Below, piece after piece: positions 1 through 64,000 of a stretch of 64,000 nt of DNA. Origin of the DNA: an uncultured Flavobacteriales bacterium (GTDB taxonomy: Bacteria; Bacteroidota; Bacteroidia; Flavobacteriales; CAJXXR01); assembly GCA_913063375.1 (NCBI GenBank), contig CAJXXR010000010.1:1-64000 (forward strand), given 5' to 3'. The position numbers were made by a program, and so were the translations under genes. The stretch's first letter is position 1. Each line of letters begins with the position of its first letter. The notes below the pieces were generated by a model that saw nothing but the letters and a program-made list of their open reading frames with translations, was not told where the DNA came from and made no database searches.

Positions 1-533
1 TCACCTTCGTATTGTGCTTCGAATTTAGCAGTCTTAATTTCTGCACCCAATCCAGGAGTTTCTCCTTTATGGTCAAATTTAGCTCCGTAGATAGTTGTGT
101 AGTCTTGCTTCATTGCAACGAATCCCCAAATAGGACCCCAAAGACCTTTTCCTACCATAGGAATAACATAGAACTTTTCGCCTTCTTTTTCACAGATATA
201 CAAAGGATAGTTTCTATCGTTTGAAGGAAGTGTTTTATCACGAAATTCTTTCTTTACATCTACCTTAAAAGCTTCCATCTTTCCTTTATCTTTTCCAGAA
301 ATGATGATCGCTTCTTTTACATATTTGTTGTAAAGATCCGCAGCGTTTTCTCGAGTGATATCTTCGGAAGGCTTAATAGCTCCCAAAATATCCATTCTCT
401 TTTTATCTTCTTGATTTTTGTCTTGTAAGTCTTTCAATCCTACAGATACTGCCGCCAATAAGGCGCCAACAACTGCTACTAGAATGACTGCAAAACCAAT
501 CGTAAATCCGTTACTGTTTTTATCTAATGCCAT
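1..533 (-). CDS. nqrC: Na+-translocating NADH:quinone reductase subunit C, N-terminal 177 residues
   Basis: Subunit C of the sodium-pumping NADH:quinone oxidoreductase, an inner-membrane complex that couples NADH oxidation to Na+ export. The frame starts at the ATG at 531-533 and runs off the left edge of the window. One membrane segment lies at about residues 10-31 (GFTIGFAVILVAVVGALLA), followed by a periplasmic FMN-binding-type domain with the family motifs GKGLWGPIWGFVA (129-140) and HKGETPGLGAEI (155-166). The threonine that carries covalent FMN should lie beyond the window. It follows nqrB with a 10-base gap, so nqrA-nqrB-nqrC form one operon; nqrD, nqrE and nqrF presumably lie further left. 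Identification is strong from motifs and gene order. Confidence 0.95.
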   Translation of the reverse strand, partial: MALDKNSNGFTIGFAVILVAVVGALLAAVSVGLKDLQDKNQEDKKRMDILGAIKPSEDITRENAADLYNKYVKEAIIISGKDKGKMEAFKVDVKKEFRDKTLPSNDRNYPLYICEKEGEKFYVIPMVGKGLWGPIWGFVAMKQDYTTIYGAKFDHKGETPGLGAEIKTAKFEAQYEG

Positions 534-543
534 CTTCAAAAAA

Positions 544-1695
544 TTATACAGATTTAACTCTTTTCAGTCTTCTTTTGATGTTGGCTTCAACAACATAATG
601 GTCAATTAGAGGAGCCATAATGTTCATGAAGATAATTGCCATCATCATTCCCTCAGGATATGCAGGGTTGATAATTCTAATCAACATTGCCAATATACCG
701 ATGAATAGACCGTAAATCCATTTACCTCTAGTAGTCTGAGTAGCAGTTACAGGATCCGTAGCCATAAATACAGCACCGAACATGAATCCACCAACCAATA
801 AATGACTAATCCAGTCAAATGATTGAAGCGCATTATTTCCATTCTCATTGAAAAGGAAAGCAATTAGAGCTCCACCTACAAGGGTAGATAACATAATTCT
901 CCAGCTTCCAATTCCTGAGAAAATCAATAGTGCAGCACCAATAAGAATTGCTAATACAGAAGTTTCTCCAACAGAACCTGGGATAAACCCGTAGAACATA
1001 TCAGAAATACTTGTTGTTACCTCATTGTTACCAGCTAATTGACCAAGAATTGTTTCACCTGAAATAGCATCTGGATTTGAACCTGCACCAGATACCCATA
1101 CTTTGTCCCCAGACATTTGAGTCGGGTATGCAAAGAATAAGAATGCTCTGGCAGTAAGTGCTGGATTAAGAATGTTCATTCCTGTTCCACCAAATACCTC
1201 TTTACCAATTACTACTGCAAAAATAACGGCCACTGCTAGCATCCATAAAGGAACATCAACAGGAACAATTAATGGAATAAGCATCCCAGAAACTAAGTAT
1301 CCCTCATTGATAGAGTGTCCTCTTGAAATAGCAAAGGCAAATTCTACCCCTAAACCAACTGCGTAAGAAATTACAATTAATGGTAGAACTTCTAATAAAC
1401 CATATGTGAAGATACCCATCAACCCTTGCGCTTCTAGTTCACCTAGTTGGCTGTAGTGTTGGTATCCTACATTATACATACCAAATAGAAGTGCTGGCAA
1501 AAGAGCCAATACTACAGTTATCATGGTACGTTTTAAATCTACGGCATCACGGATGTGAGCACCTTTTTTGGTCGTTGCACTCGGAACAAACATTAGTGTT
1601 TCGAATGCCTCGAAAGCAGGATGGAGTTTCTCTAGCTTTCCGCCTTTCTCAAAGTTAGGCTTTACCTTGTCGAATATGTTTTGTATGAATTTCAT
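544..1695 (-). CDS. nqrB: Na+-translocating NADH:quinone reductase subunit B
   Basis: Integral membrane subunit of Na+-NQR, related to RnfD. The 383-residue protein is somewhat shorter than the roughly 410 residues of Vibrio NqrB. It has a soluble N-terminal part (about 1-55) and then many hydrophobic segments. The motif DAISGET at 209-215 matches the covalent FMN site, with Thr215 as the expected phosphoester-linked residue. The segment FGGTGMNILNPALTARAF (168-185) is typical of the NqrB/RnfD family. It sits 11 bases after nqrA and 10 bases before nqrC in a co-directional operon. Confidence 0.96.
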   Translation of the reverse strand: MKFIQNIFDKVKPNFEKGGKLEKLHPAFEAFETLMFVPSATTKKGAHIRDAVDLKRTMITVVLALLPALLFGMYNVGYQHYSQLGELEAQGLMGIFTYGLLEVLPLIVISYAVGLGVEFAFAISRGHSINEGYLVSGMLIPLIVPVDVPLWMLAVAVIFAVVIGKEVFGGTGMNILNPALTARAFLFFAYPTQMSGDKVWVSGAGSNPDAISGETILGQLAGNNEVTTSISDMFYGFIPGSVGETSVLAILIGAALLIFSGIGSWRIMLSTLVGGALIAFLFNENGNNALQSFDWISHLLVGGFMFGAVFMATDPVTATQTTRGKWIYGLFIGILAMLIRIINPAYPEGMMMAIIFMNIMAPLIDHYVVEANIKRRLKRVKSV

Positions 1696-1706
1696 CTTAA
1701 GACCGT

Positions 1707-3059
1707 TTAGCTACATTCTTGTTTAACTAAATCCAACGCCTTACGAATGATGTCCTGTACTTCCATTTTAGATGTACATGCAAATTCGCAAAGAGCAAAA
1801 TCCTCTGGAGTAACCTCATAGATACCCAAACGCTCCAATTGATCAATATCGTCAATTAAGGCCGCTTTGATCATATGCATAGGGTAGATATCCATAGGTA
1901 GTACCTTGTCGTATTCTCCTGTTACCACATACGCTCTCTCTTCACCACGTAGGTTAGTGTTGATAGTATAAGTTTTATTTGGAGTCAGCCAAGAAAGGAA
2001 AGTCTTAGAAAGACTGAATTTATTAAGTCCAGGTGTCATCCATCCCATAAATTCTGGTTGGTTACCTTCCTCAATAACGGTCAATTCGTGACCGTAGAAA
2101 CTAATATTTCCTTCAGCAGTTACTTGGTTACCTGTAAGAACATCACCAGATATGTGACGTACATTATCAGATTTAAGACCATCTTTCAATAGATCTTTAA
2201 CTGCAGAACCTTGAATAGTTTTGAAGTATTGTGGCTTGTTTACTTCTGAACCTGTAGTACAAACAATACGCTCGGCATTGTAGTTTCCAGTATTTAGAAG
2301 TGATCCAATTGCCGCTACATCTTGTGGGAAGATATACCAAACAGCCTCACCTTTATTAACAGGATTCAAGTGATGTACTTGTACACCAGGATTTCCTGCT
2401 GGGTGTGGTCCATTGAATTGGTTTCTTTCAACAGATGTTGCTTTGGTGAAAACAGTAGAAGTGTTCCCTTTCCCGTTAAGGTTAAGGTAAACAGGACCCT
2501 GAGTAAGTTTCTTTAAGGCATCTAAGCCTGTTTGGAAATCTTTATCCTTACCTTCAATCATGAAGTTTTCATCAGCAGCCAATGGCGCTGAGTTGAATCC
2601 TGATACACAAATAGCTTTAGGCTTTTTTGTATGATCTGCGATGACAGCATAAGGAATCTGACGCATAAACGCCCAGGTACCACTCTTAAGAAGATGTGCT
2701 ATCAAAGCTTCAGGAGACATACTACCTACATTCACCTTACCTAGGTCAATTGCAGTATCAGTAGCATCTGCTTTAATGATGATCTCAAGAAGTTTGCGCT
2801 TAGCGCCTCTTTTGAGTTCCACAACTTCTCCACTTACCGGTGATACAAAGTTTACCTCCGGGTTATTCTTGTCGTAAAAGACAGGTGTTCCAACATCTAC
2901 ATGGTCTCCTACTTTCACGTGCATCTTAGGGATAACACCGTGGAAGTCTGTAGGTTTTAATGTGTAAGACTCCGATCTTGGAGCTGCCACTAAAACCTTT
3001 TCAGCTGAACCTTGTAATTTGATGTCAACACCTTTCTTAATTCGAATGTCTTTTGACAT
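1707..3059 (-). CDS. nqrA: Na+-translocating NADH:quinone reductase subunit A
   Basis: Peripheral cytoplasmic subunit of Na+-NQR, implicated in quinone binding. The 450-residue length and the N-terminal HGVIPKMHVKVGDHVDVGTPVF segment, a barrel-sandwich fold shared with RnfC, fit the family. The C-terminal part has the conserved run EDFALCEFACTSK (residues about 420-432) typical of NqrA. The ATG at 3057-3059 gives the standard MSKDIRIKKG start. It is the first gene of the nqr operon; a good Bacteroidota promoter lies about 40-70 bases upstream (see 3098-3128). An Na+-NQR suggests sodium bioenergetics and a saline habitat. Confidence 0.95.
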   Translation of the reverse strand: MSKDIRIKKGVDIKLQGSAEKVLVAAPRSESYTLKPTDFHGVIPKMHVKVGDHVDVGTPVFYDKNNPEVNFVSPVSGEVVELKRGAKRKLLEIIIKADATDTAIDLGKVNVGSMSPEALIAHLLKSGTWAFMRQIPYAVIADHTKKPKAICVSGFNSAPLAADENFMIEGKDKDFQTGLDALKKLTQGPVYLNLNGKGNTSTVFTKATSVERNQFNGPHPAGNPGVQVHHLNPVNKGEAVWYIFPQDVAAIGSLLNTGNYNAERIVCTTGSEVNKPQYFKTIQGSAVKDLLKDGLKSDNVRHISGDVLTGNQVTAEGNISFYGHELTVIEEGNQPEFMGWMTPGLNKFSLSKTFLSWLTPNKTYTINTNLRGEERAYVVTGEYDKVLPMDIYPMHMIKAALIDDIDQLERLGIYEVTPEDFALCEFACTSKMEVQDIIRKALDLVKQECS

Positions 3060-3097
3060 ATTTCTTGGAAATTAATTAGGCTTTCTTTAGTTGATGG

Positions 3098-3128
3098 CAA
3101 AAGTAGTATTTCAAACGCTCATCTTAAA
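3098..3128 (-). promoter_or_regulatory. Predicted promoter of the nqr operon
   Basis: Read on the minus strand, TACTTTTG (3105-3098) is a perfect match to the Bacteroidota -7 box TAnnTTTG. A TTTA sits 19 bases upstream (3128-3125) at the -33 position. The predicted start is near 3091, giving a leader of about 30 bases before nqrA. Confidence 0.6.
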
Positions 3129-3387
3129 GTATTTTTACTAAATAGATAGATTCTAAATAATCAGTTAATGACTTGTGTCATAGTAGGATAGTTTGTAATA
3201 ATATAATGACTCTGAATTCTTTTTTTTAAGAAGACACTTTTTGACCATTTTCAGCGATGAATAGTAATTGGATAAAACTTAACAGGTATTAACAAGGGAT
3301 ATCGATTAAAGTGAAGGTGTACTTTTAGCTAAATTTAATTGAAAAAAAAGTATAAAATAAGTGAATTTTAGTCTTGATATTTTTTAG

Positions 3388-3420
3388 GATTGTTTACTTT
3401 TAAAGTTTGTAAAAACAATC
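3388..3420. promoter_or_regulatory. Dyad upstream of the peroxiredoxin gene
   Basis: GATTGTTT (3388-3395) and AAACAATC (3413-3420) form an 8-base perfect inverted repeat with a 17-base spacer, ending 12 bases before the start codon. It could be an operator or leader hairpin; no regulator can be assigned. Confidence 0.35.
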
Positions 3421-3432
3421 AAGTAAAGCTTT

Positions 3433-3894
3433 ATGTTTCATTTAAAAGTAGGAGATTTGGCACCGGATTTTGTAGGGCTGGATCAAAGTGGAGAAAAGAT
3501 CAGTCTGCAGGATTTTAAAGGAAAAAAATTGATAATGTTCTTTTATCCAAAAGATAATACTCCTGGCTGTACTGCCGAGGCCTGTAATTTATCGGAGAAT
3601 TTTGATGAGTTGATTGAGAAAGGTTTCAGTGTTCTCGGAGTAAGTATGGATTCGGTTGAAAGGCATAAGAAATTTGCAGATAAATATGCTTTTCCATATC
3701 CATTGTTGGCAGATACAGAGCGTGAAGTTCTTAATCTTTATGGCGTATGGGGCTTAAAGAAATTTATGGGAAGAGAGTATGATGGTATCCATAGAACAAC
3801 CTTTATTATTAGTGAAGAGGGGATTATAGAAAACATCATTTTAAAAGTAAAAACAAAACATCATACCACACAAATATTAGAGCTTTACGCTTAG
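3433..3894 (+). CDS. bcp: Thioredoxin-dependent thiol peroxidase (BCP/PrxQ-type peroxiredoxin)
   Basis: A cytoplasmic peroxiredoxin that reduces hydrogen and organic peroxides with electrons from thioredoxin. The 153-residue protein has the AhpC/TSA fold. The active-site block FFYPKDNTPGCTAEAC puts the peroxidatic cysteine at Cys46 and the resolving cysteine at Cys51, the spacing typical of the BCP (PrxQ) class. The later segment GVSMDSVERHKKFADKY is also typical. It lies 61 bases upstream of recA on the same strand. A dyad precedes it (3388-3420), which may be relevant to oxidative-stress control, but this is inference. Confidence 0.93.
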   Translation: MFHLKVGDLAPDFVGLDQSGEKISLQDFKGKKLIMFFYPKDNTPGCTAEACNLSENFDELIEKGFSVLGVSMDSVERHKKFADKYAFPYPLLADTEREVLNLYGVWGLKKFMGREYDGIHRTTFIISEEGIIENIILKVKTKHHTTQILELYA

Positions 3895-3928
3895 GTGACA
3901 CAAGTTGTCACTGAAAGAAGGTTTCTTT
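3895..3928. promoter_or_regulatory. Two tandem dyads between bcp and recA
   Basis: GTGACA-N5-TGTCAC (3895-3911) is a perfect 6-base dyad directly after the bcp stop codon. AAAGAA-GGT-TTCTTT (3914-3928) is a second dyad just downstream. Both lie 28-61 bases before the recA start. Neither is followed by a T-run, so they look more like protein-binding sites than terminators. Confidence 0.35.
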
Positions 3929-3955
3929 GTGGTAGAAATAATTAAGGATAAAATC

Positions 3956-4975
3956 ATGGCTGAGGATAAAAAAACAATGGACAAAGAACAAGCTGCTAAA
4001 ATGAAAGCATTGCAGCTGACTATGGATAAGTTAGACAAGCAATACGGGAAAGGTTCTGTAATGAAATTAGGAGACCGCCCAGTTGTTGATATAAAGTCAA
4101 TCCCTAGTGGTTCTATTGCTTTGGATACTGCTCTTGGTATAGGCGGGTATCCAAGAGGTAGAATTGTTGAGATATTTGGACCTGAATCTTCTGGTAAAAC
4201 AACGCTTACAATTCATGCTATTGCTGAGGTGCAAAAAGCTGGTGGAATTGCTGCCTTTATCGATGCGGAACACGCTTTTGATAAGGATTATGCAGAAGCC
4301 TTAGGAGTAGATACTGATAATTTATTGATTTCTCAACCAGATTATGGTGAGCAAGCCTTAGAGATTGCGGAAAATCTGATCCGTTCTGGAGCTATTGATT
4401 TACTGGTTATCGATTCTGTTGCTGCTTTAACTCCAAAAGCTGAGATCGAAGGAGAAATGGGAGAATCAAAGATGGGGCTACAAGCGCGTCTTATGTCTCA
4501 AGCACTTCGTAAGTTGACTGGTACTATTTCTAAAACAGGTTGTACTTGTATGTTCATTAACCAGTTGAGAGAAAAAATTGGTGTGATGTTCGGAAACCCT
4601 GAAACTACTACAGGGGGGAATGCATTGAAATTCTATTCTTCTGTTCGTTTGGATATCAGACGTAGTACTATGTTAAAGGATGCAGATGGTGCCTTTGGTA
4701 ATCGTACTAGAGTAAAAGTTGTTAAGAATAAAGTTGCACCTCCATTCCGTCAAGTAGAATTTGATATTTTGTATGGGGAAGGAATTTCTAAAATTGGAGA
4801 AATTATTGACCTAGGAACAGAAATGGATATCCTTAATAAGAGTGGATCATGGTACAGTTACGGTGATGTTAAACTTGGACAAGGAAGGGATGCTGTTCGT
4901 GCATTATTACAAGATAACGTAGACCTTAGTGATGAGGTAGAGATGAAAATCAGAGAGAAATTAGCTGGTAACTAA
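3956..4975 (+). CDS. recA: Recombinase A
   Basis: RecA forms ATP-dependent filaments on single-stranded DNA for homologous recombination and DNA-damage signalling. I take the ATG at 3956 ([10 protein letters not shown]), giving 339 residues, the usual RecA length. A longer frame from a TTG at 3905 would add 17 residues that run through a predicted regulatory dyad and are unlikely to be translated. The Walker A motif GPESSGKT is at 75-82. The conserved L2-loop region includes [20 protein letters not shown]. There is no intein. A perfect terminator follows at 5048-5073. Confidence 0.98.
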
Positions 4976-5039
4976 TCTGTTTTAAGAGAATTGTTTTCCT
5001 TATGATTGAAAAATCAAGGTGAAAAATAGAAAAATTTCA

Positions 5040-5047
5040 TAATTTCG
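5040..5047 (+). promoter_or_regulatory. Possible -7 box of the TPR lipoprotein gene
   Basis: TAATTTCG matches TAnnTTTG at all but one position. Transcription from it would begin near 5053, inside the recA terminator stem, so the new mRNA would carry only the right arm of that hairpin. Confidence 0.35.
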
Positions 5048-5073
5048 GGGCTGTTATTAAACAGCCCTTTTTT
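5048..5073 (+). terminator. Rho-independent terminator of recA
   Basis: GGGCTGTT (5048-5055), loop ATTA, AACAGCCC (5060-5067), then six T. The T-run directly abuts the start codon of the next gene at 5074. Confidence 0.85.
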
Positions 5074-6108
5074 ATGCGCTATAGTATTGTAATTGTAGGT
5101 CTTTTATTAGGTCTAATCTCATCTTGTACTTCAACACCTGTTGAAGAGGTAGAATTGAAAAACGCTTCTGGAAAGGACCAGGCAGCGGTTGGTGAAAATT
5201 CAAATGGTGTTTTGGATTCATTGAATGAGTTACTGGAATTGCATCCAGAAGATGCTAGCTTGTACATGGAGCGAGCTAAATGGTTTTTGGAGCAAAGGAA
5301 TTATGGTAGGGCAGACTTGGACCTTCAGAAGGCATTGGATCTGGAACCTTCAAATACCAAATATTTGTTGGCTTACGGTAACCATATGTTATTTACCAAT
5401 CAATCTAGAAAGGCTAAAGATGTTTGGTTAATATGCGCTGAAGTTGATTCATCGAATGTTTCTTGTAGATTGAAGCTAGCAGAATTATATCTTTTGGTTC
5501 AGCAATATGATGATGTTTTTAAATATTCCAAAGAGGTCTCAAATTTGGCTCCTGAAAAGCATATGCCCTATTTTTATACTGGAATGGCCTTTATGGAGAA
5601 AGGGGATACTGCTAGAGCTATCCACAGTTTTCAAACTTCTCTAGAGAAGAAAACAGATTTCTTAAGAGGGATGGAACAATTGGCCCACCTATATGGGTTG
5701 AAGGGAGAGTATATTGCAGTAGATTACTATAATAATATGTTGAACTTAGATCCCAATAGGAGTTTGACTTATTTCAATTTGGCTACATTTTATCAGTCAA
5801 AAGGAGAGTATGAAAAGGCTTCTTCCATCTATTTATTAGGATTACAGTTGGCGCCAGAAAATGCAGGTATGTATTATAACTTGGGCTTTGTATATACTTC
5901 AATGAAGGAATTTGATAAGGCACAATTAGCTTTCACGAACGCTATTAAATTTGATGATGTTTATTTTGAAGCTTATTTTGCAAGAGGCTATGTATATACA
6001 CAGTTGGAGAATAACAAGAAGGCTTTGGAAGATTATAAGTCATGTTTGTTACTAAAACCTGGATATCTACCAGCACTTAATGAAATTGAGCGTATAGAAG
6101 GCAAATAA
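5074..6108 (+). CDS. TPR-repeat lipoprotein
   Basis: A 344-residue predicted lipoprotein. The signal peptide MRYSIVIVGLLLGLISSC ends in a lipobox with Cys18 as the lipidated residue. The rest is a run of tetratricopeptide repeats from about residue 50 to the end, for example the units around LYMERAKWFLEQRNYGRADLDL and YYNLGFVYTSMKEFDKAQLAF. TPR lipoproteins serve as periplasmic or outer-membrane protein-interaction scaffolds; no specific partner can be named. The signal peptide fixes the ATG at 5074, even though it touches the recA terminator. It is followed by the 6164-9935 group, which has its own promoter. Confidence 0.85.
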   Translation: MRYSIVIVGLLLGLISSCTSTPVEEVELKNASGKDQAAVGENSNGVLDSLNELLELHPEDASLYMERAKWFLEQRNYGRADLDLQKALDLEPSNTKYLLAYGNHMLFTNQSRKAKDVWLICAEVDSSNVSCRLKLAELYLLVQQYDDVFKYSKEVSNLAPEKHMPYFYTGMAFMEKGDTARAIHSFQTSLEKKTDFLRGMEQLAHLYGLKGEYIAVDYYNNMLNLDPNRSLTYFNLATFYQSKGEYEKASSIYLLGLQLAPENAGMYYNLGFVYTSMKEFDKAQLAFTNAIKFDDVYFEAYFARGYVYTQLENNKKALEDYKSCLLLKPGYLPALNEIERIEGK

Positions 6109-6113
6109 ATTTG
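6086..6113 (+). promoter_or_regulatory. Predicted promoter of the 6164-9935 operon
   Basis: TAAATTTG (6106-6113), a perfect -7 box that overlaps the stop codon of the TPR gene, with TTG at 6086-6088 and a 17-base spacer. The leader to the start codon at 6164 would be about 45 bases. Confidence 0.55.
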
Positions 6114-6163
6114 TATCTTGCTCATTAGTTTTAATTCTTTCATTCGTTTTTAACCGTCGTTTT

Positions 6164-6691
6164 ATGAAAAAGTACTTATTGTTTTTTGTTGTTTTGTCAT
6201 TTGCAGTTATTTCCTGTGAAACAATAGATGATGATGTAGATAGAACCCCAAGTTTTGAGGTTCTATGGAATTCAGATAGCCTTATTTTTAATAATTTTGG
6301 AGCTGTGCATAATGAAAACGGTACTTTAACGATAAGTGGATTCACCTATAAAGAGGAGGTCAACGAGGGAGAAGGAGTAGATAATCATTATATGACAAGA
6401 AATATTCAAGTTGATAATGTGTCCTTATTTAAAGGACAGTACTCTTTTGAAGATTTAGAATCCATGTTAGTAATAACGGATCGTTTTTTTCTAAATGATG
6501 AAATATATAAGGCCGATGTAACTTTCCCAAATGTTGATAGTATCGTAGAAGGGTCATATTTTTATATAGATGATGTTCTACCAGGTGAAAATTATGTTTC
6601 TGGATTCTTTGAAATTAGTTTCTGGAATGGAGATACTATTCCTGATGAAATGGAAGGAACATTCACCAATTTAAACTATTCGGCACCTTAA
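6164..6691 (+). CDS. Predicted lipoprotein of unknown function
   Basis: A 175-residue protein starting with a lipoprotein signal peptide (MKKYLLFFVVLSFAVISC, Cys18) and an acidic stretch ETIDDDVDR. The remainder is a soluble, beta-rich sequence with many Asp, Glu and aromatic residues. I do not recognise a family. It is the first gene of a three-gene co-directional group: 11 bases separate it from the next lipoprotein gene, which in turn overlaps the beta-propeller gene by four bases. This suggests a cell-surface or periplasmic partner of the exported propeller protein, which is inference from position only. Confidence 0.75.
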   Translation: MKKYLLFFVVLSFAVISCETIDDDVDRTPSFEVLWNSDSLIFNNFGAVHNENGTLTISGFTYKEEVNEGEGVDNHYMTRNIQVDNVSLFKGQYSFEDLESMLVITDRFFLNDEIYKADVTFPNVDSIVEGSYFYIDDVLPGENYVSGFFEISFWNGDTIPDEMEGTFTNLNYSAP

Positions 6692-6702
6692 TAAAAAACA
6701 AC

Positions 6703-7101
6703 ATGCGTACAGGGATACTCATCGTACTTACCTTTTTTTCAATTGTAGCATGTAAGTTGAAACCTACTCCAGGACCAGCTTTAACTGGAGGAAATAGTAT
6801 GAAGGTAGAAGTGGAAATTTTGAGTTTAAATCAAGATTCAACCGCTCAAGTCTTTGTTCAAACCTTATTAAAAAGAAACTCAAGTCCACTTACACATTCC
6901 TTACAGAATGCTGATACAGTGGACTTTTATTTTAGCCTTGGTCATGAAGGATTTATATCCGTGGATGATGATGCTAATACATATAGGTATCCAAAATTAA
7001 AAATAAAGGATACTGTAGTTGTGATACTGGTTGTTCAACCCAATTTAAACTCTCCCATACCTTTTTATAAGGTTGTCTGGTACAAAAAAACAGTGAAATG
7101 A
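6703..7101 (+). CDS. Small predicted lipoprotein of unknown function
   Basis: A 132-residue protein with signal peptide MRTGILIVLTFFSIVAC and lipidated Cys17. The mature part resembles a small single beta-domain (KVEVEILSLNQDSTAQVFV, later DTVVVILVVQ), but no family is recognised. Its stop codon overlaps the next ATG (ATGA at 7098-7101), which points to translational coupling with the beta-propeller gene. Confidence 0.75.
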   Translation: MRTGILIVLTFFSIVACKLKPTPGPALTGGNSMKVEVEILSLNQDSTAQVFVQTLLKRNSSPLTHSLQNADTVDFYFSLGHEGFISVDDDANTYRYPKLKIKDTVVVILVVQPNLNSPIPFYKVVWYKKTVK

Positions 7102-9935
7102 AATTGAAATTTGTAGGTTATTCCCTCCTAGCTTTGGCTATGGGATTGGGGGTAAATGAAGGCTTTAAGAAGTATCAACATACTTTAGAGCTAGAAAGAA
7201 AAGTCACAGCGAAAAAGAAGAAGAAAAAGGGTAGGAAAGATGTTACAGCTTTGGTGCCGGCTAATGGAGATTGGAAATCACAACGTGACTTGATGAGAAG
7301 AGAGCTAGGTAATCCTGAAACAGGAGAAATACCTGAAGGCATTTTTCACAAAGAGCGATTATTCGCACAGGGACTTCCTAAAATGGCTGCTTCTGATGAG
7401 TTAAATTGGATTCATAGAGGTCCTTATAATGTTGGAGGGCGAACACGTGCTGCCGCTTTTGATGTTCTAAATGAAGACAATATTTTGGCTGCTGGTGTAT
7501 CTGGTGGTGTCTGGAAAAGTGCGGATGGAGGAGCCAATTGGCAAAAGAAGACCGCTCCAGAGCAATTACCTTCTGTTACTTCCTTAATTCAAGATAAAAG
7601 AGCAGGAAAGGAGCATATTTGGTACTTAGGATCTGGTGAAGGATATGGTAATTCTGCAAGTGCTGCTGGTGCTTATTATTTCGGAAATGGTTTGTACAAA
7701 TCTGAAGATAATGGAGAAACCTGGAATAGTATAGTTAGTTCTGCTACGAATACACCAACCCTATTTGATGATAATTTCGATATTATTTGGAGAGTGGCTA
7801 CGGACCCATCTATTGATACAGCAGATATTGTTTATGCTGCTACTTATGGAGGTATAAGTAGAAGTGCTGATGGTGGAGATACTTGGACGGTTGTTCTAAA
7901 TGGAGGGAATGCGTATACTTCAGATATTGTTGTAACTGAAACAGGAGTGCATTATGCAGTGCTAAATAGTGATGCATCTGTTAGTCAAAGAGGTGTGTGG
8001 AGATCTGAAGATGGAATTGATTGGACAAACATTACACCTGAAGATTTTCCTGGTGTATATGAACGATTGGTGATTGACTACAAGCGAACAAATGAAAATG
8101 AGGTTTATTTCTTTGGAAATACACCAAATTTTGGAAAACACACTGTAGGTTTCTTTGACAATGATAGTTGGAACAGTCTGTGGAAGTACACCTTTACTGA
8201 AAATGATACTTCAGGAATTCCCCAAGGTACTTGGTCCGATCTTTCAGATAATTTACCAGATGATGGGACTGAATTCGCTGTTCTTTTTACACAAGGAGGA
8301 TATGATTTAACTATACGTGTAAAACCGGATAGTTCAAATACAATATTTATTGGAGGAACCAATCTTTATAGATCCGATGATGGATTTGAAAGTGGTGATA
8401 GTATTACCTTTTGTGGTGGATACGCCCCTGAAAGTATTAATACAGATTGGGATATTTATGCAACGCATCATCCTGATCAACATGAAGTACTATTTCTTCC
8501 ATCGAATCCCGATATAATGATTTCTGCAAATGATGGTGGGATGTTTAAAACGGTTAACAATATGGCTGATTCCATAGTATGGGAAAGCTTAAATAATGGT
8601 TATTATACAACACAGTTATATGGTGTGGGTATAAACTATCACGATACAACAGCTACCATGATAGGAGGGTTCCAGGACAATGGTAACTTTTTTACTACAA
8701 GTTCTGATCCTAATGATGCTTGGAGTATGCCGTATAATGGTGACGGAGGCTTTTCACATATAACAGACGGAGAAGAAATTTTTTATCTGTCTATTCAGAA
8801 TGGTAAAGTGGGTCGGTTTAAATTGGATTCAGATGGAAATATATTAGAGTCTGCCAGAGTAGACCCAGACGGAATCCAAAGTGAGAATAATATTTTTTGG
8901 ATGCATCAATATGTATTGGATCCTAATAATGAGAATGTCATGTTTTACCCAGATGGTAAAAAATTATGGAGAAATACGACAATGAATTCAGTGGTAATGG
9001 ATGGTGAATTTGAAGATCCTTTAGCTACTGGTTGGTCTTTGATGGATGGTGAAATTGAAGCGCCAATTCCTTCTTTGAAAATTAGTGCAACACATGTTAC
9101 CAACCAAAATCCATCGCACAGTGTTTATTTAGCAACTTCTAATAAATGGACCTATCGTGTGGATAATGCAGATTCTGAAAACCCAATATGGGTAGAGCTT
9201 GGTACTGATAATGCAGACAGTGTGAAAATTTTAGGGTCAGGGAATTCTAACTGTATTACAGCCAATCCTGAAAATGGACATGAAGTAATGCTAATTAGAA
9301 CGAACTATGAAAAACGTAGTATCTTCCATTCTATAGATGGTGGTGCTGTATGGTCTGATATTGGTGGTAACTTAGAGGAGTTTACAGATGGATCTGGAAA
9401 TGGACCATCCGTAAGATGGGCTTCTATTATGCCTTTTGATTCAGGTGAGAATATTTATTTTGTTGGAACTAGTGTTGGTTTATATGCAACAGATTTCTTA
9501 AATGATTCATTGACCGTTTGGAAGCAAATAGGCGCAGAGAGTATTGGGAATGTAGTTATTCAACAAGTATTGACTAGAAAGGAAGACGGTTTAATTGTGG
9601 TTGCAACCCATGGAAATGGGATTTTCACATCGCATATCAATAGTATAGATCAAATTCTGGGAGTAGAAGAACTAAGTAATTTAGAAGAGGCCTCTTCATT
9701 GGATATACTTCAGAACCCTGTTCAAAATGTGTTGAAATTTAAATTAAACACGAAGGATGCTTCTGGAGCTATGGCTAGAATTTTCGATAGCCAAGGAAGA
9801 GTAACGAATAGTATGAAGTTAAATGATGGTGACGAAATACATCATTTTGATATTCGTTTACCAATAGGATCTTACGTTTTGGTTGTTGAAAATAAAAACA
9901 CCAGAATGACGGAGAAGTTTGTTGTAAAACATTAA
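7098..9935 (+). CDS. Exported sortilin/BNR-type beta-propeller protein with T9SS sorting domain
   Basis: A 945-residue secreted protein. The N-terminus has a membrane-spanning signal-like segment (FVGYSLLALAMGLGVNEGF) and then a Lys-rich linker (KKKKKKGRK). The body consists of VPS10/BNR propeller units with repeated SxDGGxxW motifs, for example KSADGGANW, RSADGGDTW and HSIDGGAVW. The last roughly 75 residues (LDILQNPVQNVLKFKLNT onward, ending KFVVKH) form a type A T9SS C-terminal sorting domain, so the protein should cross the outer membrane by the type IX route. Related propellers bind glycans or other proteins, but the ligand here is unknown. It is translationally coupled to the lipoprotein upstream. 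Confidence 0.88.
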   Translation: MKLKFVGYSLLALAMGLGVNEGFKKYQHTLELERKVTAKKKKKKGRKDVTALVPANGDWKSQRDLMRRELGNPETGEIPEGIFHKERLFAQGLPKMAASDELNWIHRGPYNVGGRTRAAAFDVLNEDNILAAGVSGGVWKSADGGANWQKKTAPEQLPSVTSLIQDKRAGKEHIWYLGSGEGYGNSASAAGAYYFGNGLYKSEDNGETWNSIVSSATNTPTLFDDNFDIIWRVATDPSIDTADIVYAATYGGISRSADGGDTWTVVLNGGNAYTSDIVVTETGVHYAVLNSDASVSQRGVWRSEDGIDWTNITPEDFPGVYERLVIDYKRTNENEVYFFGNTPNFGKHTVGFFDNDSWNSLWKYTFTENDTSGIPQGTWSDLSDNLPDDGTEFAVLFTQGGYDLTIRVKPDSSNTIFIGGTNLYRSDDGFESGDSITFCGGYAPESINTDWDIYATHHPDQHEVLFLPSNPDIMISANDGGMFKTVNNMADSIVWESLNNGYYTTQLYGVGINYHDTTATMIGGFQDNGNFFTTSSDPNDAWSMPYNGDGGFSHITDGEEIFYLSIQNGKVGRFKLDSDGNILESARVDPDGIQSENNIFWMHQYVLDPNNENVMFYPDGKKLWRNTTMNSVVMDGEFEDPLATGWSLMDGEIEAPIPSLKISATHVTNQNPSHSVYLATSNKWTYRVDNADSENPIWVELGTDNADSVKILGSGNSNCITANPENGHEVMLIRTNYEKRSIFHSIDGGAVWSDIGGNLEEFTDGSGNGPSVRWASIMPFDSGENIYFVGTSVGLYATDFLNDSLTVWKQIGAESIGNVVIQQVLTRKEDGLIVVATHGNGIFTSHINSIDQILGVEELSNLEEASSLDILQNPVQNVLKFKLNTKDASGAMARIFDSQGRVTNSMKLNDGDEIHHFDIRLPIGSYVLVVENKNTRMTEKFVVKH

Positions 9936-9950
9936 TTATCATTAATTTTG
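9922..9950 (+). promoter_or_regulatory. Possible promoter of the LTA-synthase-like gene
   Basis: TTG (9922-9924), an 18-base spacer and TAATTTTG (9943-9950) match the Bacteroidota promoter well. It lies just upstream of the 9965-9991 terminator, so its transcripts would meet that hairpin within about 10-35 bases. Confidence 0.4.
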
Positions 9951-9964
9951 TGATTGTATTAACT

Positions 9965-9991
9965 AAAAAGGAGACCATTGGTCTCCTTTTT
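9965..9991 (+). terminator. Rho-independent terminator after the beta-propeller gene
   Basis: A 12-base perfect stem, AAAAAGGAGACC (9965-9976) and GGTCTCCTTTTT (9980-9991), around a 3-base loop, with the T-run as part of the right arm. Confidence 0.85.
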
Positions 9992-10013
9992 AGTGTTTTG
10001 AAAACTATTATTT

Positions 10014-11966
10014 ATGCGCGATATTAAGCTTCCATCTTACATAAAAACTGTTCTCCAGGTATATGGAATATTCATTCTGTTTTTTACCATTTTCAGATTG
10101 GTACTCGTCGCAAGTGAAGTAGGGAGAAATCCTTCCTTGGAAGAGGTGGATATGAATCTGTTCTTAAGTGCCCTGTGGATGGGATGGCGGTTTGATACTG
10201 TAATAAGTTCTTATATTTTGGCCCTGCCATTAATCTTACTCTTTCTTTTCGATACTTTTCGTAGAAAGGTCTTTGTGCATATTGCTTTTGGAATTATTTA
10301 TCTATTTGGCATTATTAGTTTATTGGTACATGCTTCAGATATTCCATACTTCGGTCAATTTTATACACGTTTTAATACTGCGGCATTTGCTTGGGCAGAT
10401 AGTCCATCATTTGTTGCCAAAATGATCCTTACAGAACCAAAATATTGGGTTTTCATTGCTCTGTTTATTCTGGGATCCTTATTTTTTGTTCGATTGGTGA
10501 CTAAAAGAAAAAGAGCTTTATTCATCCAATTCCAGCAATCCGTTATAAAGAAGAGTACTTGGTTGAAGTTTCTATGGTTACCCATTATGCTGTTTTTGTT
10601 ATTGACGGGTATGAGAGGTAGATTTGCTCAAAAGAGTCCCATAAGAGTTGGAACAGCCTTTTTTTCGAACAATTCATTTATGAATCAATTAGGGTTGAAT
10701 CCTGTATTTACTTTACTAAAAAGTGTAGAGCATGATTTAAAACCAGTCAATAGAAAGATTCATTTTATGGAAAATGAAAAAGCCATTTCCATGGTACAGT
10801 CTAATCTTGAAGGTGCAGGTTCCATTCCAAATAATCCAATTGCAAGATTTCAGGATTCTCAAGAAATGGAGGAAAAAACTAATATTGTTTTAGTCTTAAT
10901 GGAGAGTTTCAGTGCTGAGAAAATGGGTCTTTTTGGCAATGAAAAAGAAATGACACCTCATTTTGATGAAATTGCAAGAAATGGATGGTCTTTTAATAAT
11001 TTTTACTCTGCAGGAATCCATACCTATAATGGTATTTATTCCAGTTTGTTTGGGCATCCGGCTTTATTGAAGCAGCATGCAATGAAAAAAGTGAAGATCC
11101 CTAAAATGTATGGCTTTTCTCAAGTATTGAAAGAGCAGGGGTATTATACCGCCTATTTTACTACACATGATGATCAATTCGATAATGTAGGTGGATTTTT
11201 ATATGAGAATAAGTTTGATATCATTTATTCTGAAAAGGATTATCCAAGTGAAGAGGTCTTAAGTACCCTTGGTGTTCCTGATCATTATTTATATGAGTAC
11301 GGTCTGGATAAAATCGATGGAATCCATGAAATGGGGAAACCATTTTTCACCACCTTTATGACTGGTTCAGATCATCCACCGTATACTATTCCAGAAGGAG
11401 TAGGATTCAGTTCAGATAGAGAGGATGTTGAAGATGAGGTGGTAGAGTATGTGGATTGGGCTATTCAGCGATTTATAGATTCTGCAAAACAGAAACCATG
11501 GTTTGAAAATACGGTATTTGTTTTTGTAGCGGATCATGGACTAAGAGTAGATGATCCATATCTTATGCCCTTGTCGTATCACCATATTCCTTGTGTCATG
11601 TATCAACCATCAAGAATAAAAGAAGGTAAGGTATTTGAATCCTTAGGAGGGCAAATTGACTTACTTCCTACGCTAGCAGAATATATAGGACTTGATTTTA
11701 ATAACTATACATTGGGTGTTAACTTGCTAAAAGAGGAAAGACCATTTATGTATTTTAGTGCAGATTCAAAATATGGTATTGTGAATGATAGCTTATACCT
11801 TATTGTGAATGAAGGAAAGGATTATTTATACAATTATAGAGATCGTAGTACGGTTTCTGTTGCGGAGGATTATCCTGAATTGATTAAAAAAATGAAGGAT
11901 TATTATGCTTCCATGACCCAAGTTAGTCAAATCCTATTGGATCAAGATATGTGTTCTCCAGAATAG
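10014..11966 (+). CDS. LTA synthase-like membrane enzyme (alkaline phosphatase/sulfatase superfamily)
   Basis: A 650-residue inner-membrane protein with about five N-terminal membrane segments (residues 10-200) and an extracytoplasmic sulfatase-fold domain from about 288. Residues expected at the metal centre are visible: Glu297 in VLMESF, the candidate nucleophile Thr337 in GIHTYNGIYSS, and Asp-His in FVADHGLRVDDP. GSDHPPYTIP supplies a further conserved histidine. Relatives transfer phosphoglycerol or phosphoethanolamine to polymers or lipids in the envelope. The exact substrate in Bacteroidota, which lack lipoteichoic acid, is unknown; lipid or glycan head-group modification is the likely role. 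Confidence 0.85.
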   Translation: MRDIKLPSYIKTVLQVYGIFILFFTIFRLVLVASEVGRNPSLEEVDMNLFLSALWMGWRFDTVISSYILALPLILLFLFDTFRRKVFVHIAFGIIYLFGIISLLVHASDIPYFGQFYTRFNTAAFAWADSPSFVAKMILTEPKYWVFIALFILGSLFFVRLVTKRKRALFIQFQQSVIKKSTWLKFLWLPIMLFLLLTGMRGRFAQKSPIRVGTAFFSNNSFMNQLGLNPVFTLLKSVEHDLKPVNRKIHFMENEKAISMVQSNLEGAGSIPNNPIARFQDSQEMEEKTNIVLVLMESFSAEKMGLFGNEKEMTPHFDEIARNGWSFNNFYSAGIHTYNGIYSSLFGHPALLKQHAMKKVKIPKMYGFSQVLKEQGYYTAYFTTHDDQFDNVGGFLYENKFDIIYSEKDYPSEEVLSTLGVPDHYLYEYGLDKIDGIHEMGKPFFTTFMTGSDHPPYTIPEGVGFSSDREDVEDEVVEYVDWAIQRFIDSAKQKPWFENTVFVFVADHGLRVDDPYLMPLSYHHIPCVMYQPSRIKEGKVFESLGGQIDLLPTLAEYIGLDFNNYTLGVNLLKEERPFMYFSADSKYGIVNDSLYLIVNEGKDYLYNYRDRSTVSVAEDYPELIKKMKDYYASMTQVSQILLDQDMCSPE

Positions 11967-12105
11967 TGATTAGGGGAGTTGTGGTATATTCTTAAAGCTT
12001 AGTTGTTTACTGTTTTGATTTTAAGAATAGATAGGAATTATGCCTTGGATAAATAAATCATTATAAAAAGCTGGTAAAAGCATTTAGATAGTCCTTTTTT
12101 ATTTT

Positions 12106-13746
<1,641 letters not shown>

Positions 13747-13749
13747 GTT

Positions 13750-15549
13750 ATGTTAAACCAGAAAAAGACGGATAAAAACGCCTTAATAGGAATGCTAATT
13801 TTAGGATTCCTATTGCTTTTGATGAACCTTAATGCGCCATCAGAGATTGAAGTTGAAAATGAAGAAGCTAAAACAGAGCACGTAAAAAGTGAGGAGTCAA
13901 ATCCTTCTATTGCTCCAGTTACCAGCCTTTCAGATTCTGCTCAATTAGCACTTAATAAAGATAAATTTGGTGCCTTTGCAGGTGCTGCTTCAGTTTCTTT
14001 ATCTGGAAATGGGTATACAACACTTGAAAATGAATTTATTCAAGTAAAGATTGCACATAAAGGGGCCAGAGTAGTTGATGTAATAATGAAGGATTATAAG
14101 AAGTATGACGATGATCAACTTCACTTAATCCATGAAGATTCTTCAAAATTTGATTTAAGTTTTTATTCAAAAGAGCGTAAGTTAAATACAGCAGACTTCA
14201 ATTTTGTAGCTAAAGAAAACGGAAACGATTTAAGCCTTTTTCTAAGTGTTGATGAAGATAGTTATATAGAATATCGCTATGCATTAAATGCAGAAAGCTA
14301 TGAATTGAATTTCAGTATTCATACAGTAGGTATGAATGATTATTTTCAGGTTGGGACTGATATGACCATGGCTTGGTCATTGGATATTCCAAGACAAGAG
14401 AAAAATGAAGATAATGAAAGAAATTTATCAACTGTTTACTATAAGGAAAGTGGTGAAGTAGATAACCTTAGTAAAGTAGGAGACGATAATGAAGTTATTG
14501 AAAAGGTGGAATGGATTGCATTTAAAGATCAATTCTTTTCAACAATTCTAGCGCCAAAATCGGATTTTGCTAAGATTGAAATGACCTCGTCATCTTTAGG
14601 TTCTTCAAAAAATTATATTGAGAAATTATCTGCTGAAACTTCATTTGAAGTAAGTGGAAATGCATCTTATGATTTTAGCTTTTACTATGTTCCAAATAAC
14701 TTTAAAACCTTAAAAAGTTTTAAAAACGACTTCGAATACCTTATTCCATTAGGATGGGGGGTATTTGGTTGGATCAATAGATTCTTTGTAATTGAATTAT
14801 TTGACCTATTAGATGGAATGAACCTAAATTATGGTTTGATCATCTTTATCATGGCCTTGGTTATAAAAATGATTTTATACCCATTCACCAAGAAGTCTTA
14901 TAAGTCGATGGCTGCCATGCGTGTTTTGAAACCGCAATTGGATAAGATTAAAGAGAAGTTTCCAGATGATACAGCGAAGCAGCAATCGGAAACCATGAGT
15001 TTGTATAGTGGAGCTGGTGTAAGTCCTTTAAGTGGGTGTTTACCAATGTTGGCTCAGATGCCAATATTGTTTGCCTTATTTAATTTCTTCCCTGCATCTA
15101 TAGAGTTGAGACAACAAGGATTTTTATGGGCGACTGATCTATCTTCTTATGATTCTATTTTTAATCTACCATTTGAGATACCTTTTTATGGGCAACACAT
15201 CAGTTTATTTGCGCTATTGATGTCTATGTCTTCTTATTTACAAATCTTGTATAATAACCAAAGTTCAGCGGCTACTAATCAGCAAATGCCTCAAATGAAA
15301 TATATGATGTATTTCATGCCAATTATTTTCTTGGGGGTTATGAATAGTTATGCATCTGCATTAAGTTATTACTACTTTATTGCGAATATGATGACTTTCG
15401 CTCAACAGCAATGGATCAGAAGATCTGTAAAGGATGAAGATCTGTTAGAAAAGATTGAAGCAAGACAATCTGATCCAAACAAAAAGAATCGTTTACAACG
15501 TCGTTTGGATGATATGACTAAAATGCAAGAACAAAATAGAAAGAAATAA
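13750..15549 (+). CDS. yidC: Membrane protein insertase YidC
   Basis: Inserts and folds inner-membrane proteins, alone or with Sec. The 599-residue protein has an N-terminal anchor (residues about 10-27), a charged linker, a large periplasmic beta-domain, and the 60KD_IMP core with five membrane segments from about residue 335. The Lys/Arg-rich tail (DPNKKNRLQRRLDDMTKMQEQ) is typical of Bacteroidota YidC. It starts three bases after pyrG, and a strong terminator follows. yidD, which assists YidC, is at 36054 and ftsY, which feeds it, is at 56100. Confidence 0.96.
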   Translation: MLNQKKTDKNALIGMLILGFLLLLMNLNAPSEIEVENEEAKTEHVKSEESNPSIAPVTSLSDSAQLALNKDKFGAFAGAASVSLSGNGYTTLENEFIQVKIAHKGARVVDVIMKDYKKYDDDQLHLIHEDSSKFDLSFYSKERKLNTADFNFVAKENGNDLSLFLSVDEDSYIEYRYALNAESYELNFSIHTVGMNDYFQVGTDMTMAWSLDIPRQEKNEDNERNLSTVYYKESGEVDNLSKVGDDNEVIEKVEWIAFKDQFFSTILAPKSDFAKIEMTSSSLGSSKNYIEKLSAETSFEVSGNASYDFSFYYVPNNFKTLKSFKNDFEYLIPLGWGVFGWINRFFVIELFDLLDGMNLNYGLIIFIMALVIKMILYPFTKKSYKSMAAMRVLKPQLDKIKEKFPDDTAKQQSETMSLYSGAGVSPLSGCLPMLAQMPILFALFNFFPASIELRQQGFLWATDLSSYDSIFNLPFEIPFYGQHISLFALLMSMSSYLQILYNNQSSAATNQQMPQMKYMMYFMPIIFLGVMNSYASALSYYYFIANMMTFAQQQWIRRSVKDEDLLEKIEARQSDPNKKNRLQRRLDDMTKMQEQNRKK

Positions 15550-15573
15550 TTTCTATTTTCAATTTATAATACT

Positions 15574-15608
15574 AAACGCCTTTAAGAGAATCTCTTAAAG
15601 GCGTTTTT
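15574..15608 (+). terminator. Rho-independent terminator of pyrG-yidC
   Basis: A near-continuous 16-base inverted repeat: AAACGCCTTTAAGAGA (15574-15589) and TCTCTTAAAGGCGTTT (15591-15606), followed by T residues. Confidence 0.85.
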
Positions 15609-15701
15609 ATTTTTGACCATTATTAAATGCCTATATTGGCATAGTTTTAGGTTCTATTAGATTAACCATTTCGAATTATAAACTAATCAAAAACAAATAG
15701 C

Positions 15702-16193
15702 ATGCGATCTCTTTTAATACTCTCTATCTGCTTACTTAGCCTTGGGAATATAGCTTGCAAATCAAAAGATAAGGTGAAGCCTCAGGCTGAAAACGTAGAA
15801 AATAAATATCAGCAGGATTGGATTAAATTAACGAGAAGTGGTTGTTTTGGTCCCTGTCCTATATACAATATTACTATTTACGGAAATGGAATAGTGCGTT
15901 ATGAAGGAATCCGTAATACGGATAAAATAGGAATGTTCATTGGTAGAATGGATCCAATGAGATATCAAGAAATTGCCGAGCGAATGGAGGCTATTGGATT
16001 CTTGGAAATGCAAGATGTATATGAAACAAAAGTTTCTGATATGCCAGGATCTACTATCTTAGTCCATTATGGAGGGCTTGAAAAACAGGTGGTTGAAAAT
16101 GGAGATGCACCTACTGAATTGACTAAATTCCAAAATTATTTGGATGGAATTGTTGCTGAGATTTCTGATTGGAAAGAAGTGATGAGAAAGTAG
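15702..16193 (+). CDS. DUF6438-type lipoprotein
   Basis: A 163-residue predicted lipoprotein: signal peptide with lipobox LGNIAC and Cys19 as the lipid site. The mature domain starts with the pattern RSGCFGPCPIYNITIYGNG, which I associate with DUF6438, a Bacteroidota family with a conserved CxxxCPxY motif and a short beta-meander. Its biochemical role is unknown; the two cysteines in the CFGPC motif could form a disulfide in the periplasm. It stands alone between two terminators. Confidence 0.75.
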   Translation: MRSLLILSICLLSLGNIACKSKDKVKPQAENVENKYQQDWIKLTRSGCFGPCPIYNITIYGNGIVRYEGIRNTDKIGMFIGRMDPMRYQEIAERMEAIGFLEMQDVYETKVSDMPGSTILVHYGGLEKQVVENGDAPTELTKFQNYLDGIVAEISDWKEVMRK

Positions 16194-16262
16194 TATTATA
16201 ACAATAGGTTTATATCTTATTGATTGTTACTTAGTTATAGTGCAGTATTCCTTGAAAATCAC

Positions 16263-16270
16263 TAACTTTG
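16263..16270 (+). promoter_or_regulatory. Predicted -7 box for the small membrane protein gene at 16396
   Basis: TAACTTTG is a perfect -7 box. It would give a leader of about 120 bases before the ATG at 16396. That leader contains a GGAG-GGAA-CTCC hairpin and a 7-codon reading frame (ATG at 16361) but no riboswitch I recognise. Confidence 0.4.
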
Positions 16271-16395
16271 GTCCATTGGAGGGAACTCCTAATATACATA
16301 GTATTGTAATTTATAATATAGGATATTGGAATAATCTTCTTGAAGTAATCAAGCAAATAGATGGGTTCCGCAATCTGTAACTAAAATAATTAAAA

Positions 16396-16584
16396 ATGAA
16401 AAAGGTATCTTTAATTTTGGGAATCCTTTTAGGGTTTTACCAAGCCATCGCACAGCCAATGCCAGATGCAGAGCCATCGAATATTCCTTCTACCTCCGTT
16501 GATGGATTAGAGTTTATTGTTTTAGCAATTGTAATGATTTCGCTTATTGGTTACAGTCTATATTTTAGAAGAAAACAAGCCTAA
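16396..16584 (+). CDS. Small exported single-span membrane protein (PID-CTERM-like layout)
   Basis: A 62-residue protein: signal peptide (MKKVSLILGILLGFYQAIAQ), a short Pro/Ser-rich linker (PMPDAEPSNIPSTS), a VDGLEF motif, one membrane segment (IVLAIVMISLIGYSLYF) and a basic end RRKQA. Signal peptide, short motif, hydrophobic segment and basic tail in this order resemble the PID-CTERM proteins of Bacteroidota that are processed by exosortase XrtF. The match is by layout only. The gene is flanked by a plausible promoter and a perfect terminator, which supports it being real despite its size. Confidence 0.6.
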   Translation: MKKVSLILGILLGFYQAIAQPMPDAEPSNIPSTSVDGLEFIVLAIVMISLIGYSLYFRRKQA

Positions 16585-16614
16585 AAAGAATACGTAGGTA
16601 TTTTTGAAAAAAAT

Positions 16615-16648
16615 AAAGGCCCAGTATGGAATTCCATACTGGGCCTTT
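16615..16648. terminator. Bidirectional terminator between the 16396 gene and accA
   Basis: A perfect 34-base palindrome, AAAGGCCCAGTATGGAA (16615-16631) and its exact complement (16632-16648), with T-runs on both strands. It serves the two convergent genes. Confidence 0.85.
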
Positions 16649-16672
16649 TATAATTTTTGGTAACTAGTAACG

Positions 16673-17626
16673 CTATTCGTTAAAGGACCCCATTTTACTA
16701 AACTTATCCATTCTGTTTTCTACAAGTTTCATCTTGTCAGTATGTTCTAGTTCAGCAATGTTTTCTAAGATGGTCTTCTTTACCTGTTCAAAGATAAAAG
16801 GTCTGTCATTATGTGCGCCTCCTAAAGGTTCTGGAATGATACCATCAATCAACTTGTTCTTCAACATGTCTGTAGAAGTAAGTTTAAGTGCTTCTGCTGC
16901 CTTTTCTTTATAATCCCAACTTCTCCATAGGATAGTAGAACAGTTCTCCGGAGAAATAACAGAATACCATGAGTTTTCAAGCATGAGTACCTTGTCTCCA
17001 ACACCTATACCCAAAGCACCACCTGATGCACCTTCACCAATAATGATGCAGATTACAGGGACTTTAAGTTTTACCATTTCAAAAAGGTTCTTTGCAATAG
17101 CCTCTCCTTGTCCACGTTCCTCTGCTTCTAGACCTGGATATGCTCCTGGCGTATCAATAAAAGTAACAACAGGACGATTGAAGCGTTCAGCCATTTTCAT
17201 TAGCCTCAATGCTTTTCTATACCCTTCTGGATTTGCCATACCGAAATTACGATATTGACGCATTTTGGTATTGATACCTTTCTGTTGACCAATAAACATA
17301 ACTGGTTTTCCATCAACAGATCCCCAGCCACCAACCATGGCTTTATCGTCTTTTACAGTTCTATCTCCATGAAGCTCCATAAAATCGCCATCGCTAATAG
17401 CAGCTATATAATCTAAGGTATATGGTCTTTTAGGGTGTCTAGATATCTGGACACGTTGCCATGAACTTAAATTTGAATAAATATCTTTTCTTAGCCCGCT
17501 TAACTTCTTTTCAATGTTATCTACGGTATCTTGAACATCTACCCCAGTGTCATCTCCTAGCTTTTTAGCATCTTCTAACTTAATCTCCAGTTCCTGGATA
17601 GGTTTCTCGAAGTCTAAATACTCCAT
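16673..17626 (-). CDS. accA: Acetyl-CoA carboxylase carboxyltransferase subunit alpha
   Basis: The alpha subunit transfers the carboxyl group from biotin to acetyl-CoA to make malonyl-CoA, the first step of fatty-acid synthesis. The 317-residue protein has the N-terminal helical region ([18 protein letters not shown]), the [19 protein letters not shown] segment and the crotonase-fold core [17 protein letters not shown] that lines the active site. It is a stand-alone gene, as in most Bacteroidota, and is convergent with the small gene on its left. A perfect -7 box lies just upstream (17656-17663). Confidence 0.97.
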
Positions 17627-17655
17627 GTATCAATTTTTTAATAGATAGTGAACTA

Positions 17656-17663
17656 CAAATTTA
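17656..17663 (-). promoter_or_regulatory. Predicted -7 box of accA
   Basis: On the minus strand the sequence reads TAAATTTG, a perfect match. It lies 30 bases before the accA start codon; no clear -33 TTG was found. Confidence 0.45.
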
Positions 17664-17723
17664 AATTTTCCTGTATCTTATTTCATACGTTTTATAATTA
17701 CTTTTTTAAATTCGTAAAAAAAA

Positions 17724-18542
17724 ATGCTTTTCTACCCAAACGCCAAGATTAACATAGGATTAAATATTGTCCATAAAAGGACGGATGGATACCATGATTT
17801 GGAAACCGTTTTTTATCCTATTCCCTTTAGTGATATATTGGAAATTGTTCCTAACTCAGAAGGTGGAATAGGGGATTGTCAAATCAGTCAGTCCGGGATA
17901 ACTTTTGATGGAGCGCCAAAAGACAATATTTGTTCAAAGGCTTATTATCTATTAGCTAAGGACTTCCAGATTCCATCTGTTACGATACATCTTCATAAAC
18001 AAATCCCTGTTGGAGCTGGTTTAGGAGGTGGCTCATCTGATGCCGCATTTACGCTCAAAGGCTTGAATGCTATGTTTAACCTTGCTATTCCTACTGAAAA
18101 ATTAGCTATTTATGCATCAAAACTCGGTGCCGATTGTGCTTTCTTTATTGATAATAGTGCAAAATATGCTAAAGGTATTGGAGATGAATTCACAGATTGT
18201 AACGTTAATTTAGCGGGGAAATACCTTGTATTGATCTGCCCAACTATACATTCATCGACGGCAGAAGCGTATAGTATGGTTAAACCTACCAGATCAAAGG
18301 ATTTGTTAAGCGTCATCCAATCGGACATATCAGAATGGAAGAAAACCATTTTCAATGATTTTGAAAATTCTATTTTTCCACTTTATCCAGAAGTAGAAGA
18401 TCTTAAACTCGAATTATACGCTAAAGGTGCTTTATTTGCATCGATGAGTGGGAGCGGCTCTTCGGTTTTTGGAATTTTTGAGGAACATCCAAATTGTTAT
18501 TTCGAATTGGGTGATACCAATTATCAAGTGTTCGCGTTATAA
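17724..18542 (+). CDS. ispE: 4-diphosphocytidyl-2-C-methyl-D-erythritol kinase
   Basis: A GHMP-family kinase of the non-mevalonate isoprenoid pathway; it phosphorylates CDP-methylerythritol. The 272-residue protein begins with the family signature YPNAKINIGLNIVHKRTDGYH. The ATP-binding loop is PVGAGLGGGSSDAA (around 94-107). The C-terminal GHMP motif MSGSGSSVFGIF is present. It is slightly shorter than the E. coli enzyme (283). It lies 37 bases upstream of dinB, and a weak -7 box (TAAATTCG at 17707-17714) precedes it. Confidence 0.95.
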   Translation: MLFYPNAKINIGLNIVHKRTDGYHDLETVFYPIPFSDILEIVPNSEGGIGDCQISQSGITFDGAPKDNICSKAYYLLAKDFQIPSVTIHLHKQIPVGAGLGGGSSDAAFTLKGLNAMFNLAIPTEKLAIYASKLGADCAFFIDNSAKYAKGIGDEFTDCNVNLAGKYLVLICPTIHSSTAEAYSMVKPTRSKDLLSVIQSDISEWKKTIFNDFENSIFPLYPEVEDLKLELYAKGALFASMSGSGSSVFGIFEEHPNCYFELGDTNYQVFAL

Positions 18543-18579
18543 AATAGATTTTTCGGTTAACTAATATTCTATACTTTTT

Positions 18580-19659
18580 TTGAAACGTTTTATAATTCAT
18601 ATTGACATGGATGCATTTTATGCATCGATTGAACAGAAGGATAATCCAGAACTGAAGGGGAAACCTATAGCTGTTGGTGGTTCACGAGAAAGAGGGGTTA
18701 TTGCTGCTGCTAGTTATGAAGCAAGAAAGTTTGGGGTGAAATCTGCAATGCCTTCAATAACAGCCTATAGGTTATGTCCTCATTTGATTTTTGTGGCGCC
18801 AAGGTTTGCTAGGTATAAGGAGGTTTCTCAAAAAATAATGAAGATTTTTAAATCATATACAGCATTTGTCGAGCCATTATCCTTGGATGAAGCTTATTTG
18901 GACATAAGCGAAAACTGTTTAACGAGGGAACCTGAAGAGGTAGCCAATGCTATTCGTGCAGATATTTTACGAGAAACAGGTTTAAATGCTTCTGCAGGTG
19001 TTTCATATAATAAATTTCTAGCCAAGATTGCTAGCGATGTTAATAAACCAAATGGAATAAAATCTCTATTTGAAGATGAGGTTTCCCTTTTTTTAGATGA
19101 ATTGCCAATCAAACGATTTTTTGGAATTGGAGAAAAAACAGCTGATCGTCTGTATAAAAATGGAATTTATAAAGGGAAAGACTTAAAACGGTTGAATGAA
19201 TCTCGTTTTAATGTGCTTTTTGGAAAGAGTGGGAAGTTCTATTATAATATCGTACGAGGGATTGATTTGAGAGCTGTAAATTCAAATAGGGTTCGGAAAT
19301 CATTGGCTGTTGAAAGAACATTTGAGAAGGATATTGATGTTCAAGATCCTGAATTGATGGAACGTACAATGGACCTAATTAGTGAGCTCAATACTCGCTT
19401 GGTAAAGAATAGACAAAAAGGAAAATTGCTGAACATAAAAATTAAGTATTCAGATTTTCAGATTCGTACCAAGGCTATTCCACTTACAGAAATGACCAAT
19501 GAACTGGAAGTGATTATTGGGAAAGTAATGGGCGTACTCCCTTCGGTGTTAGCCGATCGAGATTGTGCAATACGTTTATTGGGTTTGTCAATGACGAAAT
19601 TAGAAGGGAATGAACCGATAAATCCTCAATTGGAAATACCTTTTGAGCAGTTTAAATAA
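18580..19659 (+). CDS. dinB: DNA polymerase IV (Y-family)
   Basis: An error-prone translesion polymerase. The catalytic blocks are HIDMDAFYASIE near the N-terminus and PLSLDEAYLDIS around residue 100. The C-terminus QLEIPF matches the beta-clamp-binding motif, so the protein is complete at 359 residues. The start is a TTG at 18580 (MKRFIIHIDMD). The first ATG would be inside HIDMDAF and would remove essential residues, so the TTG is well supported. The 3' end overlaps the convergent Omp85-like gene by 8 bases. No LexA-like site is evident upstream. Confidence 0.94.
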   Translation: MKRFIIHIDMDAFYASIEQKDNPELKGKPIAVGGSRERGVIAAASYEARKFGVKSAMPSITAYRLCPHLIFVAPRFARYKEVSQKIMKIFKSYTAFVEPLSLDEAYLDISENCLTREPEEVANAIRADILRETGLNASAGVSYNKFLAKIASDVNKPNGIKSLFEDEVSLFLDELPIKRFFGIGEKTADRLYKNGIYKGKDLKRLNESRFNVLFGKSGKFYYNIVRGIDLRAVNSNRVRKSLAVERTFEKDIDVQDPELMERTMDLISELNTRLVKNRQKGKLLNIKIKYSDFQIRTKAIPLTEMTNELEVIIGKVMGVLPSVLADRDCAIRLLGLSMTKLEGNEPINPQLEIPFEQFK

Positions 19660-20911
19660 ATTGTCCAAATCCTATCACCAAACCATTTGTAGATGGTTCA
19701 TTGGTCTCTAAACCAAAATCAATCCTAAAAATGGCACTGTGTACTTTCTTTAAAATAAACCGCAGTCCAAGTCCTGTGAAGTTTCTGAAATTTTTGACAT
19801 CCATGCTGTTGGAATAGCTCATTTCCATTAATTGAATGGTTGTGACGTCATGAAAAATGACATTTTGAACAGCCATCCAATTATTACTGTAAATGTCAAA
19901 TCTATATTCTGTATTAAAGGAGGCTATGGCAGCTCCTCTAGCAACTCTATCTCCTACACCCCTTAGATTTATTTGGTTATCCATTACGAAGCTGGTAAAT
20001 GGACTGTCAGGGTTGTTCGCCCATCCCATAGTAAGTGCCATGGCTAGGTTACCATTCTTTCTAATTCGCTTAAAATAGGACAATTTAAAGTCTGCTTGGA
20101 AATAATCGCCAAGTGTACGACCATTACTTTTTACGCTGGTGGTATTGGCAAAAAATCTCCAACCACTATGAAGGTGATAGAAATAATCTACCTTTTCCCA
20201 TTTGTATTGTAAGGAAATTGCATTTTTCAATTCATCTGCATGACCTGGTTTGTCTTGATATTTATTTGTTATACGTTCGTACTTCTCTTGAAAAAAGGAG
20301 TAGGATATCCTAAGTGAATTTTTTAAATTTAAATGGTAAAGGAAAGCCAACTCGAAGGAGTTATTATTATAATCATAGAGCACTTTTTCTTTGGTGTCTG
20401 TAAAGTACAAAGGTTCTATACTCGCCCATTTTTTAAAATTGATTTCCATACCAATATTCCCTATCCCAATATATGGAATGGTGCTCAGAATTTGAAAAGT
20501 ATTCTTTTTATTGTACTGGTAAGAACCTTCAAGTATGATCCCATATCCTAAGAAATTGTATTCAGTAATACCTCCTAGTATCCAATTACTGCTTTTTTCA
20601 TCAGATACTCCAAAATTCATGAAGGGGATTAAAGTCTGACTTTCTTGGATGATATAATACACATTACAAATTTGGTTTGTAGTATCTACTTTATACCTAC
20701 AGTCGTAAATAGAAGGAAGGTTGGTAAGGTTTTGTGCATCATCTTTTAATAAATCAATATTTAATCTATCTCCCTTTTTTGCACGAATAAATCGTTCTAG
20801 ATATTGAATTTTAGCCTTTTTATTTCCCTCTATAAACACACTATCAATAATAGGTGTTTGAGCCTTTAAAAAGGCAGTGAAAAAGAAAAATATTAGGTAA
20901 AATTTATGCAT
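19652..20911 (-). CDS. Short Omp85/BamA-like outer membrane protein
   Basis: A 419-residue protein with signal peptide (MHKFYLIFFFFTAFLKAQ), a single POTRA-like domain (about 20-95: IDSVFIEGNKKAKIQYLERF, later LPSIYDCRYKVD) and a C-terminal surface-antigen barrel of alternating strands ending GLVIGFGQFI. True BamA has five POTRA domains, so this is a reduced paralogue of unknown substrate. It lies about 190 bases downstream of the DUF547-barrel gene on the same strand. A perfect -7 box (TAATTTTG, complement of 21060-21067) could drive it. Confidence 0.78.
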   Translation of the reverse strand: MHKFYLIFFFFTAFLKAQTPIIDSVFIEGNKKAKIQYLERFIRAKKGDRLNIDLLKDDAQNLTNLPSIYDCRYKVDTTNQICNVYYIIQESQTLIPFMNFGVSDEKSSNWILGGITEYNFLGYGIILEGSYQYNKKNTFQILSTIPYIGIGNIGMEINFKKWASIEPLYFTDTKEKVLYDYNNNSFELAFLYHLNLKNSLRISYSFFQEKYERITNKYQDKPGHADELKNAISLQYKWEKVDYFYHLHSGWRFFANTTSVKSNGRTLGDYFQADFKLSYFKRIRKNGNLAMALTMGWANNPDSPFTSFVMDNQINLRGVGDRVARGAAIASFNTEYRFDIYSNNWMAVQNVIFHDVTTIQLMEMSYSNSMDVKNFRNFTGLGLRFILKKVHSAIFRIDFGLETNEPSTNGLVIGFGQFI

Positions 20912-21059
20912 TATACTAATGGTACAGTAGGAGTTGTGATTAATTGGTCTCTAAGTGAAAATGAAATTCAATAAATGAATTAATTGAAAAATGGTTCACC
21001 AAAATTACTGTTTTAACCAAATGTACGATAGAATTGGTTCAAAAACCATCATAAAAAGA

Positions 21060-21067
21060 CAAAATTA
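21060..21067 (-). promoter_or_regulatory. Possible -7 box for the Omp85-like gene
   Basis: TAATTTTG on the minus strand, about 150 bases before the start codon at 20911. There is no clear -33 element. Confidence 0.3.
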
Positions 21068-21102
21068 TTACTATACCCAAGCTTTGAAATGTAGGCCCTG
21101 CC

Positions 21103-22680
21103 TTATAAAATGTATTTTAAACCTAAATTATACGTTTCTCCTATGCCGGAATCTTTCCCTCGGAAAAAGTCTGTAATAAGGATTTCTAGATTCATATGAT
21201 TTGTAAGCTGGTATTTTCCTCCAAATCCAAATTGAGAATAATTTTGATTAAAACCAGACGTCCCTAACCCATAGCTAGGAGCATGCTGAATCATGGTGTA
21301 AAAGGTTATTAATTGGTTAGGGAAATAGCTTAGGAATATACTGGCAGGAATGTTCAAGCTATTATTGGCATAACCAAGGTCTTTATTCCCAAAAATTAAA
21401 TTGAAATCAAGTTCTGTAAAGATTTGAAACTGATCTTTGGCAAAGGAAATATCATAAAATAATTGATTACTCCATACATAACTATTCTTATCCAAGAAAA
21501 TTGGGGATTCTGGTTTTGAAACTAGCGGTATACTAATGGAGCTTTGAATGGAGAAATTCCCGATGCTCTTAAAAGGGGTTATTTTTATTAACGGAGCTAT
21601 AGAGCTAATTCCCGCTCTGCTATCTACCCCATTAGCCTTAAGAGATAATGGGGAAAGGCTATTGGAGGTTAAGGTGGTGGATTTTAAATTTATGAGTAAA
21701 CCGACATTGATTCGCTTCTGTTTTGAAATTCCGTAAATGGTTTTGAGGGTACTAGTGAAAAAGTTACTTCTAGGAACCTTCACGATGGAACCATCCTTCT
21801 GAGTCGATCTAGTTTGAGTGTATAAGTTATTAAAAATACTAAATTCCCAATGTCCCTTTCCTAATAGGCTTGATGGGGTATATGTTTGCAGGTAAGAAGT
21901 TTGTACTTCTTTTACTGGATCCAATACGAATGCTGCCGTTTTACGCACTATATTCAGACTCCAGTCATAACTATAGTAGTCAATTTTAAAAGCTTCAGGG
22001 AGGGTAAAGATTCTATACTGGTTAATATAGGCTTTCAAATTTTTCGACTTCAAAAGAAAGTCACTCTTATACCAAGCGAATATTTCAGAAATTTCAATTT
22101 TATTTTCGCTGTGATTTAATCGGATGAAGTTTGGATTGTTTATGGCCGATCTTGTTTGATTATCAAGTTGATTGTTTAAGTGTTTAGGATGGTAGGCTTC
22201 TGAGATTAGTGGAGGACAGCCAAGCGCGCCGCAGACCAAAACAAAATGTAACCGGCTATCTGGAAAATTTTTTCTCAAAAGGTCATTTTCAATTCCATTT
22301 AAATCGTACTTTTTTCCATAAATTAGGTGTTTTTCATTTTCAAAAAAGCCATTAATTTCCATTGGACTAGTGATAGGGTAATGTTTAAGGACACCTTCTA
22401 TCACAAAGAGATTATAGACATTTATTAGATAAGCTTTCTTGGTCTTTTCATCAAAGTGTTTGTAGGGATTGTCTTCAATTGACTGAATCAATTCTTTCAA
22501 TAAACTAGGCTCTTCTTTTATTTGTACATAGTCTACCATGCCTTCGTGAACATGTGTTTGAAAAAATTTATCCGCCTTCGAAAAGAAATCTTGCCCCATT
22601 ATATTATAGCATCCAAAAAGAATGAAAATCAGAAAAATATTCTGTAAATATTTACTTTTGTGTATTAAGTGACCAATCAT
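21103..22680 (-). CDS. DUF547 domain fused to a predicted outer-membrane beta-barrel
   Basis: A 525-residue protein. After a signal-like N-terminus (QNIFLIFILFGCYNIMGQ) comes a DUF547 domain (about 35-245) with the signature FVLVCGALGCPPLISEAYHP. From about 255 to the end the sequence switches to amphipathic strands rich in aromatic residues (WEFSIFNNLYTQTRS, FSIQSSISIPLVS, ending YNLGLKYIL), as in an outer-membrane barrel. The neighbouring gene (22652-23365) carries only the DUF547 part; the two domains are clearly similar, so this pair looks like a tandem duplication with gain of a barrel. Its start overlaps the upstream gene by 29 bases. DUF547 function is not established. Confidence 0.75.
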   Translation of the reverse strand: MIGHLIHKSKYLQNIFLIFILFGCYNIMGQDFFSKADKFFQTHVHEGMVDYVQIKEEPSLLKELIQSIEDNPYKHFDEKTKKAYLINVYNLFVIEGVLKHYPITSPMEINGFFENEKHLIYGKKYDLNGIENDLLRKNFPDSRLHFVLVCGALGCPPLISEAYHPKHLNNQLDNQTRSAINNPNFIRLNHSENKIEISEIFAWYKSDFLLKSKNLKAYINQYRIFTLPEAFKIDYYSYDWSLNIVRKTAAFVLDPVKEVQTSYLQTYTPSSLLGKGHWEFSIFNNLYTQTRSTQKDGSIVKVPRSNFFTSTLKTIYGISKQKRINVGLLINLKSTTLTSNSLSPLSLKANGVDSRAGISSIAPLIKITPFKSIGNFSIQSSISIPLVSKPESPIFLDKNSYVWSNQLFYDISFAKDQFQIFTELDFNLIFGNKDLGYANNSLNIPASIFLSYFPNQLITFYTMIQHAPSYGLGTSGFNQNYSQFGFGGKYQLTNHMNLEILITDFFRGKDSGIGETYNLGLKYIL

Positions 22681-23365
22681 AATTGTTATAACTAATTTGA
22701 AGGTTCGTAGGTAGTTTTTTCTGGCTATGTTGATTTATGAATTGTATAATGGAGCTTGAATTTTCTCCAAAATCAACTTTATACCAATTGAATATCTGTG
22801 ATAGGATTAACTTTCCTTCTTTGTATTGGAGGAAGCTGGAATTTTGTAGTGCCATCCGAGTCCTTTCAGCTAAAAGGGCTTGTACATTTTTTGGGAAATA
22901 GGCCCCAGACATCAAAGGTGGGCATCCTAAAGCTCCACATACAAGTGCAAAATGAATTCTTGCGTCATTAAATTGTGGCCTTATGATATTATTTTCTAGT
23001 TTGTTTAAACTCATTTTCTTACCTGAAATCAGAATAATATCGGATTCAAAGAAATTTGGGATATCCATGGGAGAGGAAATGGGATAATGCTCAATTACTT
23101 TTTTAATTACATGAAGATTATAGCAATTAATATAGAATGCTAATTTCTCATTATCACTAAAAACAGAAATATCGAAGTTATTGATTTCCAGTATAAGGGT
23201 ATCCAATTCCGAAGGAGCAATATGAATTTCTCTATAATCCACTAGCCCGTTCTTTATATTCTTCTGAAAGAAAGAATCAGCTTTTTTGAAAAAACTATTT
23301 TGCCCTATTAAGGTGAATTGAATAAAACAAAGAAATATTAGGGTTATAGTTTTGGTTAATTTCAT
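22652..23365 (-). CDS. DUF547 domain protein, exported
   Basis: A 237-residue protein with a signal peptide (MKLTKTITLIFLCFIQFTLI, then GQ) and a full DUF547 domain: NGLVDYREI, KLAFYINCYNLHVIKKVIEHYP, and the cysteine signature FALVCGALGCPPLMSGAYFP. The family resembles papain-like or transglutaminase-like folds, but no activity is proven. It is the first gene of the minus-strand group and is divergent from the FAD-oxidoreductase operon across a 186-base region with two dyads. DUF547 genes often sit near redox or lipid-sugar genes in Bacteroidota, so a shared pathway is possible. Confidence 0.8.
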   Translation of the reverse strand: MKLTKTITLIFLCFIQFTLIGQNSFFKKADSFFQKNIKNGLVDYREIHIAPSELDTLILEINNFDISVFSDNEKLAFYINCYNLHVIKKVIEHYPISSPMDIPNFFESDIILISGKKMSLNKLENNIIRPQFNDARIHFALVCGALGCPPLMSGAYFPKNVQALLAERTRMALQNSSFLQYKEGKLILSQIFNWYKVDFGENSSSIIQFINQHSQKKLPTNLQISYNNYDWSLNTQK

Positions 23366-23378
23366 TATTCTTAAATTA

Positions 23379-23400
23379 TTACCTTTATATGAAAAGGTAA
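23379..23400. promoter_or_regulatory. Dyad next to the DUF547 start
   Basis: TTACCTTT (23379-23386), six bases, AAAGGTAA (23393-23400): a perfect 8-base dyad 14 bases upstream of the DUF547 start codon, suited to binding a dimeric regulator. Confidence 0.4.
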
Positions 23401-23439
23401 ATGTCTTTAAACAAAATAAATCAATCCTAATATTTAAAT

Positions 23440-23457
23440 GTGTCAGTCAACCGACAC
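23440..23457. promoter_or_regulatory. Dyad in the divergent redox-operon promoter region
   Basis: GTGTC (23440-23444), eight bases, GACAC (23453-23457), about 95 bases before the FAD-oxidoreductase start. The core TGTC-N8-GACA is a plausible operator half-site pair. Confidence 0.35.
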
Positions 23458-23551
23458 AAAGCCACAATTAGGATATAGATATTTGTACTATAAGATGATT
23501 TCTTTTCATTACACTTATAAGTTACTGATAATAATTTAATGCTGAAATGAC

Positions 23552-24889
23552 ATGTCAAAAATTGTAATTATTGGAAATGGAATTTCTGGAATCAGTACAG
23601 CACGTCATATTCGGAAAAGATCGAATGATGAAATTGTAGTCATTTCTGCAGAAAGCAAATACCACTATTCACGAACTGCCTTGATGTATATTTATATGGG
23701 ACATATGACCCAGGTTCATACTCAGGCATATGAACCCCACTTTTGGGAAAAGAATAGAATATCATTGGTACATGATTTTGTAGAATCCATCCAATATGAG
23801 CATAAAGTATTGGAATTGAAATCGGGGACAAAAATTTCCTATGATAAGTTGGTATTAGCTGTAGGTTCTAAATCGAATATGTTTGGTTGGCCTGGTCAAG
23901 ACTTGGAAGGTGTTCAAGGATTGTATGGATTACAAGATTTAAACGCTTTGGAAGCAATGACAGATAGCATTGAGCATGCTGTTATTATTGGTGGAGGCCT
24001 TATCGGTATTGAATTATGCGAAATGCTTCTAAGTAGAGGTAAGAAAGTAACGTTTTTGGTTCGGGAAAAATGGTTTTGGAAAAATGTTCTGCCCGAACAA
24101 GAGGCTAGAATGTTAGAAAGACATATTCGGAGTCATCATGTAAATTTGGTGATGGGAGAAGAATTAGAAGAAATTATAGGCAATGAAAAAGGACAGGCCT
24201 GTGCTATTAAAACCAAATCTGGTGAAGAGATAGCTTGTCAATTTGTTGGATTAACGGTTGGGGTAAGTCCCAATATAGATTTTTTAAAAGGTTCGGATTT
24301 ATCACTTGAGCGTGGTGTTCTGATTAATCAATTTTTTGAGACAAATATTCCAGATGTTTATTCAATAGGAGACTGTGCTCAATTTTCCGAACCTATTTTT
24401 GGTAGAAGACCTATAGAGCAAGTCTGGTATACCGGGAGAATAATGGGCGAGACTTTGGCAAAAACGTTAACGGGTAATAGGACAGCCTATCAGCCAGGTT
24501 TTTGGTTTAATAGCGCAAAGTTTTTTGATATTGAATACCAAACGTACGGTACTGTTCTTAGTCAAAGATTGGAAGGAGAAAAAGACCTTTATTGGGAATC
24601 TGATGATGGTCTTAAAGCAATTCATATCGTTTGGGAAGTTGAAACAGGTAAATTTAAAGGGATCAATTCCTTTGGTATAAGGTTGAGACATGAGTTTTTT
24701 AATAAATACCTAGAGGAGCAGAAAACGATTACCGAGGTTTTAAGTCATTTAATGGATGCAAAATTTGATCCTGAATTTTATACCAACTATTTGGATCAAT
24801 TTATCCTTCAATTTAATCAGCAAAATGCGACACAGATTAGGGTGAAGAAAAAGAACTGGTCAAGAATTTTGAAATTTATCAAATACTAA
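23552..24889 (+). CDS. FAD/NAD(P)H-dependent oxidoreductase (NirB/rubredoxin-reductase-like)
   Basis: A 445-residue pyridine nucleotide-disulfide-type flavoprotein. The FAD Rossmann motif GNGISGISTARHIRKR is at residues 8-23, the NAD(P) motif VIIGGGLIGIELCEML around 146-161, and the second FAD contact YSIGDCAQF around 271-279. There is no CxxxxC redox-active disulfide, so it resembles ferredoxin, rubredoxin or nitrite-reductase flavin subunits. It is directly followed by a membrane polyferredoxin gene, so it may pass NAD(P)H electrons to it. It is the first gene of a six-gene operon to 30450. The natural electron acceptor is unknown. Confidence 0.85.
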   Translation: MSKIVIIGNGISGISTARHIRKRSNDEIVVISAESKYHYSRTALMYIYMGHMTQVHTQAYEPHFWEKNRISLVHDFVESIQYEHKVLELKSGTKISYDKLVLAVGSKSNMFGWPGQDLEGVQGLYGLQDLNALEAMTDSIEHAVIIGGGLIGIELCEMLLSRGKKVTFLVREKWFWKNVLPEQEARMLERHIRSHHVNLVMGEELEEIIGNEKGQACAIKTKSGEEIACQFVGLTVGVSPNIDFLKGSDLSLERGVLINQFFETNIPDVYSIGDCAQFSEPIFGRRPIEQVWYTGRIMGETLAKTLTGNRTAYQPGFWFNSAKFFDIEYQTYGTVLSQRLEGEKDLYWESDDGLKAIHIVWEVETGKFKGINSFGIRLRHEFFNKYLEEQKTITEVLSHLMDAKFDPEFYTNYLDQFILQFNQQNATQIRVKKKNWSRILKFIKY

Positions 24890-24904
24890 ATATTGGGTAA
24901 AGCT

Positions 24905-26311
24905 ATGAGAAAAGAAGAAAGTCTATCTATTGCAAATCCCGATTATAATGGATTGGGTGCCTTGCCAAAACTAGGTACAACGATTGGTCTGCTATCCATT
25001 ATTGTTTTTGTGATGGCCTCCTTCAATCTCTTGGAGGAGGCAAACTCCCTTTTACTTGGGGTTTCTCTCGGGGGTACTTTTTTGGGCATCGTACTGTATG
25101 CGGTTGGGATTTATTTAAATAAATCTGCGGGTATTAAGAATGATGGTGTTTTTCACAGACAAATTAGCAATAAGGGGCTTATTGCTTGGTTAATTGGGAT
25201 TGTATTGACCGGTTATTATATCCTTTTGTACTTATATCCCGAATATTTAGGATTGGCAGCTGAAGGAGATACGAATACTGGGTTAATTGGATTTTTTGAC
25301 CCCTTGAGCATGTTTTTTAAGGGGCAGCCTGCAAGTCAATGGTTTGTTTATGGGACTTTTTATACCCTTGCAATGTTATCCTTAGGGATAAAATTTATGT
25401 TGAAGTATCGTCATAATCGATACCAATTGATGCGGACTTCTGTGGTCGTTTTGGCCCAATTATTATTGGCTTATTTACTACCTGAAATATTAGAAGGACT
25501 GTATTCTGGAGAGGCTTATTTCGCAAAGGATATCAAAAATATATGGCCCCTTAATTATTATTTCTTTGAAGAATGGCACCTCACTAATATGGTTGATGGT
25601 GGAAATTTAGGGATGTTCTATTTAGTGCTAGGGATATTTATGTTTCTGGTATTTACACCTATCATCACATACTATGTTGGAAAACGATGGTATTGTTCCT
25701 GGATCTGTGGTTGTGGAGGTTTAGCAGAAACAGCTGGTGACCCGTTTAGACAATTGTCGAGCAAATCTTTGAAATCATGGAAAATAGAACGCTGGATGAT
25801 CCATACTGTCTTGGTTTTAGTAACGCTTATGACCATGGCCTCTTTATATGGGTACTTTTCCGGAAATTCAGAGGTGTTTGGATTGAGTATTTACACCTAT
25901 TTTACTAAACCTTACGGTCTCTTTATTGGCGCAATTTTTTCGGGAGTCGTAGGTGTTGGATTCTATCCTCTTTTAGGATCAAGAGTCTGGTGTAGATTTG
26001 GATGTCCCATGGCAGCATATATTGGAATGGTTCAAAGGTTCAAATCTAGATTTAGAATTACTACCAATGGATCTCAATGTATATCCTGTGGAAATTGCTC
26101 TACCTATTGTGAAATGGGAATAGATGTAAGGTCTTATGCTCAAAAGGGACAAAATATTGTACGATCATCTTGTGTTGGATGTGGTATATGTGCTGCTGTT
26201 TGCCCTAGAGGTGTTTTGAAATTGGAGAATGGTCCAGAAAAGGGGAGAATCAAGTCAGAAACTTCCTTAATGGGAAATGATGATTTGGATTTACTCAATC
26301 AATTAAAATGA
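24905..26311 (+). CDS. Membrane-bound 4Fe-4S polyferredoxin (NapH/CcoG-like)
   Basis: A roughly 468-residue inner-membrane iron-sulfur protein. Membrane segments lie in the first two thirds. Two cysteine-rich loops (WYCSWICGCGG and VWCRFGCPM) are followed by two ferredoxin 4Fe-4S motifs, CISCGNCSTYCEMG and CVGCGICAAVCPRG, near the C-terminus. Such proteins carry electrons across or along the membrane, as NapH, NosR and CcoG do. I use the ATG at 24905; an in-frame TTG at 24893 adds four residues. It starts 15 bases after the flavoprotein gene and overlaps the MORN gene by four bases. Confidence 0.88.
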   Translation: MRKEESLSIANPDYNGLGALPKLGTTIGLLSIIVFVMASFNLLEEANSLLLGVSLGGTFLGIVLYAVGIYLNKSAGIKNDGVFHRQISNKGLIAWLIGIVLTGYYILLYLYPEYLGLAAEGDTNTGLIGFFDPLSMFFKGQPASQWFVYGTFYTLAMLSLGIKFMLKYRHNRYQLMRTSVVVLAQLLLAYLLPEILEGLYSGEAYFAKDIKNIWPLNYYFFEEWHLTNMVDGGNLGMFYLVLGIFMFLVFTPIITYYVGKRWYCSWICGCGGLAETAGDPFRQLSSKSLKSWKIERWMIHTVLVLVTLMTMASLYGYFSGNSEVFGLSIYTYFTKPYGLFIGAIFSGVVGVGFYPLLGSRVWCRFGCPMAAYIGMVQRFKSRFRITTNGSQCISCGNCSTYCEMGIDVRSYAQKGQNIVRSSCVGCGICAAVCPRGVLKLENGPEKGRIKSETSLMGNDDLDLLNQLK

Positions 26312-26949
26312 TGACCTGGTTAAAATTATTTCTACTGGCAACATGTATTGGTTTAGCTACCGGGTTTGCATCATGGGTAGATTTGAAGGTCGATTGTACA
26401 GAAGAAATTATAAGCATTAAAAATGGTTTTCATACTGAATACGATGATTCAGGTAGACTATTGGCTGATGGTAATTACAAAGATGGCGTAAAGAATGCTA
26501 GATGGTGTTATTATTTTTTGATAGATTCCACTTTTAATAGTCCCCAAGAGAAATTGCACTATTCCCGTGAATTCTTATTGAAAAAAGAGGGCTTTTATAA
26601 AAATGGAATTAAAGAATATTATTGGAAATGTTATTATGACCAAGGTAGGCTAGAGGCTGAAGGTTGGTATAGTGACGGTCAAAAAAATAAGTTCTGGAAA
26701 TTTTATAATTCCGATGGTGAATTGAGTCAAGAAGGGCATTTTCGCAATGGGAATAAAAATGGATGGTGGAGAGCGTTTGAACCTGTTAATAAGGTGATGA
26801 GAAAAGGTCAATTTAAAAAAGGCCTGAAGGAAGGATATTGGCAGCGTTTTGAAAATGATGAATTAATTTCAGTTGCCAAATATGAAAAGGGAAAATTATT
26901 AGGACGCTGGACTAGTTATGAAGAATATCTAAATTGGAAGAAGGATTGA
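26308..26949 (+). CDS. MORN-repeat (YwqK-type) exported protein
   Basis: A 213-residue protein with an N-terminal signal or anchor (LKLFLLATCIGLATGFASWV) and at least five repeats of the form G-x(3,4)-G-x-K-x(2)-x-W-x(2)-Y/F, for example GWYSDGQKNKFWKFYNSDG and GHFRNGNKNGWWRAFEP. This is the MORN_2/YwqK repeat, often labelled antitoxin in databases, although no toxin is present here and the repeat probably binds lipid or protein. The gene is coupled by ATGA to the polyferredoxin gene and lies just before the glycosyltransferases. Confidence 0.85.
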   Translation: MMTWLKLFLLATCIGLATGFASWVDLKVDCTEEIISIKNGFHTEYDDSGRLLADGNYKDGVKNARWCYYFLIDSTFNSPQEKLHYSREFLLKKEGFYKNGIKEYYWKCYYDQGRLEAEGWYSDGQKNKFWKFYNSDGELSQEGHFRNGNKNGWWRAFEPVNKVMRKGQFKKGLKEGYWQRFENDELISVAKYEKGKLLGRWTSYEEYLNWKKD

Positions 26950-26960
26950 TTGAAAGAGAT

Positions 26961-27644
26961 ATGGGAAGGATTGGTGTAATCATTCCCGCATACAATGAAG
27001 AAGGAGCCATAGCTAAGGTTATTGCAGATATACCTTCTTATGTTTCTGAAGTGGTTGTAACTAATAATGCATCCACGGATAATACAGCATTGAGAGCAAA
27101 GGAAGCAGGAGCGACTGTTTTACTTGAAAAAAGAAAGGGCTATGGTTTCGCTTGTTTAGAAGGTATACGTTATTTTAATTCCTTAAAAATGGGACCAGAT
27201 ATCATCGTGTTTTTAGACGGCGATTATTCGGATTTTCCAGCACAAATGACACGTGTTATTGATCCTATTCTTAACGGTGAAGCGGATATGGTAATTGGTT
27301 CCAGAGCATTGGGGAAAAGAGAAGGTGGTTCTATGACGGTTCCTCAAATTTTTGGAAATTGGTTAGCAACCAATCTTATCCGATTATTTTACAAGGTAGA
27401 ATTTACTGATTTGGGGCCATTTAGAGCCATTAAGTTGGATAAATTGAATGCCTTAAATATGGAAGATACTACCTATGGTTGGACGGTAGAGATGCAAGTT
27501 AAGGCTGCCAAAAATAACTATAGATCTGTAGAAGTTCCGGTGGATTATAAAGCGAGAATTGGAATTTCAAAAGTTTCAGGAACTGTAAAAGGGACCATTA
27601 TGGCTGGGTATAAGATTTTGTGGACAATTTTTAAATATTTGTAA
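26961..27644 (+). CDS. Family 2 glycosyltransferase (dolichol/polyprenol-phosphate sugar synthase type)
   Basis: A GT-A fold enzyme that probably moves a sugar from a nucleotide donor to a polyprenyl phosphate. I start at the ATG at 26961 (MGRIGVIIPAYNEEG, 227 residues), preceded by the purine-rich GAAAGAG. A TTG at 26934 would overlap the MORN gene. The donor-binding segment VVTNNASTDNT, the metal motif FLDGDYSDFP and GSRALGKREGG are all present. There is no C-terminal membrane anchor. It overlaps the next glycosyltransferase gene by one base (TAATG). Confidence 0.88.
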   Translation: MGRIGVIIPAYNEEGAIAKVIADIPSYVSEVVVTNNASTDNTALRAKEAGATVLLEKRKGYGFACLEGIRYFNSLKMGPDIIVFLDGDYSDFPAQMTRVIDPILNGEADMVIGSRALGKREGGSMTVPQIFGNWLATNLIRLFYKVEFTDLGPFRAIKLDKLNALNMEDTTYGWTVEMQVKAAKNNYRSVEVPVDYKARIGISKVSGTVKGTIMAGYKILWTIFKYL

Positions 27645-29101
27645 TGGAAGTTATTATACTAAGTATTTACGGAATTGCGCTAATAATCATTTTTACCTTT
27701 AGTTTGGTACAATTGAGTTTAGTGAAGGCTTATGTTAGGAATAGAAAAAATGTGGATGAAAATCTACAGCTATCAGATTATGAAGAATGGCCAATTGTTA
27801 CAGTTCAACTGCCAATCTTCAATGAGAAATATGTAATTGAAAGACTCCTAGATTCTGTGGTGAAGTTGGATTATCCCTTGGATAAATTGCAGATACAAGT
27901 ATTGGATGACTCTATTGATGATACCGTTGAAATTACAAATGCTAAGGTTGCCGAAATTGCCAAAAAAGGTTTTTGGATTGATCATATTCATAGGGTAGAC
28001 CGCAAGGGGTATAAAGCTGGTGCTTTAGCAGATAGTATGGATAAAGTGGAAGGGGAGTTTATAGCTATTTTTGATTCAGACTTTTTACCTGCTTCTAATT
28101 TTTTGAAAAAGACAGTACCGCTTTTTCAAAATAAGAAATTGGGAGTGGTGCAAACCCGTTGGGGACATATAAATGAGAATTACTCCTTATTGACGAAACT
28201 TCAAGCTTTTGGATTGGATGCTCATTTTACCATAGAACAGGTTGGTCGAAATGTGAGTAATCATTTTATTAATTTCAATGGGACAGCTGGGATTTGGAGG
28301 AAGAAATGTATTGAAGGAGCTGGAGGTTGGCACCATGACACCCTTACGGAGGATTTGGATTTAAGCTATAGAGCTCAAATGGTAGGTTGGGATTTTAAAT
28401 ACCTTCCTGATTTAATTTCTCCAGCGGAATTACCAGTGACCATGAGTGCATTAAAGAGTCAGCAATTTAGATGGATGAAAGGGGGGGCTGAAAATTTCAA
28501 GAAAAACGCCATGGCAGTACTGAAAAGTGATAAACCATTTAATACACGGTTGCATGGGTTGTTTCATTTATTCAATAGTACTGTGTTTATTTTCATCTTC
28601 TTGATATCTGTACTAAGTATCCCAATTCTTTATATAAAAAATGCTTCAGATCAATATGCATTACTATTCAATATTGGTAGTTTTTTTATTATTAGCTTTT
28701 TTATATTGATGGCTTTTTATTGGCAAGCGTATAAGGATACTAAACAGAAAGAGGAACAGAGCGTTTTTAACTTTTTGAAGACTTTTGTGCTATTTTTGTC
28801 ATTTTCTATGGGGTTATCCTTTCATAATTCCATTGCCGTAATAGAAGGTTATTTAGGTAAAAAGTCATCATTCGTTCGGACGCCAAAATTCAATATCTTA
28901 TCGGATAATGATACCTGGAAAGGAAATAAATACAATATGAAAAGTTTGAACTTAGTAACCTTTATTGAAGGTTTATTGATGTTGTATTTTCTATTTGGCT
29001 TAGGTTATGGTGTATATATTGGAGATTATGGTATGATGCCTTTTCATGGATTATTGCTGTTCGGGTATTTTATGGTGTTTAAAAAATCCTTGTCAAACTA
29101 A
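27644..29101 (+). CDS. Processive-type family 2 glycosyltransferase, membrane-bound
   Basis: A 485-residue cellulose synthase-like glycosyltransferase. One N-terminal membrane helix, then the GT2 catalytic domain with DDSIDDT, the metal motif DSDF, the catalytic base in TEDLDLSYR, and the QQFRWMKG motif (QxxRW). Four or so C-terminal membrane helices follow (from about 305). Enzymes of this shape extend glycans at the membrane or glucosylate lipids. It is coupled to its neighbours by TAATG overlaps on both sides, so it is produced together with the polyprenol-sugar synthase and the GT87-like enzyme. Confidence 0.88.
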   Translation: MEVIILSIYGIALIIIFTFSLVQLSLVKAYVRNRKNVDENLQLSDYEEWPIVTVQLPIFNEKYVIERLLDSVVKLDYPLDKLQIQVLDDSIDDTVEITNAKVAEIAKKGFWIDHIHRVDRKGYKAGALADSMDKVEGEFIAIFDSDFLPASNFLKKTVPLFQNKKLGVVQTRWGHINENYSLLTKLQAFGLDAHFTIEQVGRNVSNHFINFNGTAGIWRKKCIEGAGGWHHDTLTEDLDLSYRAQMVGWDFKYLPDLISPAELPVTMSALKSQQFRWMKGGAENFKKNAMAVLKSDKPFNTRLHGLFHLFNSTVFIFIFLISVLSIPILYIKNASDQYALLFNIGSFFIISFFILMAFYWQAYKDTKQKEEQSVFNFLKTFVLFLSFSMGLSFHNSIAVIEGYLGKKSSFVRTPKFNILSDNDTWKGNKYNMKSLNLVTFIEGLLMLYFLFGLGYGVYIGDYGMMPFHGLLLFGYFMVFKKSLSN

Positions 29102-30450
29102 TGTTTGCTTCAGTATCCTTTTTCCGTACTTCTTTGTTGGTATCATTGATAGGCTATATCCTTATAGCCTTCCTGGTGCCTAGGGAGGATATATTTACAT
29201 TTTTTAGTGTATATTTTCTCCTGTTTATAATTTATATTCTCAACCTAGGGAGGGGGTATCAATCCAATCGGTTTATTCCTTTATTGGTTTTTGGAATTAT
29301 TGCAAGAGTCATTTTTCTATACAGTGACCCTTTACTTTCCAATGATTACTATAGGTTTATTTGGGATGGTAGATTGTTCCTAAATGGATTGAATCCTTAT
29401 CTAAGAACACCTGTAGAATTGATGAAGGATAGTGAAGGTATTTTTGCTGATATGCCTTTACTTTATAAAGGAATGGGTGAGTTGTCTCAACAGAATTTCA
29501 CCTGTTATCCACCTTTGAATCAATTGGTCTTTGCAGGAACCACTGCAATATTTCCCGATAGTATACAGGCGAATGTTTTTAGTATGAAACTGTTGATTCT
29601 ATTGGCGGAGATTGGCACCATGTTCTTTGGGATGAAGCTGCTTCAGATACTGAAAATGAACATTCACAATATTCTACTCTATTCTCTGAATCCTTTTATT
29701 ATTATTGAATTGACAGGCAATGTTCATTGGGAGGGGCTGATGATATTTTTTGTGATTGCAGGTATTTATTTTTTAATTAAGGATAAGATGGTACTTGCCG
29801 GATTGTTTATGGCGATGGCTATTTCAATGAAGCTAATTCCCATCGTATTATTGCCTTTCTTCTTACTGAAAATTGGCTGGAGGAAGTTGATACTTTTTTA
29901 TGCAAGTACAGCATTTTTCTTTTTATGCAGTTATATTCCTTTTTTACGAGGGAATGCATTCAATAATATCATAGATACCATTTCCTTATATTTTGATCAT
30001 TTTGAATTCAATGCCAGTATATTCTACCTGATAAGAGAGGTAGGCTATCAGTTTAGAGGTTGGAATATTATACGGACTGCAGGACCCGTTTTAAGTCTTA
30101 TAAGTGGTTTTCTAATTTGGTATTTTGCTTTAAAAAAGGAAAACCGAGATTGGAGGGTAATTCTTAAGAATATGCTTTTTGCATTGAGTGTTTATTATTT
30201 CTTTGCCACTACAGTGCATCCTTGGTATATATCTATGCTTTTGATTTTGTCTGTTTTTTCTGGGTATAGGTATGTGGTAATATGGACAGGTCTAATTATG
30301 TTATCTTATTTTGCGTATTCGGTGGAAGGTTTTAAGGAAAACCTATTTTTAACAAGTTTAGAGTATATTTTTGTATTCAGTTTTTTGATTTTTGAATTGA
30401 AAAAGGGGACGGTAGAGAGTAATCGACTTTTGGGACAAATGGTGCATTAA
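29101..30450 (+). CDS. GT87/DUF2029-like polyprenol-phosphate-sugar glycosyltransferase
   Basis: A 449-residue protein with about ten membrane helices and the periplasmic GT-C signature near the start, SNDYYRFIWDGRLFLNGLNPY, which holds the catalytic acidic residue of GT-C enzymes. CYPPLNQLVF and HPWYISMLL later in the chain are also typical of alpha-mannosyltransferase-like GT87 proteins. It would use the polyprenyl-phosphate sugar made by the GT2 enzyme two genes upstream. It is the last gene of the redox-glycosyltransferase operon; an AT-rich dyad follows at 30454-30487. Confidence 0.82.
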   Translation: MFASVSFFRTSLLVSLIGYILIAFLVPREDIFTFFSVYFLLFIIYILNLGRGYQSNRFIPLLVFGIIARVIFLYSDPLLSNDYYRFIWDGRLFLNGLNPYLRTPVELMKDSEGIFADMPLLYKGMGELSQQNFTCYPPLNQLVFAGTTAIFPDSIQANVFSMKLLILLAEIGTMFFGMKLLQILKMNIHNILLYSLNPFIIIELTGNVHWEGLMIFFVIAGIYFLIKDKMVLAGLFMAMAISMKLIPIVLLPFFLLKIGWRKLILFYASTAFFFLCSYIPFLRGNAFNNIIDTISLYFDHFEFNASIFYLIREVGYQFRGWNIIRTAGPVLSLISGFLIWYFALKKENRDWRVILKNMLFALSVYYFFATTVHPWYISMLLILSVFSGYRYVVIWTGLIMLSYFAYSVEGFKENLFLTSLEYIFVFSFLIFELKKGTVESNRLLGQMVH

Positions 30451-30453
30451 TAA

Positions 30454-30487
30454 TATATAATTTAAATGATAACATTAAAATTATATA
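30454..30487. repeat. AT-rich inverted repeat after the glycosyltransferase operon
   Basis: TATATAATTTAAATG (30454-30468) and CATTAAAATTATATA (30473-30487) pair at 14 of 15 positions around a 4-base loop. No T-run follows, so termination is uncertain. The rest of the 199-base gap to 30650 shows nothing else. Confidence 0.4.
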
Positions 30488-30649
30488 TCATTTACTTCAT
30501 TGGTAATAAGGGGTTTGTGTTTTTATTCTGTATGTTTTATTTTATATAAGATATTAGTAATCCTGTTAATTAACATAATAATTGTCATGACTTTGAAATA
30601 ATATGTATAAATTAGCAATCCTTTGAAAAACCCTTAAACCCTAACGACT

Positions 30650-31267
30650 TTGAAGAAATTAACCAACACCAGTAGGCTGTACTATCATTATTTACGGAGG
30701 ACGGGATTATTTAGTTTTCTGGCTCAAAACTTAATGAAATTAGGGATATTTATTGCCGTTTTTTTAGTGGTAGGGTTCTTTATTTCCAAGTACGTAATAA
30801 CCACTGAGGAAATCTTTAAATTGATTGTTCAAAATACAGAAAGTTGGGCTGTCTTTTTATTCTTTACGGTATCAGAGACTATTTTGGGTTTAATTCCACC
30901 TGATTTATTTATCATGTGGACAAAAACAGAAGCAGATGCTATTGGAGTTAATCCTTGGCTACTGTTGAGTCTTTTGGCTTCGTTATCTTATATAGGTGGA
31001 GTTTTAGCTTATTATATTGGAAAGCTATTGGCTGGAATGCCTAAAGTCCATTTTTGGGTGACTAAAAAGTACAAGGATTTATTCATGAAGTTTAAGAAGT
31101 GGGGAGGATTCCTCATTGTGGTAGCTGCATTATTACCGATCCCATTTTCTATTGTTACCCTTATTTCGGGAGTATCAGGATTCTCTTCCAAGCGACTCTT
31201 GACCTTAGGATTATTTAGATATATACGATTCTTTGCTTATGCCTTGGTATTATTTCTTTTGGTTTAA
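30650..31267 (+). CDS. VTT/SNARE-associated-type membrane protein (DedA-like)
   Basis: A 205-residue inner-membrane protein with about four hydrophobic segments and the pattern SETILGLIPPDLFIMW followed by GGVLAYYIGKLLAG, then LLPIPFSIVTLISGVSGF. These resemble the VTT domain of DedA/YqaA proteins, several of which are lipid carriers or scramblases. The start is a TTG at 30650 (MKKLTNTSRLYYHYL); no ATG is available before the first membrane segment. It is convergent with mscL and shares a bidirectional terminator with it. A role in lipid-carrier recycling for the upstream glycosyltransferases is only an inference. Confidence 0.75.
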   Translation: MKKLTNTSRLYYHYLRRTGLFSFLAQNLMKLGIFIAVFLVVGFFISKYVITTEEIFKLIVQNTESWAVFLFFTVSETILGLIPPDLFIMWTKTEADAIGVNPWLLLSLLASLSYIGGVLAYYIGKLLAGMPKVHFWVTKKYKDLFMKFKKWGGFLIVVAALLPIPFSIVTLISGVSGFSSKRLLTLGLFRYIRFFAYALVLFLLV

Positions 31268-31291
31268 GTAAGAACGATTCAGATATAAAAC

Positions 31292-31327
31292 AAAAAAAGC
31301 ACCTTCCATTTGGAAGGTGCTTTTTTT
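31292..31327. terminator. Bidirectional terminator between the VTT gene and mscL
   Basis: AAAAAAAGCACCTTCC (31292-31307), loop ATTT, and the exact complement (31312-31327), with T-runs on both strands. Confidence 0.88.
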
Positions 31328-31331
31328 GTTT

Positions 31332-31745
31332 TTAGTCCTTTTTCAATAAATCTCTAATCTCAGTTAATAATACTTCCTCTTTACTAGGAGCTGGAGGTGC
31401 CTTTGGAGCAGCTTCCTCTTTTTTCTTTAAATTATTGATAGATTTAATAACTAAGAATACACAGAAGGCTACAATTACAAAAGTAATAATATGATTGATA
31501 AACTTTCCATAGGTTATTGCTACTTCTGCAATAGCTGCACTACTGTCTGATGCTGGACTGGCTTCTTGTAGCACATATTTAAGTGAGTTGAAGTCAACTC
31601 CTCCCATCATTCGTCCAATAGGGGGCATTATTATATCCTTTACTAAAGATTTTATTATCGCTCCAAAATAAGTTGCCATAATAAGACCTACTGCCATATC
31701 TATAACATTTCCTTTACTTATAAATTTTTTAAATTCCTGTAGCAT
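31332..31745 (-). CDS. mscL: Large-conductance mechanosensitive channel
   Basis: A stretch-activated pentameric channel that releases solutes on osmotic downshock. The 137-residue protein has the conserved first helix GNVIDMAVGLIMATYFGAI followed by VKDIIMPPIGR, a periplasmic loop (VDFNSLKYVL), the second helix (FINHIITFVIVAFCVFLVI) and a charged C-terminal bundle (PAPSKEEVLLTEIRDLLKK). The purine-rich AAGGAA precedes the start on the minus strand. Confidence 0.96.
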   Translation of the reverse strand: MLQEFKKFISKGNVIDMAVGLIMATYFGAIIKSLVKDIIMPPIGRMMGGVDFNSLKYVLQEASPASDSSAAIAEVAITYGKFINHIITFVIVAFCVFLVIKSINNLKKKEEAAPKAPPAPSKEEVLLTEIRDLLKKD

Positions 31746-31799
31746 ATTCCTTAAGATTAATGGTTTGTATCTCCTGAATATACTAAATATATTTTATGA

Positions 31800-32324
31800 T
31801 TAAATGATGTAATCCTTGTTGAGTTGCTTCAAGTATTTTGTTGCCCTGTTTTTCAATCCTGAAGAAGCATTCGGAATAAGCGCTTCTAAGCAGAGTTTGA
31901 ATTCGGAATGAAGGTCAGGGTATTTCTGCACTAATCGCCCAAGTACGGCTATTGAAAATGCGCGAATAGCGATGGCTTGTTTCGGGTCTATGAGCTTAGA
32001 AAATAAGTATTCTACTAAAAAACCATCTTCTTCTTCAGGCAATTCACTGTATTGTAAAATTCGAATTATACTTCTTTGAGTCCCTTCACTTACTGGTTGG
32101 GTTAAAATTTGAATTATATCTGAAATATAGGGATGTAATAGATGAGGGAATTTGTCCCAAATATGAGTCAATACCCAAGCGCTTCTGCTTGATCCTTTTC
32201 CATTGTTTGAAGCAATATATTCTAGAAATTCAGGAATTTTATCTGGGTTTTCTGCAAAGTAATATACCAACCCTTGTCCCAATTCTTTGGACATAGTATT
32301 GTTCACAATTGTTTTCCAATTCAT
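31800..32324 (-). CDS. Helical-repeat (HEAT/ARM-like) protein of unknown function
   Basis: A 174-residue, soluble, all-helical protein without a signal peptide. Pairs of amphipathic helices repeat about every 35-40 residues (IPEFLEYIASNNGKGSSRSAW, ALGRLVQKYPDL-like units), which suggests a HEAT-like solenoid for protein binding. I recognise no specific family. It is divergent from the TIGR02757 gene and 54 bases upstream of mscL; whether it shares the mscL transcript is unclear. Confidence 0.65.
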   Translation of the reverse strand: MNWKTIVNNTMSKELGQGLVYYFAENPDKIPEFLEYIASNNGKGSSRSAWVLTHIWDKFPHLLHPYISDIIQILTQPVSEGTQRSIIRILQYSELPEEEDGFLVEYLFSKLIDPKQAIAIRAFSIAVLGRLVQKYPDLHSEFKLCLEALIPNASSGLKNRATKYLKQLNKDYII

Positions 32325-32531
32325 TATTCAAAATCTTTATTTACGCCTAGGCTAAAAAGGGCATAATCATATTTACAGGGGGCTAATACTTGCTATGTTT
32401 TTCAATCATTTCGATCAATTATCCCTCTTTCACTTGGTATCCCTCCGTAATAAACATCTACTTTAAAAAGCAAATTACCTCGGTTGAGTTAAAAAGTTTA
32501 TTCTAATCCACTTTTGTATATTGCAAATGTA

Positions 32532-33314
32532 ATGAAAGATAAAATTATTTCCATTGATGCTGAGTTGGTAGACTTTCTAAACGAGAAAGTACTCGAATAC
32601 AATAATCCAAAATTTATTGAATCCGATCCAATTCAAATACCCCATAAATTTACGGTAAAAGAAGATATTGAAATTGCTGGGTTTCTTACCGCTACGATAG
32701 CTTGGGGAAATAGGAAAATGATTATTAAAAATGCCAATAGAATGATGGAATTAATGGGGCATTCCCCTTATGATTTCATCATGAGTTTTGAACCGCAACA
32801 TCTCAACAAGATAAATGCATTTGTTCATAGAACATTTAATACTGAAGATTTCATCTTCTTTCTACATGGTCTCAGAAATATTTATTCCAAACACGAAGGT
32901 ATGGAAGCGGTCTTCTCAAAATATGTCTCTAATACCTCAACCCAAATTGCCATTCATGAGTTCAAAAAAACTTTTTTCTCAATAGAACACCCATCAAGAA
33001 GCCAAAAGCATGTTAGTGATCCTTTAAAGGGTTCCTCCGCTAAGAGAATAAATATGATGTTAAGATGGTTTTGTAGAAATGATAATATGGGTGTCGATTT
33101 TGGAATTTGGGATTCCATAAGTCCTGCCATTCTTTCTTGCCCTTTGGATGTGCATTCTGGACGTGTAGCAAGAGATTTTGGACTATTGAAACGCAAACAG
33201 AATGATGCTAAGGCTGTGCTTGAGCTTGATGAGATTTTGAGGAAATTAGACCCTATTGATCCTTCAAAGTATGATTTTGCCTTGTTTGGATTAGGTGTTT
33301 TTGAAAAATTCTGA
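32532..33314 (+). CDS. TIGR02757 family protein
   Basis: A 260-residue cytoplasmic protein of a family widespread in Bacteroidota and named only by its TIGRFAM model. Diagnostic segments are EIAGFLTATIAWGNRKMIIKN, the SQKHVSDPLKGSSAKRINMM block with MMLRWFCR after it, and the tail KLDPIDPSKYDFALFGLGV. The helical pattern and the Gly-Asp region resemble helix-hairpin-helix DNA glycosylases, but activity is unproven. I take the ATG at 32532; a TTG at 32514 would add six residues. Confidence 0.85.
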   Translation: MKDKIISIDAELVDFLNEKVLEYNNPKFIESDPIQIPHKFTVKEDIEIAGFLTATIAWGNRKMIIKNANRMMELMGHSPYDFIMSFEPQHLNKINAFVHRTFNTEDFIFFLHGLRNIYSKHEGMEAVFSKYVSNTSTQIAIHEFKKTFFSIEHPSRSQKHVSDPLKGSSAKRINMMLRWFCRNDNMGVDFGIWDSISPAILSCPLDVHSGRVARDFGLLKRKQNDAKAVLELDEILRKLDPIDPSKYDFALFGLGVFEKF

Positions 33315-33468
33315 ATATTGTGGGATGCAAAAATTTGATTTAATTCATAAATCACATTCAACTTATTCCTTTGCTTCAAATATTTAACATTAAAACTATT
33401 TTTTTGCTTTAGCCTAATTGCTATTTTCTCTACTTTTACCTCTTGAAAATAAACAATAATAAGGATTA

Positions 33469-35841
33469 ATGTTAAAAAATAGTATAATTATGAGGACCCT
33501 CTTATCCCATTTTCTTTGGATTTTCCTTTTCAGTTTTTCTGCTGTAAATGCTCAAATTGTCAATGGTAATGTTTTTTTATCCAATCAAGCTCAAGTTGAT
33601 ACTTTTGGATTGAACAATTATTTTCAAATAACAGGGAATGTATCTATCTACAATACTGATATAACTAATTTATCGGGACTAATTGGTATTGATTCAATTG
33701 GAGGCTATTTAATAATTGCCAAAAATGATTCCCTAATTTCTTTTTCAGGTTTAGACAGTTTAAAGACCATTGCCGGAAATTTTGAAATTTGGCAAAATGA
33801 ATCATTGATTTCTATCGACGGCTTGGATAGTTTGCAATCTTTAGGAGGAAACTTTCATGTATACCAAAATGAAGTCCTGGAAGACTTCGATGGCCTAGGA
33901 GAACTTTCAGCCATTGACGGTTATGTTAAGATTAATTGGAATGATTCTTTAAACTCTATTCAAGGTTTAGAGAAACTTACAGGAACTATACAAGGGTTAG
34001 AATTAGTGGATAATCCTGTATTAATCTCATTAAATGGATTAGAAAACCTAAATAAGATTCAGGGTTCTTTAAAAATAATGGCCAATGATCAAATTGATTC
34101 ATTATCGGGATTATCTGGACTTGAGAGCGTGGATGGTAATTTAAATATAGAGCATAATGATTCATTGAACTCTACTAGCGGCTTAGATAGTTTAAGTTAT
34201 ATTGGAGGACAATTACATATTTCTTATAACGAGATGTTAACCAATTTGAATGGTTTTGAGAATTTAGATACGCTAGGAGATTATCTTTATATTCATTTAA
34301 ATCCTCAATTGGAGACCCTTGAAGGATTGTCAGATCTTGAATATGTTGGTTCCTTTATTAAAATTTATGAAAATGAATCTCTGGAGTCAATTTCTGGAAT
34401 GAACGAATTGAAGGAAGTGGATGGGTTTATTCGTATCAATGAAAATCCAGCTATAACTAGTCTTATGGCTTTCGAAAAAGTGACTTTAGTACACGATTAT
34501 ATTAATATATCTCTTAATGAATCTTTGGTTAATCTAGCAGCTTTTGATAGCCTCTCATTTCATAATAAGAGTTTTAGTATTGTCGGAAATCCATTATTAA
34601 CTTCTATTTCGAGTTTATCTAATTTGGATTCAGTGAGAGCTTTGACAATTGAATCAGATAGTTCTCTAGTCTCTCTTGATGGACTTCAGAACCTTAAGAA
34701 AGTATTCAATTCCTGTGTTTTTTATAATAATCCTTTATTATCTTCTCTATCTCCATTAAGTAATTTAACTTATGTAGGAAGTGATCTATGGATCAGTTTA
34801 AACCCAGGTTTAACCGATCTAGATGGATTACATAATATTACTGCAGTGGGTGGGTACCTTAGAGTAGGAAGTAACAATTCCATAACTGATCTATCTGGGC
34901 TTTCTAGTTTAACCTCAACAAAATATTTGATGATAGGAGGCAATGAACAGTTATCCTCCCTAGAGGGGATAAATAATTTGACTACAATCACCAAAAAGTT
35001 TTACTTGTCTGAGCAGCCTTTACTCACCTCTCTTATAGGTTTAGAGAATTTATCTTTAGTAGGGCATACATTTTGGATATATGACAATGAGAATTTAATC
35101 AATTATTGTCCACTCCAAAATTTGGTGGATAATGGGACTGTTGCAGGGTATATTTGTAATGACAATGCTTTTAATCCTAGTTTTCAAGATTTGACAGATG
35201 GAATTTGTATAGATTGTACAAGCCTCAATACTTCAGAAAATATTACGATTACTATTTGTGACGGAGAAAGTTATGAGTTAGGTGATTTAGATTTTAATTC
35301 AACGGGAAATTATACTGTTAATTTAGAGAACTCAATGGGTTGTGATTCAGTGGTAAATTTAGACCTTACAATTGAAAGTATTAATAGTACAATCGGTAGT
35401 AGTGGTTTGGAATTATCGGCTGAATTAGATAGTGCAGAATACCAATGGCTAAATTGTCCAGATATGACGCCAATTTCAGGAGAAGATCAGCAAAGCTTTT
35501 CGGCTATAACCACAGGGAATTATGCATTAGAAATAAGGTATAATGGTTGTGTGGATACAAGTGCTTGTCTGCTAGTAGAACCAATTGGTTTAAGTGAGTT
35601 TAATGCAGATAACATATTAATTCATCCTAACCCAATTAAAAACCAATTGGTGATTAATATAGGTGATATTACAGAAGAAGTAACCGTGAAGATTTATGCA
35701 ATTAATGGAAAGTTAATTGATCAGAAAAATATGATTTCACATGAATTAAAATTGGATACTGAAAAATATGAGCCTGGATTGTATCAAGTTGTGGTGGATC
35801 TAAACTATAGAACTATCACCACGAAAGTTGTTAAGTGGTAA
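33469..35841 (+). CDS. Surface protein with receptor L-domain-like repeats and T9SS sorting domain
   Basis: A 790-residue exported protein. The signal peptide (RTLLSHFLWIFLFSFSAVNA, then Q) may begin at the ATG at 33469 or at 33490. From about residue 40 to 560 there are some twenty degenerate repeats of about 24 residues with the pattern N-x2-L-x2-I/L-x-GL-x2-L, as in receptor L-domains/leucine-rich beta-solenoids. A Cys-containing region (ITICDGESYELGDLDF) follows. The end (ILIHPNPIKNQLVINI to TTKVVKW) is a type A T9SS sorting domain. It is probably displayed on the cell surface; ligand unknown. A terminator follows. Confidence 0.86.
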   Translation: MLKNSIIMRTLLSHFLWIFLFSFSAVNAQIVNGNVFLSNQAQVDTFGLNNYFQITGNVSIYNTDITNLSGLIGIDSIGGYLIIAKNDSLISFSGLDSLKTIAGNFEIWQNESLISIDGLDSLQSLGGNFHVYQNEVLEDFDGLGELSAIDGYVKINWNDSLNSIQGLEKLTGTIQGLELVDNPVLISLNGLENLNKIQGSLKIMANDQIDSLSGLSGLESVDGNLNIEHNDSLNSTSGLDSLSYIGGQLHISYNEMLTNLNGFENLDTLGDYLYIHLNPQLETLEGLSDLEYVGSFIKIYENESLESISGMNELKEVDGFIRINENPAITSLMAFEKVTLVHDYINISLNESLVNLAAFDSLSFHNKSFSIVGNPLLTSISSLSNLDSVRALTIESDSSLVSLDGLQNLKKVFNSCVFYNNPLLSSLSPLSNLTYVGSDLWISLNPGLTDLDGLHNITAVGGYLRVGSNNSITDLSGLSSLTSTKYLMIGGNEQLSSLEGINNLTTITKKFYLSEQPLLTSLIGLENLSLVGHTFWIYDNENLINYCPLQNLVDNGTVAGYICNDNAFNPSFQDLTDGICIDCTSLNTSENITITICDGESYELGDLDFNSTGNYTVNLENSMGCDSVVNLDLTIESINSTIGSSGLELSAELDSAEYQWLNCPDMTPISGEDQQSFSAITTGNYALEIRYNGCVDTSACLLVEPIGLSEFNADNILIHPNPIKNQLVINIGDITEEVTVKIYAINGKLIDQKNMISHELKLDTEKYEPGLYQVVVDLNYRTITTKVVKW

Positions 35842-35873
35842 ATAATCAAAAGCAGGTTATAATGTGATTTTTG

Positions 35874-35906
35874 AAAAGCTGTACAATAGGATTGTACAGC
35901 TTTTTT
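35874..35906 (+). terminator. Rho-independent terminator after the L-domain protein gene
   Basis: AAAAGCTGTACAAT (35874-35887), loop AGG, ATTGTACAGCTTTT (35891-35904) and further T: a 14-base perfect stem. Confidence 0.88.
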
Positions 35907-36020
35907 GTTTTATAGATTCAGTATAAACTATCTGCAAGCTTTACAAGCTGAAGAAAGGCTTGAATTAAATTTTTAACAATATTGCTAATATTTCATAGTC
36001 CAATTTACACTGTGATTCTT

Positions 36021-36028
36021 TATTTTTG
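36021..36028 (+). promoter_or_regulatory. Predicted -7 box of yidD-ACMSD
   Basis: TATTTTTG is a perfect TAnnTTTG match, 25 bases before the yidD start codon. Confidence 0.45.
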
Positions 36029-36053
36029 GCTAATTTAGAAGTTAAGATAAACG

Positions 36054-36296
36054 ATGTTGAAAAAGTTAATAAAAGCCCTTTTCATTTTCCCTATAAGACT
36101 CTATCAATGGGGGATTTCTCCTTTGTTACCGTCTGCTTGTAGGTATAACCCAACTTGTTCTAGATATGCAGTTGAAGCAATAGAAGAATGGGGGGTGAGG
36201 AAAGGTTGGATATTGGCCATTAAACGTATTTTGCGCTGTCATCCATGGGGAGGCCATGGTCATGATCCAGTGCCAAAAAAACAAAATAAAAAATAG
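36054..36296 (+). CDS. yidD: Membrane protein insertion efficiency factor YidD
   Basis: A small membrane-associated protein that assists YidC. The 80-residue sequence has the family hallmarks: an amphipathic N-terminal helix ([21 protein letters not shown]), the cysteine pattern [12 protein letters not shown], and [17 protein letters not shown] near the end. It is not next to yidC here (yidC is at 13750). The next gene begins five bases after its stop. Confidence 0.95.
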
Positions 36297-36300
36297 GGCG

Positions 36301-37308
36301 ATGTTAAAAATTGACATGCACACGCACATCATGCCAGATAAAATGCCGGATTGGGCACAGAAGTTTGGTTATGATGGATTTATTCATCTAGAACATCATA
36401 AAGCTGGGGTTGCCAGAATGATGCAAGGTGAAAAGTTCTTCCGAGAAGTTGAACAAAACTGTTGGGATCCGGCTATTAGAATTCCGGACTATGAAAAGTA
36501 CAATACGCAAGTTCAGGTAATCTGTACCATTCCTGTATTATTTTCATATTGGGCTAAGGCGCAAGATGGATTGGATGTTTCAAGATTTTTAAACGATCAT
36601 ATTGCAGATATTGTAAATAAATATCCTAAAAATTATCTTGGTTTAGCTACCATTCCAATGCAAGCTCCTGAGCTATGTGTACAGGAATTGGAGCGTTGTA
36701 AAAAAATGGGATTTGTTGGAATTCAGATTGGTTCAAATATCAATGATGAAAACCTTAGTGAAGCAAAATTTGATCCTGTTTGGGAAGCTTGTGAGCGTCT
36801 AGGAATGGCTGTAATGATTCATCCTTGGAATATGATGGGGAAGGCTCAGATGGAAAAGTACTGGCTTCCTTGGTTGGTAGGAATGCCTGCTGAAACATCA
36901 AGAGCTGCTTGCTCTATGATCTTCTCTGGTGTACTTGAACGCTACCCTAAGCTTAGAGTTTGTTTTTCTCATGCTGGTGGTTCATTGTTAGCAACTATTG
37001 GTAGGGTAGAGCATGGGTTTAACTGTAGGCCTGATTTGGTTGCGATAGATAATCCTATCAATCCTCGTGAGTATATAGGTAAGTTCTGGATAGACTGCAT
37101 TACCCATGATGAAGATATGTTGAATTATGTATTGAAAATGCAAGGCTCTAAAAAGGTTTGTTTGGGTTCTGATTATCCTTTCCCTCTAGGAGATCTGGAA
37201 ATTGGAAAATTCATCACTGAGATGGATTTGAGTGAAGGGGTCGTAGAGGATATCTTCTGCAATAGCACTTTAGAATGGCTAGACATAGATAAAAATCGAT
37301 TTTTATAA
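36301..37308 (+). CDS. 2-amino-3-carboxymuconate-6-semialdehyde decarboxylase (ACMSD-type amidohydrolase)
   Basis: A zinc amidohydrolase that decarboxylates ACMS in the kynurenine route of tryptophan or anthranilate breakdown, diverting it from quinolinate/NAD synthesis. The start is the ATG at 36301 (MLKIDMHTHIMP, 335 residues, the usual length). Metal ligands are visible as HTH at residues 7-9, His in MIHPWNM, His in CFSHAGG and Asp in GSDYPFPLGD. Long stretches such as WLPWLVGMPAETS and TIPMQAPEL match animal ACMSD closely. No other kynurenine gene is in the window. It is probably co-transcribed with yidD. Confidence 0.88.
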   Translation: MLKIDMHTHIMPDKMPDWAQKFGYDGFIHLEHHKAGVARMMQGEKFFREVEQNCWDPAIRIPDYEKYNTQVQVICTIPVLFSYWAKAQDGLDVSRFLNDHIADIVNKYPKNYLGLATIPMQAPELCVQELERCKKMGFVGIQIGSNINDENLSEAKFDPVWEACERLGMAVMIHPWNMMGKAQMEKYWLPWLVGMPAETSRAACSMIFSGVLERYPKLRVCFSHAGGSLLATIGRVEHGFNCRPDLVAIDNPINPREYIGKFWIDCITHDEDMLNYVLKMQGSKKVCLGSDYPFPLGDLEIGKFITEMDLSEGVVEDIFCNSTLEWLDIDKNRFL

Positions 37309-37311
37309 TTT

Positions 37312-37347
37312 AAAAAGCTCCTTTCAACTAGTTGAAAGGAGCTTTTT
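37312..37347. terminator. Bidirectional terminator between ACMSD and the SUI1 gene
   Basis: A perfect 36-base palindrome, AAAAAGCTCCTTTCAACT (37312-37329) and its complement (37330-37347), with T-runs on both strands for the convergent genes. Confidence 0.88.
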
Positions 37348-37698
37348 TTAGTTTTTAGTGACCTTAAATCCCTGGTCAACTAAATATTTTTGAATTTCTT
37401 TTCTTTTATCCCCTTGGATGATAATTTCACCGTCTTTTACGGCACCACCTACACCACAGTGACTCTTTATTTTCTTAGCCAATTCTTTCAGTTGATTTTC
37501 TGATCCTTGAAAATCTCTAACAAGACAAACTTCTTTGCCCTTTCTTCCTTTTCTTTCGTATTGGATATGTAATTTTTGTTTCCCTGCTGGGATAACGTCC
37601 TCTTTATCGATTACTTCAGGTTCCTCTTCTCTAACGAATTTGGGGTCCATTTCATTCAATAAATTACTCAATGCGTCTAATCCACTCAATTTAGCCAT
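37348..37698 (-). CDS. SUI1/eIF1-like translation initiation factor (YciH family)
   Basis: A 116-residue protein with an N-terminal linker and the SUI1 fold from about residue 40: LHIQYERKGRKGKEVCLVRDF, then SHCGVGGAVKDGEIIIQGD and HRKEIQKYL-like ending. Bacterial homologues (YciH) bind the 30S subunit and can influence initiation fidelity. Its stop codon sits at the edge of the shared terminator. It starts two bases downstream of the stop of the oxygenase gene (37701), so the two are co-transcribed. Confidence 0.9.
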   Translation of the reverse strand: MAKLSGLDALSNLLNEMDPKFVREEEPEVIDKEDVIPAGKQKLHIQYERKGRKGKEVCLVRDFQGSENQLKELAKKIKSHCGVGGAVKDGEIIIQGDKRKEIQKYLVDQGFKVTKN

Positions 37699-37700
37699 GG

Positions 37701-38657
37701 CTATTTTTTTAATCCTAATTCTTTCAGTCGTTCTATTAAATATTCTCCGGCAGTTGTATCTTCATATCCTTTAGGATTATTTTCGTCAATACAGTTGTCT
37801 AGGCATCGCAAAGATACGTCAGATTTTGGATGTAAGAAAAAGGGAATACTATATCTTGAACTTCCCCACAATTCTTTTGGTGGATTTACGACTCTGTGGG
37901 TGGTAGATTTTAACTTATTATTGGTGAGCCTTTGGAGCATATCTCCCACATTTACTACAATATGCTCTGGTAGTGCAGTTACAGAAATCCATTCTCCTTT
38001 CTTATTCATTACCTGAAGGCCAGCACTACTCGCTCCCATCAAGAGGGTTATAAGATTTATATCTTCATGTTGTCCTGCTCTAACAGCTCCTTTTGGTTCC
38101 CCAATAATAGGTGGATAATGAATGGGGCGGAGGATACTATTCCCTCTGAATATTCTGTCATTAAAAAAGTCTTGATTCAATCCCAAATGGAGCGCTATAG
38201 CACTTAAAATGGTGGCTCCAGTCTGCTCCAATTGCTGGTATATTCGTCTTCCTATAGTATTGAATGCAGGAAGCTCTTCAACAATGATATTATCAGGGTA
38301 ATTTTTCCTTAGCGGGTCATCCTCTTTTAGGTATTGACCAAAATGCCAAAATTCTTTTAAATCTGGGTGGTTAGAATCTTTAGCCGATTCCTTACCAAAT
38401 GAAACATAACCTCTTTGACCTGCCAATTCTTCAAATTCATATTTTTTTTTGATCGCAAGATCCATCTGAAAAAAGTCCTTTATATTTTGATAAAGTTCAT
38501 CCTGAAGTTGTTCTGAAATTCCATGATTTTTTACAGCAACAAAACCAATTGATTCATAGGCTTTACCCAAAGCTTCAACAAATTTTGTTTTTGTATTGAG
38601 GTCGCTAGATTGAAAGTCCAATAAATCCACTGAAGGAATACCATATTTATTATCCAT
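37701..38657 (-). CDS. 2-oxoglutarate/Fe(II)-dependent oxygenase, isopenicillin N synthase family
   Basis: A 318-residue dioxygenase with the DIOX_N region (PSVDLLDFQSSD, GFVAVKNHGI) and the Fe/2OG core: the HxD motif in AGQHEDINLITLL, the distal histidine in LKSTTHRVVNP and the 2-oxoglutarate-binding RxS in SSRYSIPFF. The family oxidises small molecules, and plant and bacterial members vary widely in substrate, so the reaction cannot be stated. It is the upstream gene of a pair with the SUI1 factor. Confidence 0.9.
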   Translation of the reverse strand: MDNKYGIPSVDLLDFQSSDLNTKTKFVEALGKAYESIGFVAVKNHGISEQLQDELYQNIKDFFQMDLAIKKKYEFEELAGQRGYVSFGKESAKDSNHPDLKEFWHFGQYLKEDDPLRKNYPDNIIVEELPAFNTIGRRIYQQLEQTGATILSAIALHLGLNQDFFNDRIFRGNSILRPIHYPPIIGEPKGAVRAGQHEDINLITLLMGASSAGLQVMNKKGEWISVTALPEHIVVNVGDMLQRLTNNKLKSTTHRVVNPPKELWGSSRYSIPFFLHPKSDVSLRCLDNCIDENNPKGYEDTTAGEYLIERLKELGLKK

Positions 38658-38739
38658 TGTATAAAAATTTCCTTAGATTATATTAAATACTAAGTTTAAG
38701 ATACTCTATTCCAGCCAGTTTTAAAAAAGTTTAAAGCAA

Positions 38740-38775
38740 AAAAAAAGCTTACACGAATGGTAAGCTTATTTTTTT
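38740..38775 (-). terminator. Terminator of the HU gene
   Basis: On the minus strand AAGCTTAC (38767-38760), a 7-base loop and GTAAGCTT (38752-38745) are followed by a long T-run. Confidence 0.75.
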
Positions 38776-38794
38776 GTCGTTGAAAAGATCTGTA

Positions 38795-39067
38795 TTAGTT
38801 TACAGTCTTAACTAGGTCAGCGCCTGCTTTAAACTTAACTACGTTTTTCGCAGGGATTTTAATAGTTTTCCCAGTTTGTGGGTTTCTACCATCTCTTGCT
38901 TCTCTTTTAGAAACTGAGAAAGATCCGAATCCTACTAGAGAGACTCTTCCACCTTTAGTTAATGTTCCTGAAACAGACCCCATAAAGGCATCCAAAGCTT
39001 TTTTTGCAGCCGCTTTAGAAATTCCTGCTTCTGCAGCCATTGCATCAATTAGTTCTGATTTGTTCAT
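38795..39067 (-). CDS. hup: HU-family histone-like DNA-binding protein
   Basis: A small dimeric nucleoid protein that bends DNA. Starting at the ATG at 39065-39067 (MNKSELIDAMAAEAGISKAA) it has exactly 90 residues, the classic HU length. An upstream TTG at 39103 would add 12 residues in the leader and is not credible. The arm signature GFGSFSVSKREARDGRNPQTG contains the intercalating proline. It has the best promoter match in the window (39114-39143). Confidence 0.96.
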   Translation of the reverse strand: MNKSELIDAMAAEAGISKAAAKKALDAFMGSVSGTLTKGGRVSLVGFGSFSVSKREARDGRNPQTGKTIKIPAKNVVKFKAGADLVKTVN

Positions 39068-39113
39068 AGCAAATAAATTTTTGATTTTAGTAGACTTTTG
39101 CAACTAAGTGTAA

Positions 39114-39143
39114 CAAATATAGGCTTTCTGGGCTATTACGCAA
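39114..39143 (-). promoter_or_regulatory. Promoter of the HU gene
   Basis: On the minus strand TTG (39143-39141), a 19-base spacer and TATATTTG (39121-39114) match the Bacteroidota consensus perfectly. The leader would be about 40 bases. Confidence 0.7.
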
Positions 39144-39238
39144 CTTTTTCGTAAAAAATCTTTGAATATTGGATCAAAAAACATGTTTTAGCATCGGGAT
39201 TATATGAACAATCCTTCCTTCCCTATGTATATTGGTCT

Positions 39239-40207
39239 TTAAACTACTTTTAAGGATTTACTTTGTTTTAATCCTCTTAAATAATCTCCAATTTCCATTT
39301 TTCGTTTTCCTGCTTGTTGTATTTCTGAAATTTCAAGGAAACCATCTAGACAATAAATTTTGAAAAATGTTTTGCCATCAGTGGTTATATCACCTGGAGA
39401 TTTATCGTGTTGTTCTATGGTATCTTTACAGGTAAATATTTTATGCATTATGCCATCAGCTGTACTTTGCCCAATCTCACAATGTGCAGCTGGGTATGGA
39501 TTGAGTCCTCGAATAAAATTATATGCTGAAGTGGTAGACTGGTTGAAGTCTATCTTACACATTGGTTTAAAGATTTTCGGAGCATCGTTTAAACTTTGTT
39601 CATCTGAAAAGAGTGCTTCTTGTGGAGTGGTATTAATTTCCTCGGCATATATTAGATCCAAAGTCTTTTGTACTAAATGAGATCCCTTCACCATTAATTT
39701 GTCATGTAAGGTCCCTGCGGTATCTTCATGTGCTATAGTACAACTGTCCTTGAGAATTATATTTCCAGTGTCTATTTTTTCATCTATGAAAAAGGTAGTA
39801 ACGCCTGTTTCTTGGTCCCCATTTATAATTGCCCAATTGATTGGAGCGGCGCCTCTGTACTGTGGTAAAAGAGAACCGTGTAAATTGAAGGTACCTTTAG
39901 AAGGCATAGACCAGACTACTTTTGGAAGCATTCTAAATGCTACTACAACAAATATGTCCGCATTCCAGTCTGCAAGTGAACGGTGAAACCCTTCATCTTT
40001 TAAATTTTCTGGCTGTAATAGTGGTAAATTATGTTTTTCGGCTGTTTTTTTAACATCGGATGATTGAAGCTTATATCCTCTTCCTGCTGCTCTATCTGGA
40101 GTGGTTACTACTCCAACTACCGTATATTTGTTTTGAACCATCTCATCTAAGATATGGGATGCAAAACCAGGTGTTCCCATAAATACTACACGTAAATTAT
40201 TTTCCAT
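39239..40207 (-). CDS. fmt: Methionyl-tRNA formyltransferase
   Basis: Formylates Met-tRNAfMet with 10-formyl-tetrahydrofolate for translation initiation. The 322-residue protein starts RVVFMGTPGFASHIL. The catalytic Asn-His pair is in FNLHGSLLPQYRGAAPINWAI and the catalytic Asp in VTTFFIDEKIDTGNI. A C-terminal tRNA-binding domain follows (NFIRGLNPYPAAH). It lies 46 bases downstream of recQ on the same strand, with a small hairpin in the gap. Confidence 0.96.
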   Translation of the reverse strand: MENNLRVVFMGTPGFASHILDEMVQNKYTVVGVVTTPDRAAGRGYKLQSSDVKKTAEKHNLPLLQPENLKDEGFHRSLADWNADIFVVVAFRMLPKVVWSMPSKGTFNLHGSLLPQYRGAAPINWAIINGDQETGVTTFFIDEKIDTGNIILKDSCTIAHEDTAGTLHDKLMVKGSHLVQKTLDLIYAEEINTTPQEALFSDEQSLNDAPKIFKPMCKIDFNQSTTSAYNFIRGLNPYPAAHCEIGQSTADGIMHKIFTCKDTIEQHDKSPGDITTDGKTFFKIYCLDGFLEISEIQQAGKRKMEIGDYLRGLKQSKSLKVV

Positions 40208-40220
40208 GCTATTATTTTTA

Positions 40221-40238
40221 TAGAACCGAAGTTCTATT
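40221..40238 (-). other. UUCG-tetraloop hairpin in the recQ-fmt gap
   Basis: In minus-strand RNA, AUAGAAC-UUCG-GUUCUAU is a perfect 7-base stem closed by a very stable C(UUCG)G loop, 14 bases before the fmt start. No T-run follows, so it may be a processing or stability element. Confidence 0.5.
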
Positions 40239-40253
40239 CTATTTTTTTAGGCT

Positions 40254-42146
40254 TTATTTCAACCGTATTAGATCTCTGAATAGACTAATCTTTTCATTGG
40301 CTTCCCATTCCTTTAGAATGTCTAAGATGTCTTGTCTGTCAAAATAATTGAATTGACCTACAAGGTCTTTTAAATGAATGGAGCCTTTTTGTAGGATAGT
40401 CCGTATTTTGGATTCCATATCCTTTCGGTTATGTCCCTTTCTATTATTCCGAATACAAATATCACAAGTACCACAGGTGATCCCAGTATTTGAATCTCCA
40501 AAATAATCCAATATCCAATTGGCTCGACAAATATCTTTATTTTCTACATATAAGTACATCTGTTGTGCCTTATGTAGTACCTGTTTGTTGATATAGTTTA
40601 GTTTGGACTCATTTATACGCAAAAACTTGCTTTCTTCACGACTATGAAGGAAACTCATTTTACTTAGATTGTTGTCTTGGAACTTTAGAAGTCGCATGTT
40701 TTCCATCAACCTTAAGTAGGATTTCACACGTTCCTGATTCACATTTAAAATTCGGGCATAATAATCCATTTTTAATCCAAACCATTGGTTTCCATCTAAG
40801 GGATAATTTCTTAATAGGTTTTCCCAGAGTTTGATGATTTTGGTTTGATTAGGATTGAAATTAAGTATGTTAAATCGCTTATTTAGAATTTTAATTTTTA
40901 CTTCCTGATTTGCAACTTGATTCATCTTTAACAAATCAATGGCTTGAAAATACTGAAAGGCTTTTAAGCTATTGATTTTGGTAAGTCCCGTTTTATTAAG
41001 AAAGTCATCCATTGAAAAGGAGTATACATTACCTAATCCATCTCCAATAGCTATATGGAAGTAGTTGCAGATTTTTTGATAGATTTCTACCAATTCATTT
41101 TTATCCAGTAGCGATTCTTCCTTTTCTGCAAGCCATTTTTTACCATTATCTTGATATAAAATTACGGAAAAGGCTGGCTTCCCATCTCTACCTGCTCTAC
41201 CCGCTTCTTGAAAATAGGCTTCGCAACTCTCTGGTATCTGTAGGTGACATACCCAACGAACATTTTCCTTGTTGATTCCCATTCCGAATGCATTCGTGGC
41301 TACAACAATTTTTATCTGACCCTTTTTCCAGTTTTCCTGAATTTCACTTCTCTTGTCTTTTGGGATTCCAGCGTGATAGGCAGCTACAGAAGCACCATGA
41401 TTGGATAACCAATTGGCTATTTCCATGGTTTTTTTTCGACTGTTCGCGTATACAATTCCTGTTTGAGGATTTTTCTTGACTATGTTGATTAACTGCTGAT
41501 AGGTGTTTTGTTCATGTACTACAAAATAGGATAGATTGTCCCTGAAAAATGGACGTTTAAAGATATTCACATCTATCAAACCTAAATTGGAAATGATTTC
41601 TGTAATTACCTTCTCTGTAGCCGTAGCTGTCAAAGCCAAAAAGGGTACCTGCCGAACTTTACTTCTAAAGAGTGCAATTTCAAAATAACTTGGACGGAAA
41701 TCATGCCCCCATTGTGCGATACAGTGGGCCTCATCAATGGCAACAAAACTTATGGTTAATCGCTGAAGTCGCTGAATGAATAATTCATTTTTTAAGGACT
41801 CGGGAGCAATGAATAAAAAGTTGATAGATCCAGCCTCACAATCATCCAATAATTTAATCTTTTGATTGGTATCTAGTGTACTATTATAGGCTTTTGCTGT
41901 AATTCCTCGACTTACTAATTCTTGGATTTGATCCTCCATAAGTGCAATAAGCGGGCTAATAATAATTGCCAAGCCCTCCATGAAAAGCCCCGGAATTTGG
42001 TAACACAAGGATTTACCTCCTCCAGTAGGGAAAAGTGCTAGACTATCTTTACCGTTAAGCAAAGCCTCTATAACTTCCCATTGTGAAGGTCTGAAGTCAT
42101 CATAACCCCAATATTCCTTTAATAGTTGTTTGCACCTATCTTTCAT
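40254..42146 (-). CDS. recQ: RecQ-family ATP-dependent DNA helicase
   Basis: A 3'-5' DNA helicase in recombination and repair. The 630-residue protein has motif I FPTGGGKSLCYQIPG, motif II with the DEAH box (IDEAHCIAQWGHDFRPSY), motif III LALTATAT, and motifs V-VI ATNAFGMGINKENVRWVCH and FQEAGRAGRDG. The zinc-binding region with the CGTCDIC pattern is present around residue 560. No HRDC domain is evident, and Bacteroidota often carry a second, longer RecQ, so this may be the short paralogue. It lies 28 bases after the P-loop ATPase gene. Confidence 0.94.
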   Translation of the reverse strand: MKDRCKQLLKEYWGYDDFRPSQWEVIEALLNGKDSLALFPTGGGKSLCYQIPGLFMEGLAIIISPLIALMEDQIQELVSRGITAKAYNSTLDTNQKIKLLDDCEAGSINFLFIAPESLKNELFIQRLQRLTISFVAIDEAHCIAQWGHDFRPSYFEIALFRSKVRQVPFLALTATATEKVITEIISNLGLIDVNIFKRPFFRDNLSYFVVHEQNTYQQLINIVKKNPQTGIVYANSRKKTMEIANWLSNHGASVAAYHAGIPKDKRSEIQENWKKGQIKIVVATNAFGMGINKENVRWVCHLQIPESCEAYFQEAGRAGRDGKPAFSVILYQDNGKKWLAEKEESLLDKNELVEIYQKICNYFHIAIGDGLGNVYSFSMDDFLNKTGLTKINSLKAFQYFQAIDLLKMNQVANQEVKIKILNKRFNILNFNPNQTKIIKLWENLLRNYPLDGNQWFGLKMDYYARILNVNQERVKSYLRLMENMRLLKFQDNNLSKMSFLHSREESKFLRINESKLNYINKQVLHKAQQMYLYVENKDICRANWILDYFGDSNTGITCGTCDICIRNNRKGHNRKDMESKIRTILQKGSIHLKDLVGQFNYFDRQDILDILKEWEANEKISLFRDLIRLK

Positions 42147-42174
42147 TCTTCTGAATAGCCTAAATTATATAGGC

Positions 42175-42720
42175 TTATAAAAGGTTATTTTTTAATAAAT
42201 CACAAATATATTCAGCCCTTTTGGCGATACTTTGTTTTGGGACTTCTAGTATTTCGTATCCCAGTTCTGTATATGTAGCCCGTAGTTCTTTATCAATTTG
42301 TTGGGCAAGAGCTAGATCCTCAAATCTTTCTTGATCATTGTGATATATTTCGGGCCAAAATGGAAAATACAAGACTTTATTATTATAAGGATGCATCTTG
42401 ATATATTCTAACCAATTTAATGGTGGAGAAATATTATCTAGCTTTAAATAGGCCAGAATGTCAATGAGACTCCTGTCGAAAAAGTTAAACTGATTGTTTA
42501 GTATACTTTCGTATTGCTCTGTTCTAGCCTTGAATAATAAAGTACTAAAATGGAGTGGTGCCTCTTGATAGTTAGATCCAGGTGTTTCATTACTAGTGTC
42601 CTGAATAAATTCTCTAAAGACCTCTTCTTTACAAGGGTAACCCTTTTCTATGAGCGTCTTTAATACACTCGATTTTCCAGTTCCAGGACCCCCTGTCAAA
42701 ATTATTCTCCGAGTATTCAT
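42175..42720 (-). CDS. P-loop ATPase/kinase-like protein (AAA_28 type)
   Basis: A 181-residue cytoplasmic protein with Walker A TGGPGTGKSSVLKTL (residues 9-23), the conserved EVFREFIQDTSNE region, the Walker B-like FFDRSLIDILAYL and a C-terminal NEVPKQSIAKRAEYI-like segment. It resembles the AAA_28 (NadR/TTD14-like) nucleotide-binding family, whose physiological substrate is not known. It sits between an exported protein gene (three bases upstream) and recQ. Confidence 0.8.
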   Translation of the reverse strand: MNTRRIILTGGPGTGKSSVLKTLIEKGYPCKEEVFREFIQDTSNETPGSNYQEAPLHFSTLLFKARTEQYESILNNQFNFFDRSLIDILAYLKLDNISPPLNWLEYIKMHPYNNKVLYFPFWPEIYHNDQERFEDLALAQQIDKELRATYTELGYEILEVPKQSIAKRAEYICDLLKNNLL

Positions 42721-42723
42721 TCC

Positions 42724-43350
42724 TTAATCAAATTTGAATCCTAATCTGAATCCAGAGTTTAAGGTAGTATGCCTTTTACCCCATATATAGAGTGCGTCCA
42801 TGAATATATTGAAATCGAATTGATCAGTAAGGCTATGACTCAAATTTAAACCGATAGAGGAGCCTCCAAATATTTCAGTGGGAGTTCCATAATATGGATC
42901 AATAGGTTCATCTATTAACCAATTCCGTTCATCAATAAAAACAAAATCTAAAAGGCTCAATTCAGGGGATAAAATAGTTTCATCATTCAAAGGGATATGT
43001 CCAGCCATTCCAGAGAAGTAGGAAAGCTCTTGAAAGTCATAATAGAACATATAATCGGCCTGACTATATAGTATTGTTAGAATGTTGGCAGAACATCTGA
43101 AATATCCGTCCCCACCTTCAATTCTTGCACTTGCGCTGAAATATTCAGATTCAAAATAGTCAATTTTAACGCCATAACTCATAATGTTATGATGTTGACT
43201 AGAACTATTTACGGCAACTAAGGGGGCTATTTTCCATTCAAATTCTTCCGGTTGGCTTTGTGCTGTGAAAATTGGAAATATTAAGAGTAATAAAAAGGAA
43301 AATAATAGCGTATTGCTTTTTAAAGATTTGAAACTAATACATGAAATCAT
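42724..43350 (-). CDS. Exported protein of unknown function, possibly an outer-membrane barrel
   Basis: A 208-residue protein with a signal peptide (SNTLLFSFLLLLIFPIFTAQS, cleavage likely before QPEEFEW). The rest alternates polar and aromatic residues (WKIAPLVAVNSSSQHHNIMSYGVKIDYFES and a C-terminal RHTTLNSGFRLGFKFD), compatible with eight or so beta strands ending in an aromatic residue, as in small outer-membrane barrels. I do not recognise the family. It is the first gene of the minus-strand run into recQ and fmt. Confidence 0.65.
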   Translation of the reverse strand: MISCISFKSLKSNTLLFSFLLLLIFPIFTAQSQPEEFEWKIAPLVAVNSSSQHHNIMSYGVKIDYFESEYFSASARIEGGDGYFRCSANILTILYSQADYMFYYDFQELSYFSGMAGHIPLNDETILSPELSLLDFVFIDERNWLIDEPIDPYYGTPTEIFGGSSIGLNLSHSLTDQFDFNIFMDALYIWGKRHTTLNSGFRLGFKFD

Positions 43351-43465
43351 GGTCTGCTGTTGGTTTGGAATGTATATTCAATTACCTATCAAATATACTG
43401 CATAAATTTAAATATGAGCATATAGAATTTACAGGCTTTCTATATTTATTACCTGCTTTAATATA

Positions 43466-43485
43466 AAACCATGGAACCATGGTTT
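43466..43485. promoter_or_regulatory. Perfect dyad upstream of the SprB-repeat gene
   Basis: AAACCATGG (43466-43474), AA, CCATGGTTT (43477-43485): a 9-base perfect inverted repeat midway between the divergent genes; likely a regulator site. Confidence 0.4.
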
Positions 43486-43645
43486 CCAAAGTTTTGCACC
43501 TGTGTAATTGTGGATTGAATATAAAAGTAGGAATATATGCTTTGGATTTGGTATAATGTATAGACTTAATATTTTTTTCTTGGAACTATTTTGAATTTAT
43601 TAACCTAATAATTTCAAAATCGTATTATATATACTTTAATAATTT

Positions 43646-43653
43646 TAATTTTG
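43646..43653 (+). promoter_or_regulatory. Predicted -7 box of the SprB-repeat gene
   Basis: TAATTTTG is a perfect match 36 bases before the start codon; no clear -33 TTG. Confidence 0.45.
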
Positions 43654-43689
43654 CTTTTCGCAATTTTTTAAATCTTGGATTAAAGAACT

Positions 43690-45810
43690 ATGCATTTTTT
43701 AAGAATATACTTTTTAAGTATTTGTTGCCTGTTATTTGCAACAAGTACCGCACAATGCCCAGATATCGTCATTGCTGGCGATGTTATCAATGAAAATCCT
43801 TGTGGGATAGGTCCAAATGGAAGTATTCATTTATCCATTTCGGGGGGGCTAGAGCCTTATACTATTTCATGGACAAATGGGGATACAGATCAAGATTCAA
43901 TTATCGATTTGGTAGCTGGATCCTATGGAGTTACTGTTATAGACTCCAACAACTGTACTGCTGTTGCTGGATTTCAAGTATTGTTAACAGATACTATGAC
44001 CTACCAAGATTTGAGTATTTATCCTAGCTGTGATGGCGATTCAGGTACAGGAATTATTTCTGTATTGGGAGGGAATCCACCCTATGAATATTTATGGTCG
44101 AATGGCTCTCAAGATTCTACAGCGTCCAATTTACCGGTAGGTGTTCATAGTATTACCGTAACTGATCAAAGTAATTGTACGATTACTATGGAGGTTGAAA
44201 TTATTACGAACCCTGATCTAGAAGTATTCCCAGTAGTTAGTAACCCAATGTGCTTTTCCGATTTTGGATCGGTTTCCTTGTTTATTTTAGGAGGTGCACC
44301 TCCCTATGAGATTGATTGGTTAGGAAATGATTCAACAGCGGTTGCTCCTGGTACCTATAATGTATCTGTTACTGACGCTAGTAATTGTAATAAGTTAGTT
44401 GCGTACCACATACTCAGTGAAGCTTCTATTGAAGTGGATTTGAGTCTTGAATTGCAAAATTGTAATACAAATACGTATAGCGTGCAAACTAGTATTACTG
44501 GCGGAAATTCGCCATATATTTTGGACTGGTTTGGACTGGATACCAATGCTGTGATTGCAGGAAGTTACCCGTATGAAGTTATGGATTCGTTAGGGTGTGT
44601 ATTTACCGATACCCTAATTATTGATTCAGTAGATAGTTTATCAATAGAATTGACCTTTGGGATGTTAGGTTGTGCTGAAGATAGTACGCTTGCAAATATG
44701 GAAATTGAAGGAGGGATGGCTCCTTATGAGATTGTTTGGTCTGGTACAGATTCAGATAGTTTGGTTTCAGTAGTTTATTCAGGTATTAACTGGGTAGAGG
44801 TTTCAGATGCTAGAGGATGTGTGTTGAGAGACTCTTTTGATGTTGTAAGTCCAGATTTATTTACAGTTGAATTCGAAATTACGCCTACAAATTGTAATAT
44901 GATTAATGGTTCTATTATAACCCACGTTATTGGAGGATCAGGTAATTCCAATGTGTATTATAATGGGAACGCGATGGATACCATAATGACTGGGTTGGAA
45001 GAAGGATTCTATTCTTTTTCAATAGTTGATCATAATGGCTGTGAAATGGATACTACCGTTGAAGTTCCAGCTGTGCCGCATTTCTATTTAGATAGTTTTG
45101 AAATAGTTTCAAATACCTGTAATGGGGATTCAAACGCTTCTATTAACTTGAGATTCGAAGGTATAGAAGGGGTGTTGGATTTAATATGGAATACAGGTGA
45201 TACAACTGCATTTATAGATAGCCTAACTGCAGGACAGTATACTTTAATTGCTTCTGACAGTACGGGTTGTTCATTTGATACTACCTTTATTGTTGAGGTG
45301 GTAGATCCTGTATACATTTCTAGTGTTGTAGCTTACAATCCTTGTGATAGTTTAGAGGAATTTATACGCATTGTCCCAGGGGGAGGAACACCTCCCTATG
45401 AAATATATTGGGAAATTGACGGTTCGTCAGATTCTACACTTTACATAGACCATATAGATACTTATACTGTAACGGTTACGGATTCAAGTGGTTGTTCAAC
45501 TACTGCTATTATCCAGGCTGTTGGTGATGCTGTTGGTGGTGAATATTGTTTTAAGATACCAAATGCATTTTCTCCAAATGGTGATGGTTATAATGATGAA
45601 TGGATTATTTCTGGTCTTGAAATTCATCCAAATAATACCTTAAAAGTGTTCGATCGTTGGGGAATGAAAGTTTATGAAACCTCTAATTATGATTCTGATT
45701 GGGTTGGAGATAATGATGGAAATGAATTGCCGATGGGTTCTTATTTCTATATCCTTGATCTGGGTGACGGTGTGCATATTTTCAATGGTTCAATCTCAAT
45801 AAAGCGTTAA
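43690..45810 (+). CDS. SprB-repeat surface protein with type B (gliding) T9SS sorting domain
   Basis: A 706-residue adhesin-like protein. After the signal peptide (RIYFLSICCLLFATSTAQ) come about seven tandem SprB-type repeats of 80-90 residues, each with the pattern GG-xPPY-x-xxW-xNG and a terminal VTVTDxxxC. The end has the CHU_C gliding-motility domain: IPNAFSPNGDGYNDEW, KVFDRWGMKVYE and YFYILDLGDG. Such proteins are exported by T9SS and attached to the cell surface. The PorP/SprF gene starts one base after the stop, the usual pairing in which the PorP/SprF protein handles this specific cargo. Confidence 0.92.
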   Translation: MHFLRIYFLSICCLLFATSTAQCPDIVIAGDVINENPCGIGPNGSIHLSISGGLEPYTISWTNGDTDQDSIIDLVAGSYGVTVIDSNNCTAVAGFQVLLTDTMTYQDLSIYPSCDGDSGTGIISVLGGNPPYEYLWSNGSQDSTASNLPVGVHSITVTDQSNCTITMEVEIITNPDLEVFPVVSNPMCFSDFGSVSLFILGGAPPYEIDWLGNDSTAVAPGTYNVSVTDASNCNKLVAYHILSEASIEVDLSLELQNCNTNTYSVQTSITGGNSPYILDWFGLDTNAVIAGSYPYEVMDSLGCVFTDTLIIDSVDSLSIELTFGMLGCAEDSTLANMEIEGGMAPYEIVWSGTDSDSLVSVVYSGINWVEVSDARGCVLRDSFDVVSPDLFTVEFEITPTNCNMINGSIITHVIGGSGNSNVYYNGNAMDTIMTGLEEGFYSFSIVDHNGCEMDTTVEVPAVPHFYLDSFEIVSNTCNGDSNASINLRFEGIEGVLDLIWNTGDTTAFIDSLTAGQYTLIASDSTGCSFDTTFIVEVVDPVYISSVVAYNPCDSLEEFIRIVPGGGTPPYEIYWEIDGSSDSTLYIDHIDTYTVTVTDSSGCSTTAIIQAVGDAVGGEYCFKIPNAFSPNGDGYNDEWIISGLEIHPNNTLKVFDRWGMKVYETSNYDSDWVGDNDGNELPMGSYFYILDLGDGVHIFNGSISIKR

Positions 45811-45811
45811 G

Positions 45812-46780
45812 ATGTCATTAAGAAAAATAATAATATCGTGTATTAGTGTTATTAGCGGAGTAGCAATGGCACAACAATCTCCACTCTATAGTTCATATGC
45901 TTCAAGTGAGTTGTCTATAAATCCATCATTCTCTGGGATCTATGATTATATTCCAGTGCAATTAGTGCATAGAACACAATGGTCAGGTATGGATGAAAGT
46001 CCAAGTACTACAACTTTATCGGCGCATACAGCAATTGACGATAATAATGGAGTTGGTTTGGTATTTCAATCGGATGAATATGGACTAATAGAACAAAGTT
46101 TCACAACTTTGAGCTATGCGTATAGGACTCCTGTAGGATTGGATTATAATATGGCATTTGGATTGGGGGTTAAATTAGGTCAATTAACTTTTAGAAATTC
46201 AGAGGCACAGACACATATGGGATATGATCCTGTTTTTAATGGGCAAGATCAATCTTCTTTTAATGTAGATTTTAATTTTGGATGGTCCATCTTTAGTGAT
46301 GATTTATTGGCAGGTTTCTCCATAGACAACCTTATAGAATCTGACCTTAAATTGTCTAATGAGGATGTGAAATCCAATGCTATAGAAAGAGAGTATAAAG
46401 TATTTGGTCACTATTATTTGGAGCTCAGAAATTTATATGATTTTGCTTTAGAACCCGCAATGTTAGTTCGTTTTACTGAAAAGGGTCAGTTCCAAACTGA
46501 TGTGAATGTAAATCTTGTTTATCAAGATTTCGTTTATGCTGGTTTAATGTACAGGTTACAGGATGCTGTAGGTATGAATGTAGGTTTTAGAGGTCGGAAA
46601 TTTAGCTTTGGATATGTATACGAATACGGTACATCCGATTTGTCAGATTATAATTCTGGATCACATGAATTCTTTGTGGGAATCAATTTAGAAAAGACAA
46701 GGTCAAGCCAAAACAACCGTTGGTATGATAGACATAAAACTGGAGATTGGTCTGAAGGTAGTGGTATCTTCGTTAGATAA
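45812..46780 (+). CDS. PorP/SprF family T9SS membrane protein
   Basis: A 322-residue outer-membrane protein with signal peptide (ISCISVISGVAMAQ) and the family start QQSPLYSSYASSELSINPSFSG. The strand-rich body ends in EFFVGINLEK and a short tail. Family members act with type B CTD cargo; each SprF-like protein is usually needed for secretion or attachment of the adhesin encoded next to it, here the SprB-repeat protein. A strong terminator follows. Confidence 0.92.
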   Translation: MSLRKIIISCISVISGVAMAQQSPLYSSYASSELSINPSFSGIYDYIPVQLVHRTQWSGMDESPSTTTLSAHTAIDDNNGVGLVFQSDEYGLIEQSFTTLSYAYRTPVGLDYNMAFGLGVKLGQLTFRNSEAQTHMGYDPVFNGQDQSSFNVDFNFGWSIFSDDLLAGFSIDNLIESDLKLSNEDVKSNAIEREYKVFGHYYLELRNLYDFALEPAMLVRFTEKGQFQTDVNVNLVYQDFVYAGLMYRLQDAVGMNVGFRGRKFSFGYVYEYGTSDLSDYNSGSHEFFVGINLEKTRSSQNNRWYDRHKTGDWSEGSGIFVR

Positions 46781-46800
46781 TTATCCTTTACTATAAAATA

Positions 46801-46834
46801 AAAACTCCTTAGATTATTTCTAAGGAGTTTTTTT
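46801..46834 (+). terminator. Rho-independent terminator after the PorP/SprF gene
   Basis: AAAACTCCTTAGA (46801-46813), loop TTATT, TCTAAGGAGTTTT (46819-46831), then T. Confidence 0.87.
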
Positions 46835-46880
46835 ATGTCCTTTATTGTATCTTTAATAGATAATATTGAAGGAGGATTCT

Positions 46881-48395
46881 ATGAAAATATTATCTACAAA
46901 TCAGATTCGTGCTTGGGATCAATATACGATTGAAAACTTACCTATATCTTCCATAGATTTGATGGAGAAAGCCGCTATCAAATGTGTGAAATGGTTACAA
47001 AACAACTTTTCAGGAAAGCGGAAGTATATTCTATTTATTGGTACAGGTAATAATGGTGGTGATGGGCTTGCCATGGCTAGATTCTTAAAAAGTAATCGCC
47101 AAGATGTTGATGTTTTTGCTTTGAAGTCAAAGCCTACTGGAAGTGATGATTTCAATGAGCAGTTGAAAAGGGCAAGGGAGGAAGGAATTCCGATTAATTC
47201 ATTTCAGGAATATGGTGACTTCATCAAGCCTACTAAAAATGATCTACTTATTGATGCTCTTTTTGGTACAGGGTTGAATAGAGCAATTGAAGGTGACTAT
47301 GCCAATTTCTTAGAGAAAATAAATAATTTACCTGGAATTAAAATTTCAATTGATATTCCAAGTGGAATATCTGCAGATTTTTCTTTTACCCATCAAGCGG
47401 TTTTTAAGGCCGATTATACGTTAAGCTTTCAGGTACCAAAATTGGCTTTTCTTTTGCCTGAAAATGACAAATTTATCGGTGATTGGAAGATATTGGATAT
47501 TGGGCTTATGCTCGGATTTCTGGATACAATTCCCTTAAATACGGAATTATTGGACCCTAATGATATTCAACACGTACTAAAGCCACGGCCAAAGTATGCA
47601 CACAAAGGTACTTTTGGGCATACTTTACTCCTGGGAGGAAGTTTTGGAATGACCGGTGCGATTCTTTTGGCTTCAAAAGCAGCTATGCGCATGGGGACAG
47701 GTTTGTTAACCGTGTCCTGTTTGCCTGATGTTTATGGTCCTTTATTGACAAGTCTGCCTGAGGCTATGAGTTTGCTGTCTGAAGATTCCAAGGAATTGGT
47801 GTTTTCAACGATTGATTATGCCAAATTTACCGCCATTGGAATTGGTCCTGGATTGAATAAAAAGGAAAATAGCTTATTACTACTAAAAGAGGTTTTAGCA
47901 AATTCGAATGGTGGATTAGTCATTGATGCAGATGCTATCAATTTATTGGGAAAGCATAAGGGGTTGTTAGATGATATGCCAAAACAGACAATTTTGACTC
48001 CACATGTGAAGGAGTTTGATCGAATTACCAATACACATACTAATCATGAAGAACGTATACGTTCAGCTAGGGAATTTGCTATAAAGTATGATTGTATTCT
48101 TGTCTTAAAAGGGGCCTATACAGCAGTTGTTTCATCTGAAGGAAAGTGTTATTTCAATGCGACAGGAAATCCTGGAATGGCAACAGGTGGGAGTGGAGAT
48201 GTATTGCTGGGAATGATCGCCGCCTTGCTGGCTCAAGGCATTTCTCCCATTGATGCTGCAAGGTTTGGCGTGTATATACATGGGGTGGCTGGTGATTTGG
48301 GGGCAAGGAAGGTAGGAGAACATAGTTTGATTCCTTCTGATATTATTGATTTCCTTCCCGTTGCGATTCAATCCTTTTATAATTTGGAGTATTAA
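46881..48395 (+). CDS. nnr: Bifunctional NAD(P)HX epimerase/dehydratase
   Basis: Repairs hydrated NAD(P)H. The N-terminal epimerase domain has IGTGNNGGDGLAMARFL and the ADP- or ATP-dependent dehydratase domain has GSFGMTGAILLASKAAMRMG and GNPGMATGGSGDVLLGMIAALL. The start is the ATG at 46881 (MKILSTNQIRAWDQYT, 504 residues), because AAGGAGG (46869-46875), an unusually strong Shine-Dalgarno sequence for this phylum, sits just before it. A TTG at 46866 would overlap that site. Confidence 0.94.
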   Translation: MKILSTNQIRAWDQYTIENLPISSIDLMEKAAIKCVKWLQNNFSGKRKYILFIGTGNNGGDGLAMARFLKSNRQDVDVFALKSKPTGSDDFNEQLKRAREEGIPINSFQEYGDFIKPTKNDLLIDALFGTGLNRAIEGDYANFLEKINNLPGIKISIDIPSGISADFSFTHQAVFKADYTLSFQVPKLAFLLPENDKFIGDWKILDIGLMLGFLDTIPLNTELLDPNDIQHVLKPRPKYAHKGTFGHTLLLGGSFGMTGAILLASKAAMRMGTGLLTVSCLPDVYGPLLTSLPEAMSLLSEDSKELVFSTIDYAKFTAIGIGPGLNKKENSLLLLKEVLANSNGGLVIDADAINLLGKHKGLLDDMPKQTILTPHVKEFDRITNTHTNHEERIRSAREFAIKYDCILVLKGAYTAVVSSEGKCYFNATGNPGMATGGSGDVLLGMIAALLAQGISPIDAARFGVYIHGVAGDLGARKVGEHSLIPSDIIDFLPVAIQSFYNLEY

Positions 48396-48486
48396 GAATG
48401 GTTATAAAAAAGCTTAACATTATTTAACCCCCTTTCAGGGCATTGGTCCTCCTTATTTAATTAATATTGCACCATTAATAATTGGT

Positions 48487-49170
48487 ATGATTCGACTACA
48501 AAATATTCATAAAAGCTATTCGGTTGGCTCTGGGAAATTGAAAGTCCTTAAGGGGTTAGATATCCATATTCAGGAAGGTGAATTGGTTGCTATTATGGGG
48601 TCTTCAGGCTCTGGGAAATCTACATTGCTTAATATTCTTGGTATATTGGATTCTCATGATGAAGGTGATTATATACTGGGAGGGACCGTTATAGAAAGTC
48701 TTACTGAAAAAAGAGCTGCAGGCTTAAGGAATAGATTGTTGGGGTTTGTATTCCAATCCTTCAACTTATTACCATTCAAAACAGCCTTGGAAAATGTTGC
48801 ATTACCACTTTATTATCAGAAGGTGCCAAGGAAGAAACGGTATCAATTGGCAATGGAATATCTGGAAAAGGTAGGCTTGAAAGATTGGGCTGAACATAGA
48901 CCAAGTGAGCTTTCAGGTGGACAAAAGCAAAGGGTCGCTATAGCAAGGGCACTTGTTGGGCAACCTAAGGTTATTTTGGCTGATGAGCCTACAGGAGCGT
49001 TAGATACTACAACCTCTCATGAAGTTATGGATCTGTTTCGTCAGATAAATAAAGAAGGTAAAACAATCATTATCGTAACCCATGAAGAAGATATTGCCGC
49101 TATGACTGATAAAGTCATTAGGTTAAAGGATGGGCAGATTGAGAAGATTGAAATAAATGTCAAGAAATAA
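48487..49170 (+). CDS. MacB/LolD-type ABC transporter ATP-binding protein
   Basis: A 227-residue ATPase with Walker A MGSSGSGKSTLLNIL, signature LSGGQKQRVAIARAL, Walker B VILADEPTGALD and the switch histidine in IIIVTHEEDIA. Its FxxxSFNLLPFKTALENVALPLYY region is typical of the LolD/MacB class. It forms an operon with two FtsX-fold permeases and an adaptor (48487-52778), overlapping the first permease by one base. The class powers mechanotransmission rather than direct transport: export of peptides, antibiotics or lipoproteins from the periplasm. Confidence 0.93.
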   Translation: MIRLQNIHKSYSVGSGKLKVLKGLDIHIQEGELVAIMGSSGSGKSTLLNILGILDSHDEGDYILGGTVIESLTEKRAAGLRNRLLGFVFQSFNLLPFKTALENVALPLYYQKVPRKKRYQLAMEYLEKVGLKDWAEHRPSELSGGQKQRVAIARALVGQPKVILADEPTGALDTTTSHEVMDLFRQINKEGKTIIIVTHEEDIAAMTDKVIRLKDGQIEKIEINVKK

Positions 49171-50405
49171 TGCGACTTTTAGAAGCTTGGCAAGAACTCG
49201 TAGAATCAATAAGTAAAAACAAATTGCGAACCTTCCTTACTGGATTCAGTGTGGCTTGGGGGATTTTCATGTTTATTATTTTACTTGGATCTGGAAATGG
49301 ACTGATGAATGGGGTAACGAAAGCCTATTCTGATGATGCTACCAATAGTTTATGGCTGTGGAGTGGAAGGACGACCAAGGAATATGCCGGTTTCCAAGTG
49401 GGGAGGTATGTACAATGGACCAATGCAGACTTTGAATTAATAAAGAATAAATTCCCACAATTACCTTACGCAACAGCGAGGTATAATTTCTGGAGAGCAA
49501 ATATTCAATACAAAAATGAAGCCTCGAATTATCAAACAAGAGGCGTACACCCGGATCATCAAATATTAGAAAAAACCATTATTCAAAAGGGGCGATATTT
49601 AAATCAAACTGACCTTGATGAGAATAGAAAGGTTATTGTTATTGGGAAAAATATAGCTTTCGAAATTTTCAAAGATGTAGATCCAGTTGGGAAATATTTG
49701 AACCTTATGGAGGTTCCTTTCCAGGTTATTGGGGTTTTTAATGATGAAGGGAATGTAGGTGAGAATTCTAAGGCTTTTATCCCGATTACTACCACACAAA
49801 GAGTATTTGTAGGTAGAGATGATATTCGAGCGATGATTTTTTCAACGGGAGATCTAAGCATTGAAGAAGCGGCAAAGATTGGAAAGGAGATAGAATTGAC
49901 CTTAAAGTCGAGGCACAATATTCATCCTGATGATGAAAGGGCGGTCTATGTTAGAGATAATAATAAGGAATTTGCTCAAATAAGTAATATTATAGTTGGA
50001 ATAAAGGGCTTTGTATTTATCCTATCTATATTGACTATTCTAATTGGAGTAGTAGGCGTCAGTAGTATTATGACAGTTGTTGTAAAAGAAAGGACGCGTG
50101 AAATTGGGATCCGAAAAGCCATCGGTGCTACACCTTGGTCTATTGTTTCCAGTATTATGTTTGAATCAGTGCTGATTACGTCATTTGCAGGATATATTGG
50201 AATGCTTTTAGGAATTGGAACCTTAGAATATGTAAATGCTCAATTTCCAGAAGGTTTACATGAGATGGTTCAAAATCCTACTGTAGACATTGGAGTGGTA
50301 CTAAATGCTACCTTGGTATTAGTTATTTGCGGAAGTATTGCTGGATTTATTCCTGCTTTCAGAGCTGCGAAAATTAAACCTATTGAGGCTTTAAGAGAAG
50401 AATAA
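49170..50405 (+). CDS. MacB/FtsX-type ABC transporter permease (first)
   Basis: A 411-residue permease: one N-terminal helix after an amphipathic start (LEAWQELVESISKNKLRTFLTG), a large periplasmic MacB_PCD domain (about 45-280) and three C-terminal helices with the family motif VKERTREIGIRKAIGATPW. It ends IKPIEALREE. The next permease begins one base after its stop. Having two different permease chains suggests a heterodimeric MacB-like exporter. Confidence 0.92.
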   Translation: MRLLEAWQELVESISKNKLRTFLTGFSVAWGIFMFIILLGSGNGLMNGVTKAYSDDATNSLWLWSGRTTKEYAGFQVGRYVQWTNADFELIKNKFPQLPYATARYNFWRANIQYKNEASNYQTRGVHPDHQILEKTIIQKGRYLNQTDLDENRKVIVIGKNIAFEIFKDVDPVGKYLNLMEVPFQVIGVFNDEGNVGENSKAFIPITTTQRVFVGRDDIRAMIFSTGDLSIEEAAKIGKEIELTLKSRHNIHPDDERAVYVRDNNKEFAQISNIIVGIKGFVFILSILTILIGVVGVSSIMTVVVKERTREIGIRKAIGATPWSIVSSIMFESVLITSFAGYIGMLLGIGTLEYVNAQFPEGLHEMVQNPTVDIGVVLNATLVLVICGSIAGFIPAFRAAKIKPIEALREE

Positions 50406-50406
50406 G

Positions 50407-51672
50407 ATGAGCGCTTTACTAGATAGAGATCGTTGGAGAGAAATTACCCAAACTATAACCGAAAATTGGTTCTGGTCTGTCGTGACAGGTTTTGGCGTTT
50501 TTTGGGGAATATTATTGATTATTATATTGATGGGTGCTGGTAATGGTCTTCAAAAGGGTATTGGTAAGACCTTTGATATGGGAGTAACCAATAGCGTTTA
50601 TCTCTGGGGCGGACGTACTGCAAAACCTTATAGAGGTCATTCAGCAAATAGGAGAATACAATTGAATAATTCAGATGTCAAGGCTATCAATACTAAAATT
50701 GATGGAATTGATATTATCGCGCCAAGAAATCAATTAGGAGGTTACGGAAGTAATAATAATATTGTTAGAGGATTGGAAACAGGCTCCTTTACAGTATACG
50801 GTGATTATCCGGACCATATTAAGATAAAACCTGTTGATTTTCTTCATGGTAGAATGATCAATGAAATTGATATTCGAGATAGAAGGAAGGTTGCCGTAAT
50901 AGGTGATCGTGTGCTGGCTACCTTGTTTACTACGGATGAAGATCCAATTGGGGAAATGATCCAGGTAAATGGAATTAATTTTACAGTAGTTGGTGTTTTT
51001 GCTCCTAAAGGTATGGGGGGAGATTCACAAGAAGACAGTGAATCCATTAAAATCCCATTTTCCACCTTTCAGCAAGCTTTTAATTATGGAGATAGAGTTG
51101 GCTGGTTAGCATTTTCAGCACAGGATCATATTTCTTCTGCCGCAGTTGAAAAGGAAGTTAGAAAATTGCTTTATGAGCGTCATATAATTCATCCAGAAGA
51201 CCGTAGGGCTTTAGGGGGATATAATGCTGAAAAGGAATTCAGAAAGATGCAAAGTCTCTTTAGTGGGATTAGTTTACTTTGTTTATTCATTGGCCTGATG
51301 TCTTTGATTGCCGGATGTGTAGGGGTTAGTAATATCATGCTTATCCTGGTTAAAGAAAGAACAAGAGAAATAGGGGTACGTAGAGCATTGGGAGCTACTC
51401 CAATTCAGATACTAGGACAGTTGGTTATGGAGTCAGTAGTATTGACTATGTTGGCTGGGATTCTAGGATTTATTCTTGGGATTTGGTTGTTAGAATATAT
51501 GGGCATGGCAATGGCAGGAGATCCAACTGCTATGGTTCAAGACCCAGAAGTTGAAATAGGAGTAATTATTCAAGCATTTATCATTTTAGTGGTATCAGGG
51601 GCCTTAGCAGGTTTGATTCCCGCAATTCAGGCATTGAAAATAAAGCCTGTAGATGCTTTGAGGTACGAATAA
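50407..51672 (+). CDS. MacB/FtsX-type ABC transporter permease (second)
   Basis: A 421-residue paralogue of the preceding permease, with the same layout: RDRWREITQTITENWFWSV start, periplasmic domain, and the C-terminal motif VKERTREIGVRRALGATPI, ending IKPVDALRYE. It is followed after 26 bases by the adaptor gene. Sequence similarity indicates an internal duplication that predates the present operon. Confidence 0.92.
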   Translation: MSALLDRDRWREITQTITENWFWSVVTGFGVFWGILLIIILMGAGNGLQKGIGKTFDMGVTNSVYLWGGRTAKPYRGHSANRRIQLNNSDVKAINTKIDGIDIIAPRNQLGGYGSNNNIVRGLETGSFTVYGDYPDHIKIKPVDFLHGRMINEIDIRDRRKVAVIGDRVLATLFTTDEDPIGEMIQVNGINFTVVGVFAPKGMGGDSQEDSESIKIPFSTFQQAFNYGDRVGWLAFSAQDHISSAAVEKEVRKLLYERHIIHPEDRRALGGYNAEKEFRKMQSLFSGISLLCLFIGLMSLIAGCVGVSNIMLILVKERTREIGVRRALGATPIQILGQLVMESVVLTMLAGILGFILGIWLLEYMGMAMAGDPTAMVQDPEVEIGVIIQAFIILVVSGALAGLIPAIQALKIKPVDALRYE

Positions 51673-51698
51673 GATTAGGTTATAAATTATCAGATAGT

Positions 51699-52778
51699 AT
51701 GAAAAGAGTAATTTTTAATATGCTTGGGCTACTTCTTTTTGGTGGTGTAGTGTATACAGGGTATTTTCTTTATGAGAAGAATCAAGAGCCTGAAGTAGTT
51801 TTTGAAACAACTCAAATTGAAAAAGGAAGTATCACAAAGAAAACAGTTGCTAATGGTACTGTTGTTCCAAGAAAAGAAATTGAGGTAAAACCACAAATAT
51901 CTGGTATTATTGAAACTATTTTCGTGGAGGCTGGTGATAAGGTTAATATTGGCGATCATATTGCGAAAATCAAGGTGATCCCTAATATAATGAGCTTGAA
52001 CAATGCTGAAAACAGAGTCAGTGTTGCTCAAATCACCTTTGATGCTACTCAGCGTGATTATGATAGAAATAAGAAATTGGTAGACAATGAAGTGATTTCA
52101 TTTTCTGAATTTCAAAACTTCGAATCAAATTACCTAAAGGCACAGGAAGAATTGAGTCGGGCAAAAGCCAACCTTCAAATTGTGAAAGATGGTTCTTCTA
52201 AAAAGATGGGCAAGGTGAGTAATACACTTATAAAAGCTACTACTGCGGGAATGGTTTTGGATATTCCAGTAAAAGAAGGAAACCAAGTTATTGAGTCCAA
52301 TAATTTTAATGATGGATCTACCATTGCTGTAATTGCAGATATGCAGGATTTAATCTTTGAAGGAAAGATTGATGAAGCAGAAGTTGGTAAGTTGGCTTAT
52401 GGAATGCCTTTATTAATTAGAATTGGAGCACTGCCAGGAGATACATTTAGGGCTGAGTTGAATTATATATCTCCAAAAGGGAAGGTAGAAAATGGCGCTA
52501 TACAGTTTGAAATTAAGGCGAATTTAAAAACGCCTAAAGATAAATTTATTCGGGCAGGATATAGTGCGAATGCGGATATCGTATTGGATCAAAGAAAGAA
52601 CATCTGGATGTTGAATGAAGCTGTTTTACAGTTCGACAAGGAGAAAAAGAGCTTCGTTGAGGTAGAAATTGATTCTCAAATTTTCGAAAAAAGATATGTG
52701 GAGCTAGGTTTATCCGATGCTCAAAATGTTGAAGTCCTATCTGGTTTGGAAGAAAAGGATAAGATTAAGAGACAATAA
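51699..52778 (+). CDS. Periplasmic adaptor of the MacA/HlyD (RND-type) family
   Basis: A 359-residue membrane-fusion protein: N-terminal anchor (VIFNMLGLLLFGGVVYTGYFLY), barrel-sandwich half-motifs (GTVVPRKEIEVKPQISGII and VEAGDKVNIGDHIAKI), an alpha-hairpin (about 105-170), then beta-barrel and membrane-proximal domains. It links the ABC permeases to an outer-membrane TolC channel. No TolC gene is in this operon, so the channel must be encoded elsewhere. A strong terminator closes the operon. Confidence 0.92.
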   Translation: MKRVIFNMLGLLLFGGVVYTGYFLYEKNQEPEVVFETTQIEKGSITKKTVANGTVVPRKEIEVKPQISGIIETIFVEAGDKVNIGDHIAKIKVIPNIMSLNNAENRVSVAQITFDATQRDYDRNKKLVDNEVISFSEFQNFESNYLKAQEELSRAKANLQIVKDGSSKKMGKVSNTLIKATTAGMVLDIPVKEGNQVIESNNFNDGSTIAVIADMQDLIFEGKIDEAEVGKLAYGMPLLIRIGALPGDTFRAELNYISPKGKVENGAIQFEIKANLKTPKDKFIRAGYSANADIVLDQRKNIWMLNEAVLQFDKEKKSFVEVEIDSQIFEKRYVELGLSDAQNVEVLSGLEEKDKIKRQ

Positions 52779-52800
52779 AAGCCCTTGTCAATATGGGTGA

Positions 52801-52838
52801 AAAAGGCCAATTCTTGTATAAGGAATTGGCCTTTTTTT
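52801..52838 (+). terminator. Terminator of the MacAB-like operon
   Basis: AAAAGGCCAATTC (52801-52813), a 9-base loop and GAATTGGCCTTTT (52823-52835), then T. Confidence 0.87.
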
Positions 52839-52900
52839 CGTTCTTATACCTAATACTGTTTAAATATTAAGATTGTTCACCTTTGGATAGTATAATAGCC

Positions 52901-52930
52901 TTTATTTATTCAGTGAATAAATTATCTTTG
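52901..52930 (+). promoter_or_regulatory. Predicted promoter of the glutaminyl cyclotransferase gene
   Basis: TATCTTTG (52923-52930) is a perfect -7 box with TTTA at 52901-52904, 18 bases upstream. The predicted transcript start near 52937 is only about 12 bases before the TTG start. Confidence 0.55.
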
Positions 52931-52948
52931 CGAAAACCATTTTGAATT

Positions 52949-54025
52949 TTGAAAAAAATAGTCTCTTACTGCCTGGGCCTAGCCCTACTTATTTCTGGAA
53001 TTTCTTGCGATTTGGAAACTTCACCGAAGTCCTCCCGAAAAGTCAAGAAAGGTGTATTCTGGAAGAGCCCAAATTCTACGGATGTTTATATTACGGGTAA
53101 ATCTATTAAATTAGAAATCGCTGATCGTCAAGATAAACAGATTGATTCGGTAGTCTATTTTGCAGGTACAAAAAAACTAGGTGTTCAGGTTGGTACCCAA
53201 GGAATCGATTGGGATACAAAGGGTGAAAAGCTTGGACGTAGACAGGTTGTAGCAAAGGTGTATCAAAATGGACGTTTGAAAAAAATGTCGGGAAAATTGA
53301 ACCTGATGTCTGGTAATACACCTATATTTTATGATTATACGGTTGTAAATAAATACCCACACTCTACCACGGCTTATACACAAGGCTTGGAGTTCGATGG
53401 AGATGTATTATACGAAAGTACTGGTCAGTATGGTCATTCAAGTATTCGCAAGGTATCTCTAACGACTGGAGAGGTTTTGAAAGAGCATAAGTTGTCGTTA
53501 AACAGATTTGGAGAAGGTTTAACTATTTTTGATGATAAATTAATCCAATTGACCTGGAGATCCGTAATGGGTTATGTATACGATAAGGATAGCTTCGACT
53601 ATATTCGTTCATTCCCTTATGGAAAGAGTAAAGAAGGCTGGGGATTATGTAATGATGGGAAGTATCTATATAAAAGTGATGGTTCTCATAAGATATACAA
53701 ATTAGATCCGGTGACATTTGAGGAGTTGGATAATATCCAGATAACAAGTAATAAAAGTGTTTTTACTCAAATCAATGAATTGGAGTGGGTAAATGGTGAA
53801 ATATGGGCCAATGTATATACCAGCAACTTTATTCTTAGGATAGAGCCAAACACAGGGGAGGTTCTAGGAATTATCCAGTTGGGTGGATTGCTAACGGATA
53901 AAGAAGCAAATGATAAAAATGTAGACTATCTAAATGGGATTGCCTATCATAAAGCTTCTGATAAAATATATGTTACAGGGAAGAACTGGCCAAGTATGTT
54001 TGAAATCAAATTAGCCGAGCGATGA
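52949..54025 (+). CDS. Glutaminyl-peptide cyclotransferase, lipoprotein
   Basis: A 358-residue exported enzyme of the bacterial/plant-type glutaminyl cyclase family (five-bladed propeller), which forms N-terminal pyroglutamate. The lipoprotein signal KKIVSYCLGLALLISGISC ends at Cys20. The catalytic-domain signatures include PHSTTAYTQGLEFDGDVLYESTGQYG (given here in two parts: PHSTTAYTQGLEF and DGDVLYESTGQYG) and FGEGLTIFDDKLIQLTW, then YLNGIAYHKASDKIYVTGK. The start is a TTG at 52949. N-terminal pyroglutamate is common on proteins exported by Bacteroidota with Gln at +1, such as several T9SS and OMP proteins here whose signal peptides end before Q. It overlaps the next gene by four bases. Confidence 0.9.
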   Translation: MKKIVSYCLGLALLISGISCDLETSPKSSRKVKKGVFWKSPNSTDVYITGKSIKLEIADRQDKQIDSVVYFAGTKKLGVQVGTQGIDWDTKGEKLGRRQVVAKVYQNGRLKKMSGKLNLMSGNTPIFYDYTVVNKYPHSTTAYTQGLEFDGDVLYESTGQYGHSSIRKVSLTTGEVLKEHKLSLNRFGEGLTIFDDKLIQLTWRSVMGYVYDKDSFDYIRSFPYGKSKEGWGLCNDGKYLYKSDGSHKIYKLDPVTFEELDNIQITSNKSVFTQINELEWVNGEIWANVYTSNFILRIEPNTGEVLGIIQLGGLLTDKEANDKNVDYLNGIAYHKASDKIYVTGKNWPSMFEIKLAER

Positions 54026-54603
54026 TTCTAGACGATGCATATTGGCAAGCAAGGTGGGAAGCCGAAAATACTCCTTGGGATATTGGTCATGCTTCACCAG
54101 CGATTGTAGATTTTGTTAAGGCTAATATTGCCAAAGATGCAAAAATATTGATTCCTGGCTGTGGGAATGCTTATGAAGCTGAAGCACTATTGAATCTTGG
54201 TTATGAAAATGTCCACATTATAGATCTTTCCAAAACGGCATTAGCGCTATTTATAGATCGAGTTCCCCATTTTCCGATGGCACATATTCATTGTGGTGAT
54301 TTCTTTGAAATGAAGGATTCATTTGATGTAATCATTGAACAAACATTTTTTTGTGCCTTGGAGCCAACTTTGCGGAATGCTTATGCGCAAAAGGTATATG
54401 AATTATTAAAGTCAGAAGGTATTTTAACGGGATTGCTTTTTAATATTCCATTAAATGCTGATAAACCTCCCTTTGGAGGCGATATAGAGGCATATAAGCT
54501 GATTTTTGATACATTATTTACGCTTGTAGAAATAGAGACTTGTGCCACTTCTATTAAGCCGAGATTAGGGAATGAATTGTATATTCATTTTCAAAAGAAA
54601 TAA
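54022..54603 (+). CDS. TPMT-like SAM-dependent methyltransferase
   Basis: A 193-residue class I methyltransferase with the thiopurine S-methyltransferase start YWQARWEAENTPWDIGHASP, the SAM loop ILIPGCGNAYEAEALLNLGY, and IIEQTFFCALEPTLR. In bacteria these enzymes methylate thiols, tellurite/selenite or other soft nucleophiles; the substrate here is not known. It is translationally coupled to the cyclotransferase gene (ATGA). Confidence 0.88.
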   Translation: MILDDAYWQARWEAENTPWDIGHASPAIVDFVKANIAKDAKILIPGCGNAYEAEALLNLGYENVHIIDLSKTALALFIDRVPHFPMAHIHCGDFFEMKDSFDVIIEQTFFCALEPTLRNAYAQKVYELLKSEGILTGLLFNIPLNADKPPFGGDIEAYKLIFDTLFTLVEIETCATSIKPRLGNELYIHFQKK

Positions 54604-54692
54604 AGTGTTATTAAGACATTTGGAATTACTTTAATCGATGAAGGCAATTCCATTTTATCTATTATTTTTACTAAACAAAGAGTATAGGTAGT

Positions 54693-55199
54693 ATGAAAAA
54701 GAATGAGACAGTTATATTAAATGCTAATCAGATTGAAAATAAGATCAATCGTATTGCATGGCAATTGTTTGAAGATAATAGCAATGAAGAAGAAATAATC
54801 TTGGCTGGTATAAATGGGAATGGCTTTATGCTTGCTCAAAAATTGGCTTCGGTTCTATCTGAAATTTCTAGTATTAAGGTTTGTTTAACTGAAATTCTTA
54901 TCAATAAAGAAGAACCTTTTGATCATGCTATTTCTATTGGTTTAGATCAAAAGGAATATCAAGATAAGGTGATTATCCTAGTGGATGATGTGTTGAATTC
55001 AGGAATGACCATGATTTACGGTTTAAAGCACTTCTTGAATGCATCTTTGAAAAAGATAAATACCGTTGCTTTGATTGATAGGAACCATAATAGATTCCCA
55101 ATTAAGGCGGATTATGTAGGGACTAGATTGTCTACAAGTATTCTGGAGCATGTCACAGTTGTTTTTGATGGCGAAAGAACCATGGCTCTCTTGAGTTAA
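54693..55199 (+). CDS. Phosphoribosyltransferase-fold protein (PyrR-like)
   Basis: A 168-residue type I PRTase fold protein. The PRPP-binding motif VILVDDVLNSGMTMIYGL is at about 93-110, and the surrounding chain is of PyrR-like size. No substrate can be assigned from the sequence. Such genes are common in Bacteroidota next to rpmB/rpmG or aroK. It is followed by a 380-base gap. Confidence 0.82.
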   Translation: MKKNETVILNANQIENKINRIAWQLFEDNSNEEEIILAGINGNGFMLAQKLASVLSEISSIKVCLTEILINKEEPFDHAISIGLDQKEYQDKVIILVDDVLNSGMTMIYGLKHFLNASLKKINTVALIDRNHNRFPIKADYVGTRLSTSILEHVTVVFDGERTMALLS

Positions 55200-55579
55200 T
55201 CAGGTTTGGAGAAATTGAAAATTCGTTTTGCAAATATTGCTTTGGGGATTCGTTCTTGTGCTTCCATTAATTCAACATATTTTGGAAAGGATAGAAAGGA
55301 ATAATTGTCCTTATTGCTTTAAATAAGAAATAAAATCAGGGGTTAAATAACCGATAATTTACCTGTTAGCATATTTCTTACTATAAAAGATAAAATTAAT
55401 TAGTCTAGAGTTACTCAGATTAAGATAAATTTGTACCTTTGTGCCGTTCTTAATTGAATGTGAGACAAGAGAAAGAAGCATATAGATAGTATCCCTAAGT
55501 TTATTGGGATATATTTTTAACAAATACTTGCTGCTGGTTTGAAAAAGTCATAGCTTTGCAGCTCGAAAAATTATTAAAG
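55200..55579. other. Intergenic region upstream of rpmG
   Basis: This 380-base stretch contains the tandem -7 boxes (55426-55441), a leader of roughly 130 bases with a small hairpin (TATCCC 55490-55495 and GGGATA 55506-55511), and, next to the PRTase stop, a 40-codon open frame on the minus strand without a start codon (55196-55318). No rpmB (L28) frame is present, although rpmB commonly precedes rpmG in this phylum. Confidence 0.5.
55426..55441 (+). promoter_or_regulatory. Two abutting -7 boxes of the rpmG operon
   Basis: TAAATTTG (55426-55433) is directly followed by TACCTTTG (55434-55441); both are perfect matches. They could give two start sites 8 bases apart. Confidence 0.6.
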
Positions 55580-55762
55580 ATGGCTAAGAAAGGTAATCGA
55601 GTTCAGGTTATTTTAGAGTGTACCGAACATAAGGCTAGTGGACAGCCAGGTACTTCTAGATATATTACGACAAAAAATAGGAAAAATACTCCAGACAGAA
55701 TGGAGATTAAAAAATACAATCCTATTTTAAGAAAGCAAACTGTACATCGCGAGATAAAATAA
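55580..55762 (+). CDS. rpmG: 50S ribosomal protein L33
   Basis: A 60-residue ribosomal protein starting at the ATG at 55580 ([18 protein letters not shown]). The segment [25 protein letters not shown] and the ending [10 protein letters not shown] are diagnostic (first part: [17 protein letters not shown]). A longer frame from 55556 is not needed. It has no CxxC zinc pairs, so it is the zinc-independent form. DUF4295 follows after eight bases, then ftsY. Confidence 0.96.
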
Positions 55763-55770
55763 TTTAGGTC

Positions 55771-55923
55771 ATGGCAAAGAAAACCGTTGCAACACTACAG
55801 AAGAAGGGAGCAAAAGATTATACCAAAGCAGTAAAAATGGTAAAATCTGAAAAAACAGGAGCGTATGTTTTTGTTGAAGAAATGCTAATCAAAAGTGAAG
55901 TTAGTGATTTTATGAAGAAATAA
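55771..55923 (+). CDS. DUF4295 small basic protein
   Basis: A 50-residue lysine-rich protein (MAKKTVATLQKKGAKDYTK at the start, EVSDFMKK at the end). In Bacteroidota a DUF4295 gene nearly always follows rpmG, and the protein has been seen as a ribosome-associated subunit in this phylum; I cite this from general knowledge of the family. Codon use and position (eight bases after rpmG, before a terminator) support a real gene. Confidence 0.9.
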   Translation: MAKKTVATLQKKGAKDYTKAVKMVKSEKTGAYVFVEEMLIKSEVSDFMKK

Positions 55924-55952
55924 TTCATCACTAATTACCCTTAAAAATATTT

Positions 55953-55985
55953 AAGCTTCGTCCAATTTGGTACGAAGCTTTTTTT
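55953..55985 (+). terminator. Terminator of rpmG-DUF4295
   Basis: AAGCTTCGT (55953-55961) and ACGAAGCTT (55972-55980) with an inner CCAA/TTGG pairing, followed by a T-run. Confidence 0.85.
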
Positions 55986-56041
55986 GTTGGTACCAATGTA
56001 ATGTTTAATTTTAGGAACATTAAACGGAATCCAATTAGTGG

Positions 56042-56049
56042 TATTTTTG
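56042..56049 (+). promoter_or_regulatory. Predicted -7 box of ftsY
   Basis: TATTTTTG is a perfect match 50 bases before the ftsY start codon. It lies after the rpmG-DUF4295 terminator, so ftsY has its own promoter. Confidence 0.5.
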
Positions 56050-56099
56050 TGCCACTAAGTATTGCACAGTTAGATGTGCTTTAAATTGATATAAATACT

Positions 56100-57053
56100 A
56101 TGGGAATATTTGGCTTTTTCTCCAAGGATAAAAAGAAATCCTTAGACTCAGGTTTAGAAAAAACAAAACAAAGTATGTTTTCTAAACTGACACGTGCAGT
56201 AGTAGGTAAATCTACAGTGGATGAGGATGTATTAGATGAGCTGGAAGAAGTATTAATTAGTTCCGATGTAGGAGTAAATGCTACGCTTAAGATTATTGAA
56301 AAAATTGAAGAGCGAGTGGCTAATGATAAGTATGTTGGAACTTCTGAATTGAAAAAGATTCTTCGTGAAGAGATAGCCTCTCTTATGGATGAATCCAATA
56401 CTGGAGATGAAAGTGAATTTGTTTTTCCTGCAAAAAAGGTGCCTCATGTCATTATGGTGATAGGGGTAAATGGTGTAGGGAAAACAACTACAATTGGGAA
56501 ATTAGCCTACCAATTTAAAAAACAAGGTAAAAAGGTAATGTTAGGAGCTTCCGATACCTTTCGTGCTGCTGCCATAGATCAATTGGAAGTTTGGGCTGAG
56601 AGAGTTGGCGTAGAAATTGTACGTCAAAATATGGGTTCAGACCCTGCGTCTGTGGCATTTGATACCTTGCAAAAAGCGATCGCTCAGGATGTAGATCTTG
56701 TTATTATTGATACCGCAGGTAGATTACACAATAAGGTTAATTTGATGAGCGAGCTAGCTAAGATCAAGCGAGTGATGCAAAAACTAATTCCAGATGCACC
56801 GAATGAGGTATTGTTAGTTTTGGATGCTTCAACTGGTCAAAATGCTATTGAACAAGCAAGACAATTCTCAAAAGTTACCGATGTGAATGCTTTAGCATTG
56901 ACAAAGTTAGATGGTACTGCCAAAGGTGGTGTTGTAATTGGAATAGCTGATGAGTTTAAAATTCCTGTTAAATATATAGGTGTTGGTGAAGGACTGGATG
57001 ATTTACAGGTCTTCAATAAACACGAATTCGTAGATTCCCTTTTTAAAGATTAA
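56100..57053 (+). CDS. ftsY: Signal recognition particle receptor FtsY
   Basis: A GTPase that receives SRP-ribosome complexes at the inner membrane and delivers them to Sec/YidC. The 317-residue protein lacks the long acidic A-domain of E. coli FtsY. N-domain from about 25, G1 motif GVNGVGKTTTIGKLA (122-136), FGASDTFRAAAIDQL-type insertion box (GASDTFRAAAIDQLEVW), DTAGRLHNK (G3) and TKLDGTAKGG (G4). C-terminal GEGLDDLQVF is conserved. Confidence 0.96.
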   Translation: MGIFGFFSKDKKKSLDSGLEKTKQSMFSKLTRAVVGKSTVDEDVLDELEEVLISSDVGVNATLKIIEKIEERVANDKYVGTSELKKILREEIASLMDESNTGDESEFVFPAKKVPHVIMVIGVNGVGKTTTIGKLAYQFKKQGKKVMLGASDTFRAAAIDQLEVWAERVGVEIVRQNMGSDPASVAFDTLQKAIAQDVDLVIIDTAGRLHNKVNLMSELAKIKRVMQKLIPDAPNEVLLVLDASTGQNAIEQARQFSKVTDVNALALTKLDGTAKGGVVIGIADEFKIPVKYIGVGEGLDDLQVFNKHEFVDSLFKD

Positions 57054-57107
57054 GAATATTGCTTTTGGCAATTTGAATTCCTCCTTCTGATTAATTATTA
57101 TAATTAT

Positions 57108-59198
57108 ATGAAAAAATTACTAGTTGGCTTTTTAGTAAGTCTTTCTGCTTTTGCTCAAAATGGATATTGGCAACAAGCGGTTGATTATAAAATGGACATT
57201 CATCTGGATGTTGACAATAATCAATATTCAGGAAAGCAAGAATTGGCTTATACCAATAACTCTCCAGAAACTATAAAGAAGGTATATTACCATTTATATT
57301 TCAATGCTTTCCAACCGGGAAGTATGATGGATACTAGATCTAGAACTATTCAAGATCCGGATGGAAGAGTTGGGGATAAAATATTTCATCTTTCAAATCA
57401 AGAGAAGGGATATATAGAGCCTATTGAGATTATGCAAGATGGTATAAGTCTTTCGTATGAAATTGTAGGTACAGTGATGGAAGTAGAATTGGCAAAATCA
57501 TTGTTGCCAGGAAAAACCACAACTATTAAAATGAACTATAAGGCACAAGTGCCAGTTCAAATTAGAAGAAGTGGTAGAGATAACGCGCAAGGAATAGAAT
57601 TCACGATGACTCAGTGGTATCCAAAAATGGCTGAATATGATGAAGAGGGATGGCATTTGGATCAGTATATAGGTAGAGAGTTCCATGGTGTTTGGGGTAA
57701 TTTTGATGTCTGTATGACCTTGGATAGTAAATACATTGTTGGTGGATCAGGTGTTTTACAAAACCCTGAAGAGATAAAGGAAGCCAAGCATGGTTATCTA
57801 CACTATAACGGAAAGGTTCAGCCAAACAGATACACTAAAAATGAAAGTAAAAATACATGGCACTTTGTAGCAAATAATGTGCATGATTTTGCATGGGCTG
57901 CAGATCCAGATTATACACATAAGACCGTTACATTAGAAGATGGTCGTCAACTTCATTTCTTGTACCAAGAAAAGGATAATAAGGATGGAGAATGGGAAAA
58001 ATTGCAAGTTAAAATGCCTGCTATTTTCTTAGGAGCAAATGAATTATTTGGCTTATATCCATATTCTCAATATAGCTTTATACAAGGTGGAGATGGAGGA
58101 ATGGAATACCCTATGTGTACCATGGTAAAAGGTGGGAGTATTGGAACAGCTATCCATGAAATGATGCATTCTTGGTATCAAGGTATGTTGGCAACTAATG
58201 AAGCTAAATACGAATGGATGGATGAAGGTTTCACCGTATGGGCTAGTGAAGAATTGGAAGAGAAATTCCTGAAAAAGGAGGATAAAGTAGCCCATAGTGG
58301 TTCTTATAGAAATTATGATTTTTTAGTTCATTCCGACTTGGAAGAGGAGCCAATTTGTAATCATGCTGATACTTATCATTCTAATACCGTCTATGGAATT
58401 TCAGCCTATTCAAAAGGAGATATCTTTTTACAACAACTTTCTGATATTATAGGGAAGAAAAAGTTAATGGATGTCCTTAAGCGATACTATGATGTTTGGG
58501 CATTTAAACATCCAAATCCTGAGCGTTTTATCCGTATTGCTGAGCAGGAATCAGGAGTTCAATTGGATTGGTACCTAATGCAATGGACAAAAACCATTAA
58601 GCATATCGATTATGAAATAGCAGAGGTAAAAGAGGACAACGGTACTGGTTATGTCAAAATCGATCGAAATGGGCAGATGAGTATGCCGGTTGAAATGGAG
58701 GTTGAAATGAAGGACGGAAGAAAAGTAATGTATTATTTACCACTTTATTCTATGTATGGGAGAAAGCAGCTTTTCCCACTTGAATATGAACAAGTAAACG
58801 TAATCCCTGTACCTTGGACAGATCCTTATTCTATAGTTCGAATAAATGAAGCATTGAAAGATGTTAAGGCTATTCGATTAAATCCTTCAGACTTACATGC
58901 AGATGTAAATAAAATCAATGATTATATGATTCTTCCTACAGATATGGATTGGAAGAATAATGTACTGAAGAGAATTATTACGGAGAAAAAAGTCAAAAGG
59001 AAAAAGCCAGCTAAAAAGACTAAGGCTCAGAAAAAAGAGGAAAAGATGGCTCTTCGGAAACAAACCGAAATCGAAAAATATAAATTCGGGAACCTTGAAC
59101 GAAAGAAGCTTCGTGCTGAAAGGAAGTTGAAAGCAAAGGAAAGAAAAACGTATATAAAGAAAGAAGTTTCTTTTGTACAAGTAAGTAAAGTACAGTAG
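57108..59198 (+). CDS. M1 family zinc aminopeptidase with a basic C-terminal tail
   Basis: A 696-residue exported metallopeptidase. The signal peptide is KKLLVGFLVSLSAFAQ. The zinc site HEMMH (about 350-354) is followed 18 residues later by the third ligand Glu in EWMDEGF, the M1 pattern HExxHx18E. GGMEYP takes the place of the GAMEN exopeptidase motif, as in one M1 subgroup. From about residue 620 the protein has a Lys/Arg-rich tail (KKVKRKKPAKKTKAQKKEEK) that is not part of the peptidase fold and is not a T9SS sorting domain. Location is probably periplasmic. Confidence 0.9.
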   Translation: MKKLLVGFLVSLSAFAQNGYWQQAVDYKMDIHLDVDNNQYSGKQELAYTNNSPETIKKVYYHLYFNAFQPGSMMDTRSRTIQDPDGRVGDKIFHLSNQEKGYIEPIEIMQDGISLSYEIVGTVMEVELAKSLLPGKTTTIKMNYKAQVPVQIRRSGRDNAQGIEFTMTQWYPKMAEYDEEGWHLDQYIGREFHGVWGNFDVCMTLDSKYIVGGSGVLQNPEEIKEAKHGYLHYNGKVQPNRYTKNESKNTWHFVANNVHDFAWAADPDYTHKTVTLEDGRQLHFLYQEKDNKDGEWEKLQVKMPAIFLGANELFGLYPYSQYSFIQGGDGGMEYPMCTMVKGGSIGTAIHEMMHSWYQGMLATNEAKYEWMDEGFTVWASEELEEKFLKKEDKVAHSGSYRNYDFLVHSDLEEEPICNHADTYHSNTVYGISAYSKGDIFLQQLSDIIGKKKLMDVLKRYYDVWAFKHPNPERFIRIAEQESGVQLDWYLMQWTKTIKHIDYEIAEVKEDNGTGYVKIDRNGQMSMPVEMEVEMKDGRKVMYYLPLYSMYGRKQLFPLEYEQVNVIPVPWTDPYSIVRINEALKDVKAIRLNPSDLHADVNKINDYMILPTDMDWKNNVLKRIITEKKVKRKKPAKKTKAQKKEEKMALRKQTEIEKYKFGNLERKKLRAERKLKAKERKTYIKKEVSFVQVSKVQ

Positions 59199-59219
59199 AT
59201 CTCAATTCTATACATGTAT

Positions 59220-59246
59220 AAAAGGGCACTCATGAGTGCCCTTTTT
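59220..59246. terminator. Bidirectional terminator between the M1 peptidase and asnA
   Basis: A perfect palindrome, AAAAGGGCACTCA (59220-59232) and TGAGTGCCCTTTT (59233-59245), with T-runs on both strands, between convergent genes. Confidence 0.87.
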
Positions 59247-59250
59247 GTAT

Positions 59251-60297
59251 TTATAATAGGTTGATTTTTTGCCCAGTTGTTTCCGATATTATATGCTCTG
59301 GCCATACACTGGCTTGGACCTCGCCAATATGTCTTTTCTTTAAAAGGAACATACACAAACGGGATTGTCCAATCCCACCTCCTATACTTTGTACGCAATT
59401 ACCATCCATAATCTGTTTGTGAAAGGGGAGTTTCAACCTATCCAAATGTCCAGTCAATTTCAACTGCATTTGTAGGCTTTCTTGATCCACACGTATTCCC
59501 ATAGAAGATATTTCAAAGGCAACTTGTAATATTGGGTTCCAAACGAGAATATCACCGTTCAATCCTCTTAAGCCTGTTAAAGAATCTATACTGGACCAAT
59601 CATCATAGTCGGGAGCTCTACCATCATGAACTTCTCCGTTTGATAGTAATCCACCAATACCAATTATAAATACGGCTCCTTTTATTTTTGCAATTTCATT
59701 TTCTCTTTCTTTAGGATTCAGCTCTGGATATTTTTGGAGTAATTCTTCCGCATGAATAAAGAATATATCAAGAGGAAGAATTGTATTTAAGTATGGATAA
59801 ATAGTTTTAAGGCTTTGCTCCGTTTTTCTAATGCATTTGTAAATTATTCTAACCTTGCTTTTTAGCGTTGCAATAGATCGTTCATTTGCGTTTAAATGTA
59901 CTTCCCAGTCCCATTGATCTACAAAAACAGAATGAATGTCTGAGAGGTCTTCATCTTGTCTTAGGGCTTGCATATCAGTATAGATTCCGCTGTCCTTTTC
60001 TATATCATATCGTGCTAACTTCTCTCTTTTCCATTTTGCTAGGGAGTGAACAACAACAGCATCTTTTTTCTCCAAGCCTTTGACTTGTACCTTTACGGCT
60101 TTTTCCAATCCACTGAGGTTATCATTCAAGCCAGTAGATTGTTGCACCAATAGTGGAGCTGCAATTTTTTGAAGCTGCAGGGATTCGCTTAATAGGTTTG
60201 AAAAATATTGTTTAATAAATTGAATGGCTTTTTCTGATTCAAAGCATTCCATTTTTTTTTCTGGGATCGTTGGATCCATTTTAGTTTTTGTGTTCAT
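59251..60297 (-). CDS. asnA: Aspartate-ammonia ligase (asparagine synthetase A)
   Basis: Makes asparagine from aspartate, ammonia and ATP; class II aminoacyl-tRNA-synthetase-like fold. The start is the ATG at 60295-60297 (MNTKTKMDPTIPEKK, 348 residues). A longer frame to 60339 would run through a terminator hairpin and is rejected. Family blocks include VFVDQWDWEVHL, KGAVFIIGIGGLLSNGEVHDGR, APDYDDWSS, NGDILVWNPILQ and the C-terminal SIGGGIGQSRLCMFLLKK that binds ATP and aspartate. It is preceded by two tandem predicted Asn-responsive attenuators (60317-60604), so its expression is probably controlled by charged tRNA-Asn. Confidence 0.95.
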   Translation of the reverse strand: MNTKTKMDPTIPEKKMECFESEKAIQFIKQYFSNLLSESLQLQKIAAPLLVQQSTGLNDNLSGLEKAVKVQVKGLEKKDAVVVHSLAKWKREKLARYDIEKDSGIYTDMQALRQDEDLSDIHSVFVDQWDWEVHLNANERSIATLKSKVRIIYKCIRKTEQSLKTIYPYLNTILPLDIFFIHAEELLQKYPELNPKERENEIAKIKGAVFIIGIGGLLSNGEVHDGRAPDYDDWSSIDSLTGLRGLNGDILVWNPILQVAFEISSMGIRVDQESLQMQLKLTGHLDRLKLPFHKQIMDGNCVQSIGGGIGQSRLCMFLLKKRHIGEVQASVWPEHIISETTGQKINLL

Positions 60298-60316
60298 TTT
60301 AATGAATTGTTTAGGT

Positions 60317-60352
60317 AAAAAAAAGGCCCATTCATACAAGATGAACGGGCCT
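60317..60352 (-). terminator. Attenuator terminator 2, just upstream of asnA
   Basis: In minus-strand RNA, AGGCCCGUUCAU (60352-60341), loop CUUGU, AUGAAUGGGCCU (60335-60324), then seven U. It is a 12-base stem with one G-U pair, ending 19 bases before the asnA start codon. Confidence 0.87.
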
Positions 60353-60372
60353 AGAGTTTAAACAATAGTATA

Positions 60373-60382
60373 CCTGTTCACC
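60373..60382 (-). promoter_or_regulatory. Candidate antiterminator segment of attenuator 2
   Basis: GGUGAACAGG overlaps the UGA stop codon of leader 2. It can pair with 60349-60340 of terminator 2 (nine of ten positions, one G-U, one mismatch), and also with UUCAC (60393-60389) upstream in the leader codons. A ribosome at the stop codon would mask it. Confidence 0.6.
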
Positions 60383-60431
60383 GATGGAGTGAATTATTGG
60401 CATTACTATTATTTTGATTTATTTGGTACAT
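60378..60431 (-). CDS. Asn-rich leader peptide 2 of asnA (17 codons)
   Basis: Reads MYQINQNNSNANNSLHR and stop. Six of 17 codons are asparagine, all AAT. It begins four bases after the T-run of terminator 1 and ends 25 bases before terminator 2. It is too short to be an ordinary gene; its value is as a sensor of Asn-tRNA supply, by analogy with trp and his leader peptides. Translation has not been shown. Confidence 0.75.
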   Translation of the reverse strand: MYQINQNNSNANNSLHR

Positions 60432-60434
60432 AAC

Positions 60435-60471
60435 AAAAAAAAGCCTTCTCGATTTGTATCGAGAAGGCTTT
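60435..60471 (-). terminator. Attenuator terminator 1 of the asnA leader
   Basis: In minus-strand RNA, AAAGCCUUCUCGAU (60471-60458), loop ACAA, AUCGAGAAGGCUUU (60453-60440), then more U: a 14-base perfect stem. It cannot serve dnaA, which already has its own terminator 160 bases earlier. Confidence 0.88.
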
Positions 60472-60496
60472 GGCAATAGTTGTTTTTATCTAAAGA

Positions 60497-60604
60497 TTAG
60501 TGCACAAAAAAAGCTTCTCGAAATTCATAGAAATTCGAATTATTGAAGAAATTATTTTGCACAACTTGGATCATTTTGTCTTTGTTTGAAACAAACTTAG
60601 TCAT
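60497..60604 (-). CDS. Asn-rich leader peptide 1 of asnA (35 codons)
   Basis: An open frame from ATG (60604-60602) to TAA (60499-60497). It begins MTKFVSNKDK and its middle reads QNNFFNNSNF: six Asn codons, five of them within eight positions (17-24). Phe is also frequent (seven codons), which is noted as a caveat. The codons for Phe28 to Phe32 contain the candidate antiterminator segment. The stop lies 25 bases before terminator 1. Translation has not been shown. Confidence 0.7.
   Translation of the reverse strand: MTKFVSNKDKMIQVVQNNFFNNSNFYEFREAFFVH
60506..60523 (-). promoter_or_regulatory. Candidate antiterminator segment of attenuator 1
   Basis: In minus-strand RNA, UCGAGAAGCUUU (60521-60510) is almost a copy of the 3' arm of terminator 1, lacking one G. 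It can pair with the 5' arm over 12 base pairs with a single bulged C (60467). It can also pair with CGAAUUU upstream (60537-60531). It lies inside leader 1 after the Asn codons. Confidence 0.65.
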
Positions 60605-60633
60605 AATTTTTAATGATAGGATAGAAAAAGGGC

Positions 60634-60670
60634 AAAAAAAAAGCTCATTAATTAAAATGAGCTTTTTTTT
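60634..60670 (-). terminator. Terminator of dnaA
   Basis: On the minus strand AAGCTCATT (60664-60656) and AATGAGCTT (60649-60641) form a stem followed by a long T-run (60640-60634). It starts directly at the dnaA stop codon. Confidence 0.85.
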
Positions 60671-62140
60671 TTAGTTGAAGATCAACTTCTTATTGATATC
60701 GTCTACATAATTCCTGAAAGTTTTGTCAATATCCATGAGGTTTTTGACAGTTTTACAGGCGTGCAGTACAGTGGCGTGATCACGTCCTCCATTTTGAGAA
60801 CCAATATAAGCCAGGGATTTTTTAGTGTATTGTTTAGCTAGGTACATTACTATTTGTCTCGCTTGAACAATATTTCTTTTCCTTGTTTTGGATTTTAATT
60901 GTTCCATGCTAAGCTCAAAATAGCGACATACTGCTTTTTGAATCATTTCAATAGATACCTCGTTAACAATCTTCTTAACGTATCTATCAACTACTGATTT
61001 CGCTAGTTCAACATTTATTTCCTTCTTGTTTAGAGAAGCTTGAGCAATTAATGAAATTAAAGCTCCTTCTAGTTCTCTAACATTTGAAGTAATGCTGTAA
61101 GCTAAGTATTCAATTACATCTTCTGGTAACTCGATACCATCCTTATACATTTTCTTGCGAAGGATTGCAATTCTCGTTTCCAAAGCTGGCATTTGAAGGT
61201 CAGCAGATAATCCCCATTTAAATCTAGAAAGCAAACGTTGCTCCATTCCTTGCATATCAACAGGTGCTCTATCTGAAGTAAGAACCAATTGTTTCCCTTG
61301 TTGATGCAGGTGATTAAATATGTGGAAAAATACATCCTGAGTCTTTTCCTTTCCAGCAAAGAATTGAACATCATCGATGATTAAAACATCAATCATCTGG
61401 TAGAAATGAACAAAGTCATTTCTTGTATTATTACGGATAGCGTCAATGAATTGCTGAGTGAATTTTTCAGCAGAAACATATAATACTGTCTTGTCAGGGT
61501 AATTGTCTTTTATTTCAATACCTATTGCATGTCCAAGGTGTGTTTTTCCTAGACCAACTCCTCCATACAAAAGAAGTGGGTTGAAAGAAGTTCCTCCTGG
61601 TTTTTTTGAAATTGCAATACTGGCAGATCTTGCAAGACGGTTACAATCTCCTTCAATAAAATTGTCGAAGATGTAATTTGGGTTTAGTTGAGATTCAACG
61701 TGAATCTTTTTTAAGCCTGGTATAACGAAAGGGTTTTTGACAGCATCTGAACTAGTCGAGATGTCTATTGTACCTTTGTTAAACTTAGTCGCTATTCTTT
61801 CTGCAACCTGAACACCTTTTTGAAGTGTAGGTTTTGGTAAAGAACTAGGTATTTTTACCGTTGGTGAATCACTATTTCCATAGGTATTCTCCATAACAAT
61901 GCTATAAACAAGTTTTGCATCCTGTCCCAGCTCTCTTCTGATAGCTGCACGGAGCAATTTGATATAATGTTCTTCTAACCATTCAAAAAAGAATTTACTA
62001 GGAACTTGAATATGCAAAATATCGCCTTTCAATTTGATAGGCTTTATTGGCATAAACCAAGTCTTGAAACTCTGTGGACTTATATTATCCTTGATGAAGT
62101 CTAGACAACATTCCCAAACATACTGTGGGGTCTTGTTCAT
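60671..62140 (-). CDS. dnaA: Chromosomal replication initiator DnaA
   Basis: An ATP-dependent initiator that opens the replication origin. The 489-residue protein has domain I (YVWECCLDFIKDNISPQSF), a linker, the AAA+ domain with Walker A GGVGLGKT (193-200), Walker B VLIIDDVQFF and sensor region, and the domain IV DNA-binding signature NGGRDHATVLHACKTV. The adjacent genes are asnA and a GH2 gene. The 698-base region upstream shows no clear DnaA-box cluster, so the origin need not be here. Confidence 0.97.
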   Translation of the reverse strand: MNKTPQYVWECCLDFIKDNISPQSFKTWFMPIKPIKLKGDILHIQVPSKFFFEWLEEHYIKLLRAAIRRELGQDAKLVYSIVMENTYGNSDSPTVKIPSSLPKPTLQKGVQVAERIATKFNKGTIDISTSSDAVKNPFVIPGLKKIHVESQLNPNYIFDNFIEGDCNRLARSASIAISKKPGGTSFNPLLLYGGVGLGKTHLGHAIGIEIKDNYPDKTVLYVSAEKFTQQFIDAIRNNTRNDFVHFYQMIDVLIIDDVQFFAGKEKTQDVFFHIFNHLHQQGKQLVLTSDRAPVDMQGMEQRLLSRFKWGLSADLQMPALETRIAILRKKMYKDGIELPEDVIEYLAYSITSNVRELEGALISLIAQASLNKKEINVELAKSVVDRYVKKIVNEVSIEMIQKAVCRYFELSMEQLKSKTRKRNIVQARQIVMYLAKQYTKKSLAYIGSQNGGRDHATVLHACKTVKNLMDIDKTFRNYVDDINKKLIFN

Positions 62141-62580
62141 GTAATATGATAAATCGTTATTGGTATTATTCCCTCAATCCCACCTTTAGCATTTCTGCTT
62201 TTTTGTGGGAAGACAAAAGTGGGGACAAAAAAGTTAATAAAAAAATGAATTTGCTATTGGATTCTAACTTTATTTTATTCAAATTATGGGGGTTGATGTC
62301 CATACCTAACTATGTAATAGTTGGATTAAGTTTGATAGCTTTAAACCTTGTTAAGTGCTGTAAACACTATAGGTTTGGGGCTTTTTTTTGTTTCTTGTTT
62401 GTTTTAGCTAAATCTGCTATTGTCCATATTTTTAAGGGCTTGGGAGTGAAAATGTTCATACTGTAATTTTGTTGTCAATTAATAGTAATTATTGAACTTT
62501 ATTTTTCATAAAATTGCTGTAATTATCCTGTTCTCAGACAGTTTTTAAATTTATTCATACACTGCTTTTGTTTCTAGAAA

Positions 62581-62605
62581 TACATATAGATATTTTCTAT
62601 ATGTA
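62581..62605. promoter_or_regulatory. Perfect 10-base dyad upstream of dnaA and the GH2 gene
   Basis: TACATATAGA (62581-62590), TATTT, TCTATATGTA (62596-62605). There is no T-run, so a binding site or cruciform is more likely than a terminator. Confidence 0.4.
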
Positions 62606-62746
62606 AACTGTTTGTTATCATTTTAATTGATTGAAAATAGTATTCTTTTTTTATTTTAATCAAAATGAACTTGTGCTTAATTCTAGTGAATATTTATTGT
62701 CGAATGATCAATATTATGGATACACATTAAATAAGTTTTTGAAAAC

Positions 62747-62765
62747 TCAAAACGTACCGTTTTGA
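62747..62765. promoter_or_regulatory. Dyad upstream of the beta-mannosidase-like gene
   Basis: TCAAAACG (62747-62754), TAC, CGTTTTGA (62758-62765): a 19-base perfect odd palindrome about 46 bases before the -7 box, suitable for a sugar-responsive dimeric regulator. Confidence 0.45.
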
Positions 62766-62810
62766 TGTGGTATTATGTTTCCATTAATTCATTAGATTGA
62801 ATTCTTTCAT

Positions 62811-62818
62811 TAGATTTG
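62811..62818 (+). promoter_or_regulatory. Predicted -7 box of the beta-mannosidase-like gene
   Basis: TAGATTTG is a perfect match, 20 bases before the start codon. Confidence 0.5.
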
Positions 62819-62838
62819 ATCTCTAAATATATTATAAG

Positions 62839-64000
62839 ATGAAAAATATTCTGATAAGTTTAATTTTAACACTTCCTTTCCTTTCTTGTGAAACGGAGCG
62901 TTTGAATGAAAATGTAAATAGTCTTGATAATTGGAAATTTTATGCAGAACAGAGTACCGATACAATAGGTATATCTATTCCTATGAATTTTATGGATGTT
63001 TGGTATAAAAATCAATTGGTTGAAGATTTAAACTTTGATGATAATGCTGCTTCTATATATATTGATTTTGAAAAGAAATGGAATTTAGAAAAAAGAATTA
63101 TAGTTACTAAAAGCCAATTAGAATATAAGGAGGCCCTGTTAGAGCTAACGCATTTGGATGGCTTTTCCAGCCTTTATATTAATGATGAAAAATTGGCAGA
63201 ACAAAATAATGAAGCCAAGATTGAATGGGTAGATATAAAGAAATATTTGGTTGAAGGAAGTAACCTTATTCAATTAAGGTTTGCCCCCCTTTTTGAGGAA
63301 GGAAAAGAGGTAGATCCTACTTCCATCCCACAATATAGAAATGGGAATGCGTTAAGTCCTAATCACAGGAACGCTGGATTAGAAGGACTTTCTATCCATT
63401 TCAATAATAATTTATCTTTAGGGAGTTATTTTGTACAAGCAATAGATAAGGTTGAACAATCCACTTCGTTTCAGTTAATTACAGATATTCGCAATGAAAA
63501 ATATTTAGGGTATGAAGTCCAATTGGTTATTCCTGAACTAGCCATTGATATGACGATGGAAAAAGAAGCCATTGATTCATCAGGTTATGTTTCATTTTCG
63601 TTTAAAGTACCATCAGAAAACTTATGGAATCCAATAGGGCTTGGGAAAGCACATATGGTGTCTGCAACATTGAAGCTATCAAGTGAGTATGGTTTGGTGG
63701 AAGAATTGCCAATTCGTTTAGGTTTTAATGTTCACCAATGGCAAAAGGTAAATCAGTCTTATCAATATTATATCAACAATCAACCATACAAGGTACGTGC
63801 CATTGAATTAAGTCCTGCTGATATTTATCAACCGAGGGGAACAAAGGCCTTTTGGAGAAAGCAATTAATGGATCTGACCGATATTGGAGTTAACTGCATT
63901 AAACTTAATAGTGATAATTTTCATGCACCGGAGTCCTTACTTACTTTGTGCGATAGTATGGGGATATTGATTTGGCAAGATATCAACTTTAGTAGACCTG
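62839..64000 (+). CDS. GH2 beta-mannosidase-like lipoprotein, N-terminal 387 codons
   Basis: The frame opens at the ATG at 62839 and runs past the right edge. The signal peptide MKNILISLILTLPFLSC places a lipid on Cys17. Then follow the sugar-binding domain (WKFYAEQSTDTIGISIPMNF, NQLVEDLNFDDN, and LLELTHLDGFSSLYIND), an immunoglobulin-like domain, and the beginning of the TIM barrel (QYYINNQPYKVRAIELSPAD, LLTLCDSMGILIWQDINFS), all in the order of GH2 beta-mannosidases. The usual GGG-type motif region reads LNSDNFHAPES, so it may be a divergent member. The catalytic acid/base and nucleophile should lie beyond the window. The lipid anchor suggests an outer-membrane or periplasmic role in mannan use. 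Confidence 0.85.
   Translation, partial: MKNILISLILTLPFLSCETERLNENVNSLDNWKFYAEQSTDTIGISIPMNFMDVWYKNQLVEDLNFDDNAASIYIDFEKKWNLEKRIIVTKSQLEYKEALLELTHLDGFSSLYINDEKLAEQNNEAKIEWVDIKKYLVEGSNLIQLRFAPLFEEGKEVDPTSIPQYRNGNALSPNHRNAGLEGLSIHFNNNLSLGSYFVQAIDKVEQSTSFQLITDIRNEKYLGYEVQLVIPELAIDMTMEKEAIDSSGYVSFSFKVPSENLWNPIGLGKAHMVSATLKLSSEYGLVEELPIRLGFNVHQWQKVNQSYQYYINNQPYKVRAIELSPADIYQPRGTKAFWRKQLMDLTDIGVNCIKLNSDNFHAPESLLTLCDSMGILIWQDINFSRP

Follow-up and report, generated by a model that had tools for sequence, protein, structure and literature searches.

Two predicted asparagine leader-peptide attenuators in series between dnaA and asnA in an uncultured Flavobacteriales bacterium

The window analysed here is a stretch of 64,000 nucleotides from the genome of an uncultured Flavobacteriales bacterium. 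Its minus strand carries, in this order, dnaA, a terminator-like hairpin, a short leader frame (leader 1) with a terminator, a second leader frame (leader 2) with a second terminator, and asnA. The upstream neighbour dnaA lies at 60671–62140 (TIGR00362, 520.1 bits, E = 5e-156). The hairpin at the dnaA end (60634–60671) consists of a 16-pair stem, with three G-C pairs, and a T tract. The downstream gene asnA begins at ATG 60297 and occupies 59251–60297 (TIGR00669, 416.9 bits, E = 5.9e-125). It encodes aspartate--ammonia ligase, which makes the amino acid whose codons fill the two leaders. Another terminator-like hairpin is found at 59220–59245, between the convergent ends of asnA and a plus-strand gene at 57108–59198.

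An earlier note on this DNA described two frames dense in asparagine codons in the dnaA-asnA gap. Its counts are right: there are six Asn codons among 35 in the minus-strand frame at 60604–60497, and six among 17 at 60431–60378 on the same strand. The start given there for leader 1, at 60604, needs correction. An in-frame ATG 30 nt further on, at 60574, is more likely to be the start, because a TAnnTTTG box at 60599–60592 precedes it by 25 nt, a spacing similar to that in related units. This box, TAAGTTTG (60592–60599, minus strand), is the predicted sigma-A -7 box of the asnA transcript and is located inside the 35-codon frame (60497–60604), so that the transcript would begin downstream of ATG 60604. 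Leader 1 is probably the 25-codon MIQVVQNNFFNNSNFYEFREAFFVH (60497–60574), which contains five Asn codons. These codons form region 1, AAT AAT TTC TTC AAT AAT TCG AAT, at 60533–60556. Leader 2 is MYQINQNNSNANNSLHR (60378–60431).

In Flavobacterium psychrophilum TAnnTTTG is the sigma-A -7 consensus and the median 5' UTR is 24 nt, according to the sections consulted of the paper on this species (PMC9723704). Other asnA loci allow the box to be compared; loci, genomes and families are labelled L, G and f, and f64 is the family of genome G116. Outside f64 a TAnnTTTG box is found no more than 45 nt from the leader ATG in 11 of 14 first units, the window included, compared with 2.9% of random 45-nt stretches from the same loci. 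It lies 24 to 36 nt upstream of the leader in 10 of these 11 boxed units. The count omits L099, a near-copy of L034, and the window is not independent evidence for the box because ATG 60574 was chosen on account of it. Among the first units of f64 the strict box is present within 90 nt upstream in one of 35, and a relaxed box within 60 nt in 18 of 35.

Each unit was said to contain a strong hairpin with a U tail, and the folding energies bear this out. Terminator 1 with its U tract (regions 3 and 4, 60435–60471) has a 14-pair stem and an energy of -21.4 kcal/mol (z -7.2). Terminator 2 with its U tract (60317–60352) has a 12-pair stem and an energy of -19.0 kcal/mol (z -6.1). For both terminators none of 200 shuffles was as good. 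It had also been proposed that a segment near the end of each leader can pair with the 5' arm of the terminator, and such a pairing was found in both units. In the first, TCGAGAAGCTTT near the end of leader 1 (antiterminator strand 1 or region 2, 60510–60521, within the leader-1 frame) pairs with AAAGCCTTCTCGA of terminator 1 (60459–60471) at -14.5 kcal/mol, an energy equalled by one of 200 shuffles. In the second, antiterminator strand 2 (GGTGAACAGG, 60373–60382), which overlaps the leader-2 stop codon, pairs with CCCGTTCATC of terminator 2 (60340–60349) at -13.7 kcal/mol, with none of 200 shuffles as good. With the terminator 3' arm left out of the fold, each antiterminator stretch was matched by three of 200 shuffles.

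The protector (1:2) hairpin proposed for unit 1 fared differently. A hairpin at 60519–60537 is present in the predicted fold, but shuffled sequences do equally well (z -0.4 and -0.01), and 92 of 200 shuffles were as good when the short hairpin was folded alone. The predicted protector hairpin of unit 2 (TTCAC..GTGAA, 60377–60393) reaches -4.2 kcal/mol alone, with four of 200 shuffles as good; the 60-nt stretch folded was not better than shuffles (64 of 200). A protector hairpin clearly beats shuffles in the first units of L044, L120, L088, L004 and L138. Judged by sequence, both units combine an Asn-rich frame with a predicted intrinsic terminator and a predicted, mutually exclusive antiterminator.

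An AT-rich gap could yield AAT codons and two ordinary terminators by chance. Small frames this rich in asparagine do occur in the same genome: 31 of 4,017 were found in 371 kb (19 stretches, neighbours overlapping by 200 bases) when the terminator condition was dropped. In the window, four of 777 small frames contain at least five Asn in 20 codons, and two of the four are leaders 1 and 2. The combination of frame and terminator is another matter, since none of the 72 small-frame-plus-terminator pairs in the 371 kb contains at least five Asn in 20 codons. No other Asn-rich leader was detected in this 371 kb; the frames there with at least five of one residue are rich in Ile, Leu, Gly or Ser. 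The pair filter returned 13 pairs in the window, and at least three Asn were found only in leaders 1 and 2. Other lineages also have the arrangement upstream of asnA or asnB, with covariation in its helices, as described below. We regard chance as a negligible explanation for the two units.

The asparagine content of such pairs was also compared across 847 kb of fetched asnA and asnB loci. At least five Asn in 20 codons were present in 53 of 248 frame-plus-terminator pairs, which are not independent because the fetched loci include many close relatives. The 53 pairs involve 52 frames, spread over 47 loci. All but two of the pairs (51) precede asnA; the exceptions, in L164 and L167, precede asnB. 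When the pairs are not selected for asparagine, this residue accounts for 24.6% of the leader composition in the 73 pairs upstream of asnA, compared with 3.8% in the remaining 175; the figures of 28% and 4% refer to leaders preselected for asparagine. Asparagine is by far the most enriched residue in the 73 unselected pairs.

The asnA gene is scarce near the window. It was found in two of 60 relatives and in 25 of 395 genomes of the class, the window's own genome being included in both counts and two of the 25 being weak fragments. It is present in 46 of 150 genomes of f64, and the order of G328 has it in five of 46. Close relatives that carry asnA did not turn up, and the one same-family genome listed among the relatives, G001, is without it; conservation is therefore across families only. 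Conservation had been put forward as the check on the two units, and the outcome is mostly favourable: Asn codons, terminators and antiterminator pairings recur in distant Bacteroidota, but close relatives with asnA in which to follow them were not found.

Besides the window, Asn units are found before asnA in L004 and L062 (Bacteroidales), L028 (Cesiribacter), L044 (Flavobacterium), L087 (f17), L088 (f36), and L097, L137 and L138 (f48). The search of f64 gave an Asn unit in 34 of 44 asnA loci, and further units are present in two f64 loci of the class search, L090 and L096, and, by eye, in L180. A weaker unit with four Asn and without the antiterminator signal occurs in L034, from Rhinopithecimicrobium (Sphingobacteriaceae in the tree labels), and in L099, which contains a 400-base piece of L034 exactly. 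L099 comes from G308, a genome of the window's class, and this link places the window in Bacteroidota. At the threshold of at least five Asn, units are present in the window's own locus (1/1), in five of 23 loci of the class search (the own locus left out, two of the five belonging to f64), in 33 of 44 of the f64 search, in two of four of the f48 search and in four of 25 loci with Bacteroidota titles. The locus of a relative, L002, has none (0/1), and nor do the 55 loci with other titles. Outside f64 most asnA loci are without such a unit. In a quickly built tree of AsnA with 137 rows, six changes account for the label 'unit', compared with a mean of 31.4 for shuffled labels; the window's place on this tree is unsure because its row has a long branch.

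A covariance model of the first units was searched against the 395 class genomes. Four known asnA genomes and the window came top, followed by many weak matches. The next 25 loci scanned (L204–L228), all within the best 30, include four with a frame of at least four Asn and a terminator (L204, L205, L206 and L210, the last being a known asnA locus) and 21 without. In L206 a 42-codon frame rich in Lys and Asn, with a terminator, precedes an asd-like gene (aspartate-semialdehyde dehydrogenase by look). In f64 loci such as L113, L123 and L173 a second GC-rich segment, resembling a hairpin, recurs by eye between the Asn unit and asnA; it has no Asn-rich leader.

The antiterminator helix was examined across 56 units, 35 of them from the single family f64. 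A unit was credited with an antiterminator when at most 10 of 200 dinucleotide shuffles matched it. This mark was passed by 48 units: in f64 by 34 of 35, and elsewhere by 14 of 21. It was missed by L004 and the first unit of L088 (11 shuffles each), the second unit of L097 (18), L167 (22), L164 (38), L034 (91), L099 (93) and L122 (195, the script having mislocated the Asn block). In 23 hand-picked representatives, one to six per family, the pairings between a unit's own strands average -14.2 kcal/mol and swapped pairings -9.9 kcal/mol; none of 100,000 permutations was as good.

Covariation was assessed in an alignment of 28 first units selected from the 56. In the antiterminator 94.2% of cells are paired and four of eight pairs have changed on both sides, a number reached by two of 500 shuffles. 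Pairing falls to 60.7% and 70.5% when the partner is slid by one column; the +1 slide also has four pairs changed on both sides, in more cells (eight versus six), with only 70.5% of cells paired. In the terminator 96.4% of cells are paired and seven of ten pairs have changed on both sides (none of 500 shuffles).

The peptide sequence that follows the Asn codons is less constant than the RNA. In f64 the same RNA segment, GGAAGGCTATTG, is read after the Asn block in different frames (WKAIAP and GRLLV). The residues after the Asn codons thus shift frame while the RNA segment is kept, as in NNLFRDWKAVVHI and NNLFRDGRLLV. In the three first units of f48 the frame ends before region 2 does. The Asn codons remain in frame and the rest drifts, which is what codon sensing predicts and is unlike the behaviour expected of a functional peptide. 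The frame shifts and compensatory changes speak in favour of what the earlier note set out to test, namely drift of the other leader residues with the Asn codons and both hairpins conserved.

T-boxes are known before asparagine genes in Bacillota. This precedent raises the possibility that a T-box, a riboswitch or an RNA-binding protein senses asparagine upstream of asnA and that the Asn-rich frames are incidental. A scan of 20 asnA loci carrying Bacillota titles revealed no T-box. Neither the window nor any of 20 related loci has an Rfam match that reaches the gathering threshold, and the Asn codons hold their frame while the residues after them drift. We consider such a sensor very improbable here, though less so than a chance origin of the units.

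Leaders rich in other codons have been found at pheA. In the window's own genome, pheA (PF00800, G000:C25) is preceded by three tandem Phe-rich leaders, MYTFVFYMKHITENKAFSFEAFFFNRKTQA, MNNLVSTFRFFGFFFFRKEGAMS and MNQNTQQNFSFFGFFFFKWKSEAVD, each with a terminator (L282, 3599–4050 of G000:C25). The three antiterminators were equalled, in order, by 16, 119 and one of 500 shuffles, and the middle one is unproven because of the 119 matches. This pheA is followed by an aminotransferase-like gene and then by an apparent DAHP synthase gene, both named by eye from the translation. A scan of 34 PF00800 loci showed six others (L237, L253, L254, L255, L258 and L259) to have one aromatic-rich frame with a terminator just upstream of the PF00800 match, a placement made by position only.

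The glutamine-type gene asnB provides a second comparison. In f10 an Asn-rich leader with a terminator is found before asnB in three of four loci (L164, L165 and L167), the frame of L165 having four Asn per 20 codons; the other 16 of the 20 asnB-type loci examined have no Asn unit. One of the three f10 units passes the antiterminator mark, and two (L164 and L167) miss it. The codons of the leaders follow the downstream gene, and codon sensing is supported by this.

The leaders might instead sense a general slowdown of translation, or several amino acids, and not asparagine alone. Leader 1 in its 25-codon form contains six Phe as well as five Asn, and the asnA leaders of f48 mix Asn and Phe where pheA is situated downstream of asnA. 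Across the 73 pairs upstream of asnA, however, asparagine is enriched 6.4-fold and phenylalanine 1.2-fold, and pheA in the window's genome has its own, separate Phe-rich leaders. We therefore think a broader signal of this kind unlikely.

In the three f48 loci L229, L231 and L232, pheA and an aminotransferase-like gene stand downstream of asnA. A Phe-rich leader with a terminator is present between asnA and pheA in L229, and none was detected there in L231 or L232. In genome G430 (L205 and L230) pheA stands behind an Asn/Phe-rich leader like the first unit of asnA, followed by a Phe-rich leader. No asnA was found in this genome, and its pheA frame holds one in-frame stop. An Asn pair that has turned into a Phe pair was considered for the G430 leaders (L205) and set aside: in the light of the f48 pheA loci, these leaders more probably consist of a first unit of the Asn type and, after it, a pheA unit.

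Two units in tandem are present in six loci: the window, L028 (its second unit added by hand), L088, L097, L137 and L138. On the AsnA tree the tandem loci fall at four places; the label 'tandem' needs four changes (shuffled mean 5.9), three of them forced by starred branches. Pro-Pro follows the Asn codons in five of the six second leaders, and the window's second leader has a C-rich segment at this place. In the window, region 2 of unit 1 pairs with the arm of unit 2 at -4.0 kcal/mol, compared with -14.5 kcal/mol for its own arm, and region 2 of unit 2 pairs with the arm of unit 1 at -8.9 kcal/mol, compared with -13.7 kcal/mol for its own. Because this cross-pairing is poor, the two units are not a fresh duplication.

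It could be that one unit alone controls asnA, the other being a decaying or redundant copy. In the f64 search no locus is listed with more than one Asn unit, and this unit stands well ahead of asnA, so one may suffice; in one f64 locus, L172, a single frame is listed with two terminator matches. Tandem units are nevertheless present in six loci, both antiterminators and both terminators of the window beat shuffles, and the poor cross-pairing indicates that the units are not recent copies. Control by a single unit is improbable, if slightly less so than the sensing of several amino acids.

We conclude that the dnaA-asnA gap contains two predicted ribosome-mediated transcription attenuators in series, which likely permit transcription of asnA only when charged tRNA-Asn is scarce; we put the probability of this reading at roughly 0.87. 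The recurrence of the arrangement in distant Bacteroidota makes it likely that the pair switches asnA on only at low charged tRNA-Asn. The recurrence, the antiterminator pairings, the compensatory changes and the presence of AsnRS all support the earlier reading of ribosome-mediated attenuation at Asn codons. AsnRS (TIGR00457) is over its cut-off in all 15 genomes checked, the window's own included, and free asparagine can therefore set charging. GatB is present in seven of the 15, again including the window's own genome, and an indirect route to Asn-tRNA may exist in these seven.

In the proposed mechanism, transcription would start just after the TAAGTTTG box at 60592–60599. With ample Asn-tRNA the ribosome would reach the leader-1 stop codon and cover region 2, allowing terminator 1 to form. 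When Asn-tRNA is short, the ribosome would halt at the Asn codons, region 2 would pair with the 5' arm of the terminator, and transcription would continue past it. The same decision would be taken again at leader 2, ahead of asnA. We infer promoter use, leader translation, stalling, the asparagine response and any gain from two gates. The earlier suggestion that two gates multiply repression is arithmetic that assumes their independence. It is conceivable, at somewhat less than even odds, that Bacteroidota build arrays of attenuators for the same signal, with two Asn gates here and three Phe gates at pheA, as a form of serial logic. Read-through would be required at all gates, which would make repression tight and the switch steep and responsive to starvation only, without a repressor protein.

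Leader-peptide attenuation of the trp, his, leu and phe operons is textbook knowledge. The asnA units resemble these attenuators in having a short frame rich in codons for the product, a competing antiterminator and terminator, and a stop codon near region 2, going by the parts consulted of a survey of attenuators in Actinobacteria (PMC1262725). They differ from them in their likely specificity for asparagine, in occurring in Bacteroidota and in standing twice in series. The main text of the same survey contains no word beginning 'asparagin' (PMC1262725).

Rfam gives only weak matches below threshold to known amino-acid leaders, Phe_leader at 22.8 bits (threshold 55) and Trp_leader at 18.0 bits (threshold 41). 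Bacteroid-trp RNA (RF01692) is presumably linked to trp, to go by its name. It is similar to the asnA units in being a candidate structured RNA of Bacteroidetes, according to the portion consulted of its description (PMC2864571), and differs in having no match in the window at the Rfam gathering threshold. The leaders of F. psychrophilum share the phylum, the proposed mechanism and the kind of -7 box; strong indications that operons for amino acids are preceded by leader-peptide attenuators are reported in the sections consulted (PMC9723704). The word 'asparagine' is absent from the main text of that paper and no tandem attenuator is described in the text examined (PMC9723704). A map of B. thetaiotaomicron mentions short frames reminiscent of leader peptides, in the part consulted (PMC7366714). 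An asparagine version would support leader-peptide attenuation in a phylum for which the print consulted gives only hints. Such a version, present at asnA and in a single family also at asnB, would add an amino acid to attenuation as well.

Neither an asparagine leader attenuator nor a tandem for the same amino acid was met in the literature searched, an absence that is weak as few subscription journals were covered. This agrees with the earlier note, to which asparagine-specific and tandem attenuation were likewise not known. Going by that literature, the mechanism is classical, and the asparagine specificity and the same-signal tandem are what did not appear in it and would be new. Arrays for one signal, two Asn units and apparently three Phe units, pose the question of whether stacking sharpens or deepens the response. 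The Salmonella mgtCBR leader is the nearest known tandem, with two leader frames and two attenuators in one leader RNA, and its tandem attenuators for different signals are called a singular example by their authors in the text consulted (PMC3641672). Judged by sequence, the Asn-richness of both asnA leaders speaks against an arrangement of the mgtCBR type. The mgtCBR attenuators answer different signals, ATP and proline, according to the same text, whereas both asnA leaders are rich in the same codon (PMC3641672).
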